A program made the position numbers and the translations under genes. From Sphingomonas sp. NBWT7 (lineage in GTDB: Bacteria > Pseudomonadota > Alphaproteobacteria > Sphingomonadales > Sphingomonadaceae), in contig NZ_CP043639.1 of NCBI RefSeq assembly GCF_014217605.1, positions 248,001 through 312,000 on the forward strand: a stretch of 64,000 bases of DNA, in the 5' to 3' direction. Every line of letters starts with the position of its first letter. Within the stretch, counting starts at the first letter, position 1. This document shows, piece by piece, positions 1 through 64,000 of the stretch. The notes under the pieces are model-generated. The model was not told the DNA's origin. It saw nothing but the letters and a program-made list of their open reading frames with translations, and made no database searches.

Positions 1-836
1 CGATCTACGTCTTCTCGGGGCAGATGGCGCAATATCTACCCGCTGAGCGTCCGCGCACGGCGATGGACTTCGTCGATCTCGATTCGGCGAAGTTCGCGGC
101 CTATGCCGATTCTTCGCGCGGGGCCATGCGCTGGCTGATGCGGCGCGAGGCACGGCTGCTCGGCGACTATGAGCGCGCGGTGGCGTCGATTGTCGATGCG
201 AGCCTTTTTGTCAGCGCCCCCGAAGCCGCGCTGCTGCCCGGCAGCGGGGTCCTCGAGAGCGGCATCGACACGAACTTCTACGATCCTGCGATCCTGCCCA
301 TGTCCTCGCCGCATCCGCTGATCGTTTTCACCGGCCAGATGGATTACCGGCCGAACGTCGACGCAGTGACGTGGTTCGCGCACGACGTGCTGCCGCGCAT
401 CCCGTGTGCACTTTTCGCGATCGTCGGCCGTGCGCCGACTGCGGCGGTGCGCGCGCTCGCCGGTGAGCGCGTGACGGTAACGGGCGAGGTGGCGGACGTG
501 CGCGGCTGGCTCGCCGCTGCCGACGTCGTCGTCGCGCCGCTCAAGCTGGCGCGCGGTATCCAGAACAAGGTGCTTGAGGCGATGGCGATGGCACGGCCCG
601 TCGTAGCCAGCCCGGCGGCGGGGGAGGGGATCGACCATGCCGGCACGATCCGCATCGCGAACGGCGCGGGCGATTACGCCGCGGCGATCGCCGCGCTGCT
701 GGCCGATCCGGCAGGTGCCGCGGCGCTCGGCCGCGCAGCCCGCGTGCAGGTGACGAAACGATACGGCTGGGATGCGCGGCTCGCCCCGCTCGACGCGATC
801 CTCGGGCTACCGACGACGGCGCGCGCCGCGGCATGA
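1..836 (+). CDS. Exosortase A-associated glycosyltransferase, 5' partial
   Basis: The reading frame is already open at base 3, so the start lies upstream of the window. The visible C-terminal part is a GT-B, family 4-type domain: a Rossmann start near FTGQMDYRPN, then the donor-binding stretch around PLKLARGIQNKVLEAMAMARPVV, where the KVLEAMA core is the usual nucleotide-sugar contact region. It resembles the TIGR03087 glycosyltransferases that sit beside exosortase A genes, and it overlaps the xrtA gene by 4 bases. The likely role is building an exopolysaccharide or a glycan tied to the PEP-CTERM/exosortase system at the cytoplasmic face of the inner membrane. The family call is from sequence and context; the sugar is unknown. 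Confidence 0.8.
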   Translation, partial: IYVFSGQMAQYLPAERPRTAMDFVDLDSAKFAAYADSSRGAMRWLMRREARLLGDYERAVASIVDASLFVSAPEAALLPGSGVLESGIDTNFYDPAILPMSSPHPLIVFTGQMDYRPNVDAVTWFAHDVLPRIPCALFAIVGRAPTAAVRALAGERVTVTGEVADVRGWLAAADVVVAPLKLARGIQNKVLEAMAMARPVVASPAAGEGIDHAGTIRIANGAGDYAAAIAALLADPAGAAALGRAARVQVTKRYGWDARLAPLDAILGLPTTARAAA

Positions 837-2362
837 CGATCGCGCTGCCCGTCCCCACCATGGCCGTTCCTGCAGCATGGCGCGCACACCTCTCCGCGCT
901 CGCCGCCGTCGCCGCGGCGATCCTGCTGCTATTCCGCCGCGATGTTGCCGAGCTGGTCGATATCTGGTGGACCAGCACGACCTACGGCCACTGCCTATTC
1001 ATTGCGCCCGTCGTTGCCTGGCTCGTTTGGACGCGGCGCGGCGAATTGGCGCAGCTGTGTCCGATGGCGTGGTGGCCCGGGCTCGCGCTGGTCGCGGCGG
1101 GCGGCGCTGGCTGGCTGCTCGGCGAGGCGGCGGGCGCGGCCTTCGCGCGTCAGCTCGGACTGGTAATGATGCTGCAGGGCGCGGTCGTCACGTTGCTCGG
1201 CCCGCACGTCGCACGCGGCATCGCTTTTCCACTCGGCTACGCGCTGTTCATGGTGCCGTTCGGCGAGTGGCTCGAGCCGCCGCTCCAGGCGATCACCGTC
1301 GCGATGGTCATGCCGCTGCTGCACCTTGTCGGCGTGCCGGCGGCGGTGGACGGCGTGCTTATCCACGCCGGGCGCTATTATTTCGAGGTGGCCGAAGCCT
1401 GTTCGGGATCGAAGTTCGTGCTGTCGATGGCGGCCTACGGGGTGCTTGTCGCCAATGTCTGCTTCCGCTCGGCGCGGCGGCGCGCGATCTTTCTCGTCGT
1501 CGCTTTGATCATTCCTGTGCTCGCCAACGGCGTGCGCGCGTTCGCGACGATCTGGGCGGCGGAACTCACCAGCCTGGAGGCGGCGACGGGCTTCGACCAC
1601 ATCGTCTACGGCTGGATCTTCTTCGCCTTCGTCATGATTGCAGTGATGGCGGTCGGCTGGCGCTGGTTCGATCGCGCGCCCGACGATGCGGCGTTCGATC
1701 CCGCGACGCTGCCGCCGCCGCGCCGCCACCGCGTCGCGCTGCTCCCGGCGGCGATCGGGGCGGTCCTGCTCGCGGCGCTGTTCCCTGCTTGGTCCGCGGC
1801 GATCGCCGGCCGTTCGCAGCCGTTGCCCGCAGCGCTCGCCGCCCCCGTCGTGCCGGGCTGGACGCGCATCGACCCGCGCACGTCGGCGCCGTGGCGGCCG
1901 AGCTATCCGGCCGCCGACCGCCAGCTGTTCGCACGCTACGTCGATTCCCGGGGGAATGCGGTCGACCTTGCGCTCGCCTTGTTCGCCGCGCAGCATGAGG
2001 GGAAGGAAGTCGTCGCCTACGGCACCGGCGTGCTGCGCGCGGGCGACCGGTGGCTGCGCGTCGCAGATCTGCCCGCGATTGACGGCGGCGCGGTGATGCG
2101 GATTACCGCCGTCGGCGCCGCCGGAACCCCGGTGGAGCGCGTCGTCGCGACGTGGTACCGCGTCGGTGGAATCGTGACGGACAGCCCGACCATCGTGAAA
2201 CTCGCAACGCTGAAGGCGCGGCTGATCGGCGGCGAGCCGGGCGCGGTGGCGCTGCATCTGTCGGCCGAACGGCTTGCGGGGCGTGACCCTGCTGCGGCGA
2301 TCGCACGTTTCCGCGCTGCGCTCGGCCCGATCGATCAGGCGACCGCCAGGGCGCTGCGCTGA
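833..2362 (+). CDS. xrtA: Exosortase A fused to an EpsI domain (XrtA)
   Basis: This 509-residue inner-membrane protein has many hydrophobic helices in its first 290 residues, followed by a periplasmic domain. The exosortase catalytic residues are all visible: Cys190 in EACSG, Arg235 in NGVR and His256 in FDHIVYGW. Exosortases are cysteine transpeptidase-like enzymes that process PEP-CTERM proteins. The C-terminal portion, from about residue 310, matches the EpsI type of domain that is often fused to XrtA in alphaproteobacteria. The ATG overlaps the end of the glycosyltransferase gene (ATGA), and the stop overlaps the start of the amidotransferase, so the three are probably one operon. No PEP-CTERM substrate is visible in the window. 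Confidence 0.92.
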   Translation: MTIALPVPTMAVPAAWRAHLSALAAVAAAILLLFRRDVAELVDIWWTSTTYGHCLFIAPVVAWLVWTRRGELAQLCPMAWWPGLALVAAGGAGWLLGEAAGAAFARQLGLVMMLQGAVVTLLGPHVARGIAFPLGYALFMVPFGEWLEPPLQAITVAMVMPLLHLVGVPAAVDGVLIHAGRYYFEVAEACSGSKFVLSMAAYGVLVANVCFRSARRRAIFLVVALIIPVLANGVRAFATIWAAELTSLEAATGFDHIVYGWIFFAFVMIAVMAVGWRWFDRAPDDAAFDPATLPPPRRHRVALLPAAIGAVLLAALFPAWSAAIAGRSQPLPAALAAPVVPGWTRIDPRTSAPWRPSYPAADRQLFARYVDSRGNAVDLALALFAAQHEGKEVVAYGTGVLRAGDRWLRVADLPAIDGGAVMRITAVGAAGTPVERVVATWYRVGGIVTDSPTIVKLATLKARLIGGEPGAVALHLSAERLAGRDPAAAIARFRAALGPIDQATARALR

Positions 2363-4254
2363 TGTGCGGCCTCGCCGGCCTGTTCCATCCCGAAACGCCT
2401 AAGCCGGTCGATCCGGCACGTATCCGCGCGATGACCGATGCGATGGCGGTGCGCGGCCCCGATGGCGAGGGGGTGTGGACCGCGCCCGGCGTCGGGCTTG
2501 GCCATCGCCGGCTGTCGATCATCGACGTTGCGGGATCGCCGCAGCCGATGCACGATGCTGGCAGCGCGCTGTCGGTGCTCTTCAACGGCTGCATCTATAA
2601 TTATCAGGAGCTCCGCGCGGAGCTCGGCGCCAAAGGCTGGGCGTTCCGCACCGCGGGGGATACCGAGGTGCTGCTCGCCGCCTGGGCCGCGTGGGGCCCG
2701 GCGATGCTCGCGCGGCTCAATGGCATGTTTGCCTTCGCAATCCACGATGCGCGCACGCAGCAGCTGTTCCTGGCGCGCGACCGGCTCGGCGTGAAGCCGC
2801 TCCACTATACGCGGCTCGCCGACGGCGCGCTCGCCTTTGCGTCCGAGCTGAAGGGGTTGCTCGCGCATCCGCTGCTGCGCCGTGTGCCCGACGTGCGTGC
2901 GGTCGAGGACTTCCTTGCCTTCGGCTACGTTCCCGACGACGCCTGCATCGTCGCCGGGGTCAGCAAGCTGCCCGCAGGCCATTATCTCCTCGTCGAGCGC
3001 GGCAAGCCGGTGCCCGCACCGGTGCAATGGTGGGACGTGTCGTTCGCCGATCGCGCCCGGGGGTCGGCGCGCGCGCTGGAGGAGGAACTGGTCGAACATA
3101 TGCGCGCGGCGGTCCGCTCGCGCCTGGTGTCGGACGTGCCGCTCGGTGCGTTCCTGTCCGGCGGGGTCGACAGTTCGGCGGTCGTCGCGCTGATGGCGGA
3201 GGCGACGCCGCACGCGATCCGAACCTGCACGATCGGCTTCGACGAGGCGGGGCACGACGAGCGCGGCTATGCCGCCGCGGTCGCCGATCGCTTCCGCACC
3301 GATCATCGCTCGCGCGTCGTCCGGTCGGACGATTTTGCGCTGCTCGACCGCCTGGTCGCGGCGTTCGACGAGCCGTTCGCAGATGCCTCCGCGCTCGCCA
3401 CCTATCAGGTGTGCGCACTGGCGCGCGAAAAGGTGACCGTCGCGCTATCGGGCGATGGCGCGGACGAGATCTTCGCCGGCTACCGCCGCTACCGCTTCCA
3501 GGCGGCGGAGGAGCGCGTGCGCGGGCTGGTGCCCGACGGACTGCGCAGCCGCGTGTTCGGCGGGCTGGGCGCTATCTATCCCAAGGCCGATTGGGCGCCG
3601 CGCCCGCTGCGCGCCAAGACGACGCTGCTAGCGCTCGCCGACGACGGGGCGGAAGCCTATGCGCGCTCGGTCGGCGTCACTGCGCCGGCGATCCGTGCGC
3701 GGCTGTTCAACGACGCCGGCCGCCGCGCGCTCGCCGGCCACCGCGCCGAGGATCGCTACGTCGCGGCGATGCGCGATGCGCCGGCGCGTGATGCGATCGA
3801 CCGCGCGCAATATGCCGACATCAAGATCTGGTTGCCGGGCGATATCCTCGCCAAGACCGATCGGACGAGCATGGCAGTGAGCCTAGAGGCGCGCGAGCCG
3901 CTGCTCGATCATCGCCTGGTCTCCTTCGCCGGGACACTGCCCGCCAGCCTCCGGCTACGCCGGGGGGAGGGCAAGTGGCTGATGAAGAAGGCGATGGAAC
4001 GCTATCTGCCCAAGGACGTGCTCTATCGCCCCAAGATGGGCTTTGTCACGCCCGTCAGCGCGTGGTTCCGGTCGGCGCTGGCGAGCGAGGCGGCGGCGCT
4101 GTCGCGATCGCGCACGCTCGCCGATACCGGCTGGTTCGATCTCGACGCGCTCGGCGCGCTCGCCGAGGCGCATCGTGCCGGCCGCGCGGATCACGGCCGC
4201 ACGCTGTGGCAGTTCGTGATGCTCGATCGCAGCCTCCGACGGCTGTTCGGCTGA
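2362..4254 (+). CDS. Asparagine synthase-like amidotransferase of the XrtA system
   Basis: A 630-residue protein of the glutamine-hydrolysing asparagine synthase family. It starts MCGLAG, giving the N-terminal nucleophile Cys2 of a class II glutaminase domain. The synthetase domain carries the ATP pyrophosphatase loop SGGVDSS at residues 266-272. Its position directly after xrtA, with a one-base stop/start overlap, matches the exosortase A-associated amidotransferases (TIGR03108 type), which are thought to amidate an exopolysaccharide component rather than make free asparagine. Both domains are full length. The acceptor is not deducible from sequence. Confidence 0.88.
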   Translation: MCGLAGLFHPETPKPVDPARIRAMTDAMAVRGPDGEGVWTAPGVGLGHRRLSIIDVAGSPQPMHDAGSALSVLFNGCIYNYQELRAELGAKGWAFRTAGDTEVLLAAWAAWGPAMLARLNGMFAFAIHDARTQQLFLARDRLGVKPLHYTRLADGALAFASELKGLLAHPLLRRVPDVRAVEDFLAFGYVPDDACIVAGVSKLPAGHYLLVERGKPVPAPVQWWDVSFADRARGSARALEEELVEHMRAAVRSRLVSDVPLGAFLSGGVDSSAVVALMAEATPHAIRTCTIGFDEAGHDERGYAAAVADRFRTDHRSRVVRSDDFALLDRLVAAFDEPFADASALATYQVCALAREKVTVALSGDGADEIFAGYRRYRFQAAEERVRGLVPDGLRSRVFGGLGAIYPKADWAPRPLRAKTTLLALADDGAEAYARSVGVTAPAIRARLFNDAGRRALAGHRAEDRYVAAMRDAPARDAIDRAQYADIKIWLPGDILAKTDRTSMAVSLEAREPLLDHRLVSFAGTLPASLRLRRGEGKWLMKKAMERYLPKDVLYRPKMGFVTPVSAWFRSALASEAAALSRSRTLADTGWFDLDALGALAEAHRAGRADHGRTLWQFVMLDRSLRRLFG

Positions 4255-4356
4255 TCGCGTGTCCGGCGCGCCGCCCCAACGCGGCGATTGATGGATGCGA
4301 ACGCGCCACCATATAGTAAGCGTTCGCCGCCTGTCCGAAGCGGCGCCGGAGTGTTC

Positions 4357-6753
4357 ATGACCCAGACCTTCCCCGTACTTCCCCTGCGCGATATCGTCGT
4401 CTTCCCGCACATGATCGTCCCGCTGTTCGTCGGCCGCGACAAGTCGGTCGCCGCGCTCGAAGCCGCGATGGCGGCGGACAAGGAAATTTTCCTCGTCGCG
4501 CAGCTCGATCCGGCCGAGGACGATCCCAAGGCCGACGATCTCTACGACATTGGCGTTACCGCGACGGTGCTCCAGCTGCTCAAGCTGCCCGACGGCACGG
4601 TACGCGTCCTGGTCGAGGGTAAGCAGCGCGGCCGGCTCGGCACGCTGCTCGATGCAGGCAACTACGTAACGACCGATGTGACCCCGATCGAGGAGATCGA
4701 GGCAGAGGGCACCGAAGTCTCCGCGCTGATGCGTTCGGTGGTCGACCAGTTCGAGAATTACGCCAAGCTCAACCGCAAGCTGCCGGCCGAGACCGCCTCG
4801 CAGCTCGGCGAGATCGACGATGCCTCGCGGCTCGCCGATGCCGTCGCGGGCAACATCTCGATCAAGGTCGCCGACAAGCAGGCGCTACTGGTCGAGGGCG
4901 ATCCGTCGCGCCGGCTGGAGATGGTGTTCGCCTTCATGGAGGGCGAGCTCGGCGTCCTGCAGGTCGAAAAGAAGATCAAGAGCCGCGTCAAGCGCCAGAT
5001 GGAGAAGACGCAGCGCGAATATTATCTCAACGAGCAGTTGAAGGCGATCCAGCGCGAACTCGGTAACGAGGGTGAGGACGGCGACCAGGACGAGGTCGCC
5101 GAGCTGACGCAGAAGATCGCGACGCTCAAGCTTTCTAAGGAAGCGCGCACCAAGGCGACCGCCGAGCTAAAGAAGCTCAAGACGATGGCGCCGATGAGCG
5201 CCGAGGCAACCGTCGTGCGCAACTATCTCGACGTGCTGCTCGGCCTGCCGTGGGGCAAGAAGTCGAAGCTGAAGAAGGACATTGCCGCGGCGCAGGCAAT
5301 CCTCGACGAGGATCATTACGCGCTCGAGAAGGTGAAGGACCGGATCGTCGAATATCTCGCGGTCCAGGCGCGCACCAACAAGCTGAAGGGGCCGATCCTG
5401 TGCCTCGTCGGCCCGCCGGGCGTCGGCAAGACCTCGCTCGGCAAGTCGATCGCCAAGGCGACCGGGCGCGAGTTCATCCGCCAGTCGCTGGGCGGCGTGC
5501 GCGACGAGGCCGAGATTCGCGGTCACCGCCGCACCTATATCGGTTCGCTGCCGGGCAAGATCGTGACCAACCTCAAGAAGGCCGGCGCTGCGAACCCGCT
5601 GTTCCTGCTCGACGAGATCGACAAGCTCGGCCAGGATTTCCGCGGCGATCCGGCTAGCGCGCTGCTCGAGGTTCTCGATCCGGAGCAGAACAGCAAGTTC
5701 AACGACCATTACCTCGAGATCGACGTCGATCTTTCGGACGTGATGTTCGTGTGCACCGCGAACACGCTGAATCTGCCGCAGCCGCTGCTCGACCGCATGG
5801 AGATCATCCGGCTCGAGGGTTACACCGAGGACGAGAAGGTCGAGATCGCCGAACGGCACCTGATCGCCAAGCAAATCGAGGCGCACGGGCTGAAGGACGG
5901 CGAGTTCACGCTGACGCCGGAAGGCCTGCGCGCGCTGATCCAACGCTATACCCGCGAGGCCGGGGTCCGTACGCTCGAGCGCGAGATCGCCAAGCTCGCG
6001 CGCAAGGCGCTGCGCCAGATCCTCGAGGGCAAGGTGACCAGCGTCACGATCACGCCGGACAACCTCCACGAGTTCGCCGGCGTGCAGAAGTTCCGCCACG
6101 GCCTGTCCGAGGAGGAGAATCAGATCGGCGCCGTCACCGGCCTTGCCTGGACTGAGGTGGGCGGCGAGCTGCTGACGATCGAGAGCGTGACGGTGCCCGG
6201 CAAGGGTGCGATCAAGCTCACCGGCAAGCTGGGCGACGTGATGAAGGAATCGGCGGAGACGGCGATGAGCTTCATCAAGGCGCGCGCGCCGTCCTACGGG
6301 ATCAAGCCAAGCCTGTTCCATCGCAAGGACGTGCACGTCCACTTGCCCGAGGGCGCGGTGCCCAAGGACGGCCCGTCGGCGGGCATCGGCCTCGTCACCT
6401 GCATCGTCTCGACGCTGACCGGCGTGCCGGTGCGCCGCGAGATCGCGATGACGGGCGAAGTAACGCTGCGCGGCCGCGTGCTGCCGATCGGCGGGCTGAA
6501 GGAGAAGCTGCTCGCCGCGCTTCGCGGCGGCATCACCACCGTGCTGATCCCGCAGGAGAACGAGAAGGACCTCGCCGACATCCCGCAGAACATCAAGGAT
6601 GGCCTGAAGATCATCCCCGTGACGCACGTCGACGAGGTGCTGCGGCTCGCGCTTACCGATCCGCTCGAGGCGATCGACTGGACCGACGCGGACGAGCTCG
6701 CGGCGCTGCCGCCGGCGCCGATCACGCCTGCGGGGGGCGAGCTCCACCACTGA
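4357..6753 (+). CDS. lon: ATP-dependent Lon protease
   Basis: Cytoplasmic AAA+ serine protease that degrades misfolded and regulatory proteins. The start at 4357 gives [19 protein letters not shown], the usual Lon N-terminus; the frame stays open to 4288 but that extension is not family-like. Domains in order are the N-terminal LAN domain (about 1-200), a coiled-coil linker, the AAA+ module with Walker A GPPGVGKT, and the C-terminal protease domain. The catalytic dyad is Ser674 in PKDGPSAG and Lys717 in GGLKEK, separated by 43 residues as in the E. coli enzyme (679 and 722). Length of 798 residues is normal. A strong terminator follows. Confidence 0.98.
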
Positions 6754-6783
6754 GCATTGCGTCCCAATTCGTAGTAAAATCGT

Positions 6784-6821
6784 AACCACGGCGGTTCATC
6801 GCAACCGCCGTGGTTTCGTTT
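6784..6821 (+). terminator. Rho-independent terminator after lon
   Basis: A perfect 13-bp inverted repeat, AACCACGGCGGTT and its complement with a 6-base loop, is followed by TTCGTTT. It lies 31 bases after the lon stop codon and separates lon from the HU gene. Confidence 0.85.
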
Positions 6822-6916
6822 GACAGCGCCGAAACCACGCGCCTTACTGGTTCGATCGGCCCTGCGCGGCCGAATCCATATCTACATGATTTCGCACATC
6901 AGACGGGGGTCCGTGC

Positions 6917-7189
6917 ATGAACAAGCAGGAGTTGATTGCTGCGGTCGCGACCGTGTCCGGACTTGCCAAGGGCGACGCCAGCCGCGCCGTCGAGGCGGTG
7001 TTCGATACGATCGGCGCGCAGCTCAAGAAGGGCGAGGAGGTGCGCCTGGTGGGTTTTGGCACCTTCGCGGTTTCCAAGCGCAAGGCGTCGACCGGGCGCA
7101 ACCCGCGCACCGGCGAGCCGATGAGCATCAAGGCGTCGAGCCAGCCCAAGTTCAAGGCCGGCAAGGTTCTCAAGGATTCGCTGAACTGA
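6917..7189 (+). CDS. hupB: HU family DNA-binding protein
   Basis: A 90-residue nucleoid protein that binds and bends DNA without strong sequence preference. It has the HU/IHF fold: two N-terminal helices (MNKQELIAAVATVSGLAKGDASRAV region), the dimer-saddle GFGTF motif and the DNA-clasping arm with the signature GRNPRTGEP. The lack of extra N- or C-terminal extensions and the arm sequence favour HU over IHF. It stands alone after lon, a common order in proteobacteria, and is followed by tRNA-Val. Confidence 0.95.
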   Translation: MNKQELIAAVATVSGLAKGDASRAVEAVFDTIGAQLKKGEEVRLVGFGTFAVSKRKASTGRNPRTGEPMSIKASSQPKFKAGKVLKDSLN

Positions 7190-7266
7190 TCAGGGTTTCG
7201 CGGGCTGGACAGGCCGGCCGACGCCGCCTAAAGGCCCGCTTCCGGTTTCGATCCCTGGTGATCGCC

Positions 7267-7341
7267 GGGCGCGTAGCTCAGCGGTAGAGCACACCCTTCA
7301 CACGGGTGGGGTCACAGGTTCAATCCCTGTCGCGCCCACCA
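7267..7341 (+). tRNA. tRNA-Val (anticodon CAC)
   Basis: A full cloverleaf can be drawn: acceptor stem GGGCGCG/CGCGCCC, D arm GCTC-AGCGGTA-GAGC, anticodon stem CACCC/GGGTG with loop TTCACAC (anticodon CAC), and T arm ACAGG-TTCAATC-CCTGT. The discriminator is A and CCA is encoded. It reads GTG valine codons. Coordinates include CCA. Confidence 0.97.
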
Positions 7342-7346
7342 TTTTG

Positions 7347-7384
7347 AGCCCCGTCGGTCCCGCGGACCGGCGGGGCTTTTTGGT
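7347..7384 (+). terminator. Terminator after tRNA-Val
   Basis: A 14-bp stem, AGCCCCGTCGGTCC paired with GGACCGGCGGGGCT through a CGC loop and with one T-G pair, is followed by a run of T. It starts six bases after the tRNA CCA end. Confidence 0.88.
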
Positions 7385-7582
7385 TTTGTCGCCGATGCGC
7401 CGGTTTCGTCTAACGGCAGGGCATTGTCACGGCTCCGCAACATATCCGTCACCGCCATGACGCCGAACTTCCACGCAGATGTCACGCGCGCGCCCTAGCG
7501 GCGCTGTCGAAGGGCGAACGGGCAGACGGCTCGACTCGCTCGCGGCCCGGGGGACGGGCCACGTGACAACCGGGAGTGAGAC

Positions 7583-9202
7583 ATGCTGAGCATCAGCCGC
7601 CGCAATCAGTTTCTTGCGGGCACCGCCTGCCTTCTGCTCGCCGCCTGCGGCGGGGCCGACGGCGTTGCATCGCCCGGCGCCGGCAACATCGACGTGATCG
7701 TCACGCCGCCCGCGCCGACGCCGACGCCCACCGGCACGCCCACGCCATCGCCGCTCACTGCCGCGCAGTTCGCGCTGCCGACCACTCAGTCAAACGTCAC
7801 CGTCACGTCGGACGAGCAGCTCGCAATCGTCAACGCGGGCAGCAACAACAACGTCAACGGCGCAGGCGGCCTCAACGGCGTCTATCCGACGAGCACCACC
7901 CCGCTTGCGACTCCCGGCAATCCTGCGACGCTCGGCAGCTTCTTCACCTCGACCGGCTTCGTCGGCGCGCTGAGCGGCCCGAACGACACGTCGTTCCAGG
8001 ATTGGACCTGCAATTCCTCGTCTGCGAACTTCGGCGGAACGACGGCGGCCTGCACCGCGGTGCCCAACGTCGGCACGCTCGCGGCGGGCACCGCCTGCCC
8101 GGCGGGGACGATCGACGACAGCGTGACCGTCGGTGGGTTCAAGGCCTGCCGCCTGCCGACCACGATCACGTCGAGCCTGACGCTGCCCAAGATCCCCGGC
8201 GTCTTCTATCGCTTCCGCGGGCAGACCGAAGTCGGCACCGACGTCGGCACGCAGGGCGCCGATTCGGGCGTCGTGCTGACGATCGCGGCGGGTGTGGTGC
8301 TCGCGGCGGATTCGAGCGAGGCGTCGAACGACCTCATCCTGGTCAACCGCGGCAGCCGCATCAACGCGGTTGGCACTGCCGCCGCGCCGATCATCTTCAC
8401 CTCGCAGCAGAACCTTGCCAGCAACGGCGTCTCGGATTCGACGCAGGGCCAGTGGGGCGGGCTCGTGATCCTCGGCCAGGCGCCGACGGCGGTCTGCGCG
8501 GCGGGCACCGGTCCGAACAATGCGGCGGGGTCGAGCACGTCGTGCCAGGCGCCGATCGAGGGCATCACCGGCCGCTTCTACGGCGGGCCGAACGCGGCGA
8601 GCAACTCGGGCACGCTGCAGTACGTCCAGATCCGCTACACCGGCATCGCGATCAGCGAGGGTAACGAGCTGCAGGGCCTGACGCTCGGCGGCACGGGCAG
8701 CGGCACGACGATCGATCACGTCCAGAGCCACAATTCGGCTGACGACGGCATCGAGATCTTCGGCGGCGCGACCAACCTCAAGTATTTCGCGGTCACGGGC
8801 GCCGACGACGACGGGTTCGACGTCGACAACGGCTGGCGCGGGTTCATGCAGTTCATCATCGCCGCGCAGAAGGCGGGCGGTGCGACCGCCGACTCGTTCG
8901 CGACCGAGATCGATTCGAACGGCGCCGAGGACCTGCTGCCGCGCACCTACGGCCGCTACGCCAACTTCACCTTCGTCCAGACGGCGCCGTCGGCCCCGGC
9001 GGCGATCCGCCTGCGCGGCGGCGCGGACTTTGCCTTCGTCAACGGCGTGGTGAAGACTGCCACCGGCCAGACCTGCATCAACATCGTCGCGGGCTCGAGC
9101 ACGGGCACCGATCGCTCGACGATCCGTCCGGCGAATGCCGATCTGCAGGACGTCGGCCCGCCGACCTTCAACTCGGTCTACTTCCAGTGCAACGGCCGCT
9201 GA
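7583..9202 (+). CDS. Secreted lipoprotein of the TonB-receptor pair
   Basis: A 539-residue predicted lipoprotein. The N-terminus MLSISRRNQFLAGTACLLLAACGG has a basic start, a hydrophobic core and a lipobox with Cys25. The following segment is Pro/Thr-rich (about 40-60) and linker-like. The rest is Gly/Asn/Ser/Thr-rich with short beta-type repeats (for example GGLVILGQAP and DDGIEIFGGAT), which suggests a beta-helix or beta-solenoid. The ribosome site GGGAGTGAG lies just before ATG. It ends 89 bases before a TonB-dependent receptor, so the two are probably co-transcribed. Together they sit beside the type II secretion operon, so it could be a secreted or surface-exposed partner of the receptor; that role is inference. 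Confidence 0.75.
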   Translation: MLSISRRNQFLAGTACLLLAACGGADGVASPGAGNIDVIVTPPAPTPTPTGTPTPSPLTAAQFALPTTQSNVTVTSDEQLAIVNAGSNNNVNGAGGLNGVYPTSTTPLATPGNPATLGSFFTSTGFVGALSGPNDTSFQDWTCNSSSANFGGTTAACTAVPNVGTLAAGTACPAGTIDDSVTVGGFKACRLPTTITSSLTLPKIPGVFYRFRGQTEVGTDVGTQGADSGVVLTIAAGVVLAADSSEASNDLILVNRGSRINAVGTAAAPIIFTSQQNLASNGVSDSTQGQWGGLVILGQAPTAVCAAGTGPNNAAGSSTSCQAPIEGITGRFYGGPNAASNSGTLQYVQIRYTGIAISEGNELQGLTLGGTGSGTTIDHVQSHNSADDGIEIFGGATNLKYFAVTGADDDGFDVDNGWRGFMQFIIAAQKAGGATADSFATEIDSNGAEDLLPRTYGRYANFTFVQTAPSAPAAIRLRGGADFAFVNGVVKTATGQTCINIVAGSSTGTDRSTIRPANADLQDVGPPTFNSVYFQCNGR

Positions 9203-9291
9203 GCCGCTGCTGATCTGACGATCGCGGGCTCCGCTGGCGCTTCATGCCGCCGCGGGGCCCGCTCTCTACTATCGACCGAAAAGGCCCGATC

Positions 9292-12123
9292 ATGCGCCAG
9301 CGCTCCGCCTACGCAGCCCTTCTCCTCGTGACCACTGGCATGGTCGCGCCCGCCGCGCTGGCGCAGGTCGCGCCCTCGACCGGCGCGCCGTCCTCCAGCG
9401 CGCCCGCCGGTCCGCCGTCGACCAGCACGATGGCGACCGGCGTCGACCCGTCGAACCCGCAAGCCACCCCCGCGGCGGACGGCCAGGCGGCTGGCGAGCA
9501 GCAGGCGGCGGAGGTCTCCGCGCCCGGCGTCGACACCGGATCGGGCGACGACATCGTCGTCGTCGGTCGCAACATCCCCAACACCGTGCGCTCGACCGCG
9601 CAGGTCATCAACGTCCTCTCCGCGGCGGATATCGCGCGTACCGGCGAGGGCGACATCGCGGGCGCGCTGACCCGAGTCACCGGCCTGTCGGTGGTCGGCA
9701 ACGGCTATGTCTTCGTGCGCGGGCTCGGCGATCGCTACTCGTCGGCGCTGCTCAACGGTTCGCCGCTGCCGAGCCCCGAGCCGCTGCGCCGCACCGTGCC
9801 GCTCGACATCTTCCCGACGTCGATCGTCGGCTCGGCGCTGGTGCAGAAGACCTATTCGGTGAACTACCCCGGTGAGTTCGGCGGCGGCGTCATCAACCTC
9901 ACTACCAAGGCGCTGCCGGACGAAAATTTCGTCACGATCGGTGCGTCGGGCGCGCTTGATACGCAGACGACGGCGAAGCTCGGCTACACCTATTACGGAT
10001 CGAAGACCGACTGGCTCGGCTATGATTCGGGCGAGCGCGACGTGCCCGATTTTATCCGCGCGGCGCCCAACGGCACCGGCGTGATCCCGGCGGCGCAGGT
10101 TGCGCAGCTCTCCAACGCGCGCACCACCTTGCTTCAGCGCAACACCGATATCCCCGCCAACTGGTCGGGCGACATTAACATCGGCCTCGTCGGCGAGCTC
10201 GGCGCCGGCCGGATCGGCATGATCGCGACGGGCAGCGTCGCCAACACGTGGCGCACGCGCGCAACGACGCAGCAGGATACCGTCAGCGCCGACGGATCGC
10301 TGCGCAATGATTTCTCGACCGTCATCACCGACAATCGCGCGGTGGTGAACGGCCTGCTCGGCTTCGGCTACGAATTCGACGAGAACCGCATCCGCTGGAC
10401 CAACGTCTACATCCACGACACGCTGAAGCAGGGCCGCGCCTCGGCCGCCACGGTGTACAACAATTCGTCGGGCAACCCGATCTTCCAGCAGAACACCAAC
10501 TGGTTCGAACGCCAGCTGATCGAGAGCCAGCTGGTCGGCGAGTTCAAGCCGATCGACGACCTGTCGATCGACGTGCGCGGCGCCTATGCCAATTCGAAGC
10601 GCAATTCGCCGTACGAGCGGCAGTTCATCTACACCTGCAACACCAATCTCAACGTCCGCGTCAACGATCCGGTGGCGGGCGAGGGCGTCGCATGCCCCGG
10701 CGTGTGGCAGGCGACCAACGCCTTCGATCGCTTCGCGACGGTGGTGTTCAGCGAACTGAAGGAGGACCTTTACTCGGGCCAGGCCGACGTCACCTACAAA
10801 TTGTCGACCGAACGGCCGTTCACGCTGTCGGGCGGCTATTACTATTCGCAGAACGAGCGTAGCTCGATCCGCCTGCCGTTCACCTTCCAGACCGCGACGG
10901 GCGGGGCGATCCCCTTCCCGTGCAACCTGTTCCGCCCCGATTACCTGCTCTCGCCCGACGTACTCAGCGGCTGCCCGGTCGCGACCACCGGCACGCCGGC
11001 GGACAATGCGGTGCAGCTGCGCTTCGACTCCGGCCTTAACGGCTCGTTCGCTTATGACGCGAGCCTCAAGATCCACGCCGGCTACGTCCAGGCGGAAGCC
11101 GAAGCGATCGACGGGATCCGCGCGATCTTCGGCGTCCGCTACGAGACCGCGAAACAGTCGGTGACGCCGATCGGTGCGTTGTCGACGCGGCTCAACAACG
11201 ACTATTGGCTACCGGCGGCAACGCTGACGTGGAACTTCGCGCCCGACATGCAGCTGCGCCTTGCCGCCGCCAAGACGATCGCACGCCCGCAATTCCGCGA
11301 GCTCGCGCCACAGGCGTTCCGCGATTTCGAATCGGATCGCCTGTTCTTCGGCAACCCCAATTTGCGCGATTCGGAGCTCTACAATCTTGAGGCGCGCTAC
11401 GAGTGGTTCTTCGACCGTGACCAACGGCTTACCGCGGCGGGCTTCTACAAGCGGATCGATCGCCCGATCGAGCAGGTCGGCTTCTACCCGACGCCCGACG
11501 CGCGGCTGCAGACGGGCTTCACGTATCTGCCCAAGGCGACGCTGTACGGCGGCGAGATCGAGGTGCAGAAATACCTGCCGCTCGACTTCATCTCCGACGA
11601 GATGGCCGGCAAGCGCCTCGTCTTCGTCGGCAACTATACCTACACCCAGTCGCAGATCACCGCGAATGCGAGCTGCGTGCCGAGCGTTCTCGGCGTGACG
11701 CTCGGCGGCTGCCCCGCGGGCTTTGCCCCCGCCAACCTCCAGTTCCGCGACGGCGCGCCGCTCACTGGCCAGTCGGATCACCTCGTCAACGTCCAGCTCG
11801 GCTACGAGGACAAGGAAAATGCGACGCAGGCGACGCTGCTGTTCAACTACGCCAGCGAGCGCGTGACGAACCGCGGCCCGTCGCTGCTCACCGGCGTCGG
11901 CTTCCAGCCCGACATCATCGAGAAGCCCGGCATCCGCGTCGACTTCGTCGCGCGCCAGACGGTCGACTTCCTCGGCACGCGCGTCGAGCTGAAGGGCGAG
12001 GCGCGCAACCTCACCGGCACCAAATATCAGGAGCGCCAGACGTTCGACGATGGGCGGCAGGTGTTCATCAACCGCTTCGAACAGGGGCGGCTCTACACGC
12101 TCGGCGCCAGCATCACCTTCTGA
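9292..12123 (+). CDS. TonB-dependent outer-membrane receptor
   Basis: A 943-residue outer-membrane transporter. Starting at 9292 gives MRQRSAYAALLLV and a signal peptide ending near ALAQ; the frame is open to 9244 but that start would put 16 extra residues before the signal. A low-complexity linker leads to the TonB-box-like stretch DDIVVVGRN, then the plug (TAQVINVLSAADIA, FVRGLGDRYSS) and a long beta-barrel ending in a terminal aromatic strand (LYTLGASITF). The plug type FVRGLGDRYSS is the one often paired with large surface lipoproteins, and one lies directly upstream. The substrate is unknown. Confidence 0.9.
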   Translation: MRQRSAYAALLLVTTGMVAPAALAQVAPSTGAPSSSAPAGPPSTSTMATGVDPSNPQATPAADGQAAGEQQAAEVSAPGVDTGSGDDIVVVGRNIPNTVRSTAQVINVLSAADIARTGEGDIAGALTRVTGLSVVGNGYVFVRGLGDRYSSALLNGSPLPSPEPLRRTVPLDIFPTSIVGSALVQKTYSVNYPGEFGGGVINLTTKALPDENFVTIGASGALDTQTTAKLGYTYYGSKTDWLGYDSGERDVPDFIRAAPNGTGVIPAAQVAQLSNARTTLLQRNTDIPANWSGDINIGLVGELGAGRIGMIATGSVANTWRTRATTQQDTVSADGSLRNDFSTVITDNRAVVNGLLGFGYEFDENRIRWTNVYIHDTLKQGRASAATVYNNSSGNPIFQQNTNWFERQLIESQLVGEFKPIDDLSIDVRGAYANSKRNSPYERQFIYTCNTNLNVRVNDPVAGEGVACPGVWQATNAFDRFATVVFSELKEDLYSGQADVTYKLSTERPFTLSGGYYYSQNERSSIRLPFTFQTATGGAIPFPCNLFRPDYLLSPDVLSGCPVATTGTPADNAVQLRFDSGLNGSFAYDASLKIHAGYVQAEAEAIDGIRAIFGVRYETAKQSVTPIGALSTRLNNDYWLPAATLTWNFAPDMQLRLAAAKTIARPQFRELAPQAFRDFESDRLFFGNPNLRDSELYNLEARYEWFFDRDQRLTAAGFYKRIDRPIEQVGFYPTPDARLQTGFTYLPKATLYGGEIEVQKYLPLDFISDEMAGKRLVFVGNYTYTQSQITANASCVPSVLGVTLGGCPAGFAPANLQFRDGAPLTGQSDHLVNVQLGYEDKENATQATLLFNYASERVTNRGPSLLTGVGFQPDIIEKPGIRVDFVARQTVDFLGTRVELKGEARNLTGTKYQERQTFDDGRQVFINRFEQGRLYTLGASITF

Positions 12124-12863
12124 TCGGAGCCGGCTGACAGTGAAGGGGCCGCGGGCGCATCGGACGCCCGTGGCCCCTTCGCGCGTAGTGTCACCCCCCG
12201 CGGGCGCTCGCGAAACCATTTGGTGATGACGTATTTGGTCCCGGCGCGCACTTTCATGCCGTGGTGTATCGTCGCGGGGTTGAGCGAGCGGTCGGGGCGC
12301 CGGTTGTTCCATGCGACGAGCTTGCCCGTCTCCGGCTGGATCGTCTTGTCGACCGCCTTGAACCGCGTCGCGCCGCCGGCGTCGGGTTCGTTGAGGTAGA
12401 TCATTACCGTCCAGGTGCGGTTGCCCGCGACGTCGCAGTAACGATGATAGTCGATGCCGTTGGGCTCGAAATAGTCGGTATGCGCCTTGAACTCCTGCCC
12501 CACGGCGTAGCGCTGCCCCTGCAGCGGCTCGCCGTAGGTCGGCGCGATCCCGGTCGCCGCGCCGATCGCCGCCTCGACGCGCTGTACGAGAGGTTCGGCC
12601 TCGTCGAGATCGCACGTCTCGCTCGTCCGGAACGCCGCGTCGCCGTTCGCGTCGGAGATCGTCGAGGGGCGGCGGTTGGCGTCGATCAGCGCGATCAGCC
12701 CGGCGCACGTCGCCCCGTCGAGGAAGCCACGCTTCAGGAACAGCGTCAGCTTGGCGCTAGGCACGCGCTGCACGCCGGGCAGCCGCGCCAGCCGTGCCGC
12801 AGTGGCAGCGCCGTCCAGGCCCGATGCGGCGGCGGCCAGGTCGTCATGATCCATGACAGTCAT
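12093..12863 (-). CDS. 2-oxoglutarate/Fe(II) oxygenase, prolyl 4-hydroxylase type
   Basis: A 256-residue cytoplasmic enzyme predicted to hydroxylate a protein or amino acid using 2-oxoglutarate, O2 and Fe(II). The metal triad is visible as His128 and Asp130 (HTDYFEPN) and His200 (ATIHHG), with Lys210 ten residues on as the 2-oxoglutarate anchor. The core ends near TKWFRER. The remaining tail of about 35 residues is unlike the family and is encoded across a terminator hairpin, so it may be poorly conserved. ATG at 12863 and 12854 are both usable. It is divergent from gspC and may modify a secreted or pilus-related protein, but nothing in the sequence shows the target. Confidence 0.82.
   Translation of the reverse strand: MTVMDHDDLAAAASGLDGAATAARLARLPGVQRVPSAKLTLFLKRGFLDGATCAGLIALIDANRRPSTISDANGDAAFRTSETCDLDEAEPLVQRVEAAIGAATGIAPTYGEPLQGQRYAVGQEFKAHTDYFEPNGIDYHRYCDVAGNRTWTVMIYLNEPDAGGATRFKAVDKTIQPETGKLVAWNNRRPDRSLNPATIHHGMKVRAGTKYVITKWFRERPRGVTLRAKGPRASDAPAAPSLSAGSDQKVMLAPSV
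12142..12180. terminator. Bidirectional hairpin between the receptor and the oxygenase
   Basis: A 16-bp stem, GAAGGGGCCGCGGGCG paired with CGCCCGTGGCCCCTTC with one G-T pair and a 7-base loop, lies 18 bases after the TonB receptor stop. It also sits inside the 3' end of the convergent oxygenase reading frame. There is no long T run. Confidence 0.6.
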
Positions 12864-12970
12864 TTAGCCAATTGCGGCGCTGGCCCGCCAGCCCGCGAAA
12901 TATTACACAGCGCTGCAATGCGGCTGTAACATCGCGGCCATAGCCGCAGCGGCGGGGTTTGGGCAGGCTG

Positions 12971-13801
12971 ATGCGTTTGAGTTTCGACGCCCGTGCGCGG
13001 GCGATCCTGCGGCGGGTCCCCGTCGTCAACGTTTACTCGCTCGCGGAGTTGGCGCTGCTCGGCGTCCTCGCGGTGCAGACCGCACGGCTGGTGTGGACGG
13101 TGGTGACGCCGGTGTCGCCGCTCGGCGAGTGGCGCCCGGCCGGCCTTACCGTGCCGGCGGCGCCCGGCGACGTGCTGCGCGGCTTCGACCCCTTTTATCG
13201 CATCGGCGGCGTCCAGGCGGGCCCCGCCGTCGTAACGTCGTTGCAGCTCAAGCTGTTCGGCACGCGGATCGACGAGGCGATGGGGCGCGGCTCGGCGATC
13301 CTCGCCGGGCCCGACGGGGTGCAGAAAAGCGTGGCGATTGGAGAAGAGATCATTCCTGGCGTGGTGCTGAGGGCGGTGGCGTTCGACCACGTCACGATCG
13401 AGCGCGGCGGCGCACGCGAGGATCTGTTCCTCGACCAGTCGGGCGGCAATGCCGCGATCGGCGCTCCCGCAAGCGGGGACGCGACGTTGGCGGCGACGCC
13501 GGCGGCACCTGGCGGCGGGATAACCGTCGATCAGTTCCAGAGCGACGTCGGCTTCGTGCCACGAATCGAGGGCGGGCGGATCAGCGGGCTCGTCGTCCGG
13601 TCGCAGGGCAGCGGCGCCGCGTTTCGCGCCGCGGGCCTGCGCGACGGCGATGTCGTGACGCAGCTCGCCGGTCGTCCGGTGTCTGGGGCGGGGGATATCG
13701 ATCGCATCGCCGCGCAATTCGCCGGCGGCGGCAGCCTCGCGCTGACGGTCGACCGCGGCGGCCAGCCGGTGTCGCTCAGCGTTCAGGTCGCCGGTCGATG
13801 A
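12971..13801 (+). CDS. gspC: Type II secretion inner-membrane protein GspC
   Basis: A 276-residue bitopic inner-membrane protein that links the inner-membrane platform to the GspD secretin. It has a short cytoplasmic N-terminus, a transmembrane helix near residues 20-40 (LAELALLGVLAVQTARLVW), a periplasmic homology region, and a C-terminal PDZ-like domain (about 185-270, SGLVVRSQGSGAAFRAAGL). ATG 12971 is preferred to an in-frame TTG 12 bases upstream. It is the first gene of a twelve-gene operon and its stop overlaps the gspD start (ATGA). Confidence 0.92.
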   Translation: MRLSFDARARAILRRVPVVNVYSLAELALLGVLAVQTARLVWTVVTPVSPLGEWRPAGLTVPAAPGDVLRGFDPFYRIGGVQAGPAVVTSLQLKLFGTRIDEAMGRGSAILAGPDGVQKSVAIGEEIIPGVVLRAVAFDHVTIERGGAREDLFLDQSGGNAAIGAPASGDATLAATPAAPGGGITVDQFQSDVGFVPRIEGGRISGLVVRSQGSGAAFRAAGLRDGDVVTQLAGRPVSGAGDIDRIAAQFAGGGSLALTVDRGGQPVSLSVQVAGR

Positions 13802-15984
13802 AGCGCTGGCTGCTCGCGCCGGCTCTGGCGGCGGCGCTGATCACGCAGGCAGGGGCGCAGACGACGCTCAACGTGCGCGACGCCGATATCCGCGCCTTCA
13901 TCGCCGATGCCGCCAAGGTGACGGGGCGCACCTTCATCATCGACGGGCGCGTGCAGGGCAAGGTGACGGTCGTCACCGATCGCCCGCTCAGCCGCTCCGA
14001 ATATTTCGAGGTCTTCCTCTCCACGCTGCGCGCCAACGGGCTCGTCACCGTGCCGACCGCCAACGGCGCGCTGCGCGTCCAACCGATCGAGAACGCCGCC
14101 GCGCAGCCCGGCCGCGTCGGCGCCGCGGGCGCTGCGCGCAATCAATTCGTGACCGAGATCATCCGCCTGCGCGCGATCGACGCACAATCGGCGGTCGATA
14201 CCGTGCGGCCGCTCGTCTCGGCGCAGGGGTCGGTCAGCGCCAACCGTGCGGGCAGCTCGATCGTCATCGCCGATTTTGCCGACAACGTGCGCCGCGTGCG
14301 CGAGGTGCTGCGCCGGATTGACACCGACAATGCATCGACCCGCGTCGTCGCGCTGCGCAACGCCGGCGCGCGCGACATCGCCACCGCGCTGCAGGGCCTC
14401 GTCGGCACACCCGCGCAGGGGCAGGGGCAGGCGACAAGCGTCGTCGCGGTCGAGGGCGCCAATTCGGTCGCGCTGCGCGGCGATCCGTCGACCGTCGCAC
14501 GGCTCGCGCAGGTCGCGCTCGATCTTGATCAGAAGGCCAAGAGCGGCACCGAGATCCGCGTCGTCTTCCTCGAACATGCCGATGCGGCTCAGCTGCTTCC
14601 CGTGCTCCAGCAGCTCGTCGGCCAGACGCCCGATTCGATTCCGCAGAACCAGCTCAGCCAGTCGAACTTCGGCGCCAGCAGCAACGGCACCGGTGGCGGG
14701 CAGCCGACGGTCAACACCGCCGGACAGGCGCAGAGCCAGAGCGCGCCCGGCGGCGGCGCGAGCGGGCAGGCGGCGGTGCAGGCGCAGGGCGGCCGCGCGC
14801 CGGCGGTCGTCACGCGTTTCGTCGGCGCCAATGCGATCGTCATCGCCGCGCCCGCCGATATCCAGCGCCAGCTATCCGAAGTGGTGCGCCAGCTCGATAC
14901 GCGGCGCGAGCAGGTGCTGGTCGAGGCGATCGTCGCCGAAGTTTCGGATCAGACGGCGAGCCGGCTCGGCTTCCAGTTCCTGCTCGGCAGCCTGTCAGGC
15001 GGGGCGTTCGGCGCGACGAGCTTCTCGAACTCGGCGCCTAACCTGCTGACGATCGCCGGCGCGATCGGCGCGCGAGAGATCGGCGGCACGACGACGACGG
15101 TGGTCGCTGCGGACGGCACGCGCACGACCACCAATACCGGTAACACCGCCAGCGACGCGCTCGCGCAACAGGCGATCAATTCGATCCTGGGCGCGAGCGG
15201 CGGTTTCGGCGGCTTCGGCGGGACGATCGGCGACACGATTTTTGGCACAATCATCAACGCGGTGAAGAGCGACACGACGTCGAACCTGCTCCAGGCGCCG
15301 AGCCTAATCACGCTCGACAATCAGGAAGCGCGCATTCTCGTCGGCCAGGAGATCCCGATCACCACCGGCCAGGCGCTCAGCCAGAATTTTGACAACGCCT
15401 TTCGCACGGTCCAGCGCGAGAATGTCGGCATCCAGCTAGAGGTGCGTCCGCAGGTGAATTCGTCCGGCTCGATCAAGCTCTTCCTGCATCAGCAGGTCAG
15501 TTCGATTGCAGGCCCGGTATCGAACGACAATTCCGACCTCATCCTCAACAAGCGCGAGGTCGAGACGACGCTGACCGTCGATGATGGTCAGATCGCGATC
15601 ATCGGCGGCCTTCTCTCGGACGACGAACGCCGCACGCTCGAAAAGCTGCCGCTGCTCGGCGACATTCCGGTGATCGGCAATCTCTTCCGTTCGAAGGCGC
15701 GGCAACGCACCAAGACCAACCTCATGGTCTTCATCCGCCCGACGATCCTGCGTTCCGCCGAGGACAACCGACGCGTCACCGAACAGCGCTACGGTTATCT
15801 GCGCCTTCAGCAGGGCCAACAGGAACCGACCCGCGAGCCGTCGATCGACGAACTGGTGCGTGATTACATGGGTGCCGCCGCCCCGATTCCGTCGGCGCCG
15901 ATCCCCGGCAATATCGAGGACCCCCGCGTCAACGTGCCCGTCCAGCGCAACTCTACCGTCACCATCAAGCGCCGCGACAAATGA
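13798..15984 (+). CDS. gspD: Type II secretion outer-membrane secretin GspD
   Basis: A 728-residue secretin that forms the outer-membrane channel. The start at 13798 gives a clean signal peptide, MKRWLLAPALAAALITQAGAQ. Next come the N0-N3 periplasmic domains (about 22-340), with a Gln/Gly/Ser-rich insertion in N3, and then the secretin core with the conserved region TTGQALSQNFDN and the VPLLGDIPVIGNLF-like motif (here LPLLGDIPVIGNLF). The C-terminus is an S-domain-like tail. It overlaps gspC by 4 bases and gspE by 4 bases, so translation is probably coupled. Confidence 0.97.
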   Translation: MKRWLLAPALAAALITQAGAQTTLNVRDADIRAFIADAAKVTGRTFIIDGRVQGKVTVVTDRPLSRSEYFEVFLSTLRANGLVTVPTANGALRVQPIENAAAQPGRVGAAGAARNQFVTEIIRLRAIDAQSAVDTVRPLVSAQGSVSANRAGSSIVIADFADNVRRVREVLRRIDTDNASTRVVALRNAGARDIATALQGLVGTPAQGQGQATSVVAVEGANSVALRGDPSTVARLAQVALDLDQKAKSGTEIRVVFLEHADAAQLLPVLQQLVGQTPDSIPQNQLSQSNFGASSNGTGGGQPTVNTAGQAQSQSAPGGGASGQAAVQAQGGRAPAVVTRFVGANAIVIAAPADIQRQLSEVVRQLDTRREQVLVEAIVAEVSDQTASRLGFQFLLGSLSGGAFGATSFSNSAPNLLTIAGAIGAREIGGTTTTVVAADGTRTTTNTGNTASDALAQQAINSILGASGGFGGFGGTIGDTIFGTIINAVKSDTTSNLLQAPSLITLDNQEARILVGQEIPITTGQALSQNFDNAFRTVQRENVGIQLEVRPQVNSSGSIKLFLHQQVSSIAGPVSNDNSDLILNKREVETTLTVDDGQIAIIGGLLSDDERRTLEKLPLLGDIPVIGNLFRSKARQRTKTNLMVFIRPTILRSAEDNRRVTEQRYGYLRLQQGQQEPTREPSIDELVRDYMGAAAPIPSAPIPGNIEDPRVNVPVQRNSTVTIKRRDK

Positions 15985-17591
15985 TCAAGACCGGGCGCGA
16001 CCTCGACGATCCGCAGCCCGATCTGCTCGGCGCACGCGACGAGCATGAGCGCGTCGAAATCGCCGCGGTCGACGCGCGTGCCGAGCCCGTTGGGCCGGCA
16101 CTCCTGCTGGCGACCGAGGCGGCGCCGATCGTCGCTTTGCCCTACGCCTTCGCGCGCAAGTTCGGCGTGACGCTCAATGGCGAGGCGGTGGCGCTGCGCG
16201 AGGGTGCCGATCCGCGCGCGCTGATCGAGGTGCGCCGTGTGCTCGGTCGCCCGTTCGACATCACCGTGCTCGAACCGGCAGCGTTCGATCGGCTGCTCGG
16301 CGACAATTACGCGATGGACGGGCAGGCGACCGCGCTCGCTGCCGTGGGCATGGGCGACGAGCTCGACTTGCTCGCGGACGGCATCCCGACGGCCGAGGAC
16401 CTGCTCGATACCGCCGACGATGCGCCAGCGATCCGGCTCATCAACGGCGTCATCGCCGATGCCGCGCGCAACGGCGTTTCCGACATCCATATAGAGCCTT
16501 ACGAGACGGGGCTCGTCGTGCGTATGAGGATCGACGGCGTGCTGCGGGAGACGCTGCGCATGCCGCCGCACGTGGCGCCCGTTGTGGTCAGCCGCATCAA
16601 GGTGATGGCGCGGCTCGACATCGCCGAGCGGCGCGTGCCCCAGGACGGACGCATGGGGCTGACGCTGGGCGGCAAGCTGCTCGACGTGCGCGTCTCGACG
16701 CTGCCGAGCCGCGCGGGCGAGCGCGTCGTGCTCCGCATCCTCGACAAGGAGAATGCGGGGATCGATCTGTACGCGCTGGGCATGTCGCCGCCGATGTACG
16801 CGATGCTCGAAGGCGCGGTGAACGAGCCCAACGGCATCGTTCTCGTCACCGGCCCGACCGGCAGCGGCAAGACGACGACGCTCTATGCCGCGCTTCGCCT
16901 GCTCAACGACGGCAGCCGCAACATCCTGACGGTCGAGGATCCGGTCGAATATGCCGTCGAAGGCGTCGGCCAGACGCAGGTCAACGCCAAGGTCGGATTG
17001 ACCTTCGCCGCTGGCCTGCGCGCGATCCTGCGGCAGGATCCGGATGTGGTGATGGTCGGCGAGATCCGTGACCGCGAGACGGCGGAGATCGCCGTGCAAG
17101 CGTCGCTGACCGGCCACCTCGTCCTATCCACCGTCCACACCAACGATGCGGTCGGCGCGATCACGCGCATGCGCGACATGAAGGTCGAGCCGTTCCTGCT
17201 CGCCTCGACGCTGCGTGCGGTGATCGCGCAGCGCCTCGTGCGCCGGCTGTGCCCAGCCTGTCGCCGCGCGGTGCCGGCGGGCGAGACCGCCGCGCCGCTG
17301 CTCGGCATCGCCCGCGACGCGATTGTGTACGAGCCGGGCGCATGCGCCGAGTGCAACCAGACGGGGTTCAAGGGCCGCGTCGGCTTGTTCGAGGCGGTGC
17401 GCATCGACGAGACCGTCCGGCGGCTGATCAGCGACGGCGCCGATGAGACCGCGATTGCCGCGCACGCCTTCGCACGAGGCGACACGCTCGCGCTCGCCGC
17501 GCGGCGGATGGTCGAGGACGGCGCGACGACGGCGGGCGAGGCGGTGCGCGTCTCGCGCCGCGATGCCGATGCGGAACCGGTTGGTGGCTGA
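15981..17591 (+). CDS. gspE: Type II secretion ATPase GspE
   Basis: A 536-residue cytoplasmic hexameric ATPase that powers pseudopilus assembly. The N1E-type domain covers about the first 140 residues. The ATPase core has Walker A GPTGSGKT at residues 291-298, the Asp box, the Walker B region DPDVVMVGEIRD and the His box (LSTVHTNDA). A zinc-binding four-cysteine motif follows (CPAC with CAEC). ATG overlaps the gspD stop. Confidence 0.97.
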   Translation: MIKTGRDLDDPQPDLLGARDEHERVEIAAVDARAEPVGPALLLATEAAPIVALPYAFARKFGVTLNGEAVALREGADPRALIEVRRVLGRPFDITVLEPAAFDRLLGDNYAMDGQATALAAVGMGDELDLLADGIPTAEDLLDTADDAPAIRLINGVIADAARNGVSDIHIEPYETGLVVRMRIDGVLRETLRMPPHVAPVVVSRIKVMARLDIAERRVPQDGRMGLTLGGKLLDVRVSTLPSRAGERVVLRILDKENAGIDLYALGMSPPMYAMLEGAVNEPNGIVLVTGPTGSGKTTTLYAALRLLNDGSRNILTVEDPVEYAVEGVGQTQVNAKVGLTFAAGLRAILRQDPDVVMVGEIRDRETAEIAVQASLTGHLVLSTVHTNDAVGAITRMRDMKVEPFLLASTLRAVIAQRLVRRLCPACRRAVPAGETAAPLLGIARDAIVYEPGACAECNQTGFKGRVGLFEAVRIDETVRRLISDGADETAIAAHAFARGDTLALAARRMVEDGATTAGEAVRVSRRDADAEPVGG

Positions 17592-18807
17592 CTTCGACTA
17601 TCTCGCGATCGATACGCGCGGGCAGGAGGCGCGCGGCCATGTTGCCGCGAGCGATATGGCCGCGGCGCGGGCGCTGCTCGACCGCCGCCGGCTGTACGTC
17701 GTCCGCATCGAGCCCGGCAGCGCGCCCGCGGCGCGCGGGCGGCCGCTGTTCGGGCTGCAGCTAGGCCGTGCGCGCATTTCCGCGAAACAGCTGACCCTGT
17801 TCACCCGCCAACTCGCGACGTTGTCGCGCGTGTCGCCGCTCGAGGAATCGCTGCGCACGATCACGCGCCAGACCGAGCAGGAGAAGGTGCGCGCCGTCGT
17901 CCAGACCGTTCACGCCGGGGTGGTAGAGGGGCGACGTCTGGCGGACGCGATGGCGCGCGAGCCAAAGAGCTTCCCGCCGCTGTTTCGCGCGATGGTTGCC
18001 GCAGGCGAGAGCTCGGGCACGCTGCCTGCGATCCTCGAACGACTCTCGATGCTGCTCGAACGGCAGGCAGAAATCCGTGGCAAGCTGTTGACGGCGCTCG
18101 CCTATCCAACGATCCTCGCTGTCGTCGCGCTGGGCGTCGTTGCGGCGCTGATGATCTTCGTCGTACCGCAGGTGGTCGAGCAGTTCGATACCGTCGGCCA
18201 AGCCCTGCCGCTGCTGACGCGCATCGTCATCGGCGTTTCCGACATCCTCGTCGGCTGGTGGTGGCTGATGCTGCTCGTGCTCGGTGCAGCGATCGCCTGC
18301 TTCGTCGTCGCACTGCGCCAACCGCCGATCCGCCTGGCCTTCGACAGTTGGCTGCTGCGCGTGCCGCTGCTCGGGCGACTGCTGCGCGATCTCCACGCCG
18401 CGCGCATGGCGCGCACGCTCGCGACGATGGTGGCGAGCCGTCTGCCGCTGCTGGAAGGCTTGTCGCTGACCGCGGGAACGATCCACAACCGCCGCCTAAA
18501 GCTCGCCTCCGACGAGATTACCACCGCGATCCGCGGTGGCGGCAGCCTGTCGGCGGCGATGCGCCGCACCGGCGTCTTCCCCCCGCTGCTCACTTACCTC
18601 GCTGCGTCGGGCGAGGCGGCGGGGCGGCTCGACGAGATGCTCGAGCGCGCGGCGGATTATCTTGAGCGCGAGTTCGATCGCTTCACCGCTACCGCCATGT
18701 CGCTGCTAGAGCCGGCGATCATCGTGCTGATGGGCGGGATCGTCGCGACGATCGTCCTGTCGATCCTCCTTCCCATCCTGCAGCTCAACACGCTTGCCGG
18801 GCAATGA
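17584..18807 (+). CDS. gspF: Type II secretion inner-membrane platform protein GspF
   Basis: A 407-residue polytopic inner-membrane protein of the GspF/PilC family with two repeated cytoplasmic domains (about 65-190 and 270-390) and hydrophobic helices near 165-195, 215-240 and the C-terminus. The start is taken as GTG 17584, which gives MADFDYLAIDTRG, the usual family N-terminus, and an 8-base overlap with gspE. An in-frame ATG at 17569 or 17563 is the alternative. The reading frame itself is open upstream inside gspE. Confidence 0.94.
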   Translation: MADFDYLAIDTRGQEARGHVAASDMAAARALLDRRRLYVVRIEPGSAPAARGRPLFGLQLGRARISAKQLTLFTRQLATLSRVSPLEESLRTITRQTEQEKVRAVVQTVHAGVVEGRRLADAMAREPKSFPPLFRAMVAAGESSGTLPAILERLSMLLERQAEIRGKLLTALAYPTILAVVALGVVAALMIFVVPQVVEQFDTVGQALPLLTRIVIGVSDILVGWWWLMLLVLGAAIACFVVALRQPPIRLAFDSWLLRVPLLGRLLRDLHAARMARTLATMVASRLPLLEGLSLTAGTIHNRRLKLASDEITTAIRGGGSLSAAMRRTGVFPPLLTYLAASGEAAGRLDEMLERAADYLEREFDRFTATAMSLLEPAIIVLMGGIVATIVLSILLPILQLNTLAGQ

Positions 18808-19256
18808 GAGACATCATGCGTAACCAATTGAAGAACAAGCGACGCAGGAACGGCTTCACCCTCGTTGAGCTGATGGTTGTGATCGTGATCATCGGGCTGC
18901 TGGCGACGATCGTCGCGCTCAACGTGCTGCCCTCGGGCGATACCGCGCGCGTCCAGAAGGCGAAGGCGGATATCGCCACGATTGAGCAAGCGCTGGAAAT
19001 GTACCGGCTGCAGCAGAACAATTACCCGACCACGGCGCAGGGCCTCGCGGCACTGACGACGCCGCCCGCCGGCCTGCCCAACCCAGCGTCGTACCAAGCC
19101 GGCGGCTATATCAAGCGCCTGCCTGAAGATCCGTGGGGCAATGCCTATCTCTACACTTCGCCCGGCAAGCACGGCGCGGCCGACATCTGGACCAACGGCG
19201 CCGACGGCAAGGAAGGCGGCGAGGGCATCGACGCCGATATCGGCTCCTGGCAGTAA
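18804..19256 (+). CDS. gspG: Major type II pseudopilin GspG
   Basis: A 150-residue major pseudopilin. The basic leader ends in the prepilin peptidase site G/FTLVELMVV, with the required Glu at mature position 5 and a hydrophobic helix after it. The C-terminal region (QQNNYPTTAQGLAAL, LPEDPWGNAYLY, ADIWTNGADGKEGGEGIDADIGSW) is the conserved calcium-binding pseudopilin head. The first ATG overlaps the gspF stop; the second ATG at 18816 is also possible. The prepilin peptidase gene (gspO/pilD) is not in the window. Confidence 0.97.
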   Translation: MRDIMRNQLKNKRRRNGFTLVELMVVIVIIGLLATIVALNVLPSGDTARVQKAKADIATIEQALEMYRLQQNNYPTTAQGLAALTTPPAGLPNPASYQAGGYIKRLPEDPWGNAYLYTSPGKHGAADIWTNGADGKEGGEGIDADIGSWQ

Positions 19257-19262
19257 GCCACG

Positions 19263-19784
19263 ATGGGGTGCTTGCCTCCCCGATGGATGCAGCGCGCTAC
19301 GTGCGGGCACGATCGTGCCGGCAGGCATGACAACGCCGCCTCCGCGCGCCGGCGGCAGGCGGGTTTCACGCTCGTCGAACTGATGGTGGTTATCACGGTG
19401 ATCGGGCTTGCATCCGCCGCGGCGGTGCTGGCGATGCCCGGTCCGCGCGGCCGCCTCGTCGATGAAGGCGCACGCTTCGCCACTCGCGTTCGCGCCGCGC
19501 GCGACGCAGCGATCGTCGGCGGACGCCCGGTCAGCGTGTGGGTGACGCCGGGCGGCTATGGCTTCGACGAGCGGCGCGGCGGACAGTGGGTTGCGCTACC
19601 CGACAAGCCATTCCGCGTCGCGCAATGGGGCGAGGGGACGCAGGCGCTGCTCCCCGAGCGCGTGCGCATCACCTTTGATACCACCGGCATGGCGGATCGC
19701 CCGATCGTCGTGCCGCTGCGCCGCGACCGAACGCGCGTGGCGGTAACGATCGCGGCGGACGGGGATGCGCGCGTCGATGGCTGA
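19263..19784 (+). CDS. gspH: Minor pseudopilin GspH
   Basis: A 173-residue minor pseudopilin with a long basic leader, then the cleavage site G/FTLVELMVVITVIGLA and an N-terminal helix. The rest forms the GspH beta-rich head (RAARDAAIVGGRPVSVWV, RRGGQWVAL). The leader is unusually long (33 residues) if the first ATG is used; ATG 19287 shortens it to 25. It lies 6 bases after gspG and overlaps the gspI gene. Confidence 0.9.
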   Translation: MGCLPPRWMQRATCGHDRAGRHDNAASARRRQAGFTLVELMVVITVIGLASAAAVLAMPGPRGRLVDEGARFATRVRAARDAAIVGGRPVSVWVTPGGYGFDERRGGQWVALPDKPFRVAQWGEGTQALLPERVRITFDTTGMADRPIVVPLRRDRTRVAVTIAADGDARVDG

Positions 19785-20169
19785 CCGGCACGCCGCTGGC
19801 ACCCGCGGTTTCACCCTCGTCGAGATCATGGTCGCGCTCGCTGTGTTCAGCCTCGCGGCGCTCGCGCTGCTGCGGCTTGAGGGTGCGACGATCCGCTCGA
19901 CCGCGCTGCTCGGCGATACGATCGCCGCGCAGATGGTGGCGCGTAACGTTGCGATCGATGCGGTGACGGCGCCGCGCCCACCCGCGCTCGGCCGCGCCGG
20001 CGGCGTCGAGCAGAACGGCGGGCGGGCGTGGCGGTGGACGCGGCTCGTCGCGCCGACGGGCGATCAACGCATCCTGCGCATCGACGTGGCGGTGAGCGAC
20101 GCGGGCGGCCGCGCTCTTGGGCGGTTGACGATGATCCGACCGCCACAGCCCGAGGTGATCGTCTCGTGA
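19777..20169 (+). CDS. gspI: Minor pseudopilin GspI
   Basis: A 130-residue minor pseudopilin with leader MADRHAAGTR and cleavage site G/FTLVEIMVALAVFSLAALALL. The remainder has the short GspI head (MVARNVAIDA, WRWTRLVAPTGD). The start at 19777 is preferred to 19765 because it gives a normal short leader. It overlaps gspH by 8 bases and gspJ by 4 (GTGA). GspI, J and K form the pseudopilus tip in studied systems. Confidence 0.9.
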   Translation: MADRHAAGTRGFTLVEIMVALAVFSLAALALLRLEGATIRSTALLGDTIAAQMVARNVAIDAVTAPRPPALGRAGGVEQNGGRAWRWTRLVAPTGDQRILRIDVAVSDAGGRALGRLTMIRPPQPEVIVS

Positions 20170-20828
20170 GCGCGCCGCACACCGAACGCGGCTTCACGCT
20201 CGTCGAGGTGATGGTCGCACTGATGATCTTCGGCCTGATCGCATCTGCCGGCGTCGCGCTGCTCGCGTTCAGCGTGCGCGCGCAGGGCGTGACGACGTCG
20301 CGGCTCGACGATGTCGGCGCGCTCGCCCGGCAATCCTCGTTGCTCGCCGCCGACCTCGCGCAGGCGATCGATCGCCCTGCACGCGACGAGCGCGGCACGC
20401 TGCTGCCCGCCTTCGTCGGCGACGGCACGAACGTGACGTTCGTCCGCGGCGGCTGGAGCAACCTCGATGCGCTGCCGCGCTCGACGCTGCAAAAGGTTAG
20501 TTACCGCCTTGCCGAAGGCGCGCTCGAGCGGATCGCCTGGCCGATGATCGACGGCGCCGCCGCGCTGCCGCCCTCGGTCGCGCTGGACCGCGTTCGCGGT
20601 TTGCGGCTGCGCTATCGCATCAGCGGGGCGTGGAGCGACCGGTGGGACGGCTCGGGAGGCGCCGCGCTGCCGCAGGCGCTTGAGATGTCGCTGACGCGCG
20701 ACGACGGCGTCACCTTCCGTCAGCTGTTTCTTGTTGGAAGTGGTGGCCCGCCGCGTCCGCCCGCCCCATCGGGCGCGCAAGCCGCCGACGGTGCGCAACC
20801 CCCGTCGGTGTCCGCCAATGCGCGATAG
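20166..20828 (+). CDS. gspJ: Minor pseudopilin GspJ
   Basis: A 220-residue minor pseudopilin. GTG 20166 gives MSAPHTERG/FTLVEVMVALMIFG, with the cleavage site nine residues in; the frame is open further upstream but that reading overlaps gspI deeply. The head contains the usual GspJ elements (ARQSSLLAADLAQAIDRPARD, VRGLRLRYRISGAWSDRW). A Pro-rich tail ends the protein. It overlaps gspK by 11 bases. Confidence 0.92.
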   Translation: MSAPHTERGFTLVEVMVALMIFGLIASAGVALLAFSVRAQGVTTSRLDDVGALARQSSLLAADLAQAIDRPARDERGTLLPAFVGDGTNVTFVRGGWSNLDALPRSTLQKVSYRLAEGALERIAWPMIDGAAALPPSVALDRVRGLRLRYRISGAWSDRWDGSGGAALPQALEMSLTRDDGVTFRQLFLVGSGGPPRPPAPSGAQAADGAQPPSVSANAR

Positions 20829-21795
20829 GCCCGCTGGCGAGCGCGGCGCCGCGCTCCTCACCGTGATGCTGCTCGTCGCGATCGTCGCGGTGCTCGCGGC
20901 GACCGCGCTCGAGCGGTTGCGCCTGTCGACGCGGCTCGCCGCGAACGCCGTCGGGCTCGACCAGGCGCGCGGTCTCGCCTTCGCCGCGGAGGCGCTCGCG
21001 ACCGGGCGGATCACCGATGTCCTCCGCCGCAACACGGAGCGCGTCACGCTCGACGGCGGATGGAGCAATCGCCCGTACACCATCCCGACGCCCGGCGGCG
21101 TCGCGACCGCGCGCATCGTCGACGGGGGGAACTGCTTCAACGTTAACAGTTTGGTGACCGATCTTGATGGGCGATATGTAGCCGATCCGACAACGATCGC
21201 GCAGTTCGCCCGGCTCGCCCGGCTGCTCGCCGTGCCGGGCGGCGACGCGATCGCAGCGGCGGCGGCGGACTGGATCGACAGCGACGATCAGCCGCTCGCT
21301 GCGGGCGCGGAGGACAGCGCCTATGCCGCGCTCGCGACGCCGTACCGCACCGCCGGCACGCTGATGGCCGATCCAAGCGAGTTGCGCGCGGTCGCCGGCG
21401 TCTCGCCTGCGGCCTATGCGCGGCTCCGACCATTCATCTGCGCACTGCCGCGTGCCGCACGCACGCCGATCAACGTCAACACCCTGACGCCCGAGCAGGC
21501 ACCGCTGATCGCGATGCTCGCGCCCGATACGCTCGGCATCCAGGCCGCCGCGGGTGCGCTGCTGCGCCGGCCGCCGGGCGGCTACGGCGACGTGCAGGAT
21601 TTCTGGAAGGTGTTCGCGGCATCGGGGATCACCGTCGATCCCGCGGCGACGCAGCAGACCGGCGTCACGACAAAGTGGTTCGCGCTGCGCGTCGACGTGA
21701 CGGCGGGCGCCAGCGAGCTGCAGGAACAGGCGCTGATCGACGCGACTACGCTTCCCGCGCGGCTCGTCTCGCGGCAATGGGGCGAGCCAACATGA
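20818..21795 (+). CDS. gspK: Tip pseudopilin GspK
   Basis: A 325-residue atypical large pseudopilin that caps the pseudopilus. The start at 20818 gives MRDRPAGERG followed by the hydrophobic segment AALLTVMLLVAIVAVLAATALERLR; as usual for GspK the residue after Gly is not Phe and mature position 5 is not Glu. The alpha-helical insertion typical of GspK is present in the middle (ADWIDSDDQPLAAGAED, INVNTLTPEQAPLIAML). It overlaps gspJ upstream and gspL downstream (ATGA). Confidence 0.92.
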   Translation: MRDRPAGERGAALLTVMLLVAIVAVLAATALERLRLSTRLAANAVGLDQARGLAFAAEALATGRITDVLRRNTERVTLDGGWSNRPYTIPTPGGVATARIVDGGNCFNVNSLVTDLDGRYVADPTTIAQFARLARLLAVPGGDAIAAAAADWIDSDDQPLAAGAEDSAYAALATPYRTAGTLMADPSELRAVAGVSPAAYARLRPFICALPRAARTPINVNTLTPEQAPLIAMLAPDTLGIQAAAGALLRRPPGGYGDVQDFWKVFAASGITVDPAATQQTGVTTKWFALRVDVTAGASELQEQALIDATTLPARLVSRQWGEPT

Positions 21796-22886
21796 CCGCC
21801 ACCTTGCTCTTCATTCCGCCAGGCGCGGACGATCCGTGGCGCTGGGTGCGAGTCGCCGACGGCGCAGTCGCTGATCGCGGTGAGGGGCTGCCGGTCGAGC
21901 CGACAACGGCGATCGTTGCGGTGACGCCGGCGGACGCGGTGACGTTGCACTGGGCAAGCCTGCCGGCGCGATCGATAGCGCAAGCGAGCGCAGCGGCGCG
22001 GATCGTCGTATCGGACGCGAGCGCCGGACCGATCGACGCGCTGCACGTCGCGGTCGGCGAGGAGGCGAGCGGGGAGGGGGGCGACGAGCGGCCGATCGGT
22101 GTCGTCGCCAACGATGCGATGCAGCGCTGGCTCGCGATGCTCGCCGCGCTCGGCATCGACGCTGACGTGATGATCCCTGCGCCGCTGCTGCTGCCGCGCC
22201 CGCAGGCAAGGTTCGTCCGCGCCGACGTGGGTGGCCAATCGGTAGTGCGCGGCACAACCAGCGGCTTCGCCGACGAGGCGCGGCTGACCGAGCTGATCAC
22301 CGGCGCGAATCAGCCGGAGACGCTTGGTCGCGACGCCGTCGACGCCGCGATCGCCACTGCGCTCGACCGCCCGGTGCTCAACCTGCGCCAGGGGCCGTTC
22401 GCGCGACGGCGGCGGCGCGCGATCGATTGGGCGCTCGTCCGGCGCCTCGTCGTGCTCGGCGCGCTGGCGCTGCTCGCGACACTCGCGATCGATCTCGTGC
22501 GGATCGCCAAATACGCGATCGCGGCCGACAGCGCCGAAATGCGCGCCGATGCGCTCGCTCGCGAGGGCCTGCCGCGCGGCACGCAGGCGGGCGATGCCGA
22601 TCGCTTGCTCGCCGAGCGCCTGTCGCGGCTGCGCGGCCCGGGCCTCGGCTTCAGCGCCACCGCCGCAGCGATCGCGACCGCGGTGCGCGACACTGCTGGG
22701 ACGGAGATCGTCGCGCTGGCGTTCAAGCCCAACGGCGACCTGCGCGCCACGATCGCGGCAGAGGGCGAGGCGCAGGCGAACCAGCTCGTCGCGCAGCTGC
22801 GCGGCAGCGGCTTTGCGGTGACCGCCAGCCCCTTCGAATCGAACGGCCAGCGGCTGCGCGGCGATCTGACGGTGACGGTGCCATGA
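21792..22886 (+). CDS. gspL: Type II secretion protein GspL
   Basis: A 364-residue bitopic protein that anchors GspE to the inner membrane. An actin-like cytoplasmic domain covers about residues 1-215, a transmembrane helix lies near 220-240 (RLVVLGALALLATLAIDLV), and a ferredoxin-like periplasmic domain ends the protein. The start at 21792 overlaps the gspK stop; the longer open frame inside gspK is not used. GspM follows with a 4-base overlap. Confidence 0.9.
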   Translation: MTATLLFIPPGADDPWRWVRVADGAVADRGEGLPVEPTTAIVAVTPADAVTLHWASLPARSIAQASAAARIVVSDASAGPIDALHVAVGEEASGEGGDERPIGVVANDAMQRWLAMLAALGIDADVMIPAPLLLPRPQARFVRADVGGQSVVRGTTSGFADEARLTELITGANQPETLGRDAVDAAIATALDRPVLNLRQGPFARRRRRAIDWALVRRLVVLGALALLATLAIDLVRIAKYAIAADSAEMRADALAREGLPRGTQAGDADRLLAERLSRLRGPGLGFSATAAAIATAVRDTAGTEIVALAFKPNGDLRATIAAEGEAQANQLVAQLRGSGFAVTASPFESNGQRLRGDLTVTVP

Positions 22887-23356
22887 CCGATCTACGCGTT
22901 TGGTATGCCGGCCGGTCGTTGCGCGAGAAGCGGCTGATCCTCGTCATGCTCGTCCTGCTCGCGGTGACGATCGTCTGGGCCGGCATCGTCCGGCCCGTAC
23001 GCGACGGGCTCGACGCGGCGCGTGACCGTCACGCCCGCGCCGTCGTCCGGCTGGGCGAGGTGCAGCGGCAGGTGGCAATGGTGAAGGCGATCCAGCGCGG
23101 CCGGCCCCGGACGCCGGAGGGCGCGATCGCCGACGCGGTCCGCGCCCGTGCCGACGAGGCGGGGTTCGCGCTGTCGAGCCTCGAACCCGACGGCGACCGC
23201 GTCCGCATCGCGATCGCGACCGCCAAGCCCGGCGCGCTGCTCGGCTGGATCGCCGCGCTCGAGGCGGACGGTCTGCTCGTCGATGCCTCGTCGATCACCG
23301 GCAACGGCGACGGCACGGTCGCGGCGACACTGACGCTTAAGGGGCGCGAGGCATGA
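22883..23356 (+). CDS. gspM: Type II secretion protein GspM
   Basis: A 157-residue bitopic inner-membrane protein that partners GspL. It has a short cytoplasmic start (MTDLRVWYAGRSLREKRL), one transmembrane helix near residues 19-38 and a small periplasmic ferredoxin-like domain. Identity rests on size, topology and position between gspL and gspN, as primary sequence is weakly conserved in this family. Confidence 0.88.
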   Translation: MTDLRVWYAGRSLREKRLILVMLVLLAVTIVWAGIVRPVRDGLDAARDRHARAVVRLGEVQRQVAMVKAIQRGRPRTPEGAIADAVRARADEAGFALSSLEPDGDRVRIAIATAKPGALLGWIAALEADGLLVDASSITGNGDGTVAATLTLKGREA

Positions 23357-24078
23357 GGCGGCTGCGCCTGCGGACCGGGCCGCGCGCGCTGTTCGCGGCA
23401 ATGCTGGCCATCGCGCTCCTCGCGCTGCTGCCCATGCGCCTCGCCCTCGGTTGGTTCGGGCTCGGTGAACAGGGACTGACCGCGCGCGCAGTGAGCGGCA
23501 GCATCTGGTCCGGAACGCTGCGCGAGGCGCGCTTCGGCGACATCGCACTCGGCGATCTCTCGGCCGGCGTCTCGCCCCTGCGCCTGCTTCTCGGCGAGGC
23601 GCGGATCGCGCTCGAAGGTACGGCGTCCACGCCGGCGCCGCGCCTGTCGGGGGCGATCATCGTCTCGCGCTCGAGCTTCGGGCTCGATCACGTCACCGCT
23701 TCGCTGCCGGTCGGCATGGCGTTCCGGCCGCTGCCCGTGACGACGCTCGATCTCGACGACGTCGTGGCGCGCTTCCGCGGCGACACGTGTGAGGAAGCGT
23801 CGGGCCGGATCCGCGCGACGATGGCGGGCGATCTCGGCGGCACGGCGGTGCCGTCGGCACTCGCGGGGTCGGCGCGCTGCGATGCCGGCGCGCTTTTGCT
23901 GCCGCTCGCCAGCGCGGCGGGCAACGAGGGCAGCACGATCCGCTTGTGGCCTGATGGCCGCTACACCGCGGATCTCACGCTGCAGCCCGGCGATCCCGCC
24001 GCCGTCGTGCGTTTGCAGGCGGCAGGCTTCGTCCAGACGCAGGCTGGCATGCGGCTGACGATCGAGGGACGCTTCTGA
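23353..24078 (+). CDS. gspN: Type II secretion protein GspN
   Basis: A 241-residue protein with one N-terminal membrane anchor (LFAAMLAIALLALLPMRLAL) and a beta-rich periplasmic domain of GspN type (AVSGSIWSGTLREARFGDIALGDLSAG). It is the last gene of the operon and overlaps gspM by 4 bases. GspN is found in only some type II systems; its exact role is unclear. Confidence 0.88.
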   Translation: MRRLRLRTGPRALFAAMLAIALLALLPMRLALGWFGLGEQGLTARAVSGSIWSGTLREARFGDIALGDLSAGVSPLRLLLGEARIALEGTASTPAPRLSGAIIVSRSSFGLDHVTASLPVGMAFRPLPVTTLDLDDVVARFRGDTCEEASGRIRATMAGDLGGTAVPSALAGSARCDAGALLLPLASAAGNEGSTIRLWPDGRYTADLTLQPGDPAAVVRLQAAGFVQTQAGMRLTIEGRF

Positions 24079-24166
24079 TCCGCTGACCTGTGGCAAGGCG
24101 TGCGGCGAAAGCGATGCTGTGGCCTTGACGCTCGCCGCCCCGTTCCGTAGGGGCGCCCACTCTTGT

Positions 24167-24244
24167 GGCGACCGTAGCTCAGTTGGTTAGAGCATCGGTT
24201 TGTGGTACCGAGGGTCGCGGGTTCAAGTCCCGTCGGTCGCCCCA
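24167..24244 (+). tRNA. tRNA-His (anticodon GTG)
   Basis: Acceptor stem GCGACCG/CGGTCGC, preceded by an encoded G at position -1 that faces C73, the identity pair of tRNA-His. Anticodon stem TCGGT/ACCGA with loop TTGTGGT gives anticodon GTG. CCA is encoded. Coordinates run from G-1 to CCA. Confidence 0.97.
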
Positions 24245-24266
24245 TCCTAACCCCCGGAAATATAGC

Positions 24267-25316
24267 ATGACGGCGTGGGGCTTCCCCGATTTCGACGACC
24301 ATGAGGGCGTCCATCTCTTCACCGATCCGGCGTCCGGCCTGCAGGCGGTCATCGCGGTCCACTCGACCGCGCTCGGCCCCGCGGCGGGCGGCGTGCGCTT
24401 CTGGAACTATGCCGATCACACCAGCGCGTTGACCGACGCGCTGCGCCTGTCGCGCGGCATGAGCTTCAAGAACGCGATGGCGGGGCTCGCGCTCGGCGGC
24501 GGCAAGGGTGTCGTGCTCGCCGACCGGCCCGGCGCGACGATCAGCGAGGATCAACTGCGCGCGTTCGGCCGCGTCGTCGAATCGCTCGGCGGCCGCTACG
24601 TTACCGCCGAGGACGTCGGCATGTCCGAGGCGCGGATGAAGGTGATCGCGCAGGAGACGCGTTACGTCTCCGGCCTGCCCGTCGCGAGTGGCGCGGCGGG
24701 TGGCGACCCCGGTCCCTATACCGCGCTCGGCGTCTATCTCGGCGTCAAGGCGGCCGCAGCGCGCGGGCTGGGTGCGAGCGACATGAAGGGCGTGCGCGTC
24801 GCGATCCAGGGCGTCGGCTCGGTCGGCGGTGGCCTCGCCCGTTTGCTCGCCGCCGACGGCGCAACGCTGACGCTCGCCGATGTCGATACCGCGCGTGCCG
24901 AGAAGCTCGCCGGCGAGCTCGGCGCCACCACCGTCTCGACGGGCGAGATCCTTGCCGCGAACGTCGATCTGGTCAGCCCCAACGCGCTCGGCGCGGTGCT
25001 GACCGAGGCATCGATCGCCGCGCTGAAGGCGAAGGTCGTCGCGGGCGGCGCGAACAATCAGCTCGCGACGCAGGGCGACGGGCGCCGCGTGCACGAGCGT
25101 GGCATCCTCTACGCCCCCGATTACGTGATCAACGCCGGCGGCATCATCAACGTCGGGCTCGAATATCTCGGTCAGGGCGACGAGGCCGAAGTGAAGGCAC
25201 GCATCGCGCGCATCCCCGATCGTCTGGTTGAGGTGTGGGACGAGAGCGATGCCAGCGGCGATCCCGCGTCGGACGTGGCGGATCGCATCGCCCGCCGCCT
25301 GATCGGCCGCGGCTGA
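24267..25316 (+). CDS. Leucine/phenylalanine/valine dehydrogenase
   Basis: A 349-residue NAD-dependent amino-acid dehydrogenase of the Glu/Leu/Phe/Val family, which interconverts branched-chain or aromatic amino acids and their 2-oxo acids. Conserved Lys68 and Lys80 (LGGGKGVV) match the substrate-binding and catalytic lysines of leucine dehydrogenase. The C-terminal half is the NAD-binding domain with a glycine-rich motif (IQGVGSVGGGLA). The start at 24267 follows GGAAATATAGC; the open frame upstream is only the tRNA-His gene. Whether leucine or phenylalanine is the main substrate cannot be read from sequence. A terminator follows. Confidence 0.9.
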   Translation: MTAWGFPDFDDHEGVHLFTDPASGLQAVIAVHSTALGPAAGGVRFWNYADHTSALTDALRLSRGMSFKNAMAGLALGGGKGVVLADRPGATISEDQLRAFGRVVESLGGRYVTAEDVGMSEARMKVIAQETRYVSGLPVASGAAGGDPGPYTALGVYLGVKAAAARGLGASDMKGVRVAIQGVGSVGGGLARLLAADGATLTLADVDTARAEKLAGELGATTVSTGEILAANVDLVSPNALGAVLTEASIAALKAKVVAGGANNQLATQGDGRRVHERGILYAPDYVINAGGIINVGLEYLGQGDEAEVKARIARIPDRLVEVWDESDASGDPASDVADRIARRLIGRG

Positions 25317-25357
25317 ACACGGCCGGCGATCGCGCTGTTCCGTCGACCGGACGCATG

Positions 25358-25397
25358 CGCCGGCCGTCTGTCCAACCGGATGACGGCCGGCGTTTTT
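25358..25397 (+). terminator. Rho-independent terminator before ccmC
   Basis: Perfect 11-bp stem CGCCGGCCGTC/GACGGCCGGCG followed by five T. It ends the dehydrogenase transcript 18 bases before the ccmC start. Confidence 0.88.
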
Positions 25398-25414
25398 CGC
25401 TCTAGGGAGCCATC

Positions 25415-26140
25415 GTGCCCGCGCTCCACGCCCTCGCCAATCCTGCGCGCTTCCTTAAGATCGCCCGCCCGCTGACGGCGTGGCTGACCGGGATCGGCGT
25501 CGCGCTGATCGCGGTGGGATCCTGGGCAGGCCTCGTGATGACGCCGCCGGACTATCTTCAGGGCGAGTCGGTCCGCATCATGTACGTCCACGTCCCCGCC
25601 GCGTGGCTGGGCATGGGCGGGTGGAGCGGGATTGCGGTGGCGAGTATCGCCTATCTCGTCTGGCGTCATCCGCTGGCGGAGGTGGGCGCGCGCGCGATTG
25701 CGGTCCCCGGCGCCGCCTTTGCTGCGATCTGCCTGTTTACCGGCGCGATCTGGGGCCGGCCCACCTGGGGCACCTATTGGCAGTGGGACGGGCGGCTCAC
25801 CTCGATGTTGCTGCTGTTCTTCGTCTACCTTGCCTATATTGCGCTGGCGCGTGCGGATCGCGAGCGCGGCGGCGACGGGCGTATCGCGGCGCTGTTCGGC
25901 ATCGCCGGCACGGTGCTGCTCCCGATCATCCGCTACTCCGTGATCTGGTGGAACACGCTTCACCAGGGGCCGAGCATCGGGCTGACGCGATCGAGCATCG
26001 ACGCGTCGATCCTGTGGCCGCTGCCGATCATGCTCGCCGGCTTCTCCTGCCTGTTCGGCGGGATCGTGCTGATGCGGATGCGCACGCTGCTTGCGGTCGC
26101 CAAGGCCGAGGCGCGGTTGCGCCGGCGGGCGACCGCATGA
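25415..26140 (+). CDS. ccmC: Heme exporter/handling protein CcmC
   Basis: A 241-residue inner-membrane protein with six hydrophobic helices that presents heme to CcmE during cytochrome c maturation (system I). The WWD signature is visible as WGRPTWGTYWQWD near residues 112-124, with flanking histidines (MYVHVPAAW and NTLHQGPS). GTG at 25415 follows AGGGAG. It overlaps ccmD by 4 bases. Confidence 0.95.
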   Translation: MPALHALANPARFLKIARPLTAWLTGIGVALIAVGSWAGLVMTPPDYLQGESVRIMYVHVPAAWLGMGGWSGIAVASIAYLVWRHPLAEVGARAIAVPGAAFAAICLFTGAIWGRPTWGTYWQWDGRLTSMLLLFFVYLAYIALARADRERGGDGRIAALFGIAGTVLLPIIRYSVIWWNTLHQGPSIGLTRSSIDASILWPLPIMLAGFSCLFGGIVLMRMRTLLAVAKAEARLRRRATA

Positions 26141-26250
26141 ACCCCTGGCCGTTCATCACCGCCGCCTACGCGATCGCGCTCGGCGGCACCGCGGCGATCG
26201 CGTGGCTCAGTTGGCGCGCCATGCGTGCGGCCGAGAAGGGGCCGCAATGA
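26137..26250 (+). CDS. ccmD: Small heme-trafficking membrane protein CcmD
   Basis: A 37-residue protein with one transmembrane helix and a basic C-terminal end (MNPWPFITAAYAIALGG, RAMRAAEKG). CcmD helps release holo-CcmE from CcmC. Size, topology and ATGA overlaps on both sides, between ccmC and ccmE, identify it. Confidence 0.88.
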   Translation: MNPWPFITAAYAIALGGTAAIAWLSWRAMRAAEKGPQ

Positions 26251-26681
26251 AGGCCAAGCATCAGCGGCTGTGGCTTGCACTTGCCGCGGTGGCCGCGATC
26301 GCCGTCGCCGCGCTGCTGGCTTTGTCGGGGCTGCGCGATCAGGCGGCCTTCTTCTACGCGCCGTCGGACGTCACGCCCGACGTGCTCGCCTCGAATCGCG
26401 CGGTACGATTGGGCGGGATGGTTGCCGCCGGCTCGGTGGCGCGCGCCGCGGACGGCGTCACCGTCGCGTTCCGCGTCACCGACGGCAAGGCGACGACGCC
26501 GGTCACCTTTGCCGGAATCGTCCCCGATCTGTTTCGTGAGCGGTCGGGCGTCGTCGCGGAGGGCAGCTTCCGGCGCGACGGCAGCTTCGTCGCGACCAAC
26601 CTGCTGGCCAAGCACGACGAAAAATACATGCCGCCCGAACTGGCCGGCAAGATGCATGAAACCAAGAGCCTGGAGCCGTGA
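26247..26681 (+). CDS. ccmE: Periplasmic heme chaperone CcmE
   Basis: A 144-residue membrane-anchored heme chaperone. The N-terminal helix (LWLALAAVAAIAVAALLAL) anchors an OB-fold domain. His123 in AKHDEKYMP is the residue that binds heme covalently in this family, with the Tyr four residues on also conserved. It overlaps ccmD by 4 bases and the next gene by 4 bases. Confidence 0.96.
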   Translation: MKAKHQRLWLALAAVAAIAVAALLALSGLRDQAAFFYAPSDVTPDVLASNRAVRLGGMVAAGSVARAADGVTVAFRVTDGKATTPVTFAGIVPDLFRERSGVVAEGSFRRDGSFVATNLLAKHDEKYMPPELAGKMHETKSLEP

Positions 26682-27316
26682 GCGGCTTCGTCGCGCTGAC
26701 GCTTGTCGGCGGATTAGCATTCGGCGCGCTGGTGCTGCTGCGTCTGCCGCGCATCCTGTGGTCGTTCGCCGGCGCTGCGCTGTTCCTAGGTGCAGCGGGC
26801 TATGCGTGGCAGGGAAGGCCGGGTGCACCGGCATCCCCGGCACGCCCAGCGCGCGACGGGATTGCGGTCGATCCCGCCGCAATCGCGCTGCGCGACCGGC
26901 TGGTCGGGCGTTTCACCGCCGATGCGAGCTACCTCGTGGCGTCCGATGCCATGCTGCGCACCGGCAACAAGCGCGCGGCAGTTCAGGTGGTGCTCGGCGG
27001 CCTGCGCCGTATCCCGAACAGCTTCATCCTGTGGACGCAACTCGGCACCAATCTCGCAATCCACGACGGTGACAAGGTGTCCCCGGCCGCCAAATTGGCG
27101 TTCGAGCGGGCGATGCGGCTTGCGCCCAAGCATCCGGCGCCACCCTATTATGCCGGCATGGCCTATGTGCGCGCGGGCGAGCTAGCGATGGCGCAGCGTC
27201 TATGGCGCCGCGCCGTCGCGCTCTCCGCCCCGGATACCGATTATCGGCGCCAGATCGCCGGTCAGCTCGATCTGCTCGATCGGTTCATCGCCGCGACGCG
27301 GCCGCCGGCGCGCTGA
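26678..27316 (+). CDS. TPR protein, probable CcmI-like factor
   Basis: A 212-residue protein with an N-terminal membrane segment (LVGGLAFGALVLLRLP and a second hydrophobic stretch) and TPR-like helices in its second half (ASYLVASDAMLRTGNKRAAVQVVLGGLRR, PPYYAGMAYVRAGELAMAQRLWRRA). In related bacteria a CcmI/CycH-type TPR protein closes the ccm operon and holds apocytochrome c, and this one overlaps ccmE by 4 bases. However ccmF, ccmG and ccmH, which normally lie between, are absent. GTG start at 26678. Confidence 0.7.
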   Translation: MSGFVALTLVGGLAFGALVLLRLPRILWSFAGAALFLGAAGYAWQGRPGAPASPARPARDGIAVDPAAIALRDRLVGRFTADASYLVASDAMLRTGNKRAAVQVVLGGLRRIPNSFILWTQLGTNLAIHDGDKVSPAAKLAFERAMRLAPKHPAPPYYAGMAYVRAGELAMAQRLWRRAVALSAPDTDYRRQIAGQLDLLDRFIAATRPPAR

Positions 27317-27340
27317 TCCGCCGCCGGCGGGTTGCCGGCC

Positions 27341-27556
27341 TTACTTGCCACGCCCGGTCTTCTCCTGCAGCGCATCGATCCGCTTCGATGCGTCGGCCTT
27401 GGTAAGGCCGTCATCGAATTCCTCGCCGGCTTCTTCGCTCAGTGTCTTGAGGTAGCTCGCCTGCGCCCCGGTCATCGGCTCTTCGCCGGTGGTCCAATCA
27501 TCCGGATCCTTTTCGGCGTTCGAGAAGGGTTCGCTCTTCGGGTTCGCGTCGGTCAT
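27341..27556 (-). CDS. DUF3072 small protein
   Basis: A 71-residue soluble acidic protein whose core ([38 protein letters not shown]) matches the DUF3072 family, which has no known function. The start at 27556 follows AAAGGAAC; the frame is open further upstream but overlaps the kup promoter region. It points away from kup. Confidence 0.82.
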
Positions 27557-27701
27557 GGCGGTGTTCCTTTCGCGCATCCAAACTCCCCTGTTCCCGCAAC
27601 GTTCCATTTGCGGCGGCATCGGCGCGGTGCTAGGCGCGCTTGGTTTTCGACAGGACAACGGCGGTTCTTCTACTCGTGGCTCCTTTTCGGACGGTCGGTC
27701 G

Positions 27702-29606
27702 GTGAGCACCGCCGCACCCGTCGGCGTGCCCGGCACGCACCATCATCACAATGAAGGGCTGACGAAGCTAGCACTCGGCGCCGTCGGCGTCGTCTACGGC
27801 GATATCGGCACCAGCCCGCTGTACGCGATGAAGGAGGTGTTCGTCGGGCACCATCCGCTCGCCGTCGATCAGTTGCACATCTTCGGCGTCGTCAGCCTCG
27901 TCTTCTGGTCGCTGGTGCTGATCGTGACGTTTAAATACGTCATGGTCATCCTGCGCGCCGACAATGAGGGCGAGGGGGGCAGCCTCGCGCTGCTCGCGCT
28001 GATCCAGCGGCGCAGTGGCGCCGGCAAACGCTGGGGGCCGAGCCTGGTGCTGCTCGGCGTCCTCGCAACGGCGCTGTTCTTCGGCGACTGCATGATCACC
28101 CCCGCGATCTCGGTGCTGTCCGCGGTCGAGGGGCTCGCCACGGTCGAGGCGCGCTTCAACAGCTTCGTTATCCCCATCTCGGTCGCGATCCTGATCGGCC
28201 TCTTCTACCTCCAGTCGGTCGGCACCGCGCGCGTCGGCAAGCTGTTCGGGCCGATCATGGCGGTCTATTTCGTGACGCTGTCTGTGCTCGGGCTGATCCA
28301 CGTCATCGCCCAGCCGCAGATCCTGCTCGCGCTCGATCCGCGTTGGGCAGTGCGCTTCGCCGCCACTGACGGTACGCTCGCGTTTCTCGCGCTCGGCTCG
28401 GTCGTGCTCGCGGTGACGGGAGCGGAGGCGCTCTACGCCGATATGGGGCATTTCGGGCGCAAGCCGATCGCCTACGCCTGGCTGTGGTTCGTCTTCCCCG
28501 CGCTGATGCTCAACTATCTGGGGCAGGGGGCGCTGCTGCTCACCAACCCGGCGGCGGCGGAAAACCCCTTCTTTCTGATGGCGAGCGAGGCGTGGCGCCT
28601 GCCGCTCGTCATCCTTGCGACACTCGCGACGGTCATTGCCAGCCAGGCGGTCATCACGGGCGCCTATTCGGTGGTGCAGCAGGGCATCCAGCTCGGCCTG
28701 ATGCCGCGGCTTCGCATTTCGCACACCAGCGCCTCGGCGGCGGGACAGATCTACATCTCGTCGGTCAACTGGGCGCTGCTCGCGATGGTGCTGCTGCTGA
28801 TCCTCGGCTTCCGCGAATCGTCGAACCTCGCGGCCGCCTATGGCATCGCGGTGACCGGCACGATGTTCATCTCGACGTGCATGGTCGCGGTGCTGATACG
28901 GCGCGTATGGCACTGGCCGCTCTACGCGGTGATCCCGTTCGTCGCGCTGTTCCTGTTCATCGACGGCATGTATTTTTCGTCAAACCTCACCAAGGTGCCC
29001 GACGGCGGCTGGTTCCCACTGCTCGTCGCGATCATCGTGTTCGTGCTGCTCACTACCTGGGCGTCGGGCCGCAAGCTGATGCTCGAGCGGCTGCGCGAAG
29101 GCGCGATGCCGATCAAGGTGTTCATCGGCTCGGCGGCGGGCAGCGCGACCCGCGTCGGCGGCACCGCGGTCTTCATGACTTCGACGCCGGAGGGGGTGCC
29201 GCACGCGCTGCTGCATAATCTGAAGCACAATCGAGTGCTCCACGATCGCGTGATCCTGTTGACGGTGAAGGTCACCGACATGCCCTATTACCCGGACGAG
29301 AACCGCTTCGTGCACGAGGATCTTGGCGAGGGTTTCCACCGCGTCGTGCTGCGCTACGGCTTCATGGAATCGCCCGATATCCCCGCCGCGCTCAAATCAT
29401 TCCACGAGTGCGACGGCGAGTTCCGCATGATGGAGACCAGCTTCTTCCTGTCGCGGCAGACGCTGCTCGCCTCGGCGCGCCCCGGCATGGCAATCTGGCG
29501 CGAGAAGCTGTTCGCCTGGATGCTGCGCAACGCGGAAAGCGCGATGGAATTCTTCCGCCTGCCCACAAATCGCGTGGTCGAGCTCGGCAGCCAGATCGAG
29601 ATCTGA
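27702..29606 (+). CDS. kup: Potassium uptake protein Kup
   Basis: A 634-residue inner-membrane K+ symporter of the KUP/HAK/KT family. GTG 27702 gives a 16-residue lead including four histidines before [20 protein letters not shown], the family signature at the first helix. About twelve transmembrane helices follow, ending near residue 440, with a C-terminal cytoplasmic domain. The longer frame from 27489 runs across the DUF3072 start and is rejected. It ends 4 bases before the next gene. Confidence 0.95.
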
Positions 29607-29610
29607 GACG

Positions 29611-30138
29611 ATGACGGAGACGTCCGGCTCGGTTCCAGCCCCGATCATCGTCACCGCACTCCTCGGCGACGCAGATCACCGCTGGTTCGACGACCTGCGC
29701 CGCGCGCACTTCCCGCCCGAGCGCAACCAGCTCGCCGCGCATCTCACCATGTTCCACCATCTGCCGCCCAGCGCGGCGGCGGAGGTGAAGCGCCGGCTGG
29801 CGGAGGAGACGCGCGGCGTGCGCCGGCCCGAGGCGCGCCTCGCCGCGCCGTTCTCGCTCGGTCGCGGCGTTGCCTATCGCATCGACAGCCTCGCGCTCGC
29901 CGCGATCCGCGCGCGGCTGGCAGAGGGGTTCCAGGGGCTGCTGACGCCGCAGGACCAAGCCGGCTGGCGCGCGCACGTCACGGTGCAGAACAAGGTCGAG
30001 CCCGCGACTGCCAAAGCGCTGCTGGCGGCACTATCGGCCGACTATCGCCCGCGTCCGCTCGCGATCGTCGGGCTGGCATCATGGTGGTATCGCGGCGGGC
30101 CGTGGGAGCCTTTGTCGCGACACGTGTTCGCGGGTTGA
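29611..30138 (+). CDS. 2'-5' RNA ligase family protein
   Basis: A 175-residue protein of the 2H phosphoesterase fold. The two histidine motifs are visible as HLTMFHH near residue 44 and HVTVQN near residue 126. Family members act as cyclic phosphodiesterases or 2'-5' RNA ligases; the natural substrate is not known here. It is 4 bases after kup. Confidence 0.85.
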   Translation: MTETSGSVPAPIIVTALLGDADHRWFDDLRRAHFPPERNQLAAHLTMFHHLPPSAAAEVKRRLAEETRGVRRPEARLAAPFSLGRGVAYRIDSLALAAIRARLAEGFQGLLTPQDQAGWRAHVTVQNKVEPATAKALLAALSADYRPRPLAIVGLASWWYRGGPWEPLSRHVFAG

Positions 30139-30202
30139 CGCCCTCTCAACCCCTGCTATAGCCCGCGCCTCGCGAGCGGTACTTGCCCCTTCACGAAGGC
30201 GC

Positions 30203-30279
30203 GGCGGAGTAGCTCAGCTGGTTAGAGCACGGGAATCATAATCCTGGGGTCGGGGGTTCAAGTCCCTCCTCCGCTACCA
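30203..30279 (+). tRNA. tRNA-Met (anticodon CAT)
   Basis: Acceptor GGCGGAG/CTCCGCT with a G-T first pair, D arm GCTC-GAGC, anticodon stem CGGGA/TCCTG with loop ATCATAA (anticodon CAT), T arm GGGGG-TTCAAGT-CCCTC, discriminator A and encoded CCA. It lacks initiator features (no C1-A72 mismatch, no GGG/CCC anticodon stem), so elongator tRNA-Met is most likely; tRNA-Ile2 is a weaker alternative. Confidence 0.93.
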
Positions 30280-30349
30280 CTCGCGAGCGCTTCAGGAGCC
30301 GCAATACTGACCGCGCACTGTCCGCAGTTGCCCGGCCGTGCGCGAGGGA

Positions 30350-31684
30350 TCACCCCGCGAGCGGCACACCGAACAGATCATGCTCGTCGGCGTCCTCGAT
30401 CGCCACGCGAACGATATCACCCTCGGCGAGATGAGCCGCGTCGCGCAGATGCACCTCGCCGTCGATCTCGGGCGCATCGGCGTAGGAGCGCCCGGTCGCC
30501 CCTTCGTCACCCACCGCATCGATGATGACGTCGAGCGTGCGGCCGACCTTCGCCTGCAGCTTCGCCGCGCTGATCGCGGCGGTCTTCGCCATGATCCGCG
30601 CGTAGCGTTCCTCCTTCACCTCTTCGGGCACCGGATCGGGCAGCAGGTTCGCACTCGCGCCCTCTACCGGCTCGAAGCGGAACGCCCCGACACGGTCGAG
30701 CTGCGCCTCGTCCAGCCATTCAAGGAGATACTCGAAGTCCGCCTCGGTCTCACCCGGAAAGCCGACCACGAAGGTCGAGCGGATCGCGATGTCCGGGCAG
30801 ATCTCGCGCCAGCCGCGGATGCGGCTCAGCACCTTGGCGTCGTTCGCGGGCCGCTTCATCGCGCGCAGCACGTTGGGGGCGGCGTGCTGGAACGGGATGT
30901 CGAGATACGGCAGCACCAGCCCTTCCGCCATTAGCGGGATCACCTGATCGACGTGGGGGTAGGGATAGACATAGTGCAGCCGCACCCATGGCGCGATCCG
31001 ACCCAGCTCGCGCGCCAGATCGGTCATGTGCGCGCGAACCTCGCCACCACCCTTCAGCGGATAGGAGGCGTGGCGCAGGTCGACGCCATAGGCCGAAGTG
31101 TCCTGGCTGATCACCAGCAGCTCGCGCGTTCCCGCCGCGACCAGCTTCTCCGCCTCGCGCAGGATCGCATCCGGGCGGCGGCTGACGAGATCGCCCCGCA
31201 GCGAGGGGATGATGCAGAAGGTGCAACGATGGTTGCAACCCTCGGAAATCTTGAGATAGCTATAGTGGCGCGGCGTGAGCTTCAGCCCCGCGTCGGGAAT
31301 GAGGTCGATGTACGGCGACAGATTCGCCGGCGCCGCCTCGTGCACCGCCTCCACCACCTGTTCGTATTCGTGCGCGCCGGTGATCGCGAGGACCTGCGGG
31401 AAGCGCGCGCGGATCGCTTCGGCTTCCTTCCCCATACACCCCGTCACGATGACGCGGCCGTTCTCCGCGATCGCCTCGCCGATCGCCTCCAGACTCTCCT
31501 CCTTGGCGGAATCGAGGAAGCCGCAGGTATTGACGAGCACCACGTCCGCCCCGGCATAATCGGGGGACATGTGATAGCCGTCGGCGCGCAGCTGGGTCAG
31601 GATCCGCTCGCTGTCGACGAGGTTCTTCGGACAGCCGAGCGACACCATGCCCACGCGGGGCGGTGAGGGAAGACGCGTTGCCAT
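30350..31684 (-). CDS. rimO: Ribosomal protein S12 methylthiotransferase RimO
   Basis: A 444-residue radical SAM enzyme that adds a methylthio group to a conserved aspartate of ribosomal protein S12. Domains in order are the N-terminal MTTase domain with cysteines in SLGCPKN, NTCGF and TGCMG, the radical SAM domain with CNHRCTFC, and a C-terminal TRAM domain. The start [12 protein letters not shown] at 31684 is the family N-terminus; the open frame upstream is not used. It is divergent from anmK. Confidence 0.96.
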
Positions 31685-31815
31685 GAGGTGCGCGCACATA
31701 GGGCTGATCGGCGCAATTTGCCATATCCCGGCCGATATGCTGGGGCACGGCGCGCCGTTGGGTTCGGGAAAAAAGCCGGCTGGCGTCGTGAAAGAGCGTT
31801 TTAGGGGAATGTTCC

Positions 31816-32916
31816 ATGCTGGCAATCGGGCTGATGTCGGGCACGTCCCTCGACGGGGTCGACGCAGCGTTAATCGACACCGATGGCGAGCGCGGGGTGC
31901 GCGCCATCGCCTTTCGCGGCGAGAGCTACTCCGATGCCGCGCGCGCACAGCTGGCCGAAGCGACCACGCGCGCGCTCAGCTTCGATCGGCCGCGTGCGAA
32001 CCCGGAGGTGATGGCCGCGGCCGATCTGATCACGCGCACCCACGTCCTGGCGGTGCAGAAGCTGATACGCGACGCGGGCGTCGTCGCGGCGGACGTCGGC
32101 GTGGTCGGCTTCCACGGTCAGACGGTGGCGCATCGCCCCGATCGCGGCTGGACATGGCAGATCGGCGACGGGCAGGCGCTCGCCGACGCGACCGGGATCA
32201 CCACCGTCGCCGATTTCCGCAGCGCCGATGTGGCGGCGGGTGGGCAGGGGGCGCCGCTGCTGCCAATCTATCACGCCGCGCTCACTGCGGCGCTGGACCG
32301 CCCGCTCGCTGTGCTCAACCTCGGCGGCGTGGCGAATATCACCGCGATCGCGCGCGACGGCACGCTCGTCGCGTTCGATACCGGACCCGCCAACGGCCTG
32401 ATCGACAGCTGGGTGGAGGCGGAGAGCGGTGCGCGCTACGATGCCGGCGGCGCACTCGCCGCCAGCGGCCACGTCGACGAGGCGGTGCTGACGGCGATGC
32501 TCGACCACCCTTTCTTCGCGCTGCCGGCGCCCAAGTCGCTCGACCGCAACGATTTCACCATCCAGCCGGCGCGTGGGCTGAGCGCGGCGGACGGCGCCGC
32601 GACGCTGACGGCGTTCACCGCCGCGACGGTCGCCGAGGCGTTGACGCTGCTCCCCGAGCGCCCAACGCGGCTGTTCGTCGCAGGTGGCGGGCGGCACAAT
32701 CCCACGCTGCTCGCGATGATCACTGACCGCTGCGGCCTCACCCCCGAGCCGGTCGACGCATTCGGCTGGAACGGCGATGCGATCGAGGCGGAAGGCTTCG
32801 CCTATATGGCCGCACGCACGCTTGCCGGATTGCCGATTTCGTTTCCCGGCACCACCGGCGTCGACCGGCCGATGCCGGGTGGCACGGTCTACACACCACG
32901 CGCGGCAGGCGCCTAG
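31816..32916 (+). CDS. anmK: Anhydro-N-acetylmuramic acid kinase
   Basis: A 366-residue cytoplasmic enzyme of peptidoglycan recycling that phosphorylates and opens 1,6-anhydro-MurNAc. It shows the sugar-kinase ATPase fold: phosphate-1 loop [13 protein letters not shown] at the start, GFHGQT, the NLGGVANIT motif and the adenosine-site glycine motif [17 protein letters not shown] precedes the ATG. Length is standard. Confidence 0.97.
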
Positions 32917-33338
32917 CGGTTGATCGTCATCGTCGCCGGATGGTTGCGATCGAGGTGGCGTTTGATCGTGCGCAGGTTGCGGCTGTTGGAGCGATAGAAG
33001 AAGTCCGCCGCGTCGCCGACGAAGGGCACCAGGCCAAGCATCGTGTCGAACCCGACACGCGCGCCCATCCGCGTCAATTGCCACTTAGTCATGCCAAGGT
33101 TGCGCGCTTCCCACACGATCCACGCCCCGATCGCGCCGGCGACGACATCGCCGACCACCGGGATCAGCCCGATCAGCACATCCAGGCCGACCCGGCGGTT
33201 GGTCCCCGGCACTTCGAACGCGCCCTCCATCAGGCGCTCGACCGCTTCGATTCGGCGGCGGATCGAGACCGGATCGCGCCCCAGCGGCAGCGCGGAGAGG
33301 ATCGCGGCGGCATCGGGCGAGGGGATGTTCTGCGTCAT
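32913..33338 (-). CDS. DUF4112 membrane-associated protein
   Basis: A 141-residue protein of the DUF4112 family. It has a hydrophobic segment with two related motifs, LIPVVGDVVAGAIGAW and LVPFVGDAADFFYR, and a basic C-terminal tail. Function is unknown. The start at 33338 is 5 bases after the stop of the peptide-binding gene on the same strand, so they may be co-transcribed. Its last codon overlaps anmK tail to tail. Confidence 0.85.
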   Translation of the reverse strand: MTQNIPSPDAAAILSALPLGRDPVSIRRRIEAVERLMEGAFEVPGTNRRVGLDVLIGLIPVVGDVVAGAIGAWIVWEARNLGMTKWQLTRMGARVGFDTMLGLVPFVGDAADFFYRSNSRNLRTIKRHLDRNHPATMTINR

Positions 33339-33343
33339 CCCGA

Positions 33344-34867
33344 TCAGTTGGGATCGCGGCGCAGGGCGTTCAACGGGTGCCACGCGCGATCGTTGGGCTG
33401 CCACGCGCGCAGCCGCAGCGCGACCAGCGACCATCGGAACGGACGGGCGAGCGGCACGAAGGCGACGTCGCGCGCCAGCGCCGCGTCGGCGGCAGCGAGT
33501 GCCAGCGCGCGCTCGCCCAGCGTCGGCGCGATCCGCGCGGCCTCGATCGCGGCGCGCGCTTCCTCGCTGCACGTCACGCAGGCGGTCGACAGATACCAGC
33601 GTGCGCTGTCGTATGGCGCCACCGCGTCAATCAGCCGCAGCTCGGCCTCGGCATCGATCGGCACCCGCTGCGGCACGATGCCGACGGCGTAGAGGTCCGC
33701 CGCGAACCGCGCCCATAGCAAGGTCCCGCCGGGGCCGGGGGGCAGCGCCAGACGAAGGCTTGGCGCGCTGCCGTTCCCTTGGCGCCACCGCGCGACCTGC
33801 GCGCGCGCCGCGGCGAGACGATCGGCAGCGGCGATGTCCATCCACGGCGCACGCGCCGGCGGCGCGGCCGAATCGAGCAGCGTGGGGAGCAGCGTCTCAC
33901 TCGCCGCCCAGTCCGCCGAGAACGCCTCCACCAATTGCCGGCGATCGATCGCCAGCGCGACCGCCGCGCGGTTCTCCGGTGTCGCCAGAAACCCCACGCG
34001 ACTGACGATGGCCAGCCCGAATAGCCCGGCCGCCGGATCGATGCGGATCGACCGCGGCGTGACACCGGCGGCGCTGACCAGCGGCCAGTCGCCGATCCGC
34101 CCGCCCGTCACGAGGTCGGACTTTCGTGCGGCGAACCGCGCCACACCGCTCGCGGCGCGCTCTGCAATCAGCACCACGTCGTCCTCGGGCGCCGGCTGCG
34201 AGCGTTCGTCCGTGGCGCGGTTGGGATCGGGGATCGGGGTCAGTCGCGTCACGCGTCCGGCCCTCCCGATCGGTCGCATCGGGCCGCTACCCAGGCGGGG
34301 GCCGGATCGCACGATCGCAAGCTCTGGCTGCCCGAAAAGTTTGAGCAGATCGGGGCGCGGCCGCGACAGTTCGATCTGAATGACGTTGGGCGTCATCTCG
34401 ACGATCGAATCGATCGCGGTCAGATAGGGCGTCAGCGGGTTGCCGCTGCCGGCGCGCAACTGGCGGCGCAGATTAGCCACCACCTCGGCCGCGCGCAGCG
34501 GGCGACCGTCGGACCAGCGCATATCGCGCAGCCGGAAGATGTACGTCATGCCCTCATCGGTGACGATCCAGCGCTCGGCGATGCCCGGAACGACCTGACC
34601 GGCGGCGTTGAAGCGCACCAGCCCCTGCGCCACCGCATCCGCATAAAGGCGCGCGGCAGGCTGCGCGGTCGGTTTGGGCGCAGTGCGCAGATCGGGCGCG
34701 TCGCCGACGGCGCTGACGACCACCGCGCCGACGTCGGCACGGCGCTCGCATCCCGCAGCGGCTAGCGCCAGCGCGAGCGTGATGGTGCGGACGGCGGGAC
34801 TCGAACCCGCACGCCCATACGGGCAGAAGATTTTAAGTCGGTTCGGAAAAGTTGCCCGGAAAGTCAC
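33344..34867 (-). CDS. Solute-binding lipoprotein, family 5, chimeric start
   Basis: A substrate-binding protein of the peptide/nickel ABC family (SBP_bac_5), shown by ERWIVTDEGMTYIFRLRDMRWSDGRPL and the downstream lobe. The signal-like stretch TITLALALAAAGC ends in a lipobox Cys. Directly upstream of it the frame runs through the 61-bp tRNA-Leu fragment (residues about 11-28 are a tRNA translation) to a GTG in the island at 34867. No ATG, GTG or TTG lies between that GTG and the lipobox, so the native start was either non-standard or lost when the island inserted. No ABC permease is nearby. The C-terminal two thirds is a sound gene; the start is uncertain. Confidence 0.7.
   Translation of the reverse strand: MTFRATFPNRLKIFCPYGRAGSSPAVRTITLALALAAAGCERRADVGAVVVSAVGDAPDLRTAPKPTAQPAARLYADAVAQGLVRFNAAGQVVPGIAERWIVTDEGMTYIFRLRDMRWSDGRPLRAAEVVANLRRQLRAGSGNPLTPYLTAIDSIVEMTPNVIQIELSRPRPDLLKLFGQPELAIVRSGPRLGSGPMRPIGRAGRVTRLTPIPDPNRATDERSQPAPEDDVVLIAERAASGVARFAARKSDLVTGGRIGDWPLVSAAGVTPRSIRIDPAAGLFGLAIVSRVGFLATPENRAAVALAIDRRQLVEAFSADWAASETLLPTLLDSAAPPARAPWMDIAAADRLAAARAQVARWRQGNGSAPSLRLALPPGPGGTLLWARFAADLYAVGIVPQRVPIDAEAELRLIDAVAPYDSARWYLSTACVTCSEEARAAIEAARIAPTLGERALALAAADAALARDVAFVPLARPFRWSLVALRLRAWQPNDRAWHPLNALRRDPN
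34779..34839 (+). repeat. attL: displaced 3' copy of tRNA-Leu
   Basis: Identical over 61 bases to 46169-46229. It carries the tRNA from the anticodon loop to the CCA end (minus strand) plus a few downstream bases, but no 5' half, so it is not a functional tRNA. Confidence 0.95.
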
Positions 34868-35116
34868 TATGATGCTCTTTTTGGACCGGAAATCCGGCTA
34901 GAAGCGAGCGGGGGTGTGCCCGATCATGCCCCCGATTTACCCCAATTTCCCGGCATGATTACACAGGAATTGCACCGAGAAGCTGGCATTGTGAAACGCA
35001 GGGCGGCGGCGACGTACGAAGAACCGTTGCCGCCTTGCGCGGGAATCAAAATCAACGCTAATCGAAGCGGCTGAGAGGTCTAGGGGCTATCTTAGCGTTT
35101 TATAGGTGACGACCCG

Positions 35117-35404
35117 ATGTTTGAAGAGCGGAAAACGCCAGAGCGTAGATCCCTGTCTTTGAGCCTGTTTACAGGCTTACCGTGGACCGTCCGGGCTTTT
35201 TTAGTTTTGTTCAACACAATCCTGCTCGCGTTGCTCATCTTCGGTATGCTTAGTTATTGGACCCAAGGAAAGGTCTTCGATAATGTAACGAATGCCCTCA
35301 CGGAACTCCTGAAACTTGTCGGGGGTGGGGTCATCGGGTCGCTCGCTGCCGAGGGCAAGAAAAGCTTTGGCGGGAAGCAACCCGATGGGTCTGAACGCGA
35401 CTAA
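35117..35404 (+). CDS. Small membrane protein, function unknown
   Basis: A 95-residue protein with one clear transmembrane helix (FLVLFNTILLALLIFGMLSYW, about residues 30-50), then an amphipathic helix with a Gly-rich hinge (LTELLKLVGGGVIGSLAA) and a charged C-terminus. AGGTGA lies six bases before the ATG. The size and topology would fit a holin-like or toxin-like membrane protein, but no family is recognised. Its last 204 bases overlap, on the other strand, the 3' end of the following gene. Confidence 0.5.
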   Translation: MFEERKTPERRSLSLSLFTGLPWTVRAFLVLFNTILLALLIFGMLSYWTQGKVFDNVTNALTELLKLVGGGVIGSLAAEGKKSFGGKQPDGSERD

Positions 35405-36178
35405 AGTTCCGATCTTTGATATTATAGCGCCCCCAATTCGGAAGAAGCTATAATATCCAATATCCGGGTGGCTCAATAACTCATACTCTCTGTTCCGCAA
35501 CAATCTTGCTTTGTGAAAACAAAAGTTTGCAATCATGCATATCACGCTAAGTGATAGAGTCGGTATTGCTACAGGCAACTTGAGATAAGTCAGGAGTAGT
35601 GCGTCGAGAACTAGCGCCAAAAGGATTGTGTCAGCTGCGAATTTCCAACGGAAACGCTCCGGGTGGAAGCCGTGCCATATCCTCACTGCAACCCACGCTA
35701 GTTGCAAACGCGGGGGGAGTACATGCGAGGGTCTATGTCGTCGGACAATTACCCCTAAACCCTTCGGCGGATCAAATGGTGTCTCTTCCGATCCTCGTAA
35801 GAAGCGAACGGGAAGGACCCTCGCTCCTTTAGTGACCGACCGTAGGGAGTGTTCCTTGAAGCCGTCGAGAGTCATATGTACAATTCGGCCGTCTCCCTTG
35901 TAGATTGCAGCATGATCGATCGGCGATGTTGTCATATACATCATTGCCCACGATTTGAATGAATCGAGCCGTTGCGTGAATATCGCGTCGCCAGCCCTCA
36001 TTTGGGCAACGGCTTCATCGGAAATTTTGTCCACATAAGCCATCGCCATGCCGCCATCGCGCTGGTTCGGCCCGTATCGCCCGCGTTTGAAGGCATATTG
36101 AAGATAATCGAAAATGGTAAAAAGCATCTGCTTCATTTGCCGCGCCAGACGACACGCGCGCAAGCGTTCAAGCGCCAT
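35201..36178 (-). CDS. YiiX/NlpC-like permuted papain-fold protein
   Basis: A 325-residue protein whose N-terminal part resembles the YiiX / peptidase C92 branch of the NlpC/P60 superfamily: MRAGDAIFTQ, then SPIDHAAIYKGDGRIVHMT, where the His in IDHAAIY sits in the usual place. A hydrophobic region of two helices follows (TILLALVLDALLLTYL, LSLSVICMIANFCF). No obvious C-terminal catalytic cysteine of the permuted fold is visible, so it may be inactive or differ from the family. ATG 36178 is chosen; a GTG at 36253 would run into the upstream repeats. The extensive convergent overlap with the previous gene is odd. Confidence 0.55.
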   Translation of the reverse strand: MALERLRACRLARQMKQMLFTIFDYLQYAFKRGRYGPNQRDGGMAMAYVDKISDEAVAQMRAGDAIFTQRLDSFKSWAMMYMTTSPIDHAAIYKGDGRIVHMTLDGFKEHSLRSVTKGARVLPVRFLRGSEETPFDPPKGLGVIVRRHRPSHVLPPRLQLAWVAVRIWHGFHPERFRWKFAADTILLALVLDALLLTYLKLPVAIPTLSLSVICMIANFCFHKARLLRNREYELLSHPDIGYYSFFRIGGAIISKIGTLVAFRPIGLLPAKAFLALGSERPDDPTPDKFQEFREGIRYIIEDLSLGPITKHTEDEQREQDCVEQN

Positions 36179-36206
36179 GTCGCTGACGAGTGTAGCCAAG
36201 ACGGTC

Positions 36207-36295
36207 GAATCCGATACATGATCGGCACGTATATCGAATATTAGACTCGACACGGATTCGATACAGACGCATTATCGATGCACAGAATCGATACA
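36207..36295. repeat. Iteron-like repeats upstream of the serine recombinase
   Basis: Four related direct copies: GAATCCGATACA at 36207, GACTCGACAC at 36244, GATTCGATACA at 36255 and GAATCGATACA at 36285. The third and fourth end within 12 bases of the recombinase start. They may be resolvase binding sites (res), an operator, or iterons; the arrangement is directly visible, the role is inferred. Confidence 0.6.
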
Positions 36296-36306
36296 GGAAA
36301 ACCCTG

Positions 36307-36885
36307 ATGAGTCGCACCTTTGCCTACTGCCGCGTCAGCACGCTCGATCAAACGACCGACAATCAGGTTCGGGAAATCGAAGGTGCGGGATTCGCCGTTG
36401 ATTCTAAGCGCATCGTTACTGAAACTGTGTCGGGTTCGGTAGCTTCTATGGAGCGTAAGGGCTTCGCAAAGCTCATGGACCGCATGGAAGCGTCAGACGT
36501 GTTGATCGTGACGAAGCTAGACCGTTTGGGCAGAAATGCGATGGACGTTCGCAGTACGGTAGATCGGCTGGCCGCAGAAGGCATCCGCGTTCATTGCCTT
36601 GCCCTTGGTGGCGTCGATCTGACTTCCCCTGCCGGCAAGATGACGATGGGCGTTATCGCTGCCGTTGCTGAATTTGAACGCGACCTTCTTATCGAGCGGA
36701 CGCAAGCGGGTCTGTCGCGAGCGAAGGCATCGGGGAAGGTGTTGGGGCGACCGCAAAGCCTGTCGAGCGATCAGCAACGGGATATCAGGACGGCTAGGGC
36801 TTCCGGTGTCTCGCTAGGTGAACTGGCGAAGCGGTACAGTGTATCGCGTGCGGCTATTCAGCGGGTGGAAAAGCGTGCAGCCTGA
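36307..36885 (+). CDS. Serine recombinase (resolvase/invertase type)
   Basis: A 192-residue small serine recombinase. The catalytic domain starts AYCRVSTLDQ with Ser11 as nucleophile, followed by VTKLDRLGRN and the region LTSPAGKMTMGVIAAVAEFERDLLIERTQAG, then the E-helix and a C-terminal helix-turn-helix (LGELAKRYSVSRAAIQRV). It could resolve element dimers or invert a segment. The repeats just upstream are the likely binding site. It is the second recombinase in the island, besides the tyrosine integrase. Confidence 0.93.
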   Translation: MSRTFAYCRVSTLDQTTDNQVREIEGAGFAVDSKRIVTETVSGSVASMERKGFAKLMDRMEASDVLIVTKLDRLGRNAMDVRSTVDRLAAEGIRVHCLALGGVDLTSPAGKMTMGVIAAVAEFERDLLIERTQAGLSRAKASGKVLGRPQSLSSDQQRDIRTARASGVSLGELAKRYSVSRAAIQRVEKRAA

Positions 36886-37557
36886 TTTTGCCCCTACAAA
36901 GCCCGTACGGCGCATCTAAGCCGTTTTGGCACCCGAAGTACCCTATCGCCCCTATCGTCGTCGGCTGGCCACCGGCTGCCCCCTCAAATCGAACGATAGG
37001 GCGCTAGGGGCTGTAATCTCTTTATTGCGGATCGGTCCCGCATATTAATTAGCTTTTTAGTACGAGACAGACGCTTTAGGTGGCCAAATGTGTAATTATC
37101 TTCTCCATCGATTAATCGATAGAACAGTCAGCACGCAGCATACGAGAAAATAGATAATTACTACTGTTATGCCTCGAAAATAGCTGTCTAATAAGCTCGT
37201 AATAACTAAGACAGGTCCGCTATAAATAGTCGCTATCCACCACTCAGCGTTGTAATTATTGTAAGAACTATAAGTAGTCCTTGCAAATATCATCAAGGGA
37301 GCAGTCAGAAAGTAAAACGTAATCCAAATCAAACGGCTTTGGCGTTATTTAGATAGCAAGCCCATCTGTTTGATATGAGCCTAGCATTGGAATCGTGCAA
37401 GTGGGTGATTGCGGGCGATCCACTCTCGGTCGTTACCGCCGCTAACCAACCCTTCATCCGGCTTTGGCAACATCGGGCTATGAGCTTCAACAAGCCCTTC
37501 CGCGCGGTGCCGATCAAGCTAGGCACTCACTACAAGTCTAGGCAGCGGAAAGAGCGG
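36886..37557. other. AT-rich mostly non-coding stretch
   Basis: Between the recombinase and the nuclease there is no well-supported gene. It holds an imperfect hairpin near 36944-37012, where CCCTATCG repeats face CGATAGGG, which could act as a terminator for the recombinase. It then has an AT-rich run. A 78-codon frame at 37096-37332 (minus strand, TTG start) would encode a membrane protein with three hydrophobic segments, but has no clear ribosome site. Confidence 0.45.
37096..37332 (-). CDS. Possible small membrane protein
   Basis: A 78-codon frame with three hydrophobic segments (IWITFYFLTAPLMIFA, WIATIYSGPVLVITSLL, ITVVIIYFLVCCVLTVL) and a basic C-terminal end. The only long start is TTG; an ATG lies 13 codons in. 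AT-rich sequence makes chance hydrophobic frames likely, so this is tentative. No family recognised. Confidence 0.25.
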   Translation of the reverse strand: MIWITFYFLTAPLMIFARTTYSSYNNYNAEWWIATIYSGPVLVITSLLDSYFRGITVVIIYFLVCCVLTVLSINRWRR

Positions 37558-38031
37558 ATGCATCGTATAAAGCGACCAGTGGCGATCTTGATAGGCGCCG
37601 CCGTCGTAGGTGCGACCGTAGGCGTCTACTCTGCATTGCTTCCGACAAACTTTAGCGCCGCAACGTCTGCTACCTACAACCAATCCCTATCCGGCTGCAC
37701 CGCCACAGATGGTGATACGATCCGCTGTGGTGATGAACGCATCAGGCTTTTGGCAATCGATGCACCGGAGCTTCCGGGTCACTGTCGTAAGGGACGGAAG
37801 TGCGCGCCCGGCGATCCTTATGCATCTTCGGCGAACCTTGATGCCGCGCTTACCGGTGACCTATCGATAGATCGTGCTGGCGAGGATCGATATGGGCGCA
37901 CCCTAGCTCGCGTTGCCGGTGCGAAGGGCGACCTGTCCTGCTGGCAGCTAGAACACGCGCACGCGATCTACAAAGTTGATTGGGACAACGGTTGGCGGGT
38001 CGCTCGAACCTGTCCCGGCTCGATCCTATAG
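37558..38031 (+). CDS. Secreted or membrane-anchored thermonuclease family protein
   Basis: A 157-residue staphylococcal-nuclease-like protein. The start at 37558, after GGAAAGAG, gives a basic N-terminus and a hydrophobic signal or anchor (VAILIGAAVVGATVGVYSALL). The nuclease core has Asp51 in TDGDTIRC, Arg63, Asp68 and Glu71 in IRLLAIDAPEL, and Arg114 in DRYGRTLA, matching the catalytic residues Arg35, Asp40, Glu43 and Arg87 of the model enzyme. Six cysteines after the anchor suggest a periplasmic location. The frame upstream of 37558 is rejected. It could be an exported nuclease acting on foreign or environmental DNA. Confidence 0.85.
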   Translation: MHRIKRPVAILIGAAVVGATVGVYSALLPTNFSAATSATYNQSLSGCTATDGDTIRCGDERIRLLAIDAPELPGHCRKGRKCAPGDPYASSANLDAALTGDLSIDRAGEDRYGRTLARVAGAKGDLSCWQLEHAHAIYKVDWDNGWRVARTCPGSIL

Positions 38032-38096
38032 GCGAACCAAGTCGCTTGATGAACGTTCCCGTTACGTTCTATTTCGACGGAACGGAGATTCGCACC

Positions 38097-38288
38097 ATGG
38101 ACACCATCAGCACCGACCAACTTGCCGCTCTGATCGAAGCAGCACCCTTACGTGCCACCACCGGACTTAGCGCTACGAATGAAGCCCTTCGGTACTGGTC
38201 TACGCGGGAGCTTGCGGAATTCATCGTAGAAGGGCTTGAGCGGCCTTGGACCGTACCGGACAGGGCGCAGCTAGCTTTACCGCTCTGA
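38097..38288 (+). CDS. Hypothetical small protein
   Basis: A 63-residue acidic protein (MDTISTDQLAALIEAAPLR, STRELAEFIVEGLERPW) with a GGAG site nine bases before the ATG. An in-frame ATG at 38049 would add 16 residues. No domain recognised. It lies just after the nuclease gene. Confidence 0.5.
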   Translation: MDTISTDQLAALIEAAPLRATTGLSATNEALRYWSTRELAEFIVEGLERPWTVPDRAQLALPL

Positions 38289-38312
38289 TCGTCCTGTGAC
38301 GCTTACAGCCGC

Positions 38313-38651
38313 ATGGTTGGGGCTATTAGAAATTTGCGGGAGCTTGCCCATCAGGGCGGCAGCATATGCGCTACGTGTCGAGCTTGCGGTAAGGTGGCGT
38401 TGTTCGCTCCGTTCGAACTGGCGACCTACTTTCGGCATCGCGGCTGGTCCGATGCATGGCCGGGATTTGCGCAAAAGCTTGTTTGTGCCGGGCACGATGG
38501 TTGCGGCGCTAGAAATCCATTCGTCGTTTGGTCATCGAATGAACCGCCACCAAGAACCCCATCACCACCTAAGCCACGCTTAGTTCGAACAACGGTAGCG
38601 CCAGTTGATGAAGGGGAGTGGGAAAGAGCCAAGCGGCGGCGGGGGCGGTAG
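38313..38651 (+). CDS. Small zinc-ribbon-like protein
   Basis: A 112-residue protein whose first half has paired cysteines (ICATCRACGK and CAGHDGCG) that could bind zinc, and whose second half is Pro-rich and basic (PPRTPSPPKPR, WERAKRRRGR). Similar short cysteine proteins occur in mobile elements of sphingomonads, but I assign no function. Confidence 0.55.
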   Translation: MVGAIRNLRELAHQGGSICATCRACGKVALFAPFELATYFRHRGWSDAWPGFAQKLVCAGHDGCGARNPFVVWSSNEPPPRTPSPPKPRLVRTTVAPVDEGEWERAKRRRGR

Positions 38652-38788
38652 GACCCAACTGCAAACTGCTTTTTGATCTGCATTGGAACGCCCGGTGCAA
38701 ACGTAGTACAAATGCAGCGTAGCGGAGCCGTCATAGAAGCAGTAACGAGCGAGCTACGGCCAAACGACGTGACGAAAAAGCTGACTAT

Positions 38789-38989
38789 ATGGCAAACGTG
38801 CATTCCATTGCCGACTGTAAGAATATGCTACTGGTGGTTCTGGCGACGCTGGACAGTTTATCTAGTCAGCCCGACAGTGAGCAGCGCCATAAGGCTATGG
38901 TTGCCGCGTTACATGTTCATCAAGCAATAGAGTCACTTCTTGAATCTGATGCGTTCGATACCGAGTTTCCAGTTACTCTCAACAGCTAA
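38789..38989 (+). CDS. Small helical protein, partner of the first winged-helix gene
   Basis: A 66-residue predicted alpha-helical protein (NMLLVVLATLDSLSSQ, KAMVAALHVHQAIESLLE). Its 3' end overlaps the convergent winged-helix gene by 57 bases. The same layout, and a weakly similar small protein, recurs at 39712-39867. No known family. Confidence 0.5.
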   Translation: MANVHSIADCKNMLLVVLATLDSLSSQPDSEQRHKAMVAALHVHQAIESLLESDAFDTEFPVTLNS

Positions 38990-39454
38990 ATCCAACGCCT
39001 TCTCCATACGCGCGAATCCGTCTTTCGATAGATAAACGATTGTTCTTCGTTTATCAAAAGGATCGTTTTCTCGTACAATCAGGCGTTGTTCGTGCAACAA
39101 ATTTATCCATCGAAGCCCTGTTGTATTTGGCGAACGAGACGCAATACACAAAGAGGTCGCTGTGACAATATTGCCCCGTCGATAAGCAACGTATAAATCA
39201 AGTAGCATGTGCCATGCCGGATCGGAAAACAGATCGCCGCCAAACGCTTTATCTCTCGCGTTTGCAGCAGCGATCAAGCTCAATGCTACAGTCAGCCTAT
39301 CAATTCTTGCGGGATGCTGTTCCGAGTCTTCCGACTTATCGCGTTCACAAGGCCGTGCAACCACGGTCGCTTCTTGCGTATCTCTGACTTCCGTTACCGC
39401 ACGCTGCAATTGGTCCAGCGTCGTTTGTATACGGGCGAAAACGATATCGCTCAT
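38933..39454 (-). CDS. MarR-like winged-helix protein, copy 1
   Basis: A 173-residue probable DNA-binding protein. The C-terminal two thirds looks like a MarR-type winged helix: HMLLDLYVAYRRGNIVTATSLCIASRSPNTTGLRWINLLHEQRLIVRE, with a wing (FDKRRTIVYLSKDGFARME). ATG 39454 is taken rather than TTG 39463. It is convergent with the small gene at 38789 and related in design to the shorter protein at 39873. Confidence 0.65.
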   Translation of the reverse strand: MSDIVFARIQTTLDQLQRAVTEVRDTQEATVVARPCERDKSEDSEQHPARIDRLTVALSLIAAANARDKAFGGDLFSDPAWHMLLDLYVAYRRGNIVTATSLCIASRSPNTTGLRWINLLHEQRLIVRENDPFDKRRTIVYLSKDGFARMEKALDLAVESNWKLGIERIRFKK

Positions 39455-39711
39455 GCTAGCCAAGTGTCGCCCTTTCCTCCGAAAAGCTCGCTATCCCACG
39501 CAAATTACGCGCATATCATAAATCGGTTTCATCTGCCGCACTTCGCCCCGAGCCTTTTGATCCACATTGGCAGTAGCGCCTGCCATTGAAACCGATTTGC
39601 ACAAAATGTCTGCGTGCATGATTGGGCGCAAAATCACGAGATTGACTGCCGTGACTATTGGGAGCTTTATCGCGACTATGGGCATAAAGCTGTTGGGTCG
39701 GAGTTAGTAAT

Positions 39712-39867
39712 TTGAACGATACGTTTGATCGAGCGATGCTGTTAGAGCAGATCAAGTCCAGCCTTGAAGAGGCATTGGCTCGCGCGGACCAGCTATCCGA
39801 AGCGCACCTCGCAGTATCAGTTGCTACGGCTATTGATATATTGAAAGGCTTAAGCGCGAGTATTTAG
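39712..39867 (+). CDS. Small helical protein, partner of the second winged-helix gene
   Basis: A 51-residue helical protein from TTG 39712, which has GGAG upstream, or 43 residues from ATG 39736. It contains LLEQIKSSLEEALARADQLSE and AVSVATAIDILKGL. It ends five bases before the stop of the convergent winged-helix gene and resembles the small protein at 38789 in size, helicity and placement. Confidence 0.45.
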   Translation: MNDTFDRAMLLEQIKSSLEEALARADQLSEAHLAVSVATAIDILKGLSASI

Positions 39868-39872
39868 TGCTT

Positions 39873-40247
39873 TTAGTCCAAAGTCCGCTGAACAGCGTAC
39901 AATTCTTCCAATGTCTTGACTATCTTGGAATAGCCTTGTTCTGTAAGATTTAATAGGCCATTTCTTGACTCAACAAAACCTTCACTCTTCAACACGTAGA
40001 TCCAACGCGTTAATAGCGAGCGCGATGTCCGAGGCGGTAATGTTATCGTTTCGATATCGACGATCTCCCCATCGTCTTCTGCAACCAATAACGTGAAGAG
40101 TATATATCGTGGCGCGTCGTCCAATAGCCTAGGAAGGTTATCTGATATTACGCTTGATGCCGCCAATAACCTTTGCGCAAATTGCGTTGTGGTGGGCGCC
40201 CGCGGCGCCTTGTCTCGTTTTGTCTCAAAGCGAAGCATCTTTGGCAT
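39873..40247 (-). CDS. MarR-like winged-helix protein, copy 2
   Basis: A 124-residue probable DNA-binding protein: a basic N-terminal tail, then RYILFTLLVAEDDGEIVDIETITL, a recognition-helix region (PPRTSRSLLTRWIYVLKSEGFVE) and a short wing. It has the same domain order as the protein at 38933 but a shorter N-terminus and wing. Probably a second copy of a regulatory module. Confidence 0.62.
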   Translation of the reverse strand: MPKMLRFETKRDKAPRAPTTTQFAQRLLAASSVISDNLPRLLDDAPRYILFTLLVAEDDGEIVDIETITLPPRTSRSLLTRWIYVLKSEGFVESRNGLLNLTEQGYSKIVKTLEELYAVQRTLD

Positions 40248-40414
40248 TGAGCCGAAATCCCATCTAGCCTCCGAAATCTCGAAGGCTCATTCAGGCTTCC
40301 ATACCGTGCACGCGAAATCAACACAGATTGCCGATGAAGGTTAAGACGTAAATTTGACTTATAGGGTTGAAAAAGCCGCCCCAAGCTAATGCATGGCGGT
40401 TTAGCGTTCAGCTA

Positions 40415-40933
40415 CTAACCGCCGCCAAGATGCGCCTTTGCAGCAGCCTTCGCATCAGCAACGCTCTTGCCCTTGCGAGGTTTAGACGCGGGCTTTTCAT
40501 CGGTGATAGCGTCAGCGACCTTCTCTACGATCTTGCGTCCTAGGCCGATCGCCTTCGCTGTGGCGCTTCGTGCAGCACTGTAAGACGGTGACGTCATCGG
40601 ATAAGAAGGCGGAAGGTTATAGCGATCGCGGTACTGATCCGGCGTCAATCCGTTCGTGGTTAGATGGCGCTTAAGCGTCCTATATTTCTTCCCGTCGATC
40701 ATCGATACGATAAATTCAGGATCAGCTAGCGACTTCCGTACGCTAACAGCGCGTTCGAACTCCGGTGCCACTTCGTCCTGGTCGGCGGCCGCCGTGCCAA
40801 GCGTAGAAACCGTTTTGTGCATCGTCGCCAGAAAGGCGGGAATGGCATCCACCTCGACGCGCGTGTTCGGATTAGCAAGCCACGCAACCGTAAGATCGGT
40901 CGCCAGCGCGATGGTATCTGTGGTGTCACTCAT
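40415..40933 (-). CDS. MucR/Ros-type transcriptional regulator without zinc cysteines
   Basis: A 172-residue regulator. The core DPEFIVSMIDGKKYRTLKRHLTTNGLTPDQYRDRYNLPPSYPMTSP aligns with the MucR/Ros prokaryotic zinc finger, including LKRHL and the YPM element. The cysteine of the usual IVCLEDG is replaced by serine (IVSMIDG) and no second cysteine follows, so zinc binding must differ or be absent. A Lys/Ala-rich tail extends the C-terminus. It is divergent from the flagellin gene with 163 bases between them, so it probably controls flagellin expression. Confidence 0.82.
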   Translation of the reverse strand: MSDTTDTIALATDLTVAWLANPNTRVEVDAIPAFLATMHKTVSTLGTAAADQDEVAPEFERAVSVRKSLADPEFIVSMIDGKKYRTLKRHLTTNGLTPDQYRDRYNLPPSYPMTSPSYSAARSATAKAIGLGRKIVEKVADAITDEKPASKPRKGKSVADAKAAAKAHLGGG

Positions 40934-41041
40934 CGCGCTACACTACGCGCCATTCCACGAACGAGATAGTCGTCGATTGGTTAGCGCAAAGATGTTTTGT
41001 CAATCACAGATATCGATCTAGTTTCGGAGACATTGCCGCGA

Positions 41042-41064
41042 TTAGTTAGCGGGGCGTTAACTAA
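41042..41064. promoter_or_regulatory. Candidate operator in the MucR-like/flagellin intergenic region
   Basis: An inverted repeat TTAGTTA/TAACTAA with a 9-base centre, 33 bases before the flagellin ATG. It is the only clear palindrome between the two divergent genes and is a candidate site for the neighbouring regulator. Confidence 0.4.
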
Positions 41065-41096
41065 CCTGCATTCAGAATGGGTTCGAAGGGGAACCC

Positions 41097-42176
41097 ATGA
41101 CGATCATCAATACGAACGGCGCAGCGTTGCGGGCCATGGGGGCAACTCGCACCGCCGACATAAGCCTTGCTACGGCGATGGAGCGTCTCTCCACCGGAAA
41201 GCGGATCAACAGCGCGAAGGATGACGCGGCTGGCTTGTCGATTGCTTCCGGCATGACAGCGCAGATTATGGGGATGCGGCAAGGGATTCGAAATGCCGTG
41301 GACGGCGCTTCCTTGGTTCAAACGGCGGAAGGTGCGTTGGATGAAGTGACCAATATGGCGCAGCGCATTCGTGAGCTAACGATACAGTCCTTGTCCGGCA
41401 CCTACAGCGACCAGGACCGCGCCAGTATGCAGGTCGAAGTTGGTGCGCTGAATGAGCAGATCGGCAAGACAATTAAAAATACGAACTTTAACGGGAAACA
41501 GATTTTTCCCATTGGGGGACTAGACCCTTCTGGCGCTTTGGAAGGCCCGGTTATCTCTATAAATATTCAAGCCGGTGCGAACGCAGAAGACTCCATTCCT
41601 ATCAATGTGAAAAGTTTTCCTTTATCGTATCAGCGGCAAACACCAGCGTTCATTACCCCACCTGCTATAGGCCCCTACGTCAGTTCGCATTTCATAACGT
41701 TTGATGATTATGTGGTTGGGGCCACAAGTGGCGGGCTACCAATTCGTGCTGATCAAATTGGAACGACTGTAGATGGGTCAATAGGCGATCAATGGTACGA
41801 TACCAGCCACTCCGGTCGCAACTTCTTCGGCGGTATCCTTTACTACGCTTATCGATCCATGGATTTTGAACAGGAAATCAGTGTAGCGAATACATACAAG
41901 GCCGAAAACACCTTAGCTAAGGTAGACGACTTTCTATCGCGCCTAACAGAAGCGCGGGCAGGTTTTGGCGCGTCACAGAACCGATTGGAATCAGCAGTCA
42001 ACAATCTTGCTAGCGCCTCGACCAATCTTGCTGATGCAAAATCAAGTAACGAAGATGCAGATTTCTCAGCGGAAACGACCGCCCTTGCTAGGGCACAAAT
42101 CCTGAAACAGGCATCAACGGCGATTTTGGCGCAAGCCAATCAGAGCCAGCAAGGCGTGTTGAAATTGCTTGGGTAA
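41097..42176 (+). CDS. Flagellin, island-borne
   Basis: A 359-residue flagellin. The N-terminal D0/D1 domain (residues 1-140: LSTGKRINSAKDDAAGLSIA, IRNAVDGASLVQTAEGALDEVTNMAQRIREL) and the C-terminal D1/D0 domain (about 270-359: RLTEARAGFGASQNRLESAVNNL, ARAQILKQASTAILAQANQ) are complete. A central insert of about 130 residues has no close family look. AAGGGG lies eight bases before ATG. No other flagellar gene, chaperone or export component is in the island, so the product would have to be exported by the host's own flagellar machinery. Presence in a mobile element is unusual. Confidence 0.93.
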   Translation: MTIINTNGAALRAMGATRTADISLATAMERLSTGKRINSAKDDAAGLSIASGMTAQIMGMRQGIRNAVDGASLVQTAEGALDEVTNMAQRIRELTIQSLSGTYSDQDRASMQVEVGALNEQIGKTIKNTNFNGKQIFPIGGLDPSGALEGPVISINIQAGANAEDSIPINVKSFPLSYQRQTPAFITPPAIGPYVSSHFITFDDYVVGATSGGLPIRADQIGTTVDGSIGDQWYDTSHSGRNFFGGILYYAYRSMDFEQEISVANTYKAENTLAKVDDFLSRLTEARAGFGASQNRLESAVNNLASASTNLADAKSSNEDADFSAETTALARAQILKQASTAILAQANQSQQGVLKLLG

Positions 42177-42417
42177 GCCGCAATAGGCTCTATGCTGCCC
42201 GCTAAGGCACCTTACAGCGGCGATCCGTGCCTTTAGAGTAGGACCGCCAGTCGATCAGCAATCGCGTTTGTAGAGCCTTGAATGGGTCAAAGCTGCTACG
42301 GCGCGTCGCTCGTTTCATTAACAGTCGAAGTCCTACCAGCATCCAAAAAGGGCCAGCATAGTCCTTTTCCACTTTTGCCATTGTGGTACCCTATCCTCAC
42401 ACTAACAATACGACGGC

Positions 42418-43848
42418 CTATTTCGCGTCGATGGTCGGGCGAACTCCCACGTAAGCTGCGAACTTCTCTGATAGCGCCTTGATTGCCAACTCTTTGTATC
42501 TCGCCGGAACGATGATTGAGTCATGTACGGGCAGCGCCGGTATGCCATGCTCAAAGGCAAGAGTGTGCACCGCATCTATCACAGCTTCACTCTCGATGAA
42601 TTGAAGATCACCCCATCTAATGGGACTATCAGGCCATGATTTTAGAAGCGGTATCGCACTTAGAACCGCTTCCTTCACCGCTCCAAAGGGAACGGCTCGC
42701 AAGTCCTGTCCCGTCTTCTTTCGATACGTAGCAACGGCGTTGTCGGTCCAATCCTTGTGAAACCGGTCGTATCCCAAAGTCATCGTAACAAACGTCTTCA
42801 CCACACCGCGATCAAAGCCGGGAATGATGTAGGGGTCGGGATGGTTCGGGAGCGGGATGCCAGCCATAGCGTGAAGGATCGTTAGGTGGCTGGCTTTGAT
42901 ATCCAGTTCTACCGTCTCTTCCCCGTTGATACGGATATCCTGCCTTATAACAGGCTGCGCGATAGTTCGCCGCTTACCGGCCAGTTGCTGGTAGTTGCCA
43001 AACCCTACGGAATATAGCCGTCCACCCTGATCCCAATTGAATGCAGATTGGTCCCCACGCGAAAACATGCGGACGAAGGCGTAGTGGCAGTTTGGCGTAA
43101 TTTCCTGCTTTGCGAAGAAAGCATTTAGTTCGTTTACCTGCTCCGCAATCTGCTTCGCCTTGCCGTCACCAAGGTCAAACGTCATGCTCTGCGGCTCACG
43201 ACCAAACCGCCGCGCCGTCTTCAATGTAACCGGGTTTCGCAATGCTGATGGCCGGGGCATGAACCCGAAGTGTAGGTACGCATTGGCTGGCGTGATCCCA
43301 TAGGCGGCGGCCATTTCAAGCAGCTTGTCCGTGGCCCTAAACCGAGCAGCTTGGGCCTTCGCACCCGCCCCCGTATGCTCCCTGAAACCTCGCTGATAAT
43401 CGATTAGCCGGAACTCATACATGCCTTGGATAACCGACCTGAACGGCTTGTATCCTACCGGCTCTTTCGTGAAAGCCCCTGGACTCATAACATGATATCC
43501 GTAGCTTAGCTCTTGATCTGCAACGATCCTAAATAGGTCGGAAACGAAAGCGCCTAATGCAGCTTTGAATGACGTTGATGGTTTATATGATTTGTCTGTT
43601 CTGGTTATTACCTTATTCGATAATTGTTTTATAAAATCTACTGATATTTCCGTATTCGGTCTGTTTATTAGGCTTAGATATTCGCCGTCACCCTCTATCT
43701 TATCATTATCTTCGATGAAGGATTTATAGTGACTCCCATATCCTTCTAATAATCCTTTTTGAAAGAAGGATTGGGAGAAGGAAGGAAGAGAGAAGGAAAG
43801 GGAAGAAGAGGAAGAAATAGGAAAGAGCATATAGAGTAACCAATTCAT
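42418..43848 (-). CDS. Single-subunit polymerase-like protein
   Basis: A 476-residue protein with motifs of the family A DNA polymerase / phage RNA polymerase superfamily. Motif A is ELDIKASHLTILHAMAG with Asp316; a motif B-like element has Arg347, Lys351 and Tyr360 (RGVVKTFVTMTLGY); motif C is PVHDSIIVP with Asp443. A conserved-looking GGRLYS segment precedes motif A. There is no exonuclease domain and no large N-terminal RNA polymerase domain. The N-terminus is a Ser/Phe-rich stretch encoded by a pyrimidine tract, so the true start may be later. It probably serves element replication or transcription; which nucleic acid it makes is not decidable from sequence. Confidence 0.6.
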   Translation of the reverse strand: MNWLLYMLFPISSSSSLSFSLPSFSQSFFQKGLLEGYGSHYKSFIEDNDKIEGDGEYLSLINRPNTEISVDFIKQLSNKVITRTDKSYKPSTSFKAALGAFVSDLFRIVADQELSYGYHVMSPGAFTKEPVGYKPFRSVIQGMYEFRLIDYQRGFREHTGAGAKAQAARFRATDKLLEMAAAYGITPANAYLHFGFMPRPSALRNPVTLKTARRFGREPQSMTFDLGDGKAKQIAEQVNELNAFFAKQEITPNCHYAFVRMFSRGDQSAFNWDQGGRLYSVGFGNYQQLAGKRRTIAQPVIRQDIRINGEETVELDIKASHLTILHAMAGIPLPNHPDPYIIPGFDRGVVKTFVTMTLGYDRFHKDWTDNAVATYRKKTGQDLRAVPFGAVKEAVLSAIPLLKSWPDSPIRWGDLQFIESEAVIDAVHTLAFEHGIPALPVHDSIIVPARYKELAIKALSEKFAAYVGVRPTIDAK

Positions 43849-44338
43849 TGAAGAGGCATAGGCAGGGTCGAGTCGAACTAAGCGCCAACTGATTCAACGT
43901 CGAAGGACTGATGACGCTTCAACTCTAAGCTCCGCACACGGAAAGATACCACCACGGTGAAACGCGGTAGAACTATCATCGTGCGGTCGATGCGGAAGCG
44001 TATCAGCGATAGTAGGTGAACGCCGAAACCATCAAAGTCAGCGTGTATCGGCGGTTTAGCGGATCGAAGTGGCGAAGCAATGGCTTCGACTATCTCTTAT
44101 GACTTCTCCATATTTAAATAACCTATGGAGTAGTTAAGCAAATTTCCCGATTTTCAATTTATACCAGCCACCGCAGCACGACTTTAAACGCGCTGATTAA
44201 CGGTGCCTGATTTAGAAGACTGGTTGCTAACGAGGGGAAAAGACTTTTCCGCCTTAGTTAGAGCGACTGGTGAAGTCGTGATTCAACCACGATTTCACCA
44301 ACCTCACAATCTAGGCGTCTTTCGTCGCAGGGCCGCAT
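43849..44338. other. Non-coding region, candidate origin or control region
   Basis: About 490 bases without a credible gene between the polymerase-like gene and the small gene pair at 44339-44788. It contains an AT-rich segment (44105-44160) and two hairpins (44227-44261 and 44269-44299). This is the best candidate in the island for a replication origin or regulatory centre. Confidence 0.5.
44227..44299. repeat. Two adjacent hairpins
   Basis: The first is CTAAC...GTTAG enclosing GGAAAAG-A-CTTTTCC. The second has a 12-bp stem GGTGAAGTCGTG/CACGATTTCACC with one wobble pair and a 7-base loop. Neither is followed by a T run. Confidence 0.6.
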
Positions 44339-44581
44339 CTATCGCACCCCTGTTACGATGCTGATCCGATTGCTTCGCATTGGATCGAAAAGAATCCAGT
44401 AGTCGCCAATCTGCTCGACCGCCCATCCACGGGATCGGGCTTCCCGCATTACCGTTGAGCGGGTCGAGTAGCGATTAATTGACGATAGTTTGGGGCGGAT
44501 AGGGCCACCGCTCCGCGCGACCGCACTGCGTTCAAAGAGGCTTTGCGCCCAGCCTTCCGGTGACGTGCGTTTGTAGGTCAT
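44339..44581 (-). CDS. Hypothetical small protein after the excisionase
   Basis: An 80-residue basic protein (RPKLSSINRYSTRSTVMREARSRGWAVEQIGDYWILFDP) three bases downstream of the AlpA-like gene on the same strand, so the two are likely co-transcribed. No family recognised. Confidence 0.5.
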   Translation of the reverse strand: MTYKRTSPEGWAQSLFERSAVARSGGPIRPKLSSINRYSTRSTVMREARSRGWAVEQIGDYWILFDPMRSNRISIVTGVR

Positions 44582-44584
44582 AGC

Positions 44585-44788
44585 TTAGCCCTGCGCACCG
44601 ATGAAGGCGTCAAGATCGGCAACGCGGTAGAACCGGCGGCCACCGACGCGAACGCTCGCCGGTCCAATGCCACGGCTGCTCCAATTCCCTAGCGTCCTGT
44701 AAGACAATCCCAAATAAGACGCTGCGTCACGACGGTTCATCCGCCCGTCAGGTGTAATGCGCACGGTGGTACTCTCAATCACAGTCAT
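44585..44788 (-). CDS. AlpA/excisionase-like helix-turn-helix protein
   Basis: A 67-residue MerR-like winged helix of the AlpA/Xis type: MNRRDAASYLGLSYRTLGNWSSRGIGPASVRVGGRRFYRVADLDAFI. The start is ATG 44788 with AAGG nearby rather than TTG 44803. Next to the integrase, it is the probable excisionase or activator of excision. Confidence 0.8.
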   Translation of the reverse strand: MTVIESTTVRITPDGRMNRRDAASYLGLSYRTLGNWSSRGIGPASVRVGGRRFYRVADLDAFIGAQG

Positions 44789-44943
44789 AGACCTTATTTT
44801 CAACAGGTGCCATAATCGGCCCGCGAATCGGCTATAAAGCGGAGCGTGACGTAAGAAAATGCGATGGACCTAGCGCCTCTACTTCGGTGAAGGACAAAGA
44901 AATTTAGACTTTGCGCTATGAAGCGCTGCACTTGTTTGAGGTT

Positions 44944-46110
44944 ATGATGGCGAAGTTTGTAAAGATGACGCGTGATAACGTACGTAAGCTCATTACCGGG
45001 AAGCCCATTGCCGAACACGGGATCGTCGTTCAACGAACGAAGAAGGGCGACCTGCGGTACAGCATCAACGTGATGGTCGATGGTGAACGCATTCACCGGG
45101 TGATCGGTACCGACAGCGAGGGTGTCACACGCGAGCAAGCGGAACGCGCTATCGAGCAGTTCAGAACGCAAGCGAGGGAAGGGCGCTTAAACCTACCGGC
45201 AGGACGTAAGCTGCATCTAAGCTTCGCGGAAGCCGCTAAGGGCTACCTAGAACGGATGGAGCAGACCGGCGGGCGAAACCTCAAATCGAAAACCCGCCAC
45301 ATCAATGCGCACCTTGTTCCGGCGTTCGGAAGCGTGCGGGCTGATCGCCTTACCGACTTTCAGGTGCAGCAGTACACCCGGAAGCGCTTGGAGGTTGTGA
45401 AGCAGCCAACCGTCAATCGCGAGTTGGCTACCCTCTCCCATGCCTTGAAGCGGTTCGTGCAATGGAAGTGGATCAAGCACGACGATGCGCCGCGGATCGT
45501 AAAAGGATTAGAGCCTCGCAAGAAAATCGCTGTTCTTGATGAGCAGCACGCAACGGCGTTGATGGAAGCCGCCAAGGTCGATTCCGACTCGAGGTTGTGG
45601 CTTTTCGTTGCGTTCGGACTGAACGCGGCGATGCGTCACGCCGAAATCCTGCGGGTTCGATACGACCATATCGACTTCGCGAACTGTCGCATCTTCATCC
45701 CGGATGCGAAAGCGGGCGAGCGCGAGCAGCCGATCACTTCTAGCCTCGCGAATCACCTACGGAGCCAGTTGGCAGTCGATGGCGAATCGGCAGATTGGGT
45801 GTTCCCATCAGTTGGAAAGACGGCGCGTCAGCCGCACCGAACGAGCCTAGCGGTTCCATTCAAGCGAGCGGTGATTCGGGCCGGTTTGCTGCCGGGCAAG
45901 GTCACCCCGCACGTCATGCGGCATACGGCGATAACAAGGTTGGTGAAGGCTGGTGTCGACCTTCCCACCGTACAGAAGATCAGCGGTCATAAAACGCTCG
46001 CGATGGTTCTTAGGTACGCTCACGTTCACGGTCGCCATATCGACCAAGCGATTGCGGTATTGGACGCAAACGAGCGTTCCACAGCTACACCAGTTTTACA
46101 CGCAGCCTGA
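44944..46110 (+). CDS. int: Tyrosine integrase of the island
   Basis: A 388-residue phage-type tyrosine recombinase. It has an N-terminal arm-binding domain, a SAM-like core-binding domain (about 90-175) and a catalytic domain with Arg231, the His323-Val-Met-Arg326 box (HVMRHTAITRL), His349 (SGHKT) and the nucleophile Tyr358 (LRYAHVH). ATG 44944 follows TGAGG; TTG 44911 upstream is less likely. It ends 58 bases before the att repeat in tRNA-Leu and so most likely catalysed insertion there. Confidence 0.95.
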   Translation: MMAKFVKMTRDNVRKLITGKPIAEHGIVVQRTKKGDLRYSINVMVDGERIHRVIGTDSEGVTREQAERAIEQFRTQAREGRLNLPAGRKLHLSFAEAAKGYLERMEQTGGRNLKSKTRHINAHLVPAFGSVRADRLTDFQVQQYTRKRLEVVKQPTVNRELATLSHALKRFVQWKWIKHDDAPRIVKGLEPRKKIAVLDEQHATALMEAAKVDSDSRLWLFVAFGLNAAMRHAEILRVRYDHIDFANCRIFIPDAKAGEREQPITSSLANHLRSQLAVDGESADWVFPSVGKTARQPHRTSLAVPFKRAVIRAGLLPGKVTPHVMRHTAITRLVKAGVDLPTVQKISGHKTLAMVLRYAHVHGRHIDQAIAVLDANERSTATPVLHAA

Positions 46111-46168
46111 TAGATACGGGATAGGTGTCCATGCCCATCCCGGAAATAATCTTTGTTTACAGGCACTT

Positions 46169-46229
46169 GTGATGGTGCGGACGGCGGGACTCGAACCCGC
46201 ACGCCCATACGGGCAGAAGATTTTAAGTC
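46169..46229 (+). repeat. attR: 3' part of the intact tRNA-Leu
   Basis: Right copy of the 61-bp repeat; it spans the anticodon loop to the CCA end of tRNA-Leu(TAA) on the minus strand. Confidence 0.95.
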
Positions 46230-46259
46230 TCCGGCGTCTACCGGTTCCGCCACGTCCGC
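46173..46259 (-). tRNA. tRNA-Leu (anticodon TAA), integration target
   Basis: A class II tRNA of 87 bases with CCA encoded: acceptor GCGGACG/CGTCCGC, anticodon stem GGAGA/TCTTC with loop CTTAAAA (anticodon TAA), and a long variable arm (TGCCCGTATGGGCG). The gene is intact at this end of the island, and its displaced 3' copy is at 34779-34839. Confidence 0.95.
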
Positions 46260-46306
46260 GCATCACCTGCGCTCGAAAGCGCGCGCTGACGGCCTACGTC
46301 AAGCGT

Positions 46307-46585
46307 TCAGACGTTGAGGCGCGCCCGCATCTCCTTGCCGGGCTTGAAATAAGGCACGCGCTTGGCCGTCACGTCGACCGTCTCGCCGGTGCGGGGGTTG
46401 CGCCCCGTACGCGCATCGCGGGCCCGGGTGGAAAAGGCGCCGAACCCACGCAGTTCGACGCGGCCATCCTCCGCCAGCCGCCGGACGATCTCATCGAAGA
46501 ACGTCGCAACCAGCGCTTCGACGTCGCGCACCGACAGGCTGGGATTCTCGTCGACCAGCAGCTGCACCAATTCCGACCGGATCAT
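46307..46585 (-). CDS. ihfB: Integration host factor beta subunit
   Basis: A 92-residue HU/IHF-fold protein. [10 protein letters not shown], the GFGAFS turn and the arm motif GRNPRTGE identify the family; the position immediately after rpsA is the standard place of ihfB. It forms a heterodimer with IhfA that bends DNA at specific sites. It lies just right of the island's target tRNA. Confidence 0.95.
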
Positions 46586-46699
46586 TCTTCTACCCTCTGA
46601 CGCGCCGTCGTCAGCACGACGGCGTCCCTATTCTAATACAGGTCAAGAAGGATCAGAATAGGACCGGAACGACATTAATTTCGTTAATGGCCGGAAATC

Positions 46700-46725
46700 G
46701 GGCCGGATCGCACGCGACCCGGCCC
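46700..46725 (-). terminator. Hairpin after rpsA
   Basis: An 11-bp stem GGGCCGGGTCG/CGATCCGGCCC (minus strand) with a 4-base loop and one wobble pair, 14 bases after the rpsA stop. There is no T run, so it may attenuate rather than end transcription into ihfB. Confidence 0.5.
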
Positions 46726-46738
46726 TCTTTCCGATCGA

Positions 46739-48454
<1,716 letters not shown>

Positions 48455-48698
48455 AAAGTCGTTGGTCCTAACTCAGTTCGTTTCCGGCCAAGCGGTTGGT
48501 TCCGCTGGTCTTGGCCATCACCGCCGCTGCGGCCGAATGCCGCCGCGGCGTCCGCACGGGCAAGGGAGGGAGGAGGGCCAGAACGCGCTGATGCGAAAAG
48601 GGCGCGAGAGAATTTCCTCCGCACCGCGCCTCCGCGAACCCAGTCCGCCGGACGGCGCGCCTTACTGCAAAGCGCGGCCGATCACAAGGCGCATCGCC

Positions 48699-49322
48699 TC
48701 AGCCGCCGCGCCGCGCCTCGACCAGCGCGATCGCCTTCTCGACCGATGCCTCGATCGACAGGAAACTGGTGTCGAGCAGCGCGGCGTCACTCGCCGGCAC
48801 CAGCGGCGCGGCGGCGCGGGAGCTGTCGCGCTGGTCGCGCGCCCGAATGTCGCCGAGCACCTGATCAAACGACGCCGCCGATCCGCGCGACAAGAGCTCG
48901 TTGTGGCGGCGGCGCGCGCGGATCGTCGGCGTTGCGCGCACGAACAGCTTGGCCTGCGCATCGGGGGCGATGACGGTACCGATATCGCGTCCGTCGAGCA
49001 CCGCGCCGCCCTCCTGATGCGCGAACCTCTTCTGCCGCTGGAGCAGCGCTGCGCGCACCAGCGGGTGCGCCGAGACGATCGACGCGAGCTTGCCCATGTC
49101 GTCGTCGCGCAGCGCGGGATCGGCGAGCGTCAATTCGTCGAAGTCGCACGCCGCGACGGCATCGGCTTCCTTGGTCGGATCGAGTTCCAATCGTGCCACC
49201 GTCGCGCCGACCGCGCGATACAGCAGCCCGGTGTCGAGATGCGGCAGCCGGTAATGGCGGGCGAGCGCCTTGGCGATCGTGCCCTTGCCCGACGCGGCGG
49301 GCCCGTCGACGGCGATGATCAT
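48699..49322 (-). CDS. cmk: Cytidylate kinase
   Basis: A 207-residue nucleotide kinase that phosphorylates CMP and dCMP. The P-loop is GPAASGKGT near the N-terminus, with the YRAVG and DGRDIGTVIAPDA motifs of the family and the RARDQRDSSR lid region. The start overlaps the stop of the upstream hydrolase (ATGA). It is 244 bases from rpsA. Confidence 0.97.
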   Translation of the reverse strand: MIIAVDGPAASGKGTIAKALARHYRLPHLDTGLLYRAVGATVARLELDPTKEADAVAACDFDELTLADPALRDDDMGKLASIVSAHPLVRAALLQRQKRFAHQEGGAVLDGRDIGTVIAPDAQAKLFVRATPTIRARRRHNELLSRGSAASFDQVLGDIRARDQRDSSRAAAPLVPASDAALLDTSFLSIEASVEKAIALVEARRGG

Positions 49323-50290
49323 GCCAGCGCGTCCTGCCGCGCGAGCCAGCCGCGCACCAGCGCCACCGTCTCCGCCGGCCGATCGTTGAACAGCCCGTGT
49401 CCGGCGCCCGGCACGACGGCGAACTCGGCGCCCGGCACGCGCTCGGCGAAGCCGGCGGTGGTGACGGGACGCGCCTCGTCATATTGGCCACAAAGGAACA
49501 AGGTACGCTTTCCTTCCAGCTTGGCGAGCAGCGGCTCGCCGTCGTAATCCTTGAGCGTGCCGGTGGAGACGAACTCGCTCGCGCCCCACATCGCGCGGTA
49601 CAGCGCCTGATTCGATCCCGGCACCACGCGGCGATAGGCCGCGACGTCGGCGGCGGCTGCCTCGCGTCGGCCGTAAGCGGCGTAGAAGGCGGCAGTCGGC
49701 GCGTCGCACGCCGGTGGCGGCACTAGCTCAGTCAGCGCGCCGCACTGCCGAAGCTGCGTCCGGACCGCCGGCGGCAGATCGCCGATCAGTGCCTGCGCGT
49801 CGGCAAGCCAAGTGCGCGTCGACACGAGCGGGCTGGCGAGCGCGAGCCCGGCCAGCGCCGCCGGCCGCCGCGCGCCATATTCCAGCGCGATCGTGCCGCC
49901 CCAGCTAGCGCCTAACACGTGCCAGCGCGCGATGCCGAGCGCCCGCCGGATCGCGTCAAGCTCGTCGACGAAGCGCGCGACACGCCAGTTCGCCGGATCG
50001 CCCGGGCGGTCCGAGCGCCCCGAATCGAGCTGATCGTACAGGATCACCGCGCGCTCGTCGGCGAGCGCCAGCGCCTCGAGGAAGCCGGCGTGCGTCCCGC
50101 CCGGCCCGCCGTGGATCATCACCACCGGCGGGCGCTTCGCGGCGAGGTCGCCGTCGACGCGAACGAAGATCCGCCCGCCCGGTACCGGTACCATCGCGGT
50201 GCGTACCGGCCGATCGAGCACGCGTGCGAACGCCGGCGCTGCGGCGAGGCTGGCGGCAATCCCGGCGATCAGGCCCCGGCGATCGATCAC
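49319..50290 (-). CDS. Exported alpha/beta hydrolase, proline iminopeptidase-like
   Basis: A 323-residue S33-type alpha/beta hydrolase. GTG 50290 overlaps the aroA stop (GTGA) and gives MIDRRGLIAGIAASLAAAPAFA, a twin-arginine-like signal peptide; the longer open frame inside aroA is rejected. The oxyanion motif HGGPGG, the nucleophile elbow GASWGG and the catalytic His in GAGHGLF are visible. It may cleave N-terminal proline or another small substrate in the periplasm. Its insertion between aroA and cmk suggests only co-transcription. Confidence 0.85.
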   Translation of the reverse strand: MIDRRGLIAGIAASLAAAPAFARVLDRPVRTAMVPVPGGRIFVRVDGDLAAKRPPVVMIHGGPGGTHAGFLEALALADERAVILYDQLDSGRSDRPGDPANWRVARFVDELDAIRRALGIARWHVLGASWGGTIALEYGARRPAALAGLALASPLVSTRTWLADAQALIGDLPPAVRTQLRQCGALTELVPPPACDAPTAAFYAAYGRREAAAADVAAYRRVVPGSNQALYRAMWGASEFVSTGTLKDYDGEPLLAKLEGKRTLFLCGQYDEARPVTTAGFAERVPGAEFAVVPGAGHGLFNDRPAETVALVRGWLARQDALA

Positions 50291-51666
50291 GTCCAGCTGA
50301 CCGTCCCTCCCAGCGTCTCGAGCAGCGCGAAGAAGCCGGGAAAGCTCGTCGCGACCGGGCTCGCGTCGTCGATGGTGACCGGCGAACGGGCGTGAAGTCC
50401 AGCGATCGCCATGCTCATCGCGATACGATGGTCGAGACGCGAGGCGATCCGTGCGCCGCCCGCGATCGGCTCGCCGCCGCTGCCCTCGATCGTCAGCCCA
50501 TCGGGATACTCGGCGGTGCTGACGCCGCAAGCGTCGAGCGCGGCCTTCATTGCCGCGATGCGATCCGATTCCTTGACGCGCAATTCGTCCGCGCCGCGCG
50601 CGATCGTGCGTCCGCTGGCGAACGCCGCCGCAACGAACAGCGCGGGATATTCGTCGATCATCGCCGGCGCCAAATCGTGCGGCACCTCGATCCCCGTCAG
50701 CGGCGCGTGCCGTACGCGCAGGTCCGCCACCGGCTCGCCGCCGACAGTGCGCGGGACGAGTTCGGTGATGTCGGCCCCCATCAGCCGAAGCGCGGTCAGC
50801 AGCCCGGCACGCGTCGGGTTGAGCCCGACGTTCTCGACGACCACGTCGCTGCCCGGCACGACGCTCGCGGCGACCATGAAGAAGGCAGCGGACGAGGGAT
50901 CGCCCGGCACGACGATCGTCTGCGGCCGCAGCTCCGCCTCGCCCGTGATCGAGATGATCCGGCCCCGGTTGGTCGTCTCGACCTCGATCGTCGCGCCGAA
51001 CCCTTCCAGCATTCGCTCGCTGTGGTCGCGCGTCGCCACCGGCTCAATCACGCGCGTGATGCCCGGCGTGTTGAGGCCAGCCAGCAGTACCGCCGACTTT
51101 ACCTGTGCGGATGCGACCGGGAGCTCGTAGCTGATCGGCACCGCCGGGCACAGGCCGCGCACCATCAGCGGCAATCGGCCGCCGGGGCTGGCGGTGATGT
51201 CCGCCCCCATGCTCGCCAGCGGATCGATCACGCGCTTCATCGGCCGGCCGGAGAGCGAGGCGTCGCCGGTGAAGGTGGCGGTGATCGGATGGCTGGCGAC
51301 CAACCCCATCAGCAGCCGCGTCGACGTGCCCGAATTGCCCATTTCGAGCGCGCCTGCCGGCTGCAGCAGCCCGCCGACGCCGACGCCGTTGATGCGCCAG
51401 ACCGCATCCTCGCCGCGCGTGATCGTCGCGCCCATCGCGCGCATCGCGGCGGCGGTGGCGAGCACATCCTCGCCTTCCAGCAGCCCCTCGACGCAGCTCT
51501 CGCCCACTGCCAGCGCGGAGAGCATCAGCGCGCGATGGCTAATCGATTTGTCGCCCGGCACGCGGATCCGCCCGCGCAGCGTGGCGGCGGCGTGGACGGT
51601 CGCCTCGTGTGCGCCGTGGCGCTGATCGGCAGGAAGATTGGCGGGCGGGGCAGGGGGGTGCGGCAT
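50287..51666 (-). CDS. aroA: 3-phosphoshikimate 1-carboxyvinyltransferase (EPSP synthase)
   Basis: A 459-residue enzyme of the shikimate pathway that joins shikimate 3-phosphate and phosphoenolpyruvate. Substrate motifs PGDKSISHRALM, EMGNSGTSTRLLMGL, SGRPMKRVIDPL and RVKESDRIAAM are present. Several features (GLLEGEDVLAT, RLLMGL) resemble class II enzymes, but the residue in the GNSGTS loop is glycine. Length is slightly above the family average because of an N-terminal extension of about 30 residues. Confidence 0.96.
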   Translation of the reverse strand: MPHPPAPPANLPADQRHGAHEATVHAAATLRGRIRVPGDKSISHRALMLSALAVGESCVEGLLEGEDVLATAAAMRAMGATITRGEDAVWRINGVGVGGLLQPAGALEMGNSGTSTRLLMGLVASHPITATFTGDASLSGRPMKRVIDPLASMGADITASPGGRLPLMVRGLCPAVPISYELPVASAQVKSAVLLAGLNTPGITRVIEPVATRDHSERMLEGFGATIEVETTNRGRIISITGEAELRPQTIVVPGDPSSAAFFMVAASVVPGSDVVVENVGLNPTRAGLLTALRLMGADITELVPRTVGGEPVADLRVRHAPLTGIEVPHDLAPAMIDEYPALFVAAAFASGRTIARGADELRVKESDRIAAMKAALDACGVSTAEYPDGLTIEGSGGEPIAGGARIASRLDHRIAMSMAIAGLHARSPVTIDDASPVATSFPGFFALLETLGGTVSWT

Positions 51667-51779
51667 TGCGCGCCGCGCCTTGCCAGCGGGGTTGTGCTAT
51701 GGCAATGGCCGCCCCACTTCGCGGGTCTGGGACTTTCCCGAACCTGTTGACTCTTCCCATCCGAAAGGCACGACACGGC

Positions 51780-52100
51780 ATGATTAAGCCGGAATGGGGC
51801 ACGAAGCGGACGTGCCCGAAATGCGCCACGCGTTTCTATGATCTGCAAAAGGACGATCCGGTCACGTGCATCGAATGCGGCTTCGCATTCGTGCCCGAGC
51901 CGATCCTGAAATCGAAGCAGCCGATGCCATTCGAGGCCGCCAAGGCCGAGAAGACCCCTGACAGCGATCTGGCGGGTGACGACGAGAACGATCTGGTCGC
52001 GGACGAAGACGAGGAGCCCAGCGCCGACGATGAGGTCGATTTGGGCGGCGACGACGATCTCGGCGTCGAGACGCAGACGGACGACGACGACAACAATTGA
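51780..52100 (+). CDS. FYDLN acid protein (TIGR02300)
   Basis: A 106-residue protein with a zinc-ribbon start (WGTKRTCPKCATRFYDLQKDDPVTCIECG) containing the FYDLN-type motif and two CxxC pairs, then a very acidic Asp/Glu-rich C-terminal tail. It is typical of alphaproteobacteria, with unknown function. GAAAGG precedes the ATG; the open frame upstream is rejected. It is divergent from aroA and followed by tRNA-Ala. Confidence 0.9.
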   Translation: MIKPEWGTKRTCPKCATRFYDLQKDDPVTCIECGFAFVPEPILKSKQPMPFEAAKAEKTPDSDLAGDDENDLVADEDEEPSADDEVDLGGDDDLGVETQTDDDDNN

Positions 52101-52179
52101 CGGCAATTCGGCGAGCGGCCCGAACAGGCCGCTTGCCAAGCCATCCGCGCCCCGCTAGGGGGCGCTTCCCGGACGGATT

Positions 52180-52255
52180 GGGGCCGTAGCTCAGCTGGGA
52201 GAGCGTCGCAATGGCATTGCGAAGGTCAGGGGTTCGATCCCCCTCGGCTCCACCA
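52180..52255 (+). tRNA. tRNA-Ala (anticodon GGC)
   Basis: Acceptor GGGGCCG/CGGCTCC containing the G3-T70 pair that marks alanine tRNAs; anticodon stem TCGCA/TGCGA with loop ATGGCAT (anticodon GGC); T arm GGGGG-TTCGATC-CCCCT; discriminator A and encoded CCA. Confidence 0.97.
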
Positions 52256-52624
52256 TTTCACCCGTCCTGCTTCACCTTCTTTGCTGCTTTTGTGACGATG
52301 GCGATCCGTGCTGCGTGAGCCTGCACGCCAGGCTTCTGCAAAGGCACATCGCTCCCCGACCTTCGCCACGTGACCGCCATTTCTGGCCGGCATGGCAGCA
52401 GGCCGGCGTAGCGCGGCATGATCGACAGTCAGCCGTGAAGCGCTGCGCCATTTCTCGCTGCGCACGATCTGCTCGACGGGCCTTGCCGCAAAGCTCGTTC
52501 AGCTTGTGCCGCCACGACGCCGCGCCACTGCCACGAAATCTACCATGCGTGGGGTATTTCCGTCCCATTTCGTGCCACCACATGCTTCGATACCGCCTGT
52601 GTAGCAGCAAGGTTCGGTGATCTT
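52256..52624. other. No recognised feature
   Basis: About 370 bases between tRNA-Ala and the next gene. Open frames here are shadows on both strands without ribosome sites, and I saw no convincing RNA or repeat. Confidence 0.5.
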
Positions 52625-52795
52625 ATGGTGAAGTATAGCGTCGCGGAAAATCGAGAATATTTCCTGAAGCGCAGCGTAGATCATTGTAAGCTCGCGGAAT
52701 TGTCCGATGACCCGGCTCGGCGCGCGTTGCATTGCCGCTTTGCCGACCTCTATCGCGAGCGTGCCGAGACATCGGCCGTGGTAGAAGGCGACTAG
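52625..52795 (+). CDS. Small conserved-looking hypothetical protein
   Basis: A 56-residue protein (MVKYSVAENREYFLKRSVDH, ALHCRFADLYRERAETSAVV) predicted to be helical. Similar short proteins with a RALHxRFAxLY motif are common in sphingomonads as orphan genes. No function is assigned. Confidence 0.65.
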   Translation: MVKYSVAENREYFLKRSVDHCKLAELSDDPARRALHCRFADLYRERAETSAVVEGD

Positions 52796-52890
52796 GTACA
52801 TCGCGCAAAGATACTAGGAACGACCCGCCGCAGTGCCGGTTTAAGCGTCCGGATCGGTCACATATTGTCGCCGATCGTGGAGGCGATAGC

Positions 52891-53211
52891 GTGATCAAGC
52901 CAATTATCGGTACACTGGCAACCTTGGCTGTGATCGGGTGCGCGGCCCCGGCCACGCGTATTTCGACCGGTCTGCAACGCTACGGGCTCGACGCCGAACG
53001 CTCGACCTGTGTCGGTGATCGCCTCCAGGCCAATCTCTCGCTCGGCCAGTTGCAGCAGCTCGGCAAGGCGGCGGCGGCCTATCGCCGTGATGATGCTGAT
53101 CCGACCCGTCTCACCGCAAGCGACCTCGCGCGCGTCGCGGGTGAGATCGACGATCCCAAGATTGCGCCGGAAGTGGGCAAGGCCGCCGCGGGATGCGGCG
53201 TGCTGCTCTGA
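52891..53211 (+). CDS. Small predicted lipoprotein
   Basis: A 106-residue protein from GTG 52891, preceded by GGAGG. The N-terminus MIKPIIGTLATLAVIGCAAP has a lipobox with Cys17. The mature part is helical (LGQLQQLGKAAAAYRRDDADP, ASDLARVAGEIDDPKIAPEVG). No family recognised; it sits in the small-protein stress-type cluster. Confidence 0.7.
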   Translation: MIKPIIGTLATLAVIGCAAPATRISTGLQRYGLDAERSTCVGDRLQANLSLGQLQQLGKAAAAYRRDDADPTRLTASDLARVAGEIDDPKIAPEVGKAAAGCGVLL

Positions 53212-53241
53212 ACTTCGCGACATTATTCAAGGACAAGCATC

Positions 53242-53607
53242 ATGAACAAGCATGAGGTGCGCGGCGGCGTGCGCTATGTCGGCGGGAAGGCCGAGAAGCT
53301 CGTCGGCGACGTGATCGACGATCGCAACTGGCAGGTCGACGGCGTCGTCGATCAGGTGGCGGGCGCCGTCCAGCATACCTATGGTCGCGCCGTCAGCGTC
53401 GCCGAGGATGCGATCGAAACCGCGCCCGGCGCATTGCGCGACGCGATCGACGACGTGCAGGTGCGCGCCGCGCCGGCGGTGGCGGCGGCAAGGCAGGGGG
53501 CGCGTTCGCTTGCCGACGAGATCCGCGACAATCCGGCGCTGTGGGCCGCCGGCGCAGCGCTGGGCGGCTATGCGCTCGGCTGGCTGATCCACCGGCCGCG
53601 CGGCTGA
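53242..53607 (+). CDS. CsbD-like protein with a C-terminal membrane segment
   Basis: A 121-residue protein. Its start (RGGVRYVGGKAEKLVGDVIDDRNWQVDGVVDQVAGAVQHTYG) matches the CsbD family linked to general stress responses; a helical middle and a hydrophobic end (ALWAAGAALGGYALGWLI) follow. Role unknown. Confidence 0.8.
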   Translation: MNKHEVRGGVRYVGGKAEKLVGDVIDDRNWQVDGVVDQVAGAVQHTYGRAVSVAEDAIETAPGALRDAIDDVQVRAAPAVAAARQGARSLADEIRDNPALWAAGAALGGYALGWLIHRPRG

Positions 53608-53624
53608 TCGCCCACGTGTCTCCG

Positions 53625-55127
53625 ATGTTGAAGACGCTCCGCGAGACGGCCGATCTGCGCCACCTGCGCCAGATCATCGCCGGGCTCGACGAAGGAGTGA
53701 TCCTGATCGATCCCGACCAGAGCCTGCTTTGGGCGAACGACGCCGCGCTGCGCATGCACGGTGTCGACAGCCTCGACGCGCTCGGGGCAACGGTCGACGA
53801 TTATCGCGCGCGCTTTCGACTGCGCTACCGCAACAATCACCGGCTCGAGGCGGACGATTATCCGATCGAGCGCGTCGTCGCCGGTGATAGTTTTTCCGAA
53901 GTCGTCGTCGAAGTGACCGTCGCGGGCGAGGACAAGCCGCGCTGGGTCCACCAGGTGCGCAGCCTCGTCCTCAACGACGCCGACGAGGACGAACCGTCGT
54001 GCGTCGTGCTGGTGATCCAAGACGTCACCGCGCGATATGAGGCGGAGGACCGCTTCGAACAGTCGTTCAACGCCAACCCCGCGCCGGCGGTGATCTGCCG
54101 GCTCGCCGACCTGCGCTACATCAAGGTCAACCAGGGATTCCTGGACATGACCGGCTTCGCCAAGGACGAAGTGCTGTGCAAGACTGTGTATGACATCGAC
54201 GTCCTGCGCGAGGCGACGCAGCGCGATCTCGGCAAGGAACGGCTTACCGAGGGCCGCACGATCCCGCAGATGGAGGCATCACTCGATCTGCCCGGCGGTG
54301 CGAAGCTCGTCATCGTCGCGGGGCAGCCGATCGACCTTGGCGATCAGCCGTGCATGCTCTTCACCTTCGCGGATCTCGAGCCGCGGCGAAAGGCGGAGTC
54401 GGCGCTGCGCCACAGCGAGGAGCGCTTCACCCGCACCTTTCAGATGGCGCCGGTGCCGATGGCGATCGGTTCGCGCGACGGGCATCGCCTTTGCGAGGTG
54501 AACCAGAGTTTCGCGGCGCTGACCGGCTACGGCGCGACCGAGATCATCGGCCGCGCGCTTGGCGACGTCGCGCTGTGGGCGACCGATACGGTGCGACGCG
54601 ACATCGAGGGGGCGATCGAGCGCGGCGAGGATCTGCGCGGGCACGAAGCGGCGATCGGCGCGAAGGAGGGCGGGCGAATCGACTGCCTCGTTTCGACGGA
54701 GGCGATCACGATCGGCGACGATGCCTGCGTCCTGTGGGCGTTTCAGGACATCACCCAGCGCAAGGCCACCGAACTCGAACTGGTCGAGGCGATCGAGGCG
54801 GTGATGAAGGACACCAGTTGGCTGAGCCGGTCGATCATGGACAAGCTGGCCCGGCTGCGCGCGCCGATCCCGGATGAGACGGGCGTCGGGCTGAAGGACC
54901 TGACCGCGCGCGAGCGCGAGGTGCTGGCGCTGATCTGCCGCGGGCTGGACGACAAGACCATCGCGCGCACGCTCGACGTGTCGGGCAACACCGTGCGCAA
55001 TCACGTCGCGCGCATCTACGCCAAGATCGGCGTCAACCGTCGCACGGCCGCCGCCGCCTGGGCGCGCGCGCGCGGCTTCGAGAGCGACACGGTCGCCGCC
55101 GGGCTGATCCGGGAGCATTCGGCATGA
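53625..55127 (+). CDS. PAS-domain LuxR-type regulator
   Basis: A 500-residue single-component regulator. Three PAS domains are visible (starting near LRQIIAGLDEGVILIDPDQSLLW, FEQSFNANPAPAVICRLADLRY and FTRTFQMAPVPMAIGSRDGHRL), then a linker helix and a C-terminal LuxR helix-turn-helix (LTAREREVLALICRGLDDKTIARTLDVSGNTVRNHVARIYAKIG). No kinase or receiver domain is present. ATG 53625 is taken; GTG 53616 is possible. Its stop overlaps the next small CsbD-like gene (ATGA), so it probably controls or is co-expressed with this cluster. Confidence 0.88.
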   Translation: MLKTLRETADLRHLRQIIAGLDEGVILIDPDQSLLWANDAALRMHGVDSLDALGATVDDYRARFRLRYRNNHRLEADDYPIERVVAGDSFSEVVVEVTVAGEDKPRWVHQVRSLVLNDADEDEPSCVVLVIQDVTARYEAEDRFEQSFNANPAPAVICRLADLRYIKVNQGFLDMTGFAKDEVLCKTVYDIDVLREATQRDLGKERLTEGRTIPQMEASLDLPGGAKLVIVAGQPIDLGDQPCMLFTFADLEPRRKAESALRHSEERFTRTFQMAPVPMAIGSRDGHRLCEVNQSFAALTGYGATEIIGRALGDVALWATDTVRRDIEGAIERGEDLRGHEAAIGAKEGGRIDCLVSTEAITIGDDACVLWAFQDITQRKATELELVEAIEAVMKDTSWLSRSIMDKLARLRAPIPDETGVGLKDLTAREREVLALICRGLDDKTIARTLDVSGNTVRNHVARIYAKIGVNRRTAAAAWARARGFESDTVAAGLIREHSA

Positions 55128-55303
55128 CGGGCGATCGCACGGGCAAGGGGGCCAAGCGCGCCGCCGCCCGCCGCAAGGGCAAGGGGGCGGCGCACGAGAT
55201 CATCGGCAAGCTGATCGGTGACGATGCCGCCATCCGCGAGGGCCGCGCCGAACAGGATGCGGCGAGCCCCAAGACCAACAAGACATCCGATCAACAGGAG
55301 TAA
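55124..55303 (+). CDS. Small CsbD-like protein
   Basis: A 59-residue highly charged protein (RRKGKGAAHEIIGKLIGDD, REGRAEQDAASPKTNK) that fits the CsbD type of short stress protein. Its ATG overlaps the PAS-LuxR stop and it ends two bases before the next start. Confidence 0.72.
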   Translation: MTGDRTGKGAKRAAARRKGKGAAHEIIGKLIGDDAAIREGRAEQDAASPKTNKTSDQQE

Positions 55304-55305
55304 CT

Positions 55306-56184
55306 ATGGCAACAAATCTGAACTACGCCGATCTGCCGCGCGAGCAAACCGCGGTGGTCGGCACCGTCCGACGCATCTCATGGGGGGCAATCTTCGCCGG
55401 CGTCGTCATCGCGATTGCCGTGCAGTTGCTGCTCGGCATCCTGGGTACCGGCATCGGCCTCTCAATGGTCGATCCGTCGGACGGGACGACGCCGGGCGCG
55501 GCGGGCTTCGGCATCGGCGCGGGGATCTACTGGCTCGTCACGACCATTCTCGCGCTCGGCGCGGGCGGCTACGCCGCGGCGCGCGTTTCGGGCGTCACCG
55601 AGCGGTTTGACGCGATGGTTCATGGGCTTGTCGTCTGGGGCGTCACGCTGATCCTGACGCTGTACCTGCTCACCTCGGCGGTCGGCGGTATCATCGGCGG
55701 CGCGTTCCGCACCGTCGGCACCGTGGCCGGCGCGGCGGGTGCGACGGTCGGCGCGGCCGCCCCGCAGGTCGCTCAAGTTGCCGGCGTCAGCGCGGCGGAC
55801 GTGCGCGAGCAGGCATCGGCCTATCTTTCGGACGCACCGTCCGATCCGGCGCAGATGACGCCCGAACAGGCGCAGACCGAGGTCGCCAAGCGGCTTCCTG
55901 CGCTCGCGCGCGGCGGCACCGACGGTGCGCGTGCCGAAAACGAGATCGTCGATATCGTCGCGGCGCAGCGCAAGATCCCGCGCGACCAGGCACAGGCTCA
56001 GGTGACGCGTGCCAAGGCGCAGTTCGTCCAGGCGAAGAACGAAACCGTCAAGGACGCCAAGGTCGCGACCGACAAGGTGGCGGGCGCCGCGGCCGGCACG
56101 TCGTTCGTCATCGTCCTGGCGCTGCTCGTCGGCGCGGTCGCCGCTGCCTTCGGTGCCGGCGCCGCAGCCCGCCGCCGATTCTGA
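55306..56184 (+). CDS. PhnA-like membrane protein, unknown function
   Basis: A 292-residue membrane protein with hydrophobic helices near residues 24-50, 65-92, 107-132 and at the C-terminus (SFVIVLALLVGAVAAAFGAGAA). The middle is Ala-rich and polar (SAADVREQASAYLSD, QTEVAKRLPALARGG). It resembles proteins often annotated PhnA-like in sphingomonads, for which no activity is established. It belongs to the stress-type cluster by proximity. Confidence 0.72.
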   Translation: MATNLNYADLPREQTAVVGTVRRISWGAIFAGVVIAIAVQLLLGILGTGIGLSMVDPSDGTTPGAAGFGIGAGIYWLVTTILALGAGGYAAARVSGVTERFDAMVHGLVVWGVTLILTLYLLTSAVGGIIGGAFRTVGTVAGAAGATVGAAAPQVAQVAGVSAADVREQASAYLSDAPSDPAQMTPEQAQTEVAKRLPALARGGTDGARAENEIVDIVAAQRKIPRDQAQAQVTRAKAQFVQAKNETVKDAKVATDKVAGAAAGTSFVIVLALLVGAVAAAFGAGAAARRRF

Positions 56185-56247
56185 TCGGAAAGATGGCATG
56201 GGGGCGGGTAACGCCGCCCCCCAACCAGCAATAAGGGAGCCTAATCG

Positions 56248-56388
56248 ATGAAGAAGAAGATCGGCCTCGCGCTTGGCCTCACCACGGCGCTGATCCTTTC
56301 GGCCTGTAACACCGTCGACGGCGCCGGCCGCGACCTCAAGTCCGCCGGCGACGCGGTGTCCGACGCATCGGGCAAGGACGGCAAGTAA
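56248..56388 (+). CDS. Entericidin-type small lipoprotein
   Basis: A 46-residue lipoprotein: MKKKIGLALGLTTALILSAC with the lipobox Cys20, then NTVDGAGRDLKSAGDAVSDASG, the usual entericidin core. Entericidins are small membrane lipoproteins linked to stress and stationary phase. TAAGGGAG precedes the ATG. Confidence 0.88.
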   Translation: MKKKIGLALGLTTALILSACNTVDGAGRDLKSAGDAVSDASGKDGK

Positions 56389-56396
56389 AGTGATTC

Positions 56397-56423
56397 GGGG
56401 CGGCGGCGATGCGCCGTCGCCCC
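56397..56423. terminator. Bidirectional hairpin between entericidin and exporter genes
   Basis: A 12-bp stem GGGGCGGCGGCG/CGCCGTCGCCCC with an ATG loop and one wobble pair, placed between two convergent genes. Confidence 0.6.
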
Positions 56424-56431
56424 AGCACGCG

Positions 56432-57469
56432 TCACAATAGGATCATCGCGCCGCCCAGCGACAGCGCCAGCGCGACCAGTGACGCGGTGACGATTACCAA
56501 AATCGGCTTGATCCCGGTTTCCAGTAGCGAACTCATCGGCGCACGGATCCCCGTCGCCGCGACGGCACAGGCGAGACATGCCGTCGCAACATCCTGCGCG
56601 CCGCGACTGGCCACCGCCGGAATGACGCCGAGCGAGTTGATCCCGGCAAAGACGAAGAAGCCGACGACGAACCACGGCAGTGTGATTCCTGTCTTCTTGC
56701 CATCCTCGGGTCGGAAAAATGCGGCAACAAGCGCGAGCACCGGCGCGAGCAGCGCGACGCGCGTCAGCTTGACGATCGCGGCAATCTGCCCTGCGCCATC
56801 CGAATAGCTGTAGCCCGCGCCCAGCGCCTGCGCGACGTCGTGGATCGACGCGCCGAGCATGAAGCCCGCCTGCCGGTCGCTGAGCCCAAGCTGATGCGCC
56901 AGGGTAGGGTAGAGAAACATCGCGCTCGCGCTCGCCGCCGAGATCACGACCAGCACCAGCGCGAGCTGCGCTTGGTTGGCGCGCTTCTCGCCCAGCGTCG
57001 TCGCCAGCGCCATCGCCGCGGACGCGCCGCAGATCGCTACCGCGCCGCCCGCCAGCGTGCCGAACGCGCTGCCCAGCCCCAGGGCGCGCGCGATAAGCAC
57101 GCCGCTGCCCAGCGTCACCAGCAGGATCACCATCACCGCCAGCAGCGTCATCGGCCCGAGCCCGACGATCTGCCCCATCGTGATCCGCGCGCCGACCAGC
57201 ACGATGCCCCAGCGCAGCAGCGTCTTGGACGCGAAGCCGAGCCCCGGCCCCATGCGCGGATCGGCGCCGAGGAAGTTGAGCGCCAGCCCGATCAGCAGCG
57301 CCATCAGCGTCAGCGGCGCGCCATAGTGATCGGCGACGAACGCCGCCGCCATCGTCGCCAGCACCGCGACCATCAGCCCCGGTACCAGATCGCGCCAGCT
57401 CGCCTTGGGCGACGGCTCGAGATCGTTGTACAGATCCGCGGCGAGGGGGAGGGTGGGGTATCGAGTCAT
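56432..57469 (-). CDS. YeiH-family putative sulfate/sulfite exporter
   Basis: A 345-residue inner-membrane protein of the YeiH / putative sulfate exporter (PSE) family with about ten hydrophobic helices. Conserved stretches include LLIGLALNFLG, KTLLRWGIVLVGARITMGQI, GGAVAICGASAAMA and GASIHDVAQALGAGYSYS. The start at 57469 (MTRYPTLPLAADLYNDLEP) follows GGGAG. It lies downstream of the sulfoquinovosidase on the same strand, so it may export sulfite released by the pathway; that link is inference from position. Confidence 0.85.
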   Translation of the reverse strand: MTRYPTLPLAADLYNDLEPSPKASWRDLVPGLMVAVLATMAAAFVADHYGAPLTLMALLIGLALNFLGADPRMGPGLGFASKTLLRWGIVLVGARITMGQIVGLGPMTLLAVMVILLVTLGSGVLIARALGLGSAFGTLAGGAVAICGASAAMALATTLGEKRANQAQLALVLVVISAASASAMFLYPTLAHQLGLSDRQAGFMLGASIHDVAQALGAGYSYSDGAGQIAAIVKLTRVALLAPVLALVAAFFRPEDGKKTGITLPWFVVGFFVFAGINSLGVIPAVASRGAQDVATACLACAVAATGIRAPMSSLLETGIKPILVIVTASLVALALSLGGAMILL

Positions 57470-57510
57470 ATCAATCTCCCGTAATTTCCGGCCGCTCGAC
57501 CAACCAACTC

Positions 57511-57640
57511 CCGTTCGCCCTGAGGAGGGACTGAGCGAAGCGCAGCGGAGCCGAAGACCCGTCTCGAAGGGTATGGGTTGCGCAACAGCACTTCGAGACG
57601 GCACTTCGCTTTCGGCTCAGCACCTCCTCAGTACGAACGG
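57511..57640. repeat. Intergenic inverted repeat
   Basis: An imperfect palindrome with 18-bp arms (CCGTTCGCCCTGAGGAGG and CCTCCTCAGTACGAACGG) and inner complementary segments (CGTCTCGAAG/CTTCGAGACG). It fills the gap between the exporter and sulfoquinovosidase genes and looks like the short intergenic repeats common in sphingomonad genomes. Confidence 0.7.
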
Positions 57641-57652
57641 AGAAGGGGCCCC

Positions 57653-59650
57653 TCACCGCGTCGCGATCGACTCGAACAGCGCCGCATGCTTGCTGTCGGT
57701 CCGCCAAAACACCGGCGGCTGCCCGATCGGCGCCGCGACCTCGACGCTTTGCCCGCCGGCAAAGGTCTCGCCCGACCACAGATGCCGCCATTCCGCGCCC
57801 GTGGGCAGGTACGCCGACCAGCGCGTTGCCCCCGCGTCGAGTACCGGCGCGACGATCAGGTCGCGGCCGTAGGCGAATTGCGTCTCGACGTCCCAGCACG
57901 CCGCATCGTCCTCGTAATTTAGGAACAGTGCGCGCTGCAGCGGCAGCCCGGTCGCCGCCGCCTCAGCGCACAGATGCGCGACATAGGGCGCGAGCGCCGC
58001 ATGGATTCTGGTCATGGCGACGAAATGCGCGAGTACGTCGGCGTCGCCGTCAAGCTGCAGGTTTTTGTCGGGCCGGTTGCCCTCATGGCTGCGCATCACG
58101 GGCGAGAAGGCCGACAGCTCGCTCCACCGCATCAGCAGTTCGGGCGTGCGGACGTTGTCGTACAGGCTGGTGTAGCCGCCCAGATCGCTGTGGTGATACG
58201 CATTGCCGACCAGCCCGGACGAAAGCGCACCGCGGATCACCGTGCCGATCCCGTCGTGGCGCGAGAAATCGACGCATTGGTCCCCCGCCCACAGCAGCGG
58301 ACAATGTGCGCCGACGCCGGTAAAGCCGGCGCGCATGAAGAACACCGCGTCGCCCGTCTTGCCGCGACTGGCGACCGCGCGCGCGTTCACCTCCGCCCAG
58401 ATCGTCGGCCAGGCATTGTGCGCGAGCATCCCGTCGCTGCCGTCGTGCAGCCGCACGTCGGTCGGCAGATACTCGCCGAAATCAGCCATCCAGCCCGACA
58501 GGCCGATGTCGAGCATCTCCTGCCCGATCACCCGCTCGGCGAACCATTCGGCCGCGGCTGGATTGGTGAAATCGACCACACCGCAGTCGAACTCGCCGAA
58601 ATCGACCAGATACGGCTCGTCCGCATCCAGCTTCAGCGCCAGATAGCCGGCATCGCGCGCCTCGCCATATTGCGTCCCGTCGACCGCGAGATACGGATTG
58701 ACGTAGCCGAGGAAACGGATGCCGCGATCGTTGAGTTCGGCGATCTTCTGCCTGAGATGTGGATAGCGCGCGTCGTTCGCCTTCCAGTCCCAGAACAGCC
58801 GCTTGCCGAAGCTGGTGACGCGCAGGCCGACCCAGTCTTCGCACCACAGGCCGGTGACGATTGCGCCCGCCGCGAGCATTGCCTCCATCCGCTCGAAGCT
58901 GCGCGTGCCATCCTTCAGCCCCAGGATCGCGCCGGAATAGGCCCATTCGGGGAGCAGCGGCTGGCGGCCGAAGCGCGTCGACAATTGCTCGACGATCGCC
59001 GCGAAGCGGTTGGCAGCGAACAGCTCGATCCGCGCGGGCACTTCCCACACCGCGATCCCGGGCGAGGCCGCATCGCGGAAATCGAAGCAGCTGTACGCCG
59101 TCGTGTCGACATGCAGCGCGTAACGGCGTGAGGACAGATAGGTCGGCTGCGGATAATTGGTGTTCCAATAATCGCCGCCCGAGCGGTGGTCGCGATCGCA
59201 CTGAAACGTCATCAGCGTCGATTTGTCGCGCCCGACGCCGGGCTCCGACGTCCACATCGGGAAGCGCCGCCCCGCCATGTCGACGTAGGACAATTGCTCG
59301 CCGCCACCCCAGAAGCGCTCGCCCGCCTCGCCGACGCACGTCAGCCAGAAGCGATTGAGCGCCGCGTCGTGCGCGTCGAGGTGCAGCGCCCCGTCGCGCA
59401 GCGTTAGCGTCAGCAGCGTCGCGCCACCTTCGTTCGACAGCAGAATCGTATTACCGTCGATCGTCGCCACGCGCAGCGCGATCCGCTCCGCAAGCCGATC
59501 CTCGAGGAAGTAATTGCCGCGGTACATGTCGACCAGCGGCGTTCCCGTGCCGACGAACAGCGCGGGCGCGTCGGGGCGATGGCGGATGACCAGCGCAGCG
59601 CCGGCGTAGATGTCAAAGCCGCCGTCGACCGCGTCGAGCCGCAGCGTCAT
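57653..59650 (-). CDS. Sulfoquinovosidase, glycoside hydrolase family 31
   Basis: A 665-residue GH31 enzyme that closely matches YihQ-type sulfoquinovosidases, which release sulfoquinovose from its glycerol glycoside, a plant and algal sulfolipid product. The nucleophile is Asp390 (GWMADFGEYLP) and the acid/base Asp457 (WAGDQ), 67 residues apart as in YihQ (405/472). The sulfonate-binding set reads Lys246, Glu271, Arg284, Trp287 and Tyr493, the KERWY pattern of one sulfoquinovosidase branch. No signal peptide is evident, so it acts in the cytoplasm. Its ATG overlaps the FMN reductase stop, and the context of reductase, monooxygenase and aldo/keto reductase supports the role. Confidence 0.93.
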   Translation of the reverse strand: MTLRLDAVDGGFDIYAGAALVIRHRPDAPALFVGTGTPLVDMYRGNYFLEDRLAERIALRVATIDGNTILLSNEGGATLLTLTLRDGALHLDAHDAALNRFWLTCVGEAGERFWGGGEQLSYVDMAGRRFPMWTSEPGVGRDKSTLMTFQCDRDHRSGGDYWNTNYPQPTYLSSRRYALHVDTTAYSCFDFRDAASPGIAVWEVPARIELFAANRFAAIVEQLSTRFGRQPLLPEWAYSGAILGLKDGTRSFERMEAMLAAGAIVTGLWCEDWVGLRVTSFGKRLFWDWKANDARYPHLRQKIAELNDRGIRFLGYVNPYLAVDGTQYGEARDAGYLALKLDADEPYLVDFGEFDCGVVDFTNPAAAEWFAERVIGQEMLDIGLSGWMADFGEYLPTDVRLHDGSDGMLAHNAWPTIWAEVNARAVASRGKTGDAVFFMRAGFTGVGAHCPLLWAGDQCVDFSRHDGIGTVIRGALSSGLVGNAYHHSDLGGYTSLYDNVRTPELLMRWSELSAFSPVMRSHEGNRPDKNLQLDGDADVLAHFVAMTRIHAALAPYVAHLCAEAAATGLPLQRALFLNYEDDAACWDVETQFAYGRDLIVAPVLDAGATRWSAYLPTGAEWRHLWSGETFAGGQSVEVAAPIGQPPVFWRTDSKHAALFESIATR

Positions 59651-60249
59651 GCCGCGATCCCGCCGGCAACCCGGGCCGAATAGTCGCGCAGCGCTGCCGT
59701 GGCGACCTGTCGGCCGACCAGCCGCAGCTGCTCGGTCACCGCCGGGTCGCTGCATCCGCCCTCCGCGTCGAGCTTCGCTTGGGCGCTGTTGACCGTTGCC
59801 GCGAACGGCGTCGGCCAGCCACGTAGCGCGTGCGCGATCGAGCGCAGCGCCGCCACGGTCGATCCGGTCGCCTGCCAGCCGTACGCGGTGGCGATCAGGC
59901 CGACGGGCACGTCGGCGAGATAGGGGCGGGAATCACGCGCGGTTTCCTCGAGCAGGTCGATCGCGTTCTTGACGAGCCCTGATACGCTGCCGTGATAGCC
60001 GGGCGAGGCGATGATGACGCCCGACGCGGCGCGCACCGCGGCGACCAGCGCGGCCTCGCCTGCCGTGCGATCGGTCAGGCCCGGCGTGTAGAGCGGCAGC
60101 TGGACGAGCGCGGCGCCGCCGAACAGCTGCGTCTCGGCGCCAGCCTCCGCCGCCGCCGCGAGCGCGATCTCCAGCGCCCGCTCGGTCGACGATCCCGCGA
60201 CGGTCGTCCCCCCGATCCCGACGATCAGCGGCTTGTGTTGGGTCATCAT
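59647..60249 (-). CDS. NAD(P)H-dependent FMN reductase
   Basis: A 200-residue flavodoxin-fold reductase of the SsuE/MsuE type. The phosphate-binding start (IVGIGGTTVAGSSTERAL) and the flavin loop SPGYHGSVSGLVKNAIDLL are visible. It would supply FMNH2 to the neighbouring two-component monooxygenase. It overlaps the sulfoquinovosidase by 4 bases; ATG at 60249 or 60246. Confidence 0.92.
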   Translation of the reverse strand: MMTQHKPLIVGIGGTTVAGSSTERALEIALAAAAEAGAETQLFGGAALVQLPLYTPGLTDRTAGEAALVAAVRAASGVIIASPGYHGSVSGLVKNAIDLLEETARDSRPYLADVPVGLIATAYGWQATGSTVAALRSIAHALRGWPTPFAATVNSAQAKLDAEGGCSDPAVTEQLRLVGRQVATAALRDYSARVAGGIAA

Positions 60250-60270
60250 CCTCTCCCCCTTCAGCCCTGA

Positions 60271-60378
60271 CTGTTCCCCGGCAAAGTGCGGGATCCAGTA
60301 GGGAAGGCTGCGGCAACGAAGCGCTTCGGTCGTTCAGCGACGTTCCGCGACTGGACCCCGGCCTTCGCCGGGGAACAG
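60271..60378. repeat. Intergenic inverted repeat within the operon
   Basis: A palindromic element with outer arms CTGTTCCCCGGCAAA and TTCGCCGGGGAACAG (near-complementary), inner arms GGATCCAGT/ACTGGACCC and a terminal CCCCGGC-CTT-CGCCGGGG hairpin. It separates the monooxygenase and FMN reductase genes and could stabilise or trim the mRNA. Confidence 0.7.
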
Positions 60379-60388
60379 TTTCACGCGA

Positions 60389-61465
60389 TCACAGCACCAG
60401 CGGCCCGTGGCTGAGCTTCGGCAGCACGTGCCGCGCGAACAGATCCGCCTCGGCGGCGTGCGGATAGCCAGACAGGATGAACGCCTCGATCCCCATGTCC
60501 TGGTACATCCGCAGCTTGGCGAGCACCTGATCGGGATCGCCGACGATCGCCGCGCCGCAGCCCGACCGTGCCCGGCCGACGCCGGTCCACAGATGCTCCT
60601 CGGCATAGCCGTCGTCCTTCGATCCCTCACGCAGCGCCGCCTGCGCCGCGACGCCGGTCGACGTCGTGTCGAGCGACTTGTTGCGGATCGCCTCGCCTTC
60701 CTTGGCGTCGAGCTTCGACAGCAGCCGATCGGCGGCGGCACGCGCCTCTGTCTCGGTGTCGCGCACGATCACGTGCGCGCGATAGCCGAACTTCAGCGTG
60801 CGACCGTGCTTCGCGGCGCGCGCGGTCATGTCGTCGATGATCGCCTGCACCGCCTCGCGCTTGTCCGGCCACATGAGATAGACGTCCGCCCCCTGCGCCG
60901 CGACCTCGCGCGCGTCGGGCGATAGCCCGCCGAAATACAGCGGCGGCGCCTTGCCCGACACCGTCGTCACCGCCGGCGGATCGAGCTTCAATTGCCAGAA
61001 CTCGCCCTGGTGATCGAGCGCTTCGCCGTTGAGCATCGTCTTCAGGATCTGCATCGCCTCGAGCGTGCGGGCGTAGCGCGGTGCGCTTGCCAGCGTCTCG
61101 CCCGGCAGGTCGGACGAGATGATATTCACCGTCAGCCGCCCACCCAGAATGCGGTCGATCGTCGCGATCTGGCGTGCCAGTTGCGGCGGCCAGCTCTCGC
61201 CGATCCGCACCGCCATCAGCAGGCGGATACGCTCGACCATCGTCGCGATCGCCGCAGCGAAAGCGGTGGTGTCGATCCCCAATGCATAGCCCGACGGCAG
61301 CAGGATGTTGTCGAACCCGCCGCTCTCGGCCTGCAGCACGATGTCGCGGCAATGCTCCCAGCTCGATTTCAGTTTGGCATCAGGAACGCCGAGAAACTCG
61401 TAATCATCGTCGCACAGCGCAGAGAACCAGCTGACTTCACACGATTTCGCTTGCGTCTCGTTCAC
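60389..61465 (-). CDS. FMNH2-dependent sulfonate monooxygenase, probable sulfoquinovose monooxygenase
   Basis: A 358-residue luciferase-like (LLM) monooxygenase of the SsuD group. Motifs include GRLTVNIISSD, PLYFGGLSPDAREVAA, and a C-terminal LSGYPHAAEADLFARHVLPKL. Such enzymes use FMNH2 and O2 to cleave a carbon-sulfur bond and release sulfite. Next to a sulfoquinovosidase it is most likely the SmoC-type enzyme that converts sulfoquinovose to 6-oxo-glucose; alkanesulfonate use is the alternative. GTG 61465 overlaps the aldo/keto reductase stop (GTGA); the frame upstream is rejected. Confidence 0.85.
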   Translation of the reverse strand: MNETQAKSCEVSWFSALCDDDYEFLGVPDAKLKSSWEHCRDIVLQAESGGFDNILLPSGYALGIDTTAFAAAIATMVERIRLLMAVRIGESWPPQLARQIATIDRILGGRLTVNIISSDLPGETLASAPRYARTLEAMQILKTMLNGEALDHQGEFWQLKLDPPAVTTVSGKAPPLYFGGLSPDAREVAAQGADVYLMWPDKREAVQAIIDDMTARAAKHGRTLKFGYRAHVIVRDTETEARAAADRLLSKLDAKEGEAIRNKSLDTTSTGVAAQAALREGSKDDGYAEEHLWTGVGRARSGCGAAIVGDPDQVLAKLRMYQDMGIEAFILSGYPHAAEADLFARHVLPKLSHGPLVL

Positions 61466-62370
61466 GGCAGCTGTTCCCCCATGCTCGCCTGCAGCACCGC
61501 ATACCACTCCTGGCGCGTCCACTGTGGCTTGTAGGCGTCGGGGACCGTGGCGATCCGCGACGCATTCTGTGTTCCGACGATCGGGATCGGTCGCGCGGGA
61601 TGCGCCATGATCCAGCTGTACGCCGCCGCCGCGCGGTCGACGCCGGTCTCGGCCGCCTTGGCATCGAGCAGCGCGGCGACGTCGCGGGCGCGCGCGTCCT
61701 GCGGATCGGCGAGCCGCCCACCGCCGAGCGGCGACCACGCGAGCACCGCCATGCCGCGCTGCATCGCCTGGTCGAACAGGCCGTCGAACAACGGCGTCGT
61801 CACCAGCGCCGAGAATTCCGGCTGATGGCTGACGACCGGCACGGGAAGGAACTCGGCGAGCGCGGCGGTCTGCGTCGGCGTATGGTTCGACACGCCGATC
61901 GCGGTGATCTTGCCTGCGGTGCGCGCGTCGTCGAGCGCGCGCGCGGCCTCCTGTGAGTGCGTCAGCAGGTCGGGGCGGTGGATCTGGTAGAGGTCGATCT
62001 TCTCGCAGCCGAGCCGCGCCAGCGATGCGTCGATCGCGCTGGCGAGATAGTCCGCGCTCGAATCGTACGGCACGCCCATACTGATGCCGCCCTTCGAGGC
62101 GAGCACCATCCGATCACGCAGGTCGGGAGCTTCGGCGAACACCCGCCCAAGCAGCGCCTCGGCCGCGCCGAATTCCTCGTCGTTGTCAGGGCCATAAATA
62201 TCGGCGGTGTCGAACAGCGTAATGCCGGCGTCCAGCGCCGCATCGATCAGCGCGCGTGCCTTGGCGACATCGGTGCCGCGGAAGCGCCACATGCCCCAGG
62301 CAATCGTGCTGACGGTTAGACCAGTGTCGCCGAGAGCGACGGAGCGAGCGGGGGCGGGCAAATAAGACAC
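61462..62370 (-). CDS. Aldo/keto reductase, probable 6-oxo-glucose reductase
   Basis: A 302-residue aldo/keto reductase with the catalytic tetrad Asp54, Tyr59, Lys93 and His131 (DTADIY, ASKGG, IHRPD) and the cofactor region PIVGTQNASRI. Overall it resembles E. coli YdhF, including its ending TRQEWY. In the sulfo-SMO pathway an enzyme of this class (SmoB) reduces 6-oxo-glucose to glucose. GTG 62370 lies inside a palindrome; this odd start should be read with care. It is the first gene of the leftward operon. Confidence 0.87.
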   Translation of the reverse strand: MSYLPAPARSVALGDTGLTVSTIAWGMWRFRGTDVAKARALIDAALDAGITLFDTADIYGPDNDEEFGAAEALLGRVFAEAPDLRDRMVLASKGGISMGVPYDSSADYLASAIDASLARLGCEKIDLYQIHRPDLLTHSQEAARALDDARTAGKITAIGVSNHTPTQTAALAEFLPVPVVSHQPEFSALVTTPLFDGLFDQAMQRGMAVLAWSPLGGGRLADPQDARARDVAALLDAKAAETGVDRAAAAYSWIMAHPARPIPIVGTQNASRIATVPDAYKPQWTRQEWYAVLQASMGEQLP

Positions 62371-62381
62371 CGTTGTCTTAT
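62362..62381. promoter_or_regulatory. Candidate operator over the aldo/keto reductase start
   Basis: A perfect 8-bp inverted repeat ATAAGACA-CCGT-TGTCTTAT. It covers the GTG start codon and lies in the control region shared with the divergent TonB receptor. Such palindromes are typical of dimeric repressors; no regulator gene is in the window. Confidence 0.6.
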
Positions 62382-62554
62382 ACGAAGAAATGCGCGATGG
62401 GGGAAGCAGTCAATTGATCGCGCCGCTGGCCTGCGCGCCGTTTGGCCCGCTGAACCCGGCAACGGCGCGGCGGGCGGGCGGCGCGCCGGGGCAGCGGTGT
62501 TCAGTGGTTCGTGCTTTCCAAGATTGGTTCAGGGTTCGGGGTTAGGAGAGGGTA

Positions 62555-64000
62555 ATGACGGGTTTCACTTCAAAGGCGGTCTTGTTGACCGCCACGTGCG
62601 GTCTCGCACTGTTTGCGCAGGTCGCCAGCGCGCAGGCCATGTCGCCCGAGGGGCAGACGGTCGAGCCGGTGACCGAGAAGCAGCAGGATGCGCCGGCCCC
62701 CGGCGTCGCGGCTGAAGCACCCGCGACCGAGGATGTCGGCAGCGGCGACATCGTCGTCACCGCGCAGAAGCGCAGCGAGCGTCTGCAGGACGTGCCGCTC
62801 GCCGTCTCCGTGATCGGCGGCGACGCGCTCACCGCCACCGGCGCGCCGGGGCTCGACGGCGCGGTCGCGCTCGTTCCCTCGCTCAACTTTCAGAAGTCGG
62901 GCACCACGCTCAACCAATCGCTGTTCCTGCGCGGCGTCGGCACGACGACCTTCTCGATCGCGGGCGAGCCGTCGGTATCGTCGGTCGTCGACGGCGTCGT
63001 CTTCGCGCGTACCGGCGAGGCGTTCAGCGACCTCGTCGATATCGAGCGGATGGAAGTGCTGCGCGGCCCGCAGGGCACGCTGTTCGGCCGCAACGCGTCG
63101 GCCGGCGTCGTCAACATCGTCACCAAGCAGCCGACGCGCGATTTCGGCGGCTATGTCGAGGGCAGCTACTTCACCGGCGGTGACGAGGCGCGCATCCGCG
63201 GCGCGCTCAACGTGCCGCTCGGCGAGAACCTGCTCTCGCGCTTCACCGGCTTCTACAGCCGCTATGACGGCAACATCCGCAACGACGCCTTCGGTGGCCG
63301 CCGCGTCAACGGCTACGAGCATTTCGGCGGCCGCGTGCAGCTCAAGTGGACGCCGAGTGACACGACCACGATTGCGTTGATCGGCGATTATCACAAGAAC
63401 GACGACGATTGCTGCGCCGAGGTGATCGGCACCGGCCCGCTGACCGGCGCGGGTGTCGGCTTCACCAGCCCCATCTCGGGCGTGCTGCCGACGCCGCGCG
63501 GCGACGAGACCCGCCGCATCAACCAGAACCTCATCACCCGCACCAAGGAGGAGGGCTACGGCGCGTCGCTGCAGATCGATACCGAGCTCGGCACGCAGAC
63601 CGTCACCAGTATCACCGCTTATCGCGAATACAAGAACACCGAGATCCGGGACGGCGATTTCCTCGCCGCGCCTTATGCCGGCTTCACCCAGCTGCATGAT
63701 CTCGGGCCGCAGACGGGCGACACGTTCAGCCAGGAGCTGCGCCTGACGTCGCCGTCGCGCCAGTTCGTCTCCTACGTCCTCGGCCTCTATTACTCGCGCG
63801 CCGAATCGGAGCGGACCTTCTCGCGCTCGGTCTTGAGCTGCAACGCGATCGTCGCGACGCCCAACGCGCTGGTGCCGTGCGGCAGCGCCAATGCGACGCC
63901 GACGACCAACCCGTTCGGCACTGCCACCTTCGGTTCGGTGTTCACCAACATGGCGGCGTTCGGCCAGTTCACGGTGAACTTCACCGATCGCTTCCGCTTC
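62555..64000 (+). CDS. TonB-dependent receptor, probable sulfoquinovoside uptake, 3' partial
   Basis: The gene starts at ATG 62555 after GGAGAGG and is open to the end of the window (482 codons). A signal peptide (MTGFTSKAVLLTATCGLALFAQVASA), a Pro/Glu/Ala linker, a TonB-box-like DIVVTAQKR and a plug (LQDVPLAVSVIGGDALT, LFLRGVGTTTFSIAGEPSVSSVVDGV, ERMEVLRGPQGTLFGRNASAGVVNIVTKQP) are followed by the start of the beta-barrel. It is divergent from the sulfoquinovose-type operon, so it may import sulfoquinovosyl glycerol across the outer membrane; the substrate is inferred only from context. Confidence 0.9.
   Translation, partial: MTGFTSKAVLLTATCGLALFAQVASAQAMSPEGQTVEPVTEKQQDAPAPGVAAEAPATEDVGSGDIVVTAQKRSERLQDVPLAVSVIGGDALTATGAPGLDGAVALVPSLNFQKSGTTLNQSLFLRGVGTTTFSIAGEPSVSSVVDGVVFARTGEAFSDLVDIERMEVLRGPQGTLFGRNASAGVVNIVTKQPTRDFGGYVEGSYFTGGDEARIRGALNVPLGENLLSRFTGFYSRYDGNIRNDAFGGRRVNGYEHFGGRVQLKWTPSDTTTIALIGDYHKNDDDCCAEVIGTGPLTGAGVGFTSPISGVLPTPRGDETRRINQNLITRTKEEGYGASLQIDTELGTQTVTSITAYREYKNTEIRDGDFLAAPYAGFTQLHDLGPQTGDTFSQELRLTSPSRQFVSYVLGLYYSRAESERTFSRSVLSCNAIVATPNALVPCGSANATPTTNPFGTATFGSVFTNMAAFGQFTVNFTDRFRF

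Follow-up and report, generated by a model that had tools for sequence, protein, structure and literature searches.

A Sphingomonas locus with predicted genes for import and oxidative desulfonation of sulfoquinovose glycosides

Genes and features of the locus

The window (the whole stretch of DNA analysed, 64,000 nt from Sphingomonas sp. NBWT7) ends in a group of genes that a first-pass annotation had read as a locus for oxidative desulfonation of sulfoquinovose (SQ), the sugar that carries the sulfur in plant sulfolipids. All of the genes it named are present: a GH31 enzyme, a PF03358 FMN reductase, a monooxygenase and a SmoB/YdhF-like reductase on the minus strand, and a divergent TonB-dependent receptor (TBDR). 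The features are as follows.

56432..57469, minus strand: YeiH-like membrane protein of family PF03601, candidate exporter of sulfite or sulfate (Pfam PF03601)
57653..59650, minus strand: predicted GH31 sulfoquinovosidase (SQase), 665 aa, ATG start (solved YihQ-type match, NF007746)
59647..60249, minus strand: PF03358 FMN reductase, presumed supplier of FMNH2 to the monooxygenase (PF03358 profile)
60389..61465, minus strand: predicted FMNH2-dependent SQ monooxygenase (SmoC/SquD type), 358 aa, GTG start (solved SQ monooxygenases)
61462..62370, minus strand: aldo/keto reductase, SmoB/YdhF-like, presumed 6-dehydroglucose reductase, GTG start (solved homologue)
62366..62377, no strand: putative LacI-type operator core GACACCGTTGTC (recurs at the reductase start in many related loci)
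62555..64000 (window part), plus strand: TBDR, 824 aa, continues to genome position 313029 (PF00593, PF07715)

The enzyme genes stand as first described, but position 56432, where the locus had been said to start, is the end of an extra gene left unnamed, that for the PF03601 (YeiH-like) protein. The stop-start overlaps that had been noted exist for the reductase/monooxygenase pair (GTGA) and the FMN reductase/GH31 pair (ATGA), but not for the monooxygenase and FMN reductase genes, which are 139 nt apart. Alternative ORF starts giving proteins of 449 and 700 aa were rejected because conserved sequence starts near 61465 and 59650; for GH31, the ORF from 59755 is a longer mechanical start, and the ATG at 59650 is preferred.

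Beyond position 64000 lie an MFS gene that overlaps a LacI gene, genes for a SorAB-like sulfite dehydrogenase, and glpR-glpD-glpK. Two ferritin-like genes separate the TBDR gene from the MFS gene. An inner-membrane importer had been expected outside the window, and the MFS gene with its LacI gene, 2.5 kb past the TBDR, fits that expectation.

Predicted enzymes of SQ release and desulfonation

Against six GH31 entries, of which four bear the name yihQ, the GH31 protein scores 665–969 bits; the next entry gets 152 bits. Its best solved match is a YihQ-type enzyme (969 bits, E 1.5e-290), and it passes the cut-off of its best NCBIfam model, NF007746 (889.5 vs 553), which we take to be the YihQ model. 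K246, E271, R284, W287 and Y493 align with, and are identical to, residues of the solved SQase; D390 and D457 also align with the solved enzyme and are the presumed catalytic pair. Presumably, the K, E, R, W and Y residues hold the sulfonate while D390/D457 catalyse. The SQase signatures reported from the first reading are thus borne out at the level of predicted subfamily (YihQ type) and pocket residues. Inspection by eye found no obvious signal peptide on this protein. An ordinary alpha-glucosidase or alpha-xylosidase was considered and rejected, with at most 152 bits vs 969.

The monooxygenase is 51–52% identical to two solved SQ monooxygenases, 7oh2 and 7olf (51% to 7olf, the Agrobacterium tumefaciens comparison), 38% to MsuD and 25–35% to SsuD entries. 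The corresponding bit scores against solved proteins are 390 and 384 for the SQ enzymes (best E = 1.9e-115), vs 235 for MsuD and 198 for SsuD. Grouping with alkanesulfonate or methanesulfonate enzymes, which had been put forward as evidence that would count against an SQ locus, is therefore not what these scores suggest; identification as SsuD or MsuD was rejected on the far closer sequence match to the solved SQ monooxygenases. Because the SQ enzymes surpass MsuD and SsuD in identity, the pathway is assigned to sulfo-SMO (also called sulfo-ASMO). By fold alone, the protein ties with MsuD in structure comparison, and its best NCBIfam model is SsuD, at 260 bits, far under the cut-off of 518. 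In a tree of 86 monooxygenases the SsuD branch was very long, and the result added nothing beyond the pairwise scores.

For the aldo/keto reductase, the best solved match by sequence is an A. tumefaciens enzyme (37% identity, E 1.9e-47), and structure comparison gives a tie with a Klebsiella homologue. The E-values to solved proteins exclude chance for GH31, the monooxygenase and this reductase.

The FMN reductase scores 85.6 bits to PF03358, above the Pfam cut-off, but its best solved match is weak (30.5 bits, E 3.1e-6), as are its matches to the NCBIfam SsuE and MsuE models, both far under cut-off, with SsuE the better. It showed no similarity to a Rhizobium flavin reductase that is encoded next to an SQ-type monooxygenase and that stood in for SmoA; the Rhizobium monooxygenase is a more distant one. 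Of the enzyme classes proposed at the outset, a flavin reductase is hence present, but as a PF03358 protein unlike its Rhizobium counterpart. The pathway is also described with an SsuE homologue or with none (PMC9594981, in the parts consulted), so the lack of an SmoA-type flavin reductase does not exclude it.

Putative uptake, control and sulfite disposal in related loci

Gene content was compared across 80 related loci, the best of at least 583 confirmed, which were selected by peptide words of this monooxygenase and are related to each other. A gene was scored as present when a single tblastn piece covered half of the query; 26 of the best 80 loci are under 20 kb. Within these best 80 of 583, the SmoB/SquF-type aldo/keto reductase, which adjoins the monooxygenase, is co-located in 76, and the FMN reductase is found in 18.

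GH31 occurs in 21 and GH188 in 43 of the best 80 loci, and both in none, such that one SQase family or the other is linked in 64. By the tblastn rule 16 of the 80 lack an SQase, although three of these 16 hold a GH31 gene at the locus edge. Among the 54 of the best 80 that are not under 20 kb, the counts are 17 GH31, 29 GH188, none with both and eight with neither. A quick monooxygenase tree with 71 labelled rows (26 GH31, 45 GH188) implies at least six changes between the two families; six is a minimum, and three SQase labels are partial genes at locus edges. The SQase is interchangeable, one family taking the other's place while the rest of the gene set stays similar. A complementary distribution of GH31 and GH188 SQases was reported earlier (PMC10755693, in the parts consulted).

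What might bring the substrate into the cell? The TBDR matches PF00593 and PF07715 above the Pfam cut-offs, and its best NCBIfam match is a siderophore subfamily, under cut-off. Its best paralogue in its own genome scores 216 bits, against a self score of 1846. In a tree, 53 SQ-locus receptors fall on one side of a branch with SH-aLRT 100 and 20 own-genome receptors on the other; linkage at ≥35% identity had been the criterion for choosing the 53, which come from 55 clustered receptors, two of ≤650 aa having been dropped and SQ-locus receptors of other clusters left out. The NBWT7 TBDR lies on the SQ-locus side, apart from the other receptors of its own genome. The MFS protein scores under the cut-off of its best NCBIfam model. 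Among the best 80 loci, a TBDR is found in 56 and an MFS gene in 60; the 24 loci with no TBDR and the 20 with no MFS gene by the tblastn rule include some cut contigs. A profile search of the NBWT7 genome found no match to the PF13416 binding-protein family, the kind of family to which we take the Agrobacterium binding protein for sulfoquinovosyl glycerol (SQGro) to belong, and four matches to the PF00528 permease family. The absence of an SQ ABC importer is read from the missing PF13416 match alone.

Control of the enzymes and the permease may be shared. The LacI-type palindrome GACANCGNTGTC covers the start codon of the reductase gene and occurs again just past the start of the MFS gene. At the reductase, the core GACACCGTTGTC sits within a perfect palindrome, ATAAGACA-N4-TGTCTTAT (62362–62381), over the GTG start; the TBDR start has no operator in the 64,000-nt window. 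GACANCGNTGTC has 86 sites in 1,448,411 bases, and 70 of the 86 are within 80 bases of the start of a reductase, GH188, MFS or TBDR gene. Each of 23 control palindromes has zero to five sites, none near reductase or MFS starts. Seven of the 16 GACANCGNTGTC sites away from starts lie ~200 bases inside TBDR genes and are read as codons of the plug motif D-I-V-V. The whole NBWT7 genome holds six palindrome sites, two at the reductase and MFS starts and four elsewhere. A LacI gene is found in 50 of the best 80 loci.

Other linked genes could dispose of the sulfite and glycerol. The YeiH-like protein belongs to the wider PF03601 family (200 bits, above cut-off) and falls outside the YeiH exporter family TIGR00698 (128 bits, under the cut-off of 232.6); its gene is found in 39 of the best 80 loci. 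The SorA-like protein scores 364 bits to the solved subunit A of sulfite:cytochrome c oxidoreductase, and a small gene for a SorB-like cytochrome overlaps the 3' end of its gene. The pair thus resembles SorAB sulfite dehydrogenase in its SorA match and SorB-like partner, but differs in that both proteins are under the NCBIfam cut-offs (498.6 vs 600 for SorA, 76 vs 93 for SorB); because of these scores, they are called SorAB-like rather than filed as SorAB members. Among the best 80 loci, SorA occurs in 18, in several arrangements with respect to the SQ genes, and GlpK and GlpD in 13 each. On a Novosphingobium plasmid, the monooxygenase, glpD and glpK genes are consecutive.

Among the matches listed, dozens of genomes have the gene set. 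The monooxygenase is found in 69 of 151 sampled genus genomes and 78 of 298 sampled family genomes (both counts include NBWT7), which makes the trait common in this group. It is also patchy, since none of the five other genomes listed under the same genus in the family sample has the monooxygenase, in contrast to the 69 of 151 above.

Pathway model, alternatives and known systems

How could these genes work together? The locus very probably forms an import-to-sulfate unit for SQ glycosides via sulfo-SMO, judging from its gene content. In this model, SQGro or SQ would pass the outer membrane through the TBDR and the inner membrane through the MFS protein. The GH31 enzyme would free SQ and glycerol in the cytoplasm, where the lack of an obvious signal peptide places this step. 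With FMNH2 supplied by the FMN reductase, the monooxygenase would use O2 to cut the C–S bond, giving sulfite and 6-dehydroglucose, and the aldo/keto reductase would convert 6-dehydroglucose to glucose. Sulfite may exit via the YeiH-like protein, after which the SorAB-like dehydrogenase may oxidise it in the periplasm; glycerol may pass to GlpK/GlpD. The LacI protein could repress the MFS gene together with the operon of enzyme genes via the start palindromes, and be released by an SQ-derived inducer. Homology to solved and characterised enzymes supports the predicted enzyme steps, most weakly for the FMN reductase; the TBDR ligand, the MFS substrate and the direction of transport are putative assignments.

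Part of this gene set could have other duties. The enzyme core may be a real SQ pathway, and the genes that adjoin it, for the TBDR, the MFS/LacI pair, the SorAB-like dehydrogenase and the Glp proteins, may serve, for example, siderophores, a sugar acid, sulfite or general glycerol use. The generic profile annotation of the TBDR, with its sub-threshold siderophore match, would suit this reading, as would the intervening ferritin-like genes, the occurrence of SorA in only 18 of the best 80 loci, and glp genes that adjoin only some of them. Even so, the linkage is repeated in different gene orders, the TBDRs group by locus type, the reductase and MFS starts have a palindrome in common, and the Novosphingobium plasmid has glpD and glpK in one run with the monooxygenase gene. 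We regard independent neighbours as unlikely.

It is less probable still, and in our view very unlikely, that the locus serves sulfur scavenging, that is, Ssu/Msu-like desulfonation of alkanesulfonates under sulfate starvation, with GH31 as a passenger and no use of carbon. In its favour are SsuD as the best NCBIfam model of the monooxygenase, the structural tie with MsuD, and the PF03358 FMN reductase, whose best NCBIfam model is a weakly matched SsuE. Against it, the SsuD score is far under cut-off, the monooxygenase matches SQ monooxygenases far better in sequence than SsuD or MsuD, and an SQase of either family is linked in most of the best 80 loci; a regulator of the LacI family and a dehydrogenase that oxidises sulfite also suggest that the sugar is what is used and sulfite is discarded. 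A different sulfonated sugar, such as sulfofucose glycosides, is extremely unlikely as the true substrate. Against it, the five residues K, E, R, W and Y, whose sulfonate-holding role is presumed, are conserved by alignment between the GH31 protein and the solved SQase, and GH188-type genes replace GH31 in otherwise similar loci. In its favour, the monooxygenase has no more than about half of its residues in common with the solved SQ enzymes, and a Paracoccus has a pathway for sulfofucose (PMC12421959, in the parts consulted).

Does such a unit extend to other bacteria? For sphingomonads and their Caulobacterales neighbours, the chances are about even that sulfo-SMO comes with a dedicated TBDR and MFS protein instead of an ABC importer, that enzymes and permease are under one LacI repressor acting at start-codon palindromes, and that many of these bacteria add glycerol use and periplasmic sulfite oxidation. 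If so, the whole sulfolipid head group would be taken to central metabolism and sulfate, from the outer membrane onward, by one regulated module. SQ ranks with the most abundant organosulfur compounds, according to the consulted part of a review. The literature searched gave no account of SQ uptake by bacteria whose outer membrane is TonB-driven; its titles and abstract openings describe neither TBDR-based SQ import in a sphingomonad cluster nor LacI/operator control of one, and a putative TBDR plus MFS route with a linked regulon was likewise not found there. The locus offers a candidate SQ receptor, SQ permease, SQ-responsive LacI operator and sulfite outlet.

The sulfo-SMO cluster of Agrobacterium tumefaciens (SmoA-I) has the same SQase, SQ monooxygenase, aldo/keto reductase and flavin reductase. 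The NBWT7 locus differs in having a TBDR and an MFS protein, with no PF13416 match in the genome, whereas Agrobacterium imports SQGro via an ABC importer (PMC9594981, in the parts consulted). Its FMN reductase is also of another family than that in the Rhizobium cluster, which resembles the Agrobacterium one in general make-up. GH188 (SqgA) sulfo-SMO clusters have otherwise similar modules (43 of the best 80 of 583 loci), but their SQase is an NAD-dependent GH188 enzyme, in place of GH31. The nearest described case, covered by two reviews, is the sulfo-ASMO pathway of Novosphingobium aromaticivorans (SquD, SquF), also a sphingomonad, with the same enzyme classes. Its SQ cluster is said to be without SsuE (the same parts of PMC9594981), while NBWT7 has an FMN reductase. 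Because that pathway is already described, the sulfo-SMO core is not new: the proposal of sulfolipid-sugar catabolism in a sphingomonad stands as a reading, but not as a novelty. On a plasmid of N. pentaromativorans, the TBDR, GH31, LacI, reductase and monooxygenase genes are consecutive, with the monooxygenase 70% and GH31 58% identical to those of NBWT7. The predicted enzyme chemistry is hence already known in related bacteria, and it is the surrounding genes, with putative roles in uptake, control and sulfite disposal, that would extend the literature found.

Gene content of the locus and its surroundings

Membership of this locus in the sulfo-SMO pathway for sulfoquinovose (SQ), as proposed in the first-pass annotation, is well supported by sequence. 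All of the genes named there (GH31, FMN reductase, monooxygenase, aldo/keto reductase and a divergent TonB-dependent receptor, TBDR) are present as ORFs. ORFs beyond 64000, listed as far as genome position 337000, include ferritin-like, MFS, LacI, cytochrome, sulfite dehydrogenase, glpR, glpD and glpK genes.

Genes of the locus (window positions up to 64000, genome positions from 313029; the window is 248001-312000 of contig C1, genome 3.39 Mb)
62370-61462, minus: aldo/keto reductase, first in transcription order
61465-60389, minus: luciferase-like monooxygenase, second
60249-59647, minus: FMN reductase (PF03358), third
59650-57653, minus: GH31 glycosidase, fourth
57469-56432, minus: PF03601 membrane protein (YeiH-like, exporter-like), last
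62555 to genome position 313029, divergent from the minus-strand genes: TBDR
313210-315254, minus: two ferritin-like genes (fold named by eye)
315580-316881, minus: MFS gene
316878-317936, minus: LacI gene, its end overlapping the MFS start
about 317973-318389, minus: small cytochrome gene
318389-319627, minus: molybdopterin sulfite dehydrogenase gene (SorA homologue)
319685-320464, minus: glpR
320464-321993, after glpR: glpD
322095-323603, opposite direction to glpD: glpK (by eye, and by match to the glycerol kinase of a Novosphingobium plasmid)

The stop-start overlaps proposed earlier occur at two junctions, reductase/monooxygenase (GTGA) and FMN reductase/GH31 (ATGA); the other two junctions are gaps of 139 and 183 nt, the latter containing inverted repeats. 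These repeats (57511-57640, between the GH31 and exporter-like genes) are nested, with 26-nt arms 85% complementary and 18-nt arms 89% complementary. Their appearance is that of a dispersed intergenic repeat; transcription termination or mRNA stabilisation would be possible roles. Beyond the window, the best matches of the MFS protein are to transporters of the D-galactonate type (TIGR00893, 173.7 bits, below the cut-off; D-galactonate transporter structure, 113.8 bits). The molybdopterin dehydrogenase matches the solved sulfite:cytochrome c oxidoreductase subunit A with 364 bits, and has a twin-arginine start by eye. The ferritin-like proteins had no match in an NCBIfam profile search; in this genome they lie between TBDR and MFS (G000:C1:313210-315254, equivalent to L009:11211-13255), and among the 80 related loci described below they were detected only in the nearest relative, L011.

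A recurring module with exchangeable sulfoquinovosidases

How common is this gene set? The monooxygenase (E up to 1e-100) was found in 69 of 151 sampled genomes of the genus and 78 of 298 of the family, own genome included in both counts. The window's genes were counted by tblastn in 80 loci from named genome records, chosen by peptide words of the monooxygenase and the best of 583 confirmed: reductase 76, MFS 60, TBDR 56, LacI 50, YeiH-like 39, GH31 21, FMN reductase, SorA and cytochrome 18 each, GlpD and GlpK 13 each, GlpR 8, and the ferritin-like genes 1 each. An unnamed protein of ~250 aa (gene cluster 18) occurs in seven SQ loci (L041, L043, L053, L060, L069, L082, L085), adjoined by an MFS gene in six of them according to our own gene calls.

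Many loci without GH31 carry a Gfo/Idh/MocA-type gene. One such protein matches 8qc2 with 373 bits, a structure that its authors describe, in the sections consulted of PMC10755693, as SqgA (GH188) with NAD and SQ. With this protein as the GH188 query, 43 of the 80 loci have a GH188-type sulfoquinovosidase, 21 have GH31, none has both and 16 have neither. A complementary distribution of the two types has been published before (PMC10755693, same sections); in the present loci it is seen within a single gene set whose other members are similar, and a quick tree of the monooxygenase implies 6 or more switches between the types.

Sulfite and glycerol genes accompany some of these loci. SorA homologues accompany the SQ genes at 18 of the 80; they follow the FMN reductase (9), glpR (5), the YeiH-like gene (2) or the monooxygenase (1), and one is at the very end of the locus sequence examined. 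Of the 21 GH31 loci, 8 have a GlpK homologue, versus 0 of 43 GH188 loci, a bias that shared ancestry may explain; so do 5 loci without a counted sulfoquinovosidase. In seven of the 13, an identity of only 33-35% points to a less closely related kinase. Plasmid pLA3 of N. pentaromativorans carries monooxygenase, glpD and glpK genes in succession, preceded by GH31, LacI and reductase genes, and a divergent TBDR gene. This linkage fits sulfoquinovosyl glycerol (SQGro) as substrate, because its hydrolysis yields glycerol. Next to this plasmid cluster (L165, 1-2167) are genes for a sulfotransferase and for another TonB receptor.

A putative operator

A perfect palindrome, ATAAGACA-CCGT-TGTCTTAT (62362-62381), spans the reductase start, and its core, GACANCGNTGTC, resembles LacI-family operators. 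The 80 loci, 1,448,411 bases in all, contain 86 copies of the core, of which 70 are no more than 80 bases from a start (reductase 26, GH188 22, MFS 17, TBDR 5), counts that overstate the evidence because related loci are not independent. In many loci the GH188 and reductase genes are divergently oriented. Twenty-three rearranged palindromes, subject to the same relatedness, had 0 to 5 sites each in these loci, none close to reductase or MFS starts. With the last half-site relaxed, the palindrome lies within 70 bases of the reductase start in 51 of the 73 loci having such a start. The own genome has six copies of the core; one lies at the reductase start codon and another shortly after the start of the MFS gene, and these two are the only exact matches with AA in front; a reversed control pattern has 1 site. 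The window's TBDR start lacks a palindrome of this type.

In Sphingopyxis and some others (L021, L026, L049, L055, L067, L072, L077), gene order differs: a second MFS gene lies beyond the monooxygenase, in a stretch with a gene lacking an NCBIfam match, GlpK-, GlcD- and GlpD-like genes and, in some, an iron alcohol dehydrogenase (proteins checked in L067 and L026). The GACANCGNTGTC palindrome occurs there in five of the seven loci. It may represent a further arm of the same regulon.

Uptake, and comparison with known systems

The window's TBDR has a best own-genome paralogue of 216 bits, versus 1846 for itself. SQ-locus receptors are 26 to 99% identical to it, and receptors of the same kind occur in GH188-type loci at 36-68%. 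A tree that joins 53 receptors of SQ loci with 20 rows from the own genome (two genes entered twice) has a single branch (SH-aLRT 100) parting the two sets. The unity of the 53 is partly built in, because linkage and an identity of at least 35% were the criteria for picking them; the informative result is that the own paralogues fall outside.

Other transporter genes adjoin the monooxygenase elsewhere. On a Rhizobium sp. WSM4643 plasmid (L164, 3201-10053), a LacI gene and a UgpC-type sugar ABC set adjoin a monooxygenase that shares 74% identity with that of the window, with no annotated sulfoquinovosidase or aldo/keto reductase next to it. In another Rhizobium, a 54% identical monooxygenase adjoins genes for a TRAP transporter and for a member of the sulfate-exporter family. 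A profile search found no PF13416 binding protein in the own genome; the family is present in 13 of 14 control genomes. Therefore, the importer seems to differ among clusters (ABC, TRAP, here TBDR and MFS) while the chemistry stays constant.

The core finding is already known, because the pathway has been described in A. tumefaciens and N. aromaticivorans and predicted for Novosphingobium. The sections consulted of two reviews (one PMC9594981) cover the two described species and reduction of 6-dehydroglucose by SquF; one adds that many clusters carry an SsuE homologue. Novosphingobium, in the consulted part of a 2026 study, dominated the SQ assimilators of a mangrove sample, with sulfo-SMO predicted for it. 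The present analysis adds the genes beyond 64000, the recurring module, the putative operator and the sulfoquinovosidase swap. The consulted review sections treat transporters in general terms, for other pathways, or as Agrobacterium's ABC importer only, and neither review appears among the papers found by a literature search to mention sulfoquinovose together with TonB. Agrobacterium takes up SQGro through that ABC importer (PMC9594981, in the same sections), whereas the present locus would use a TBDR and an MFS transporter instead.
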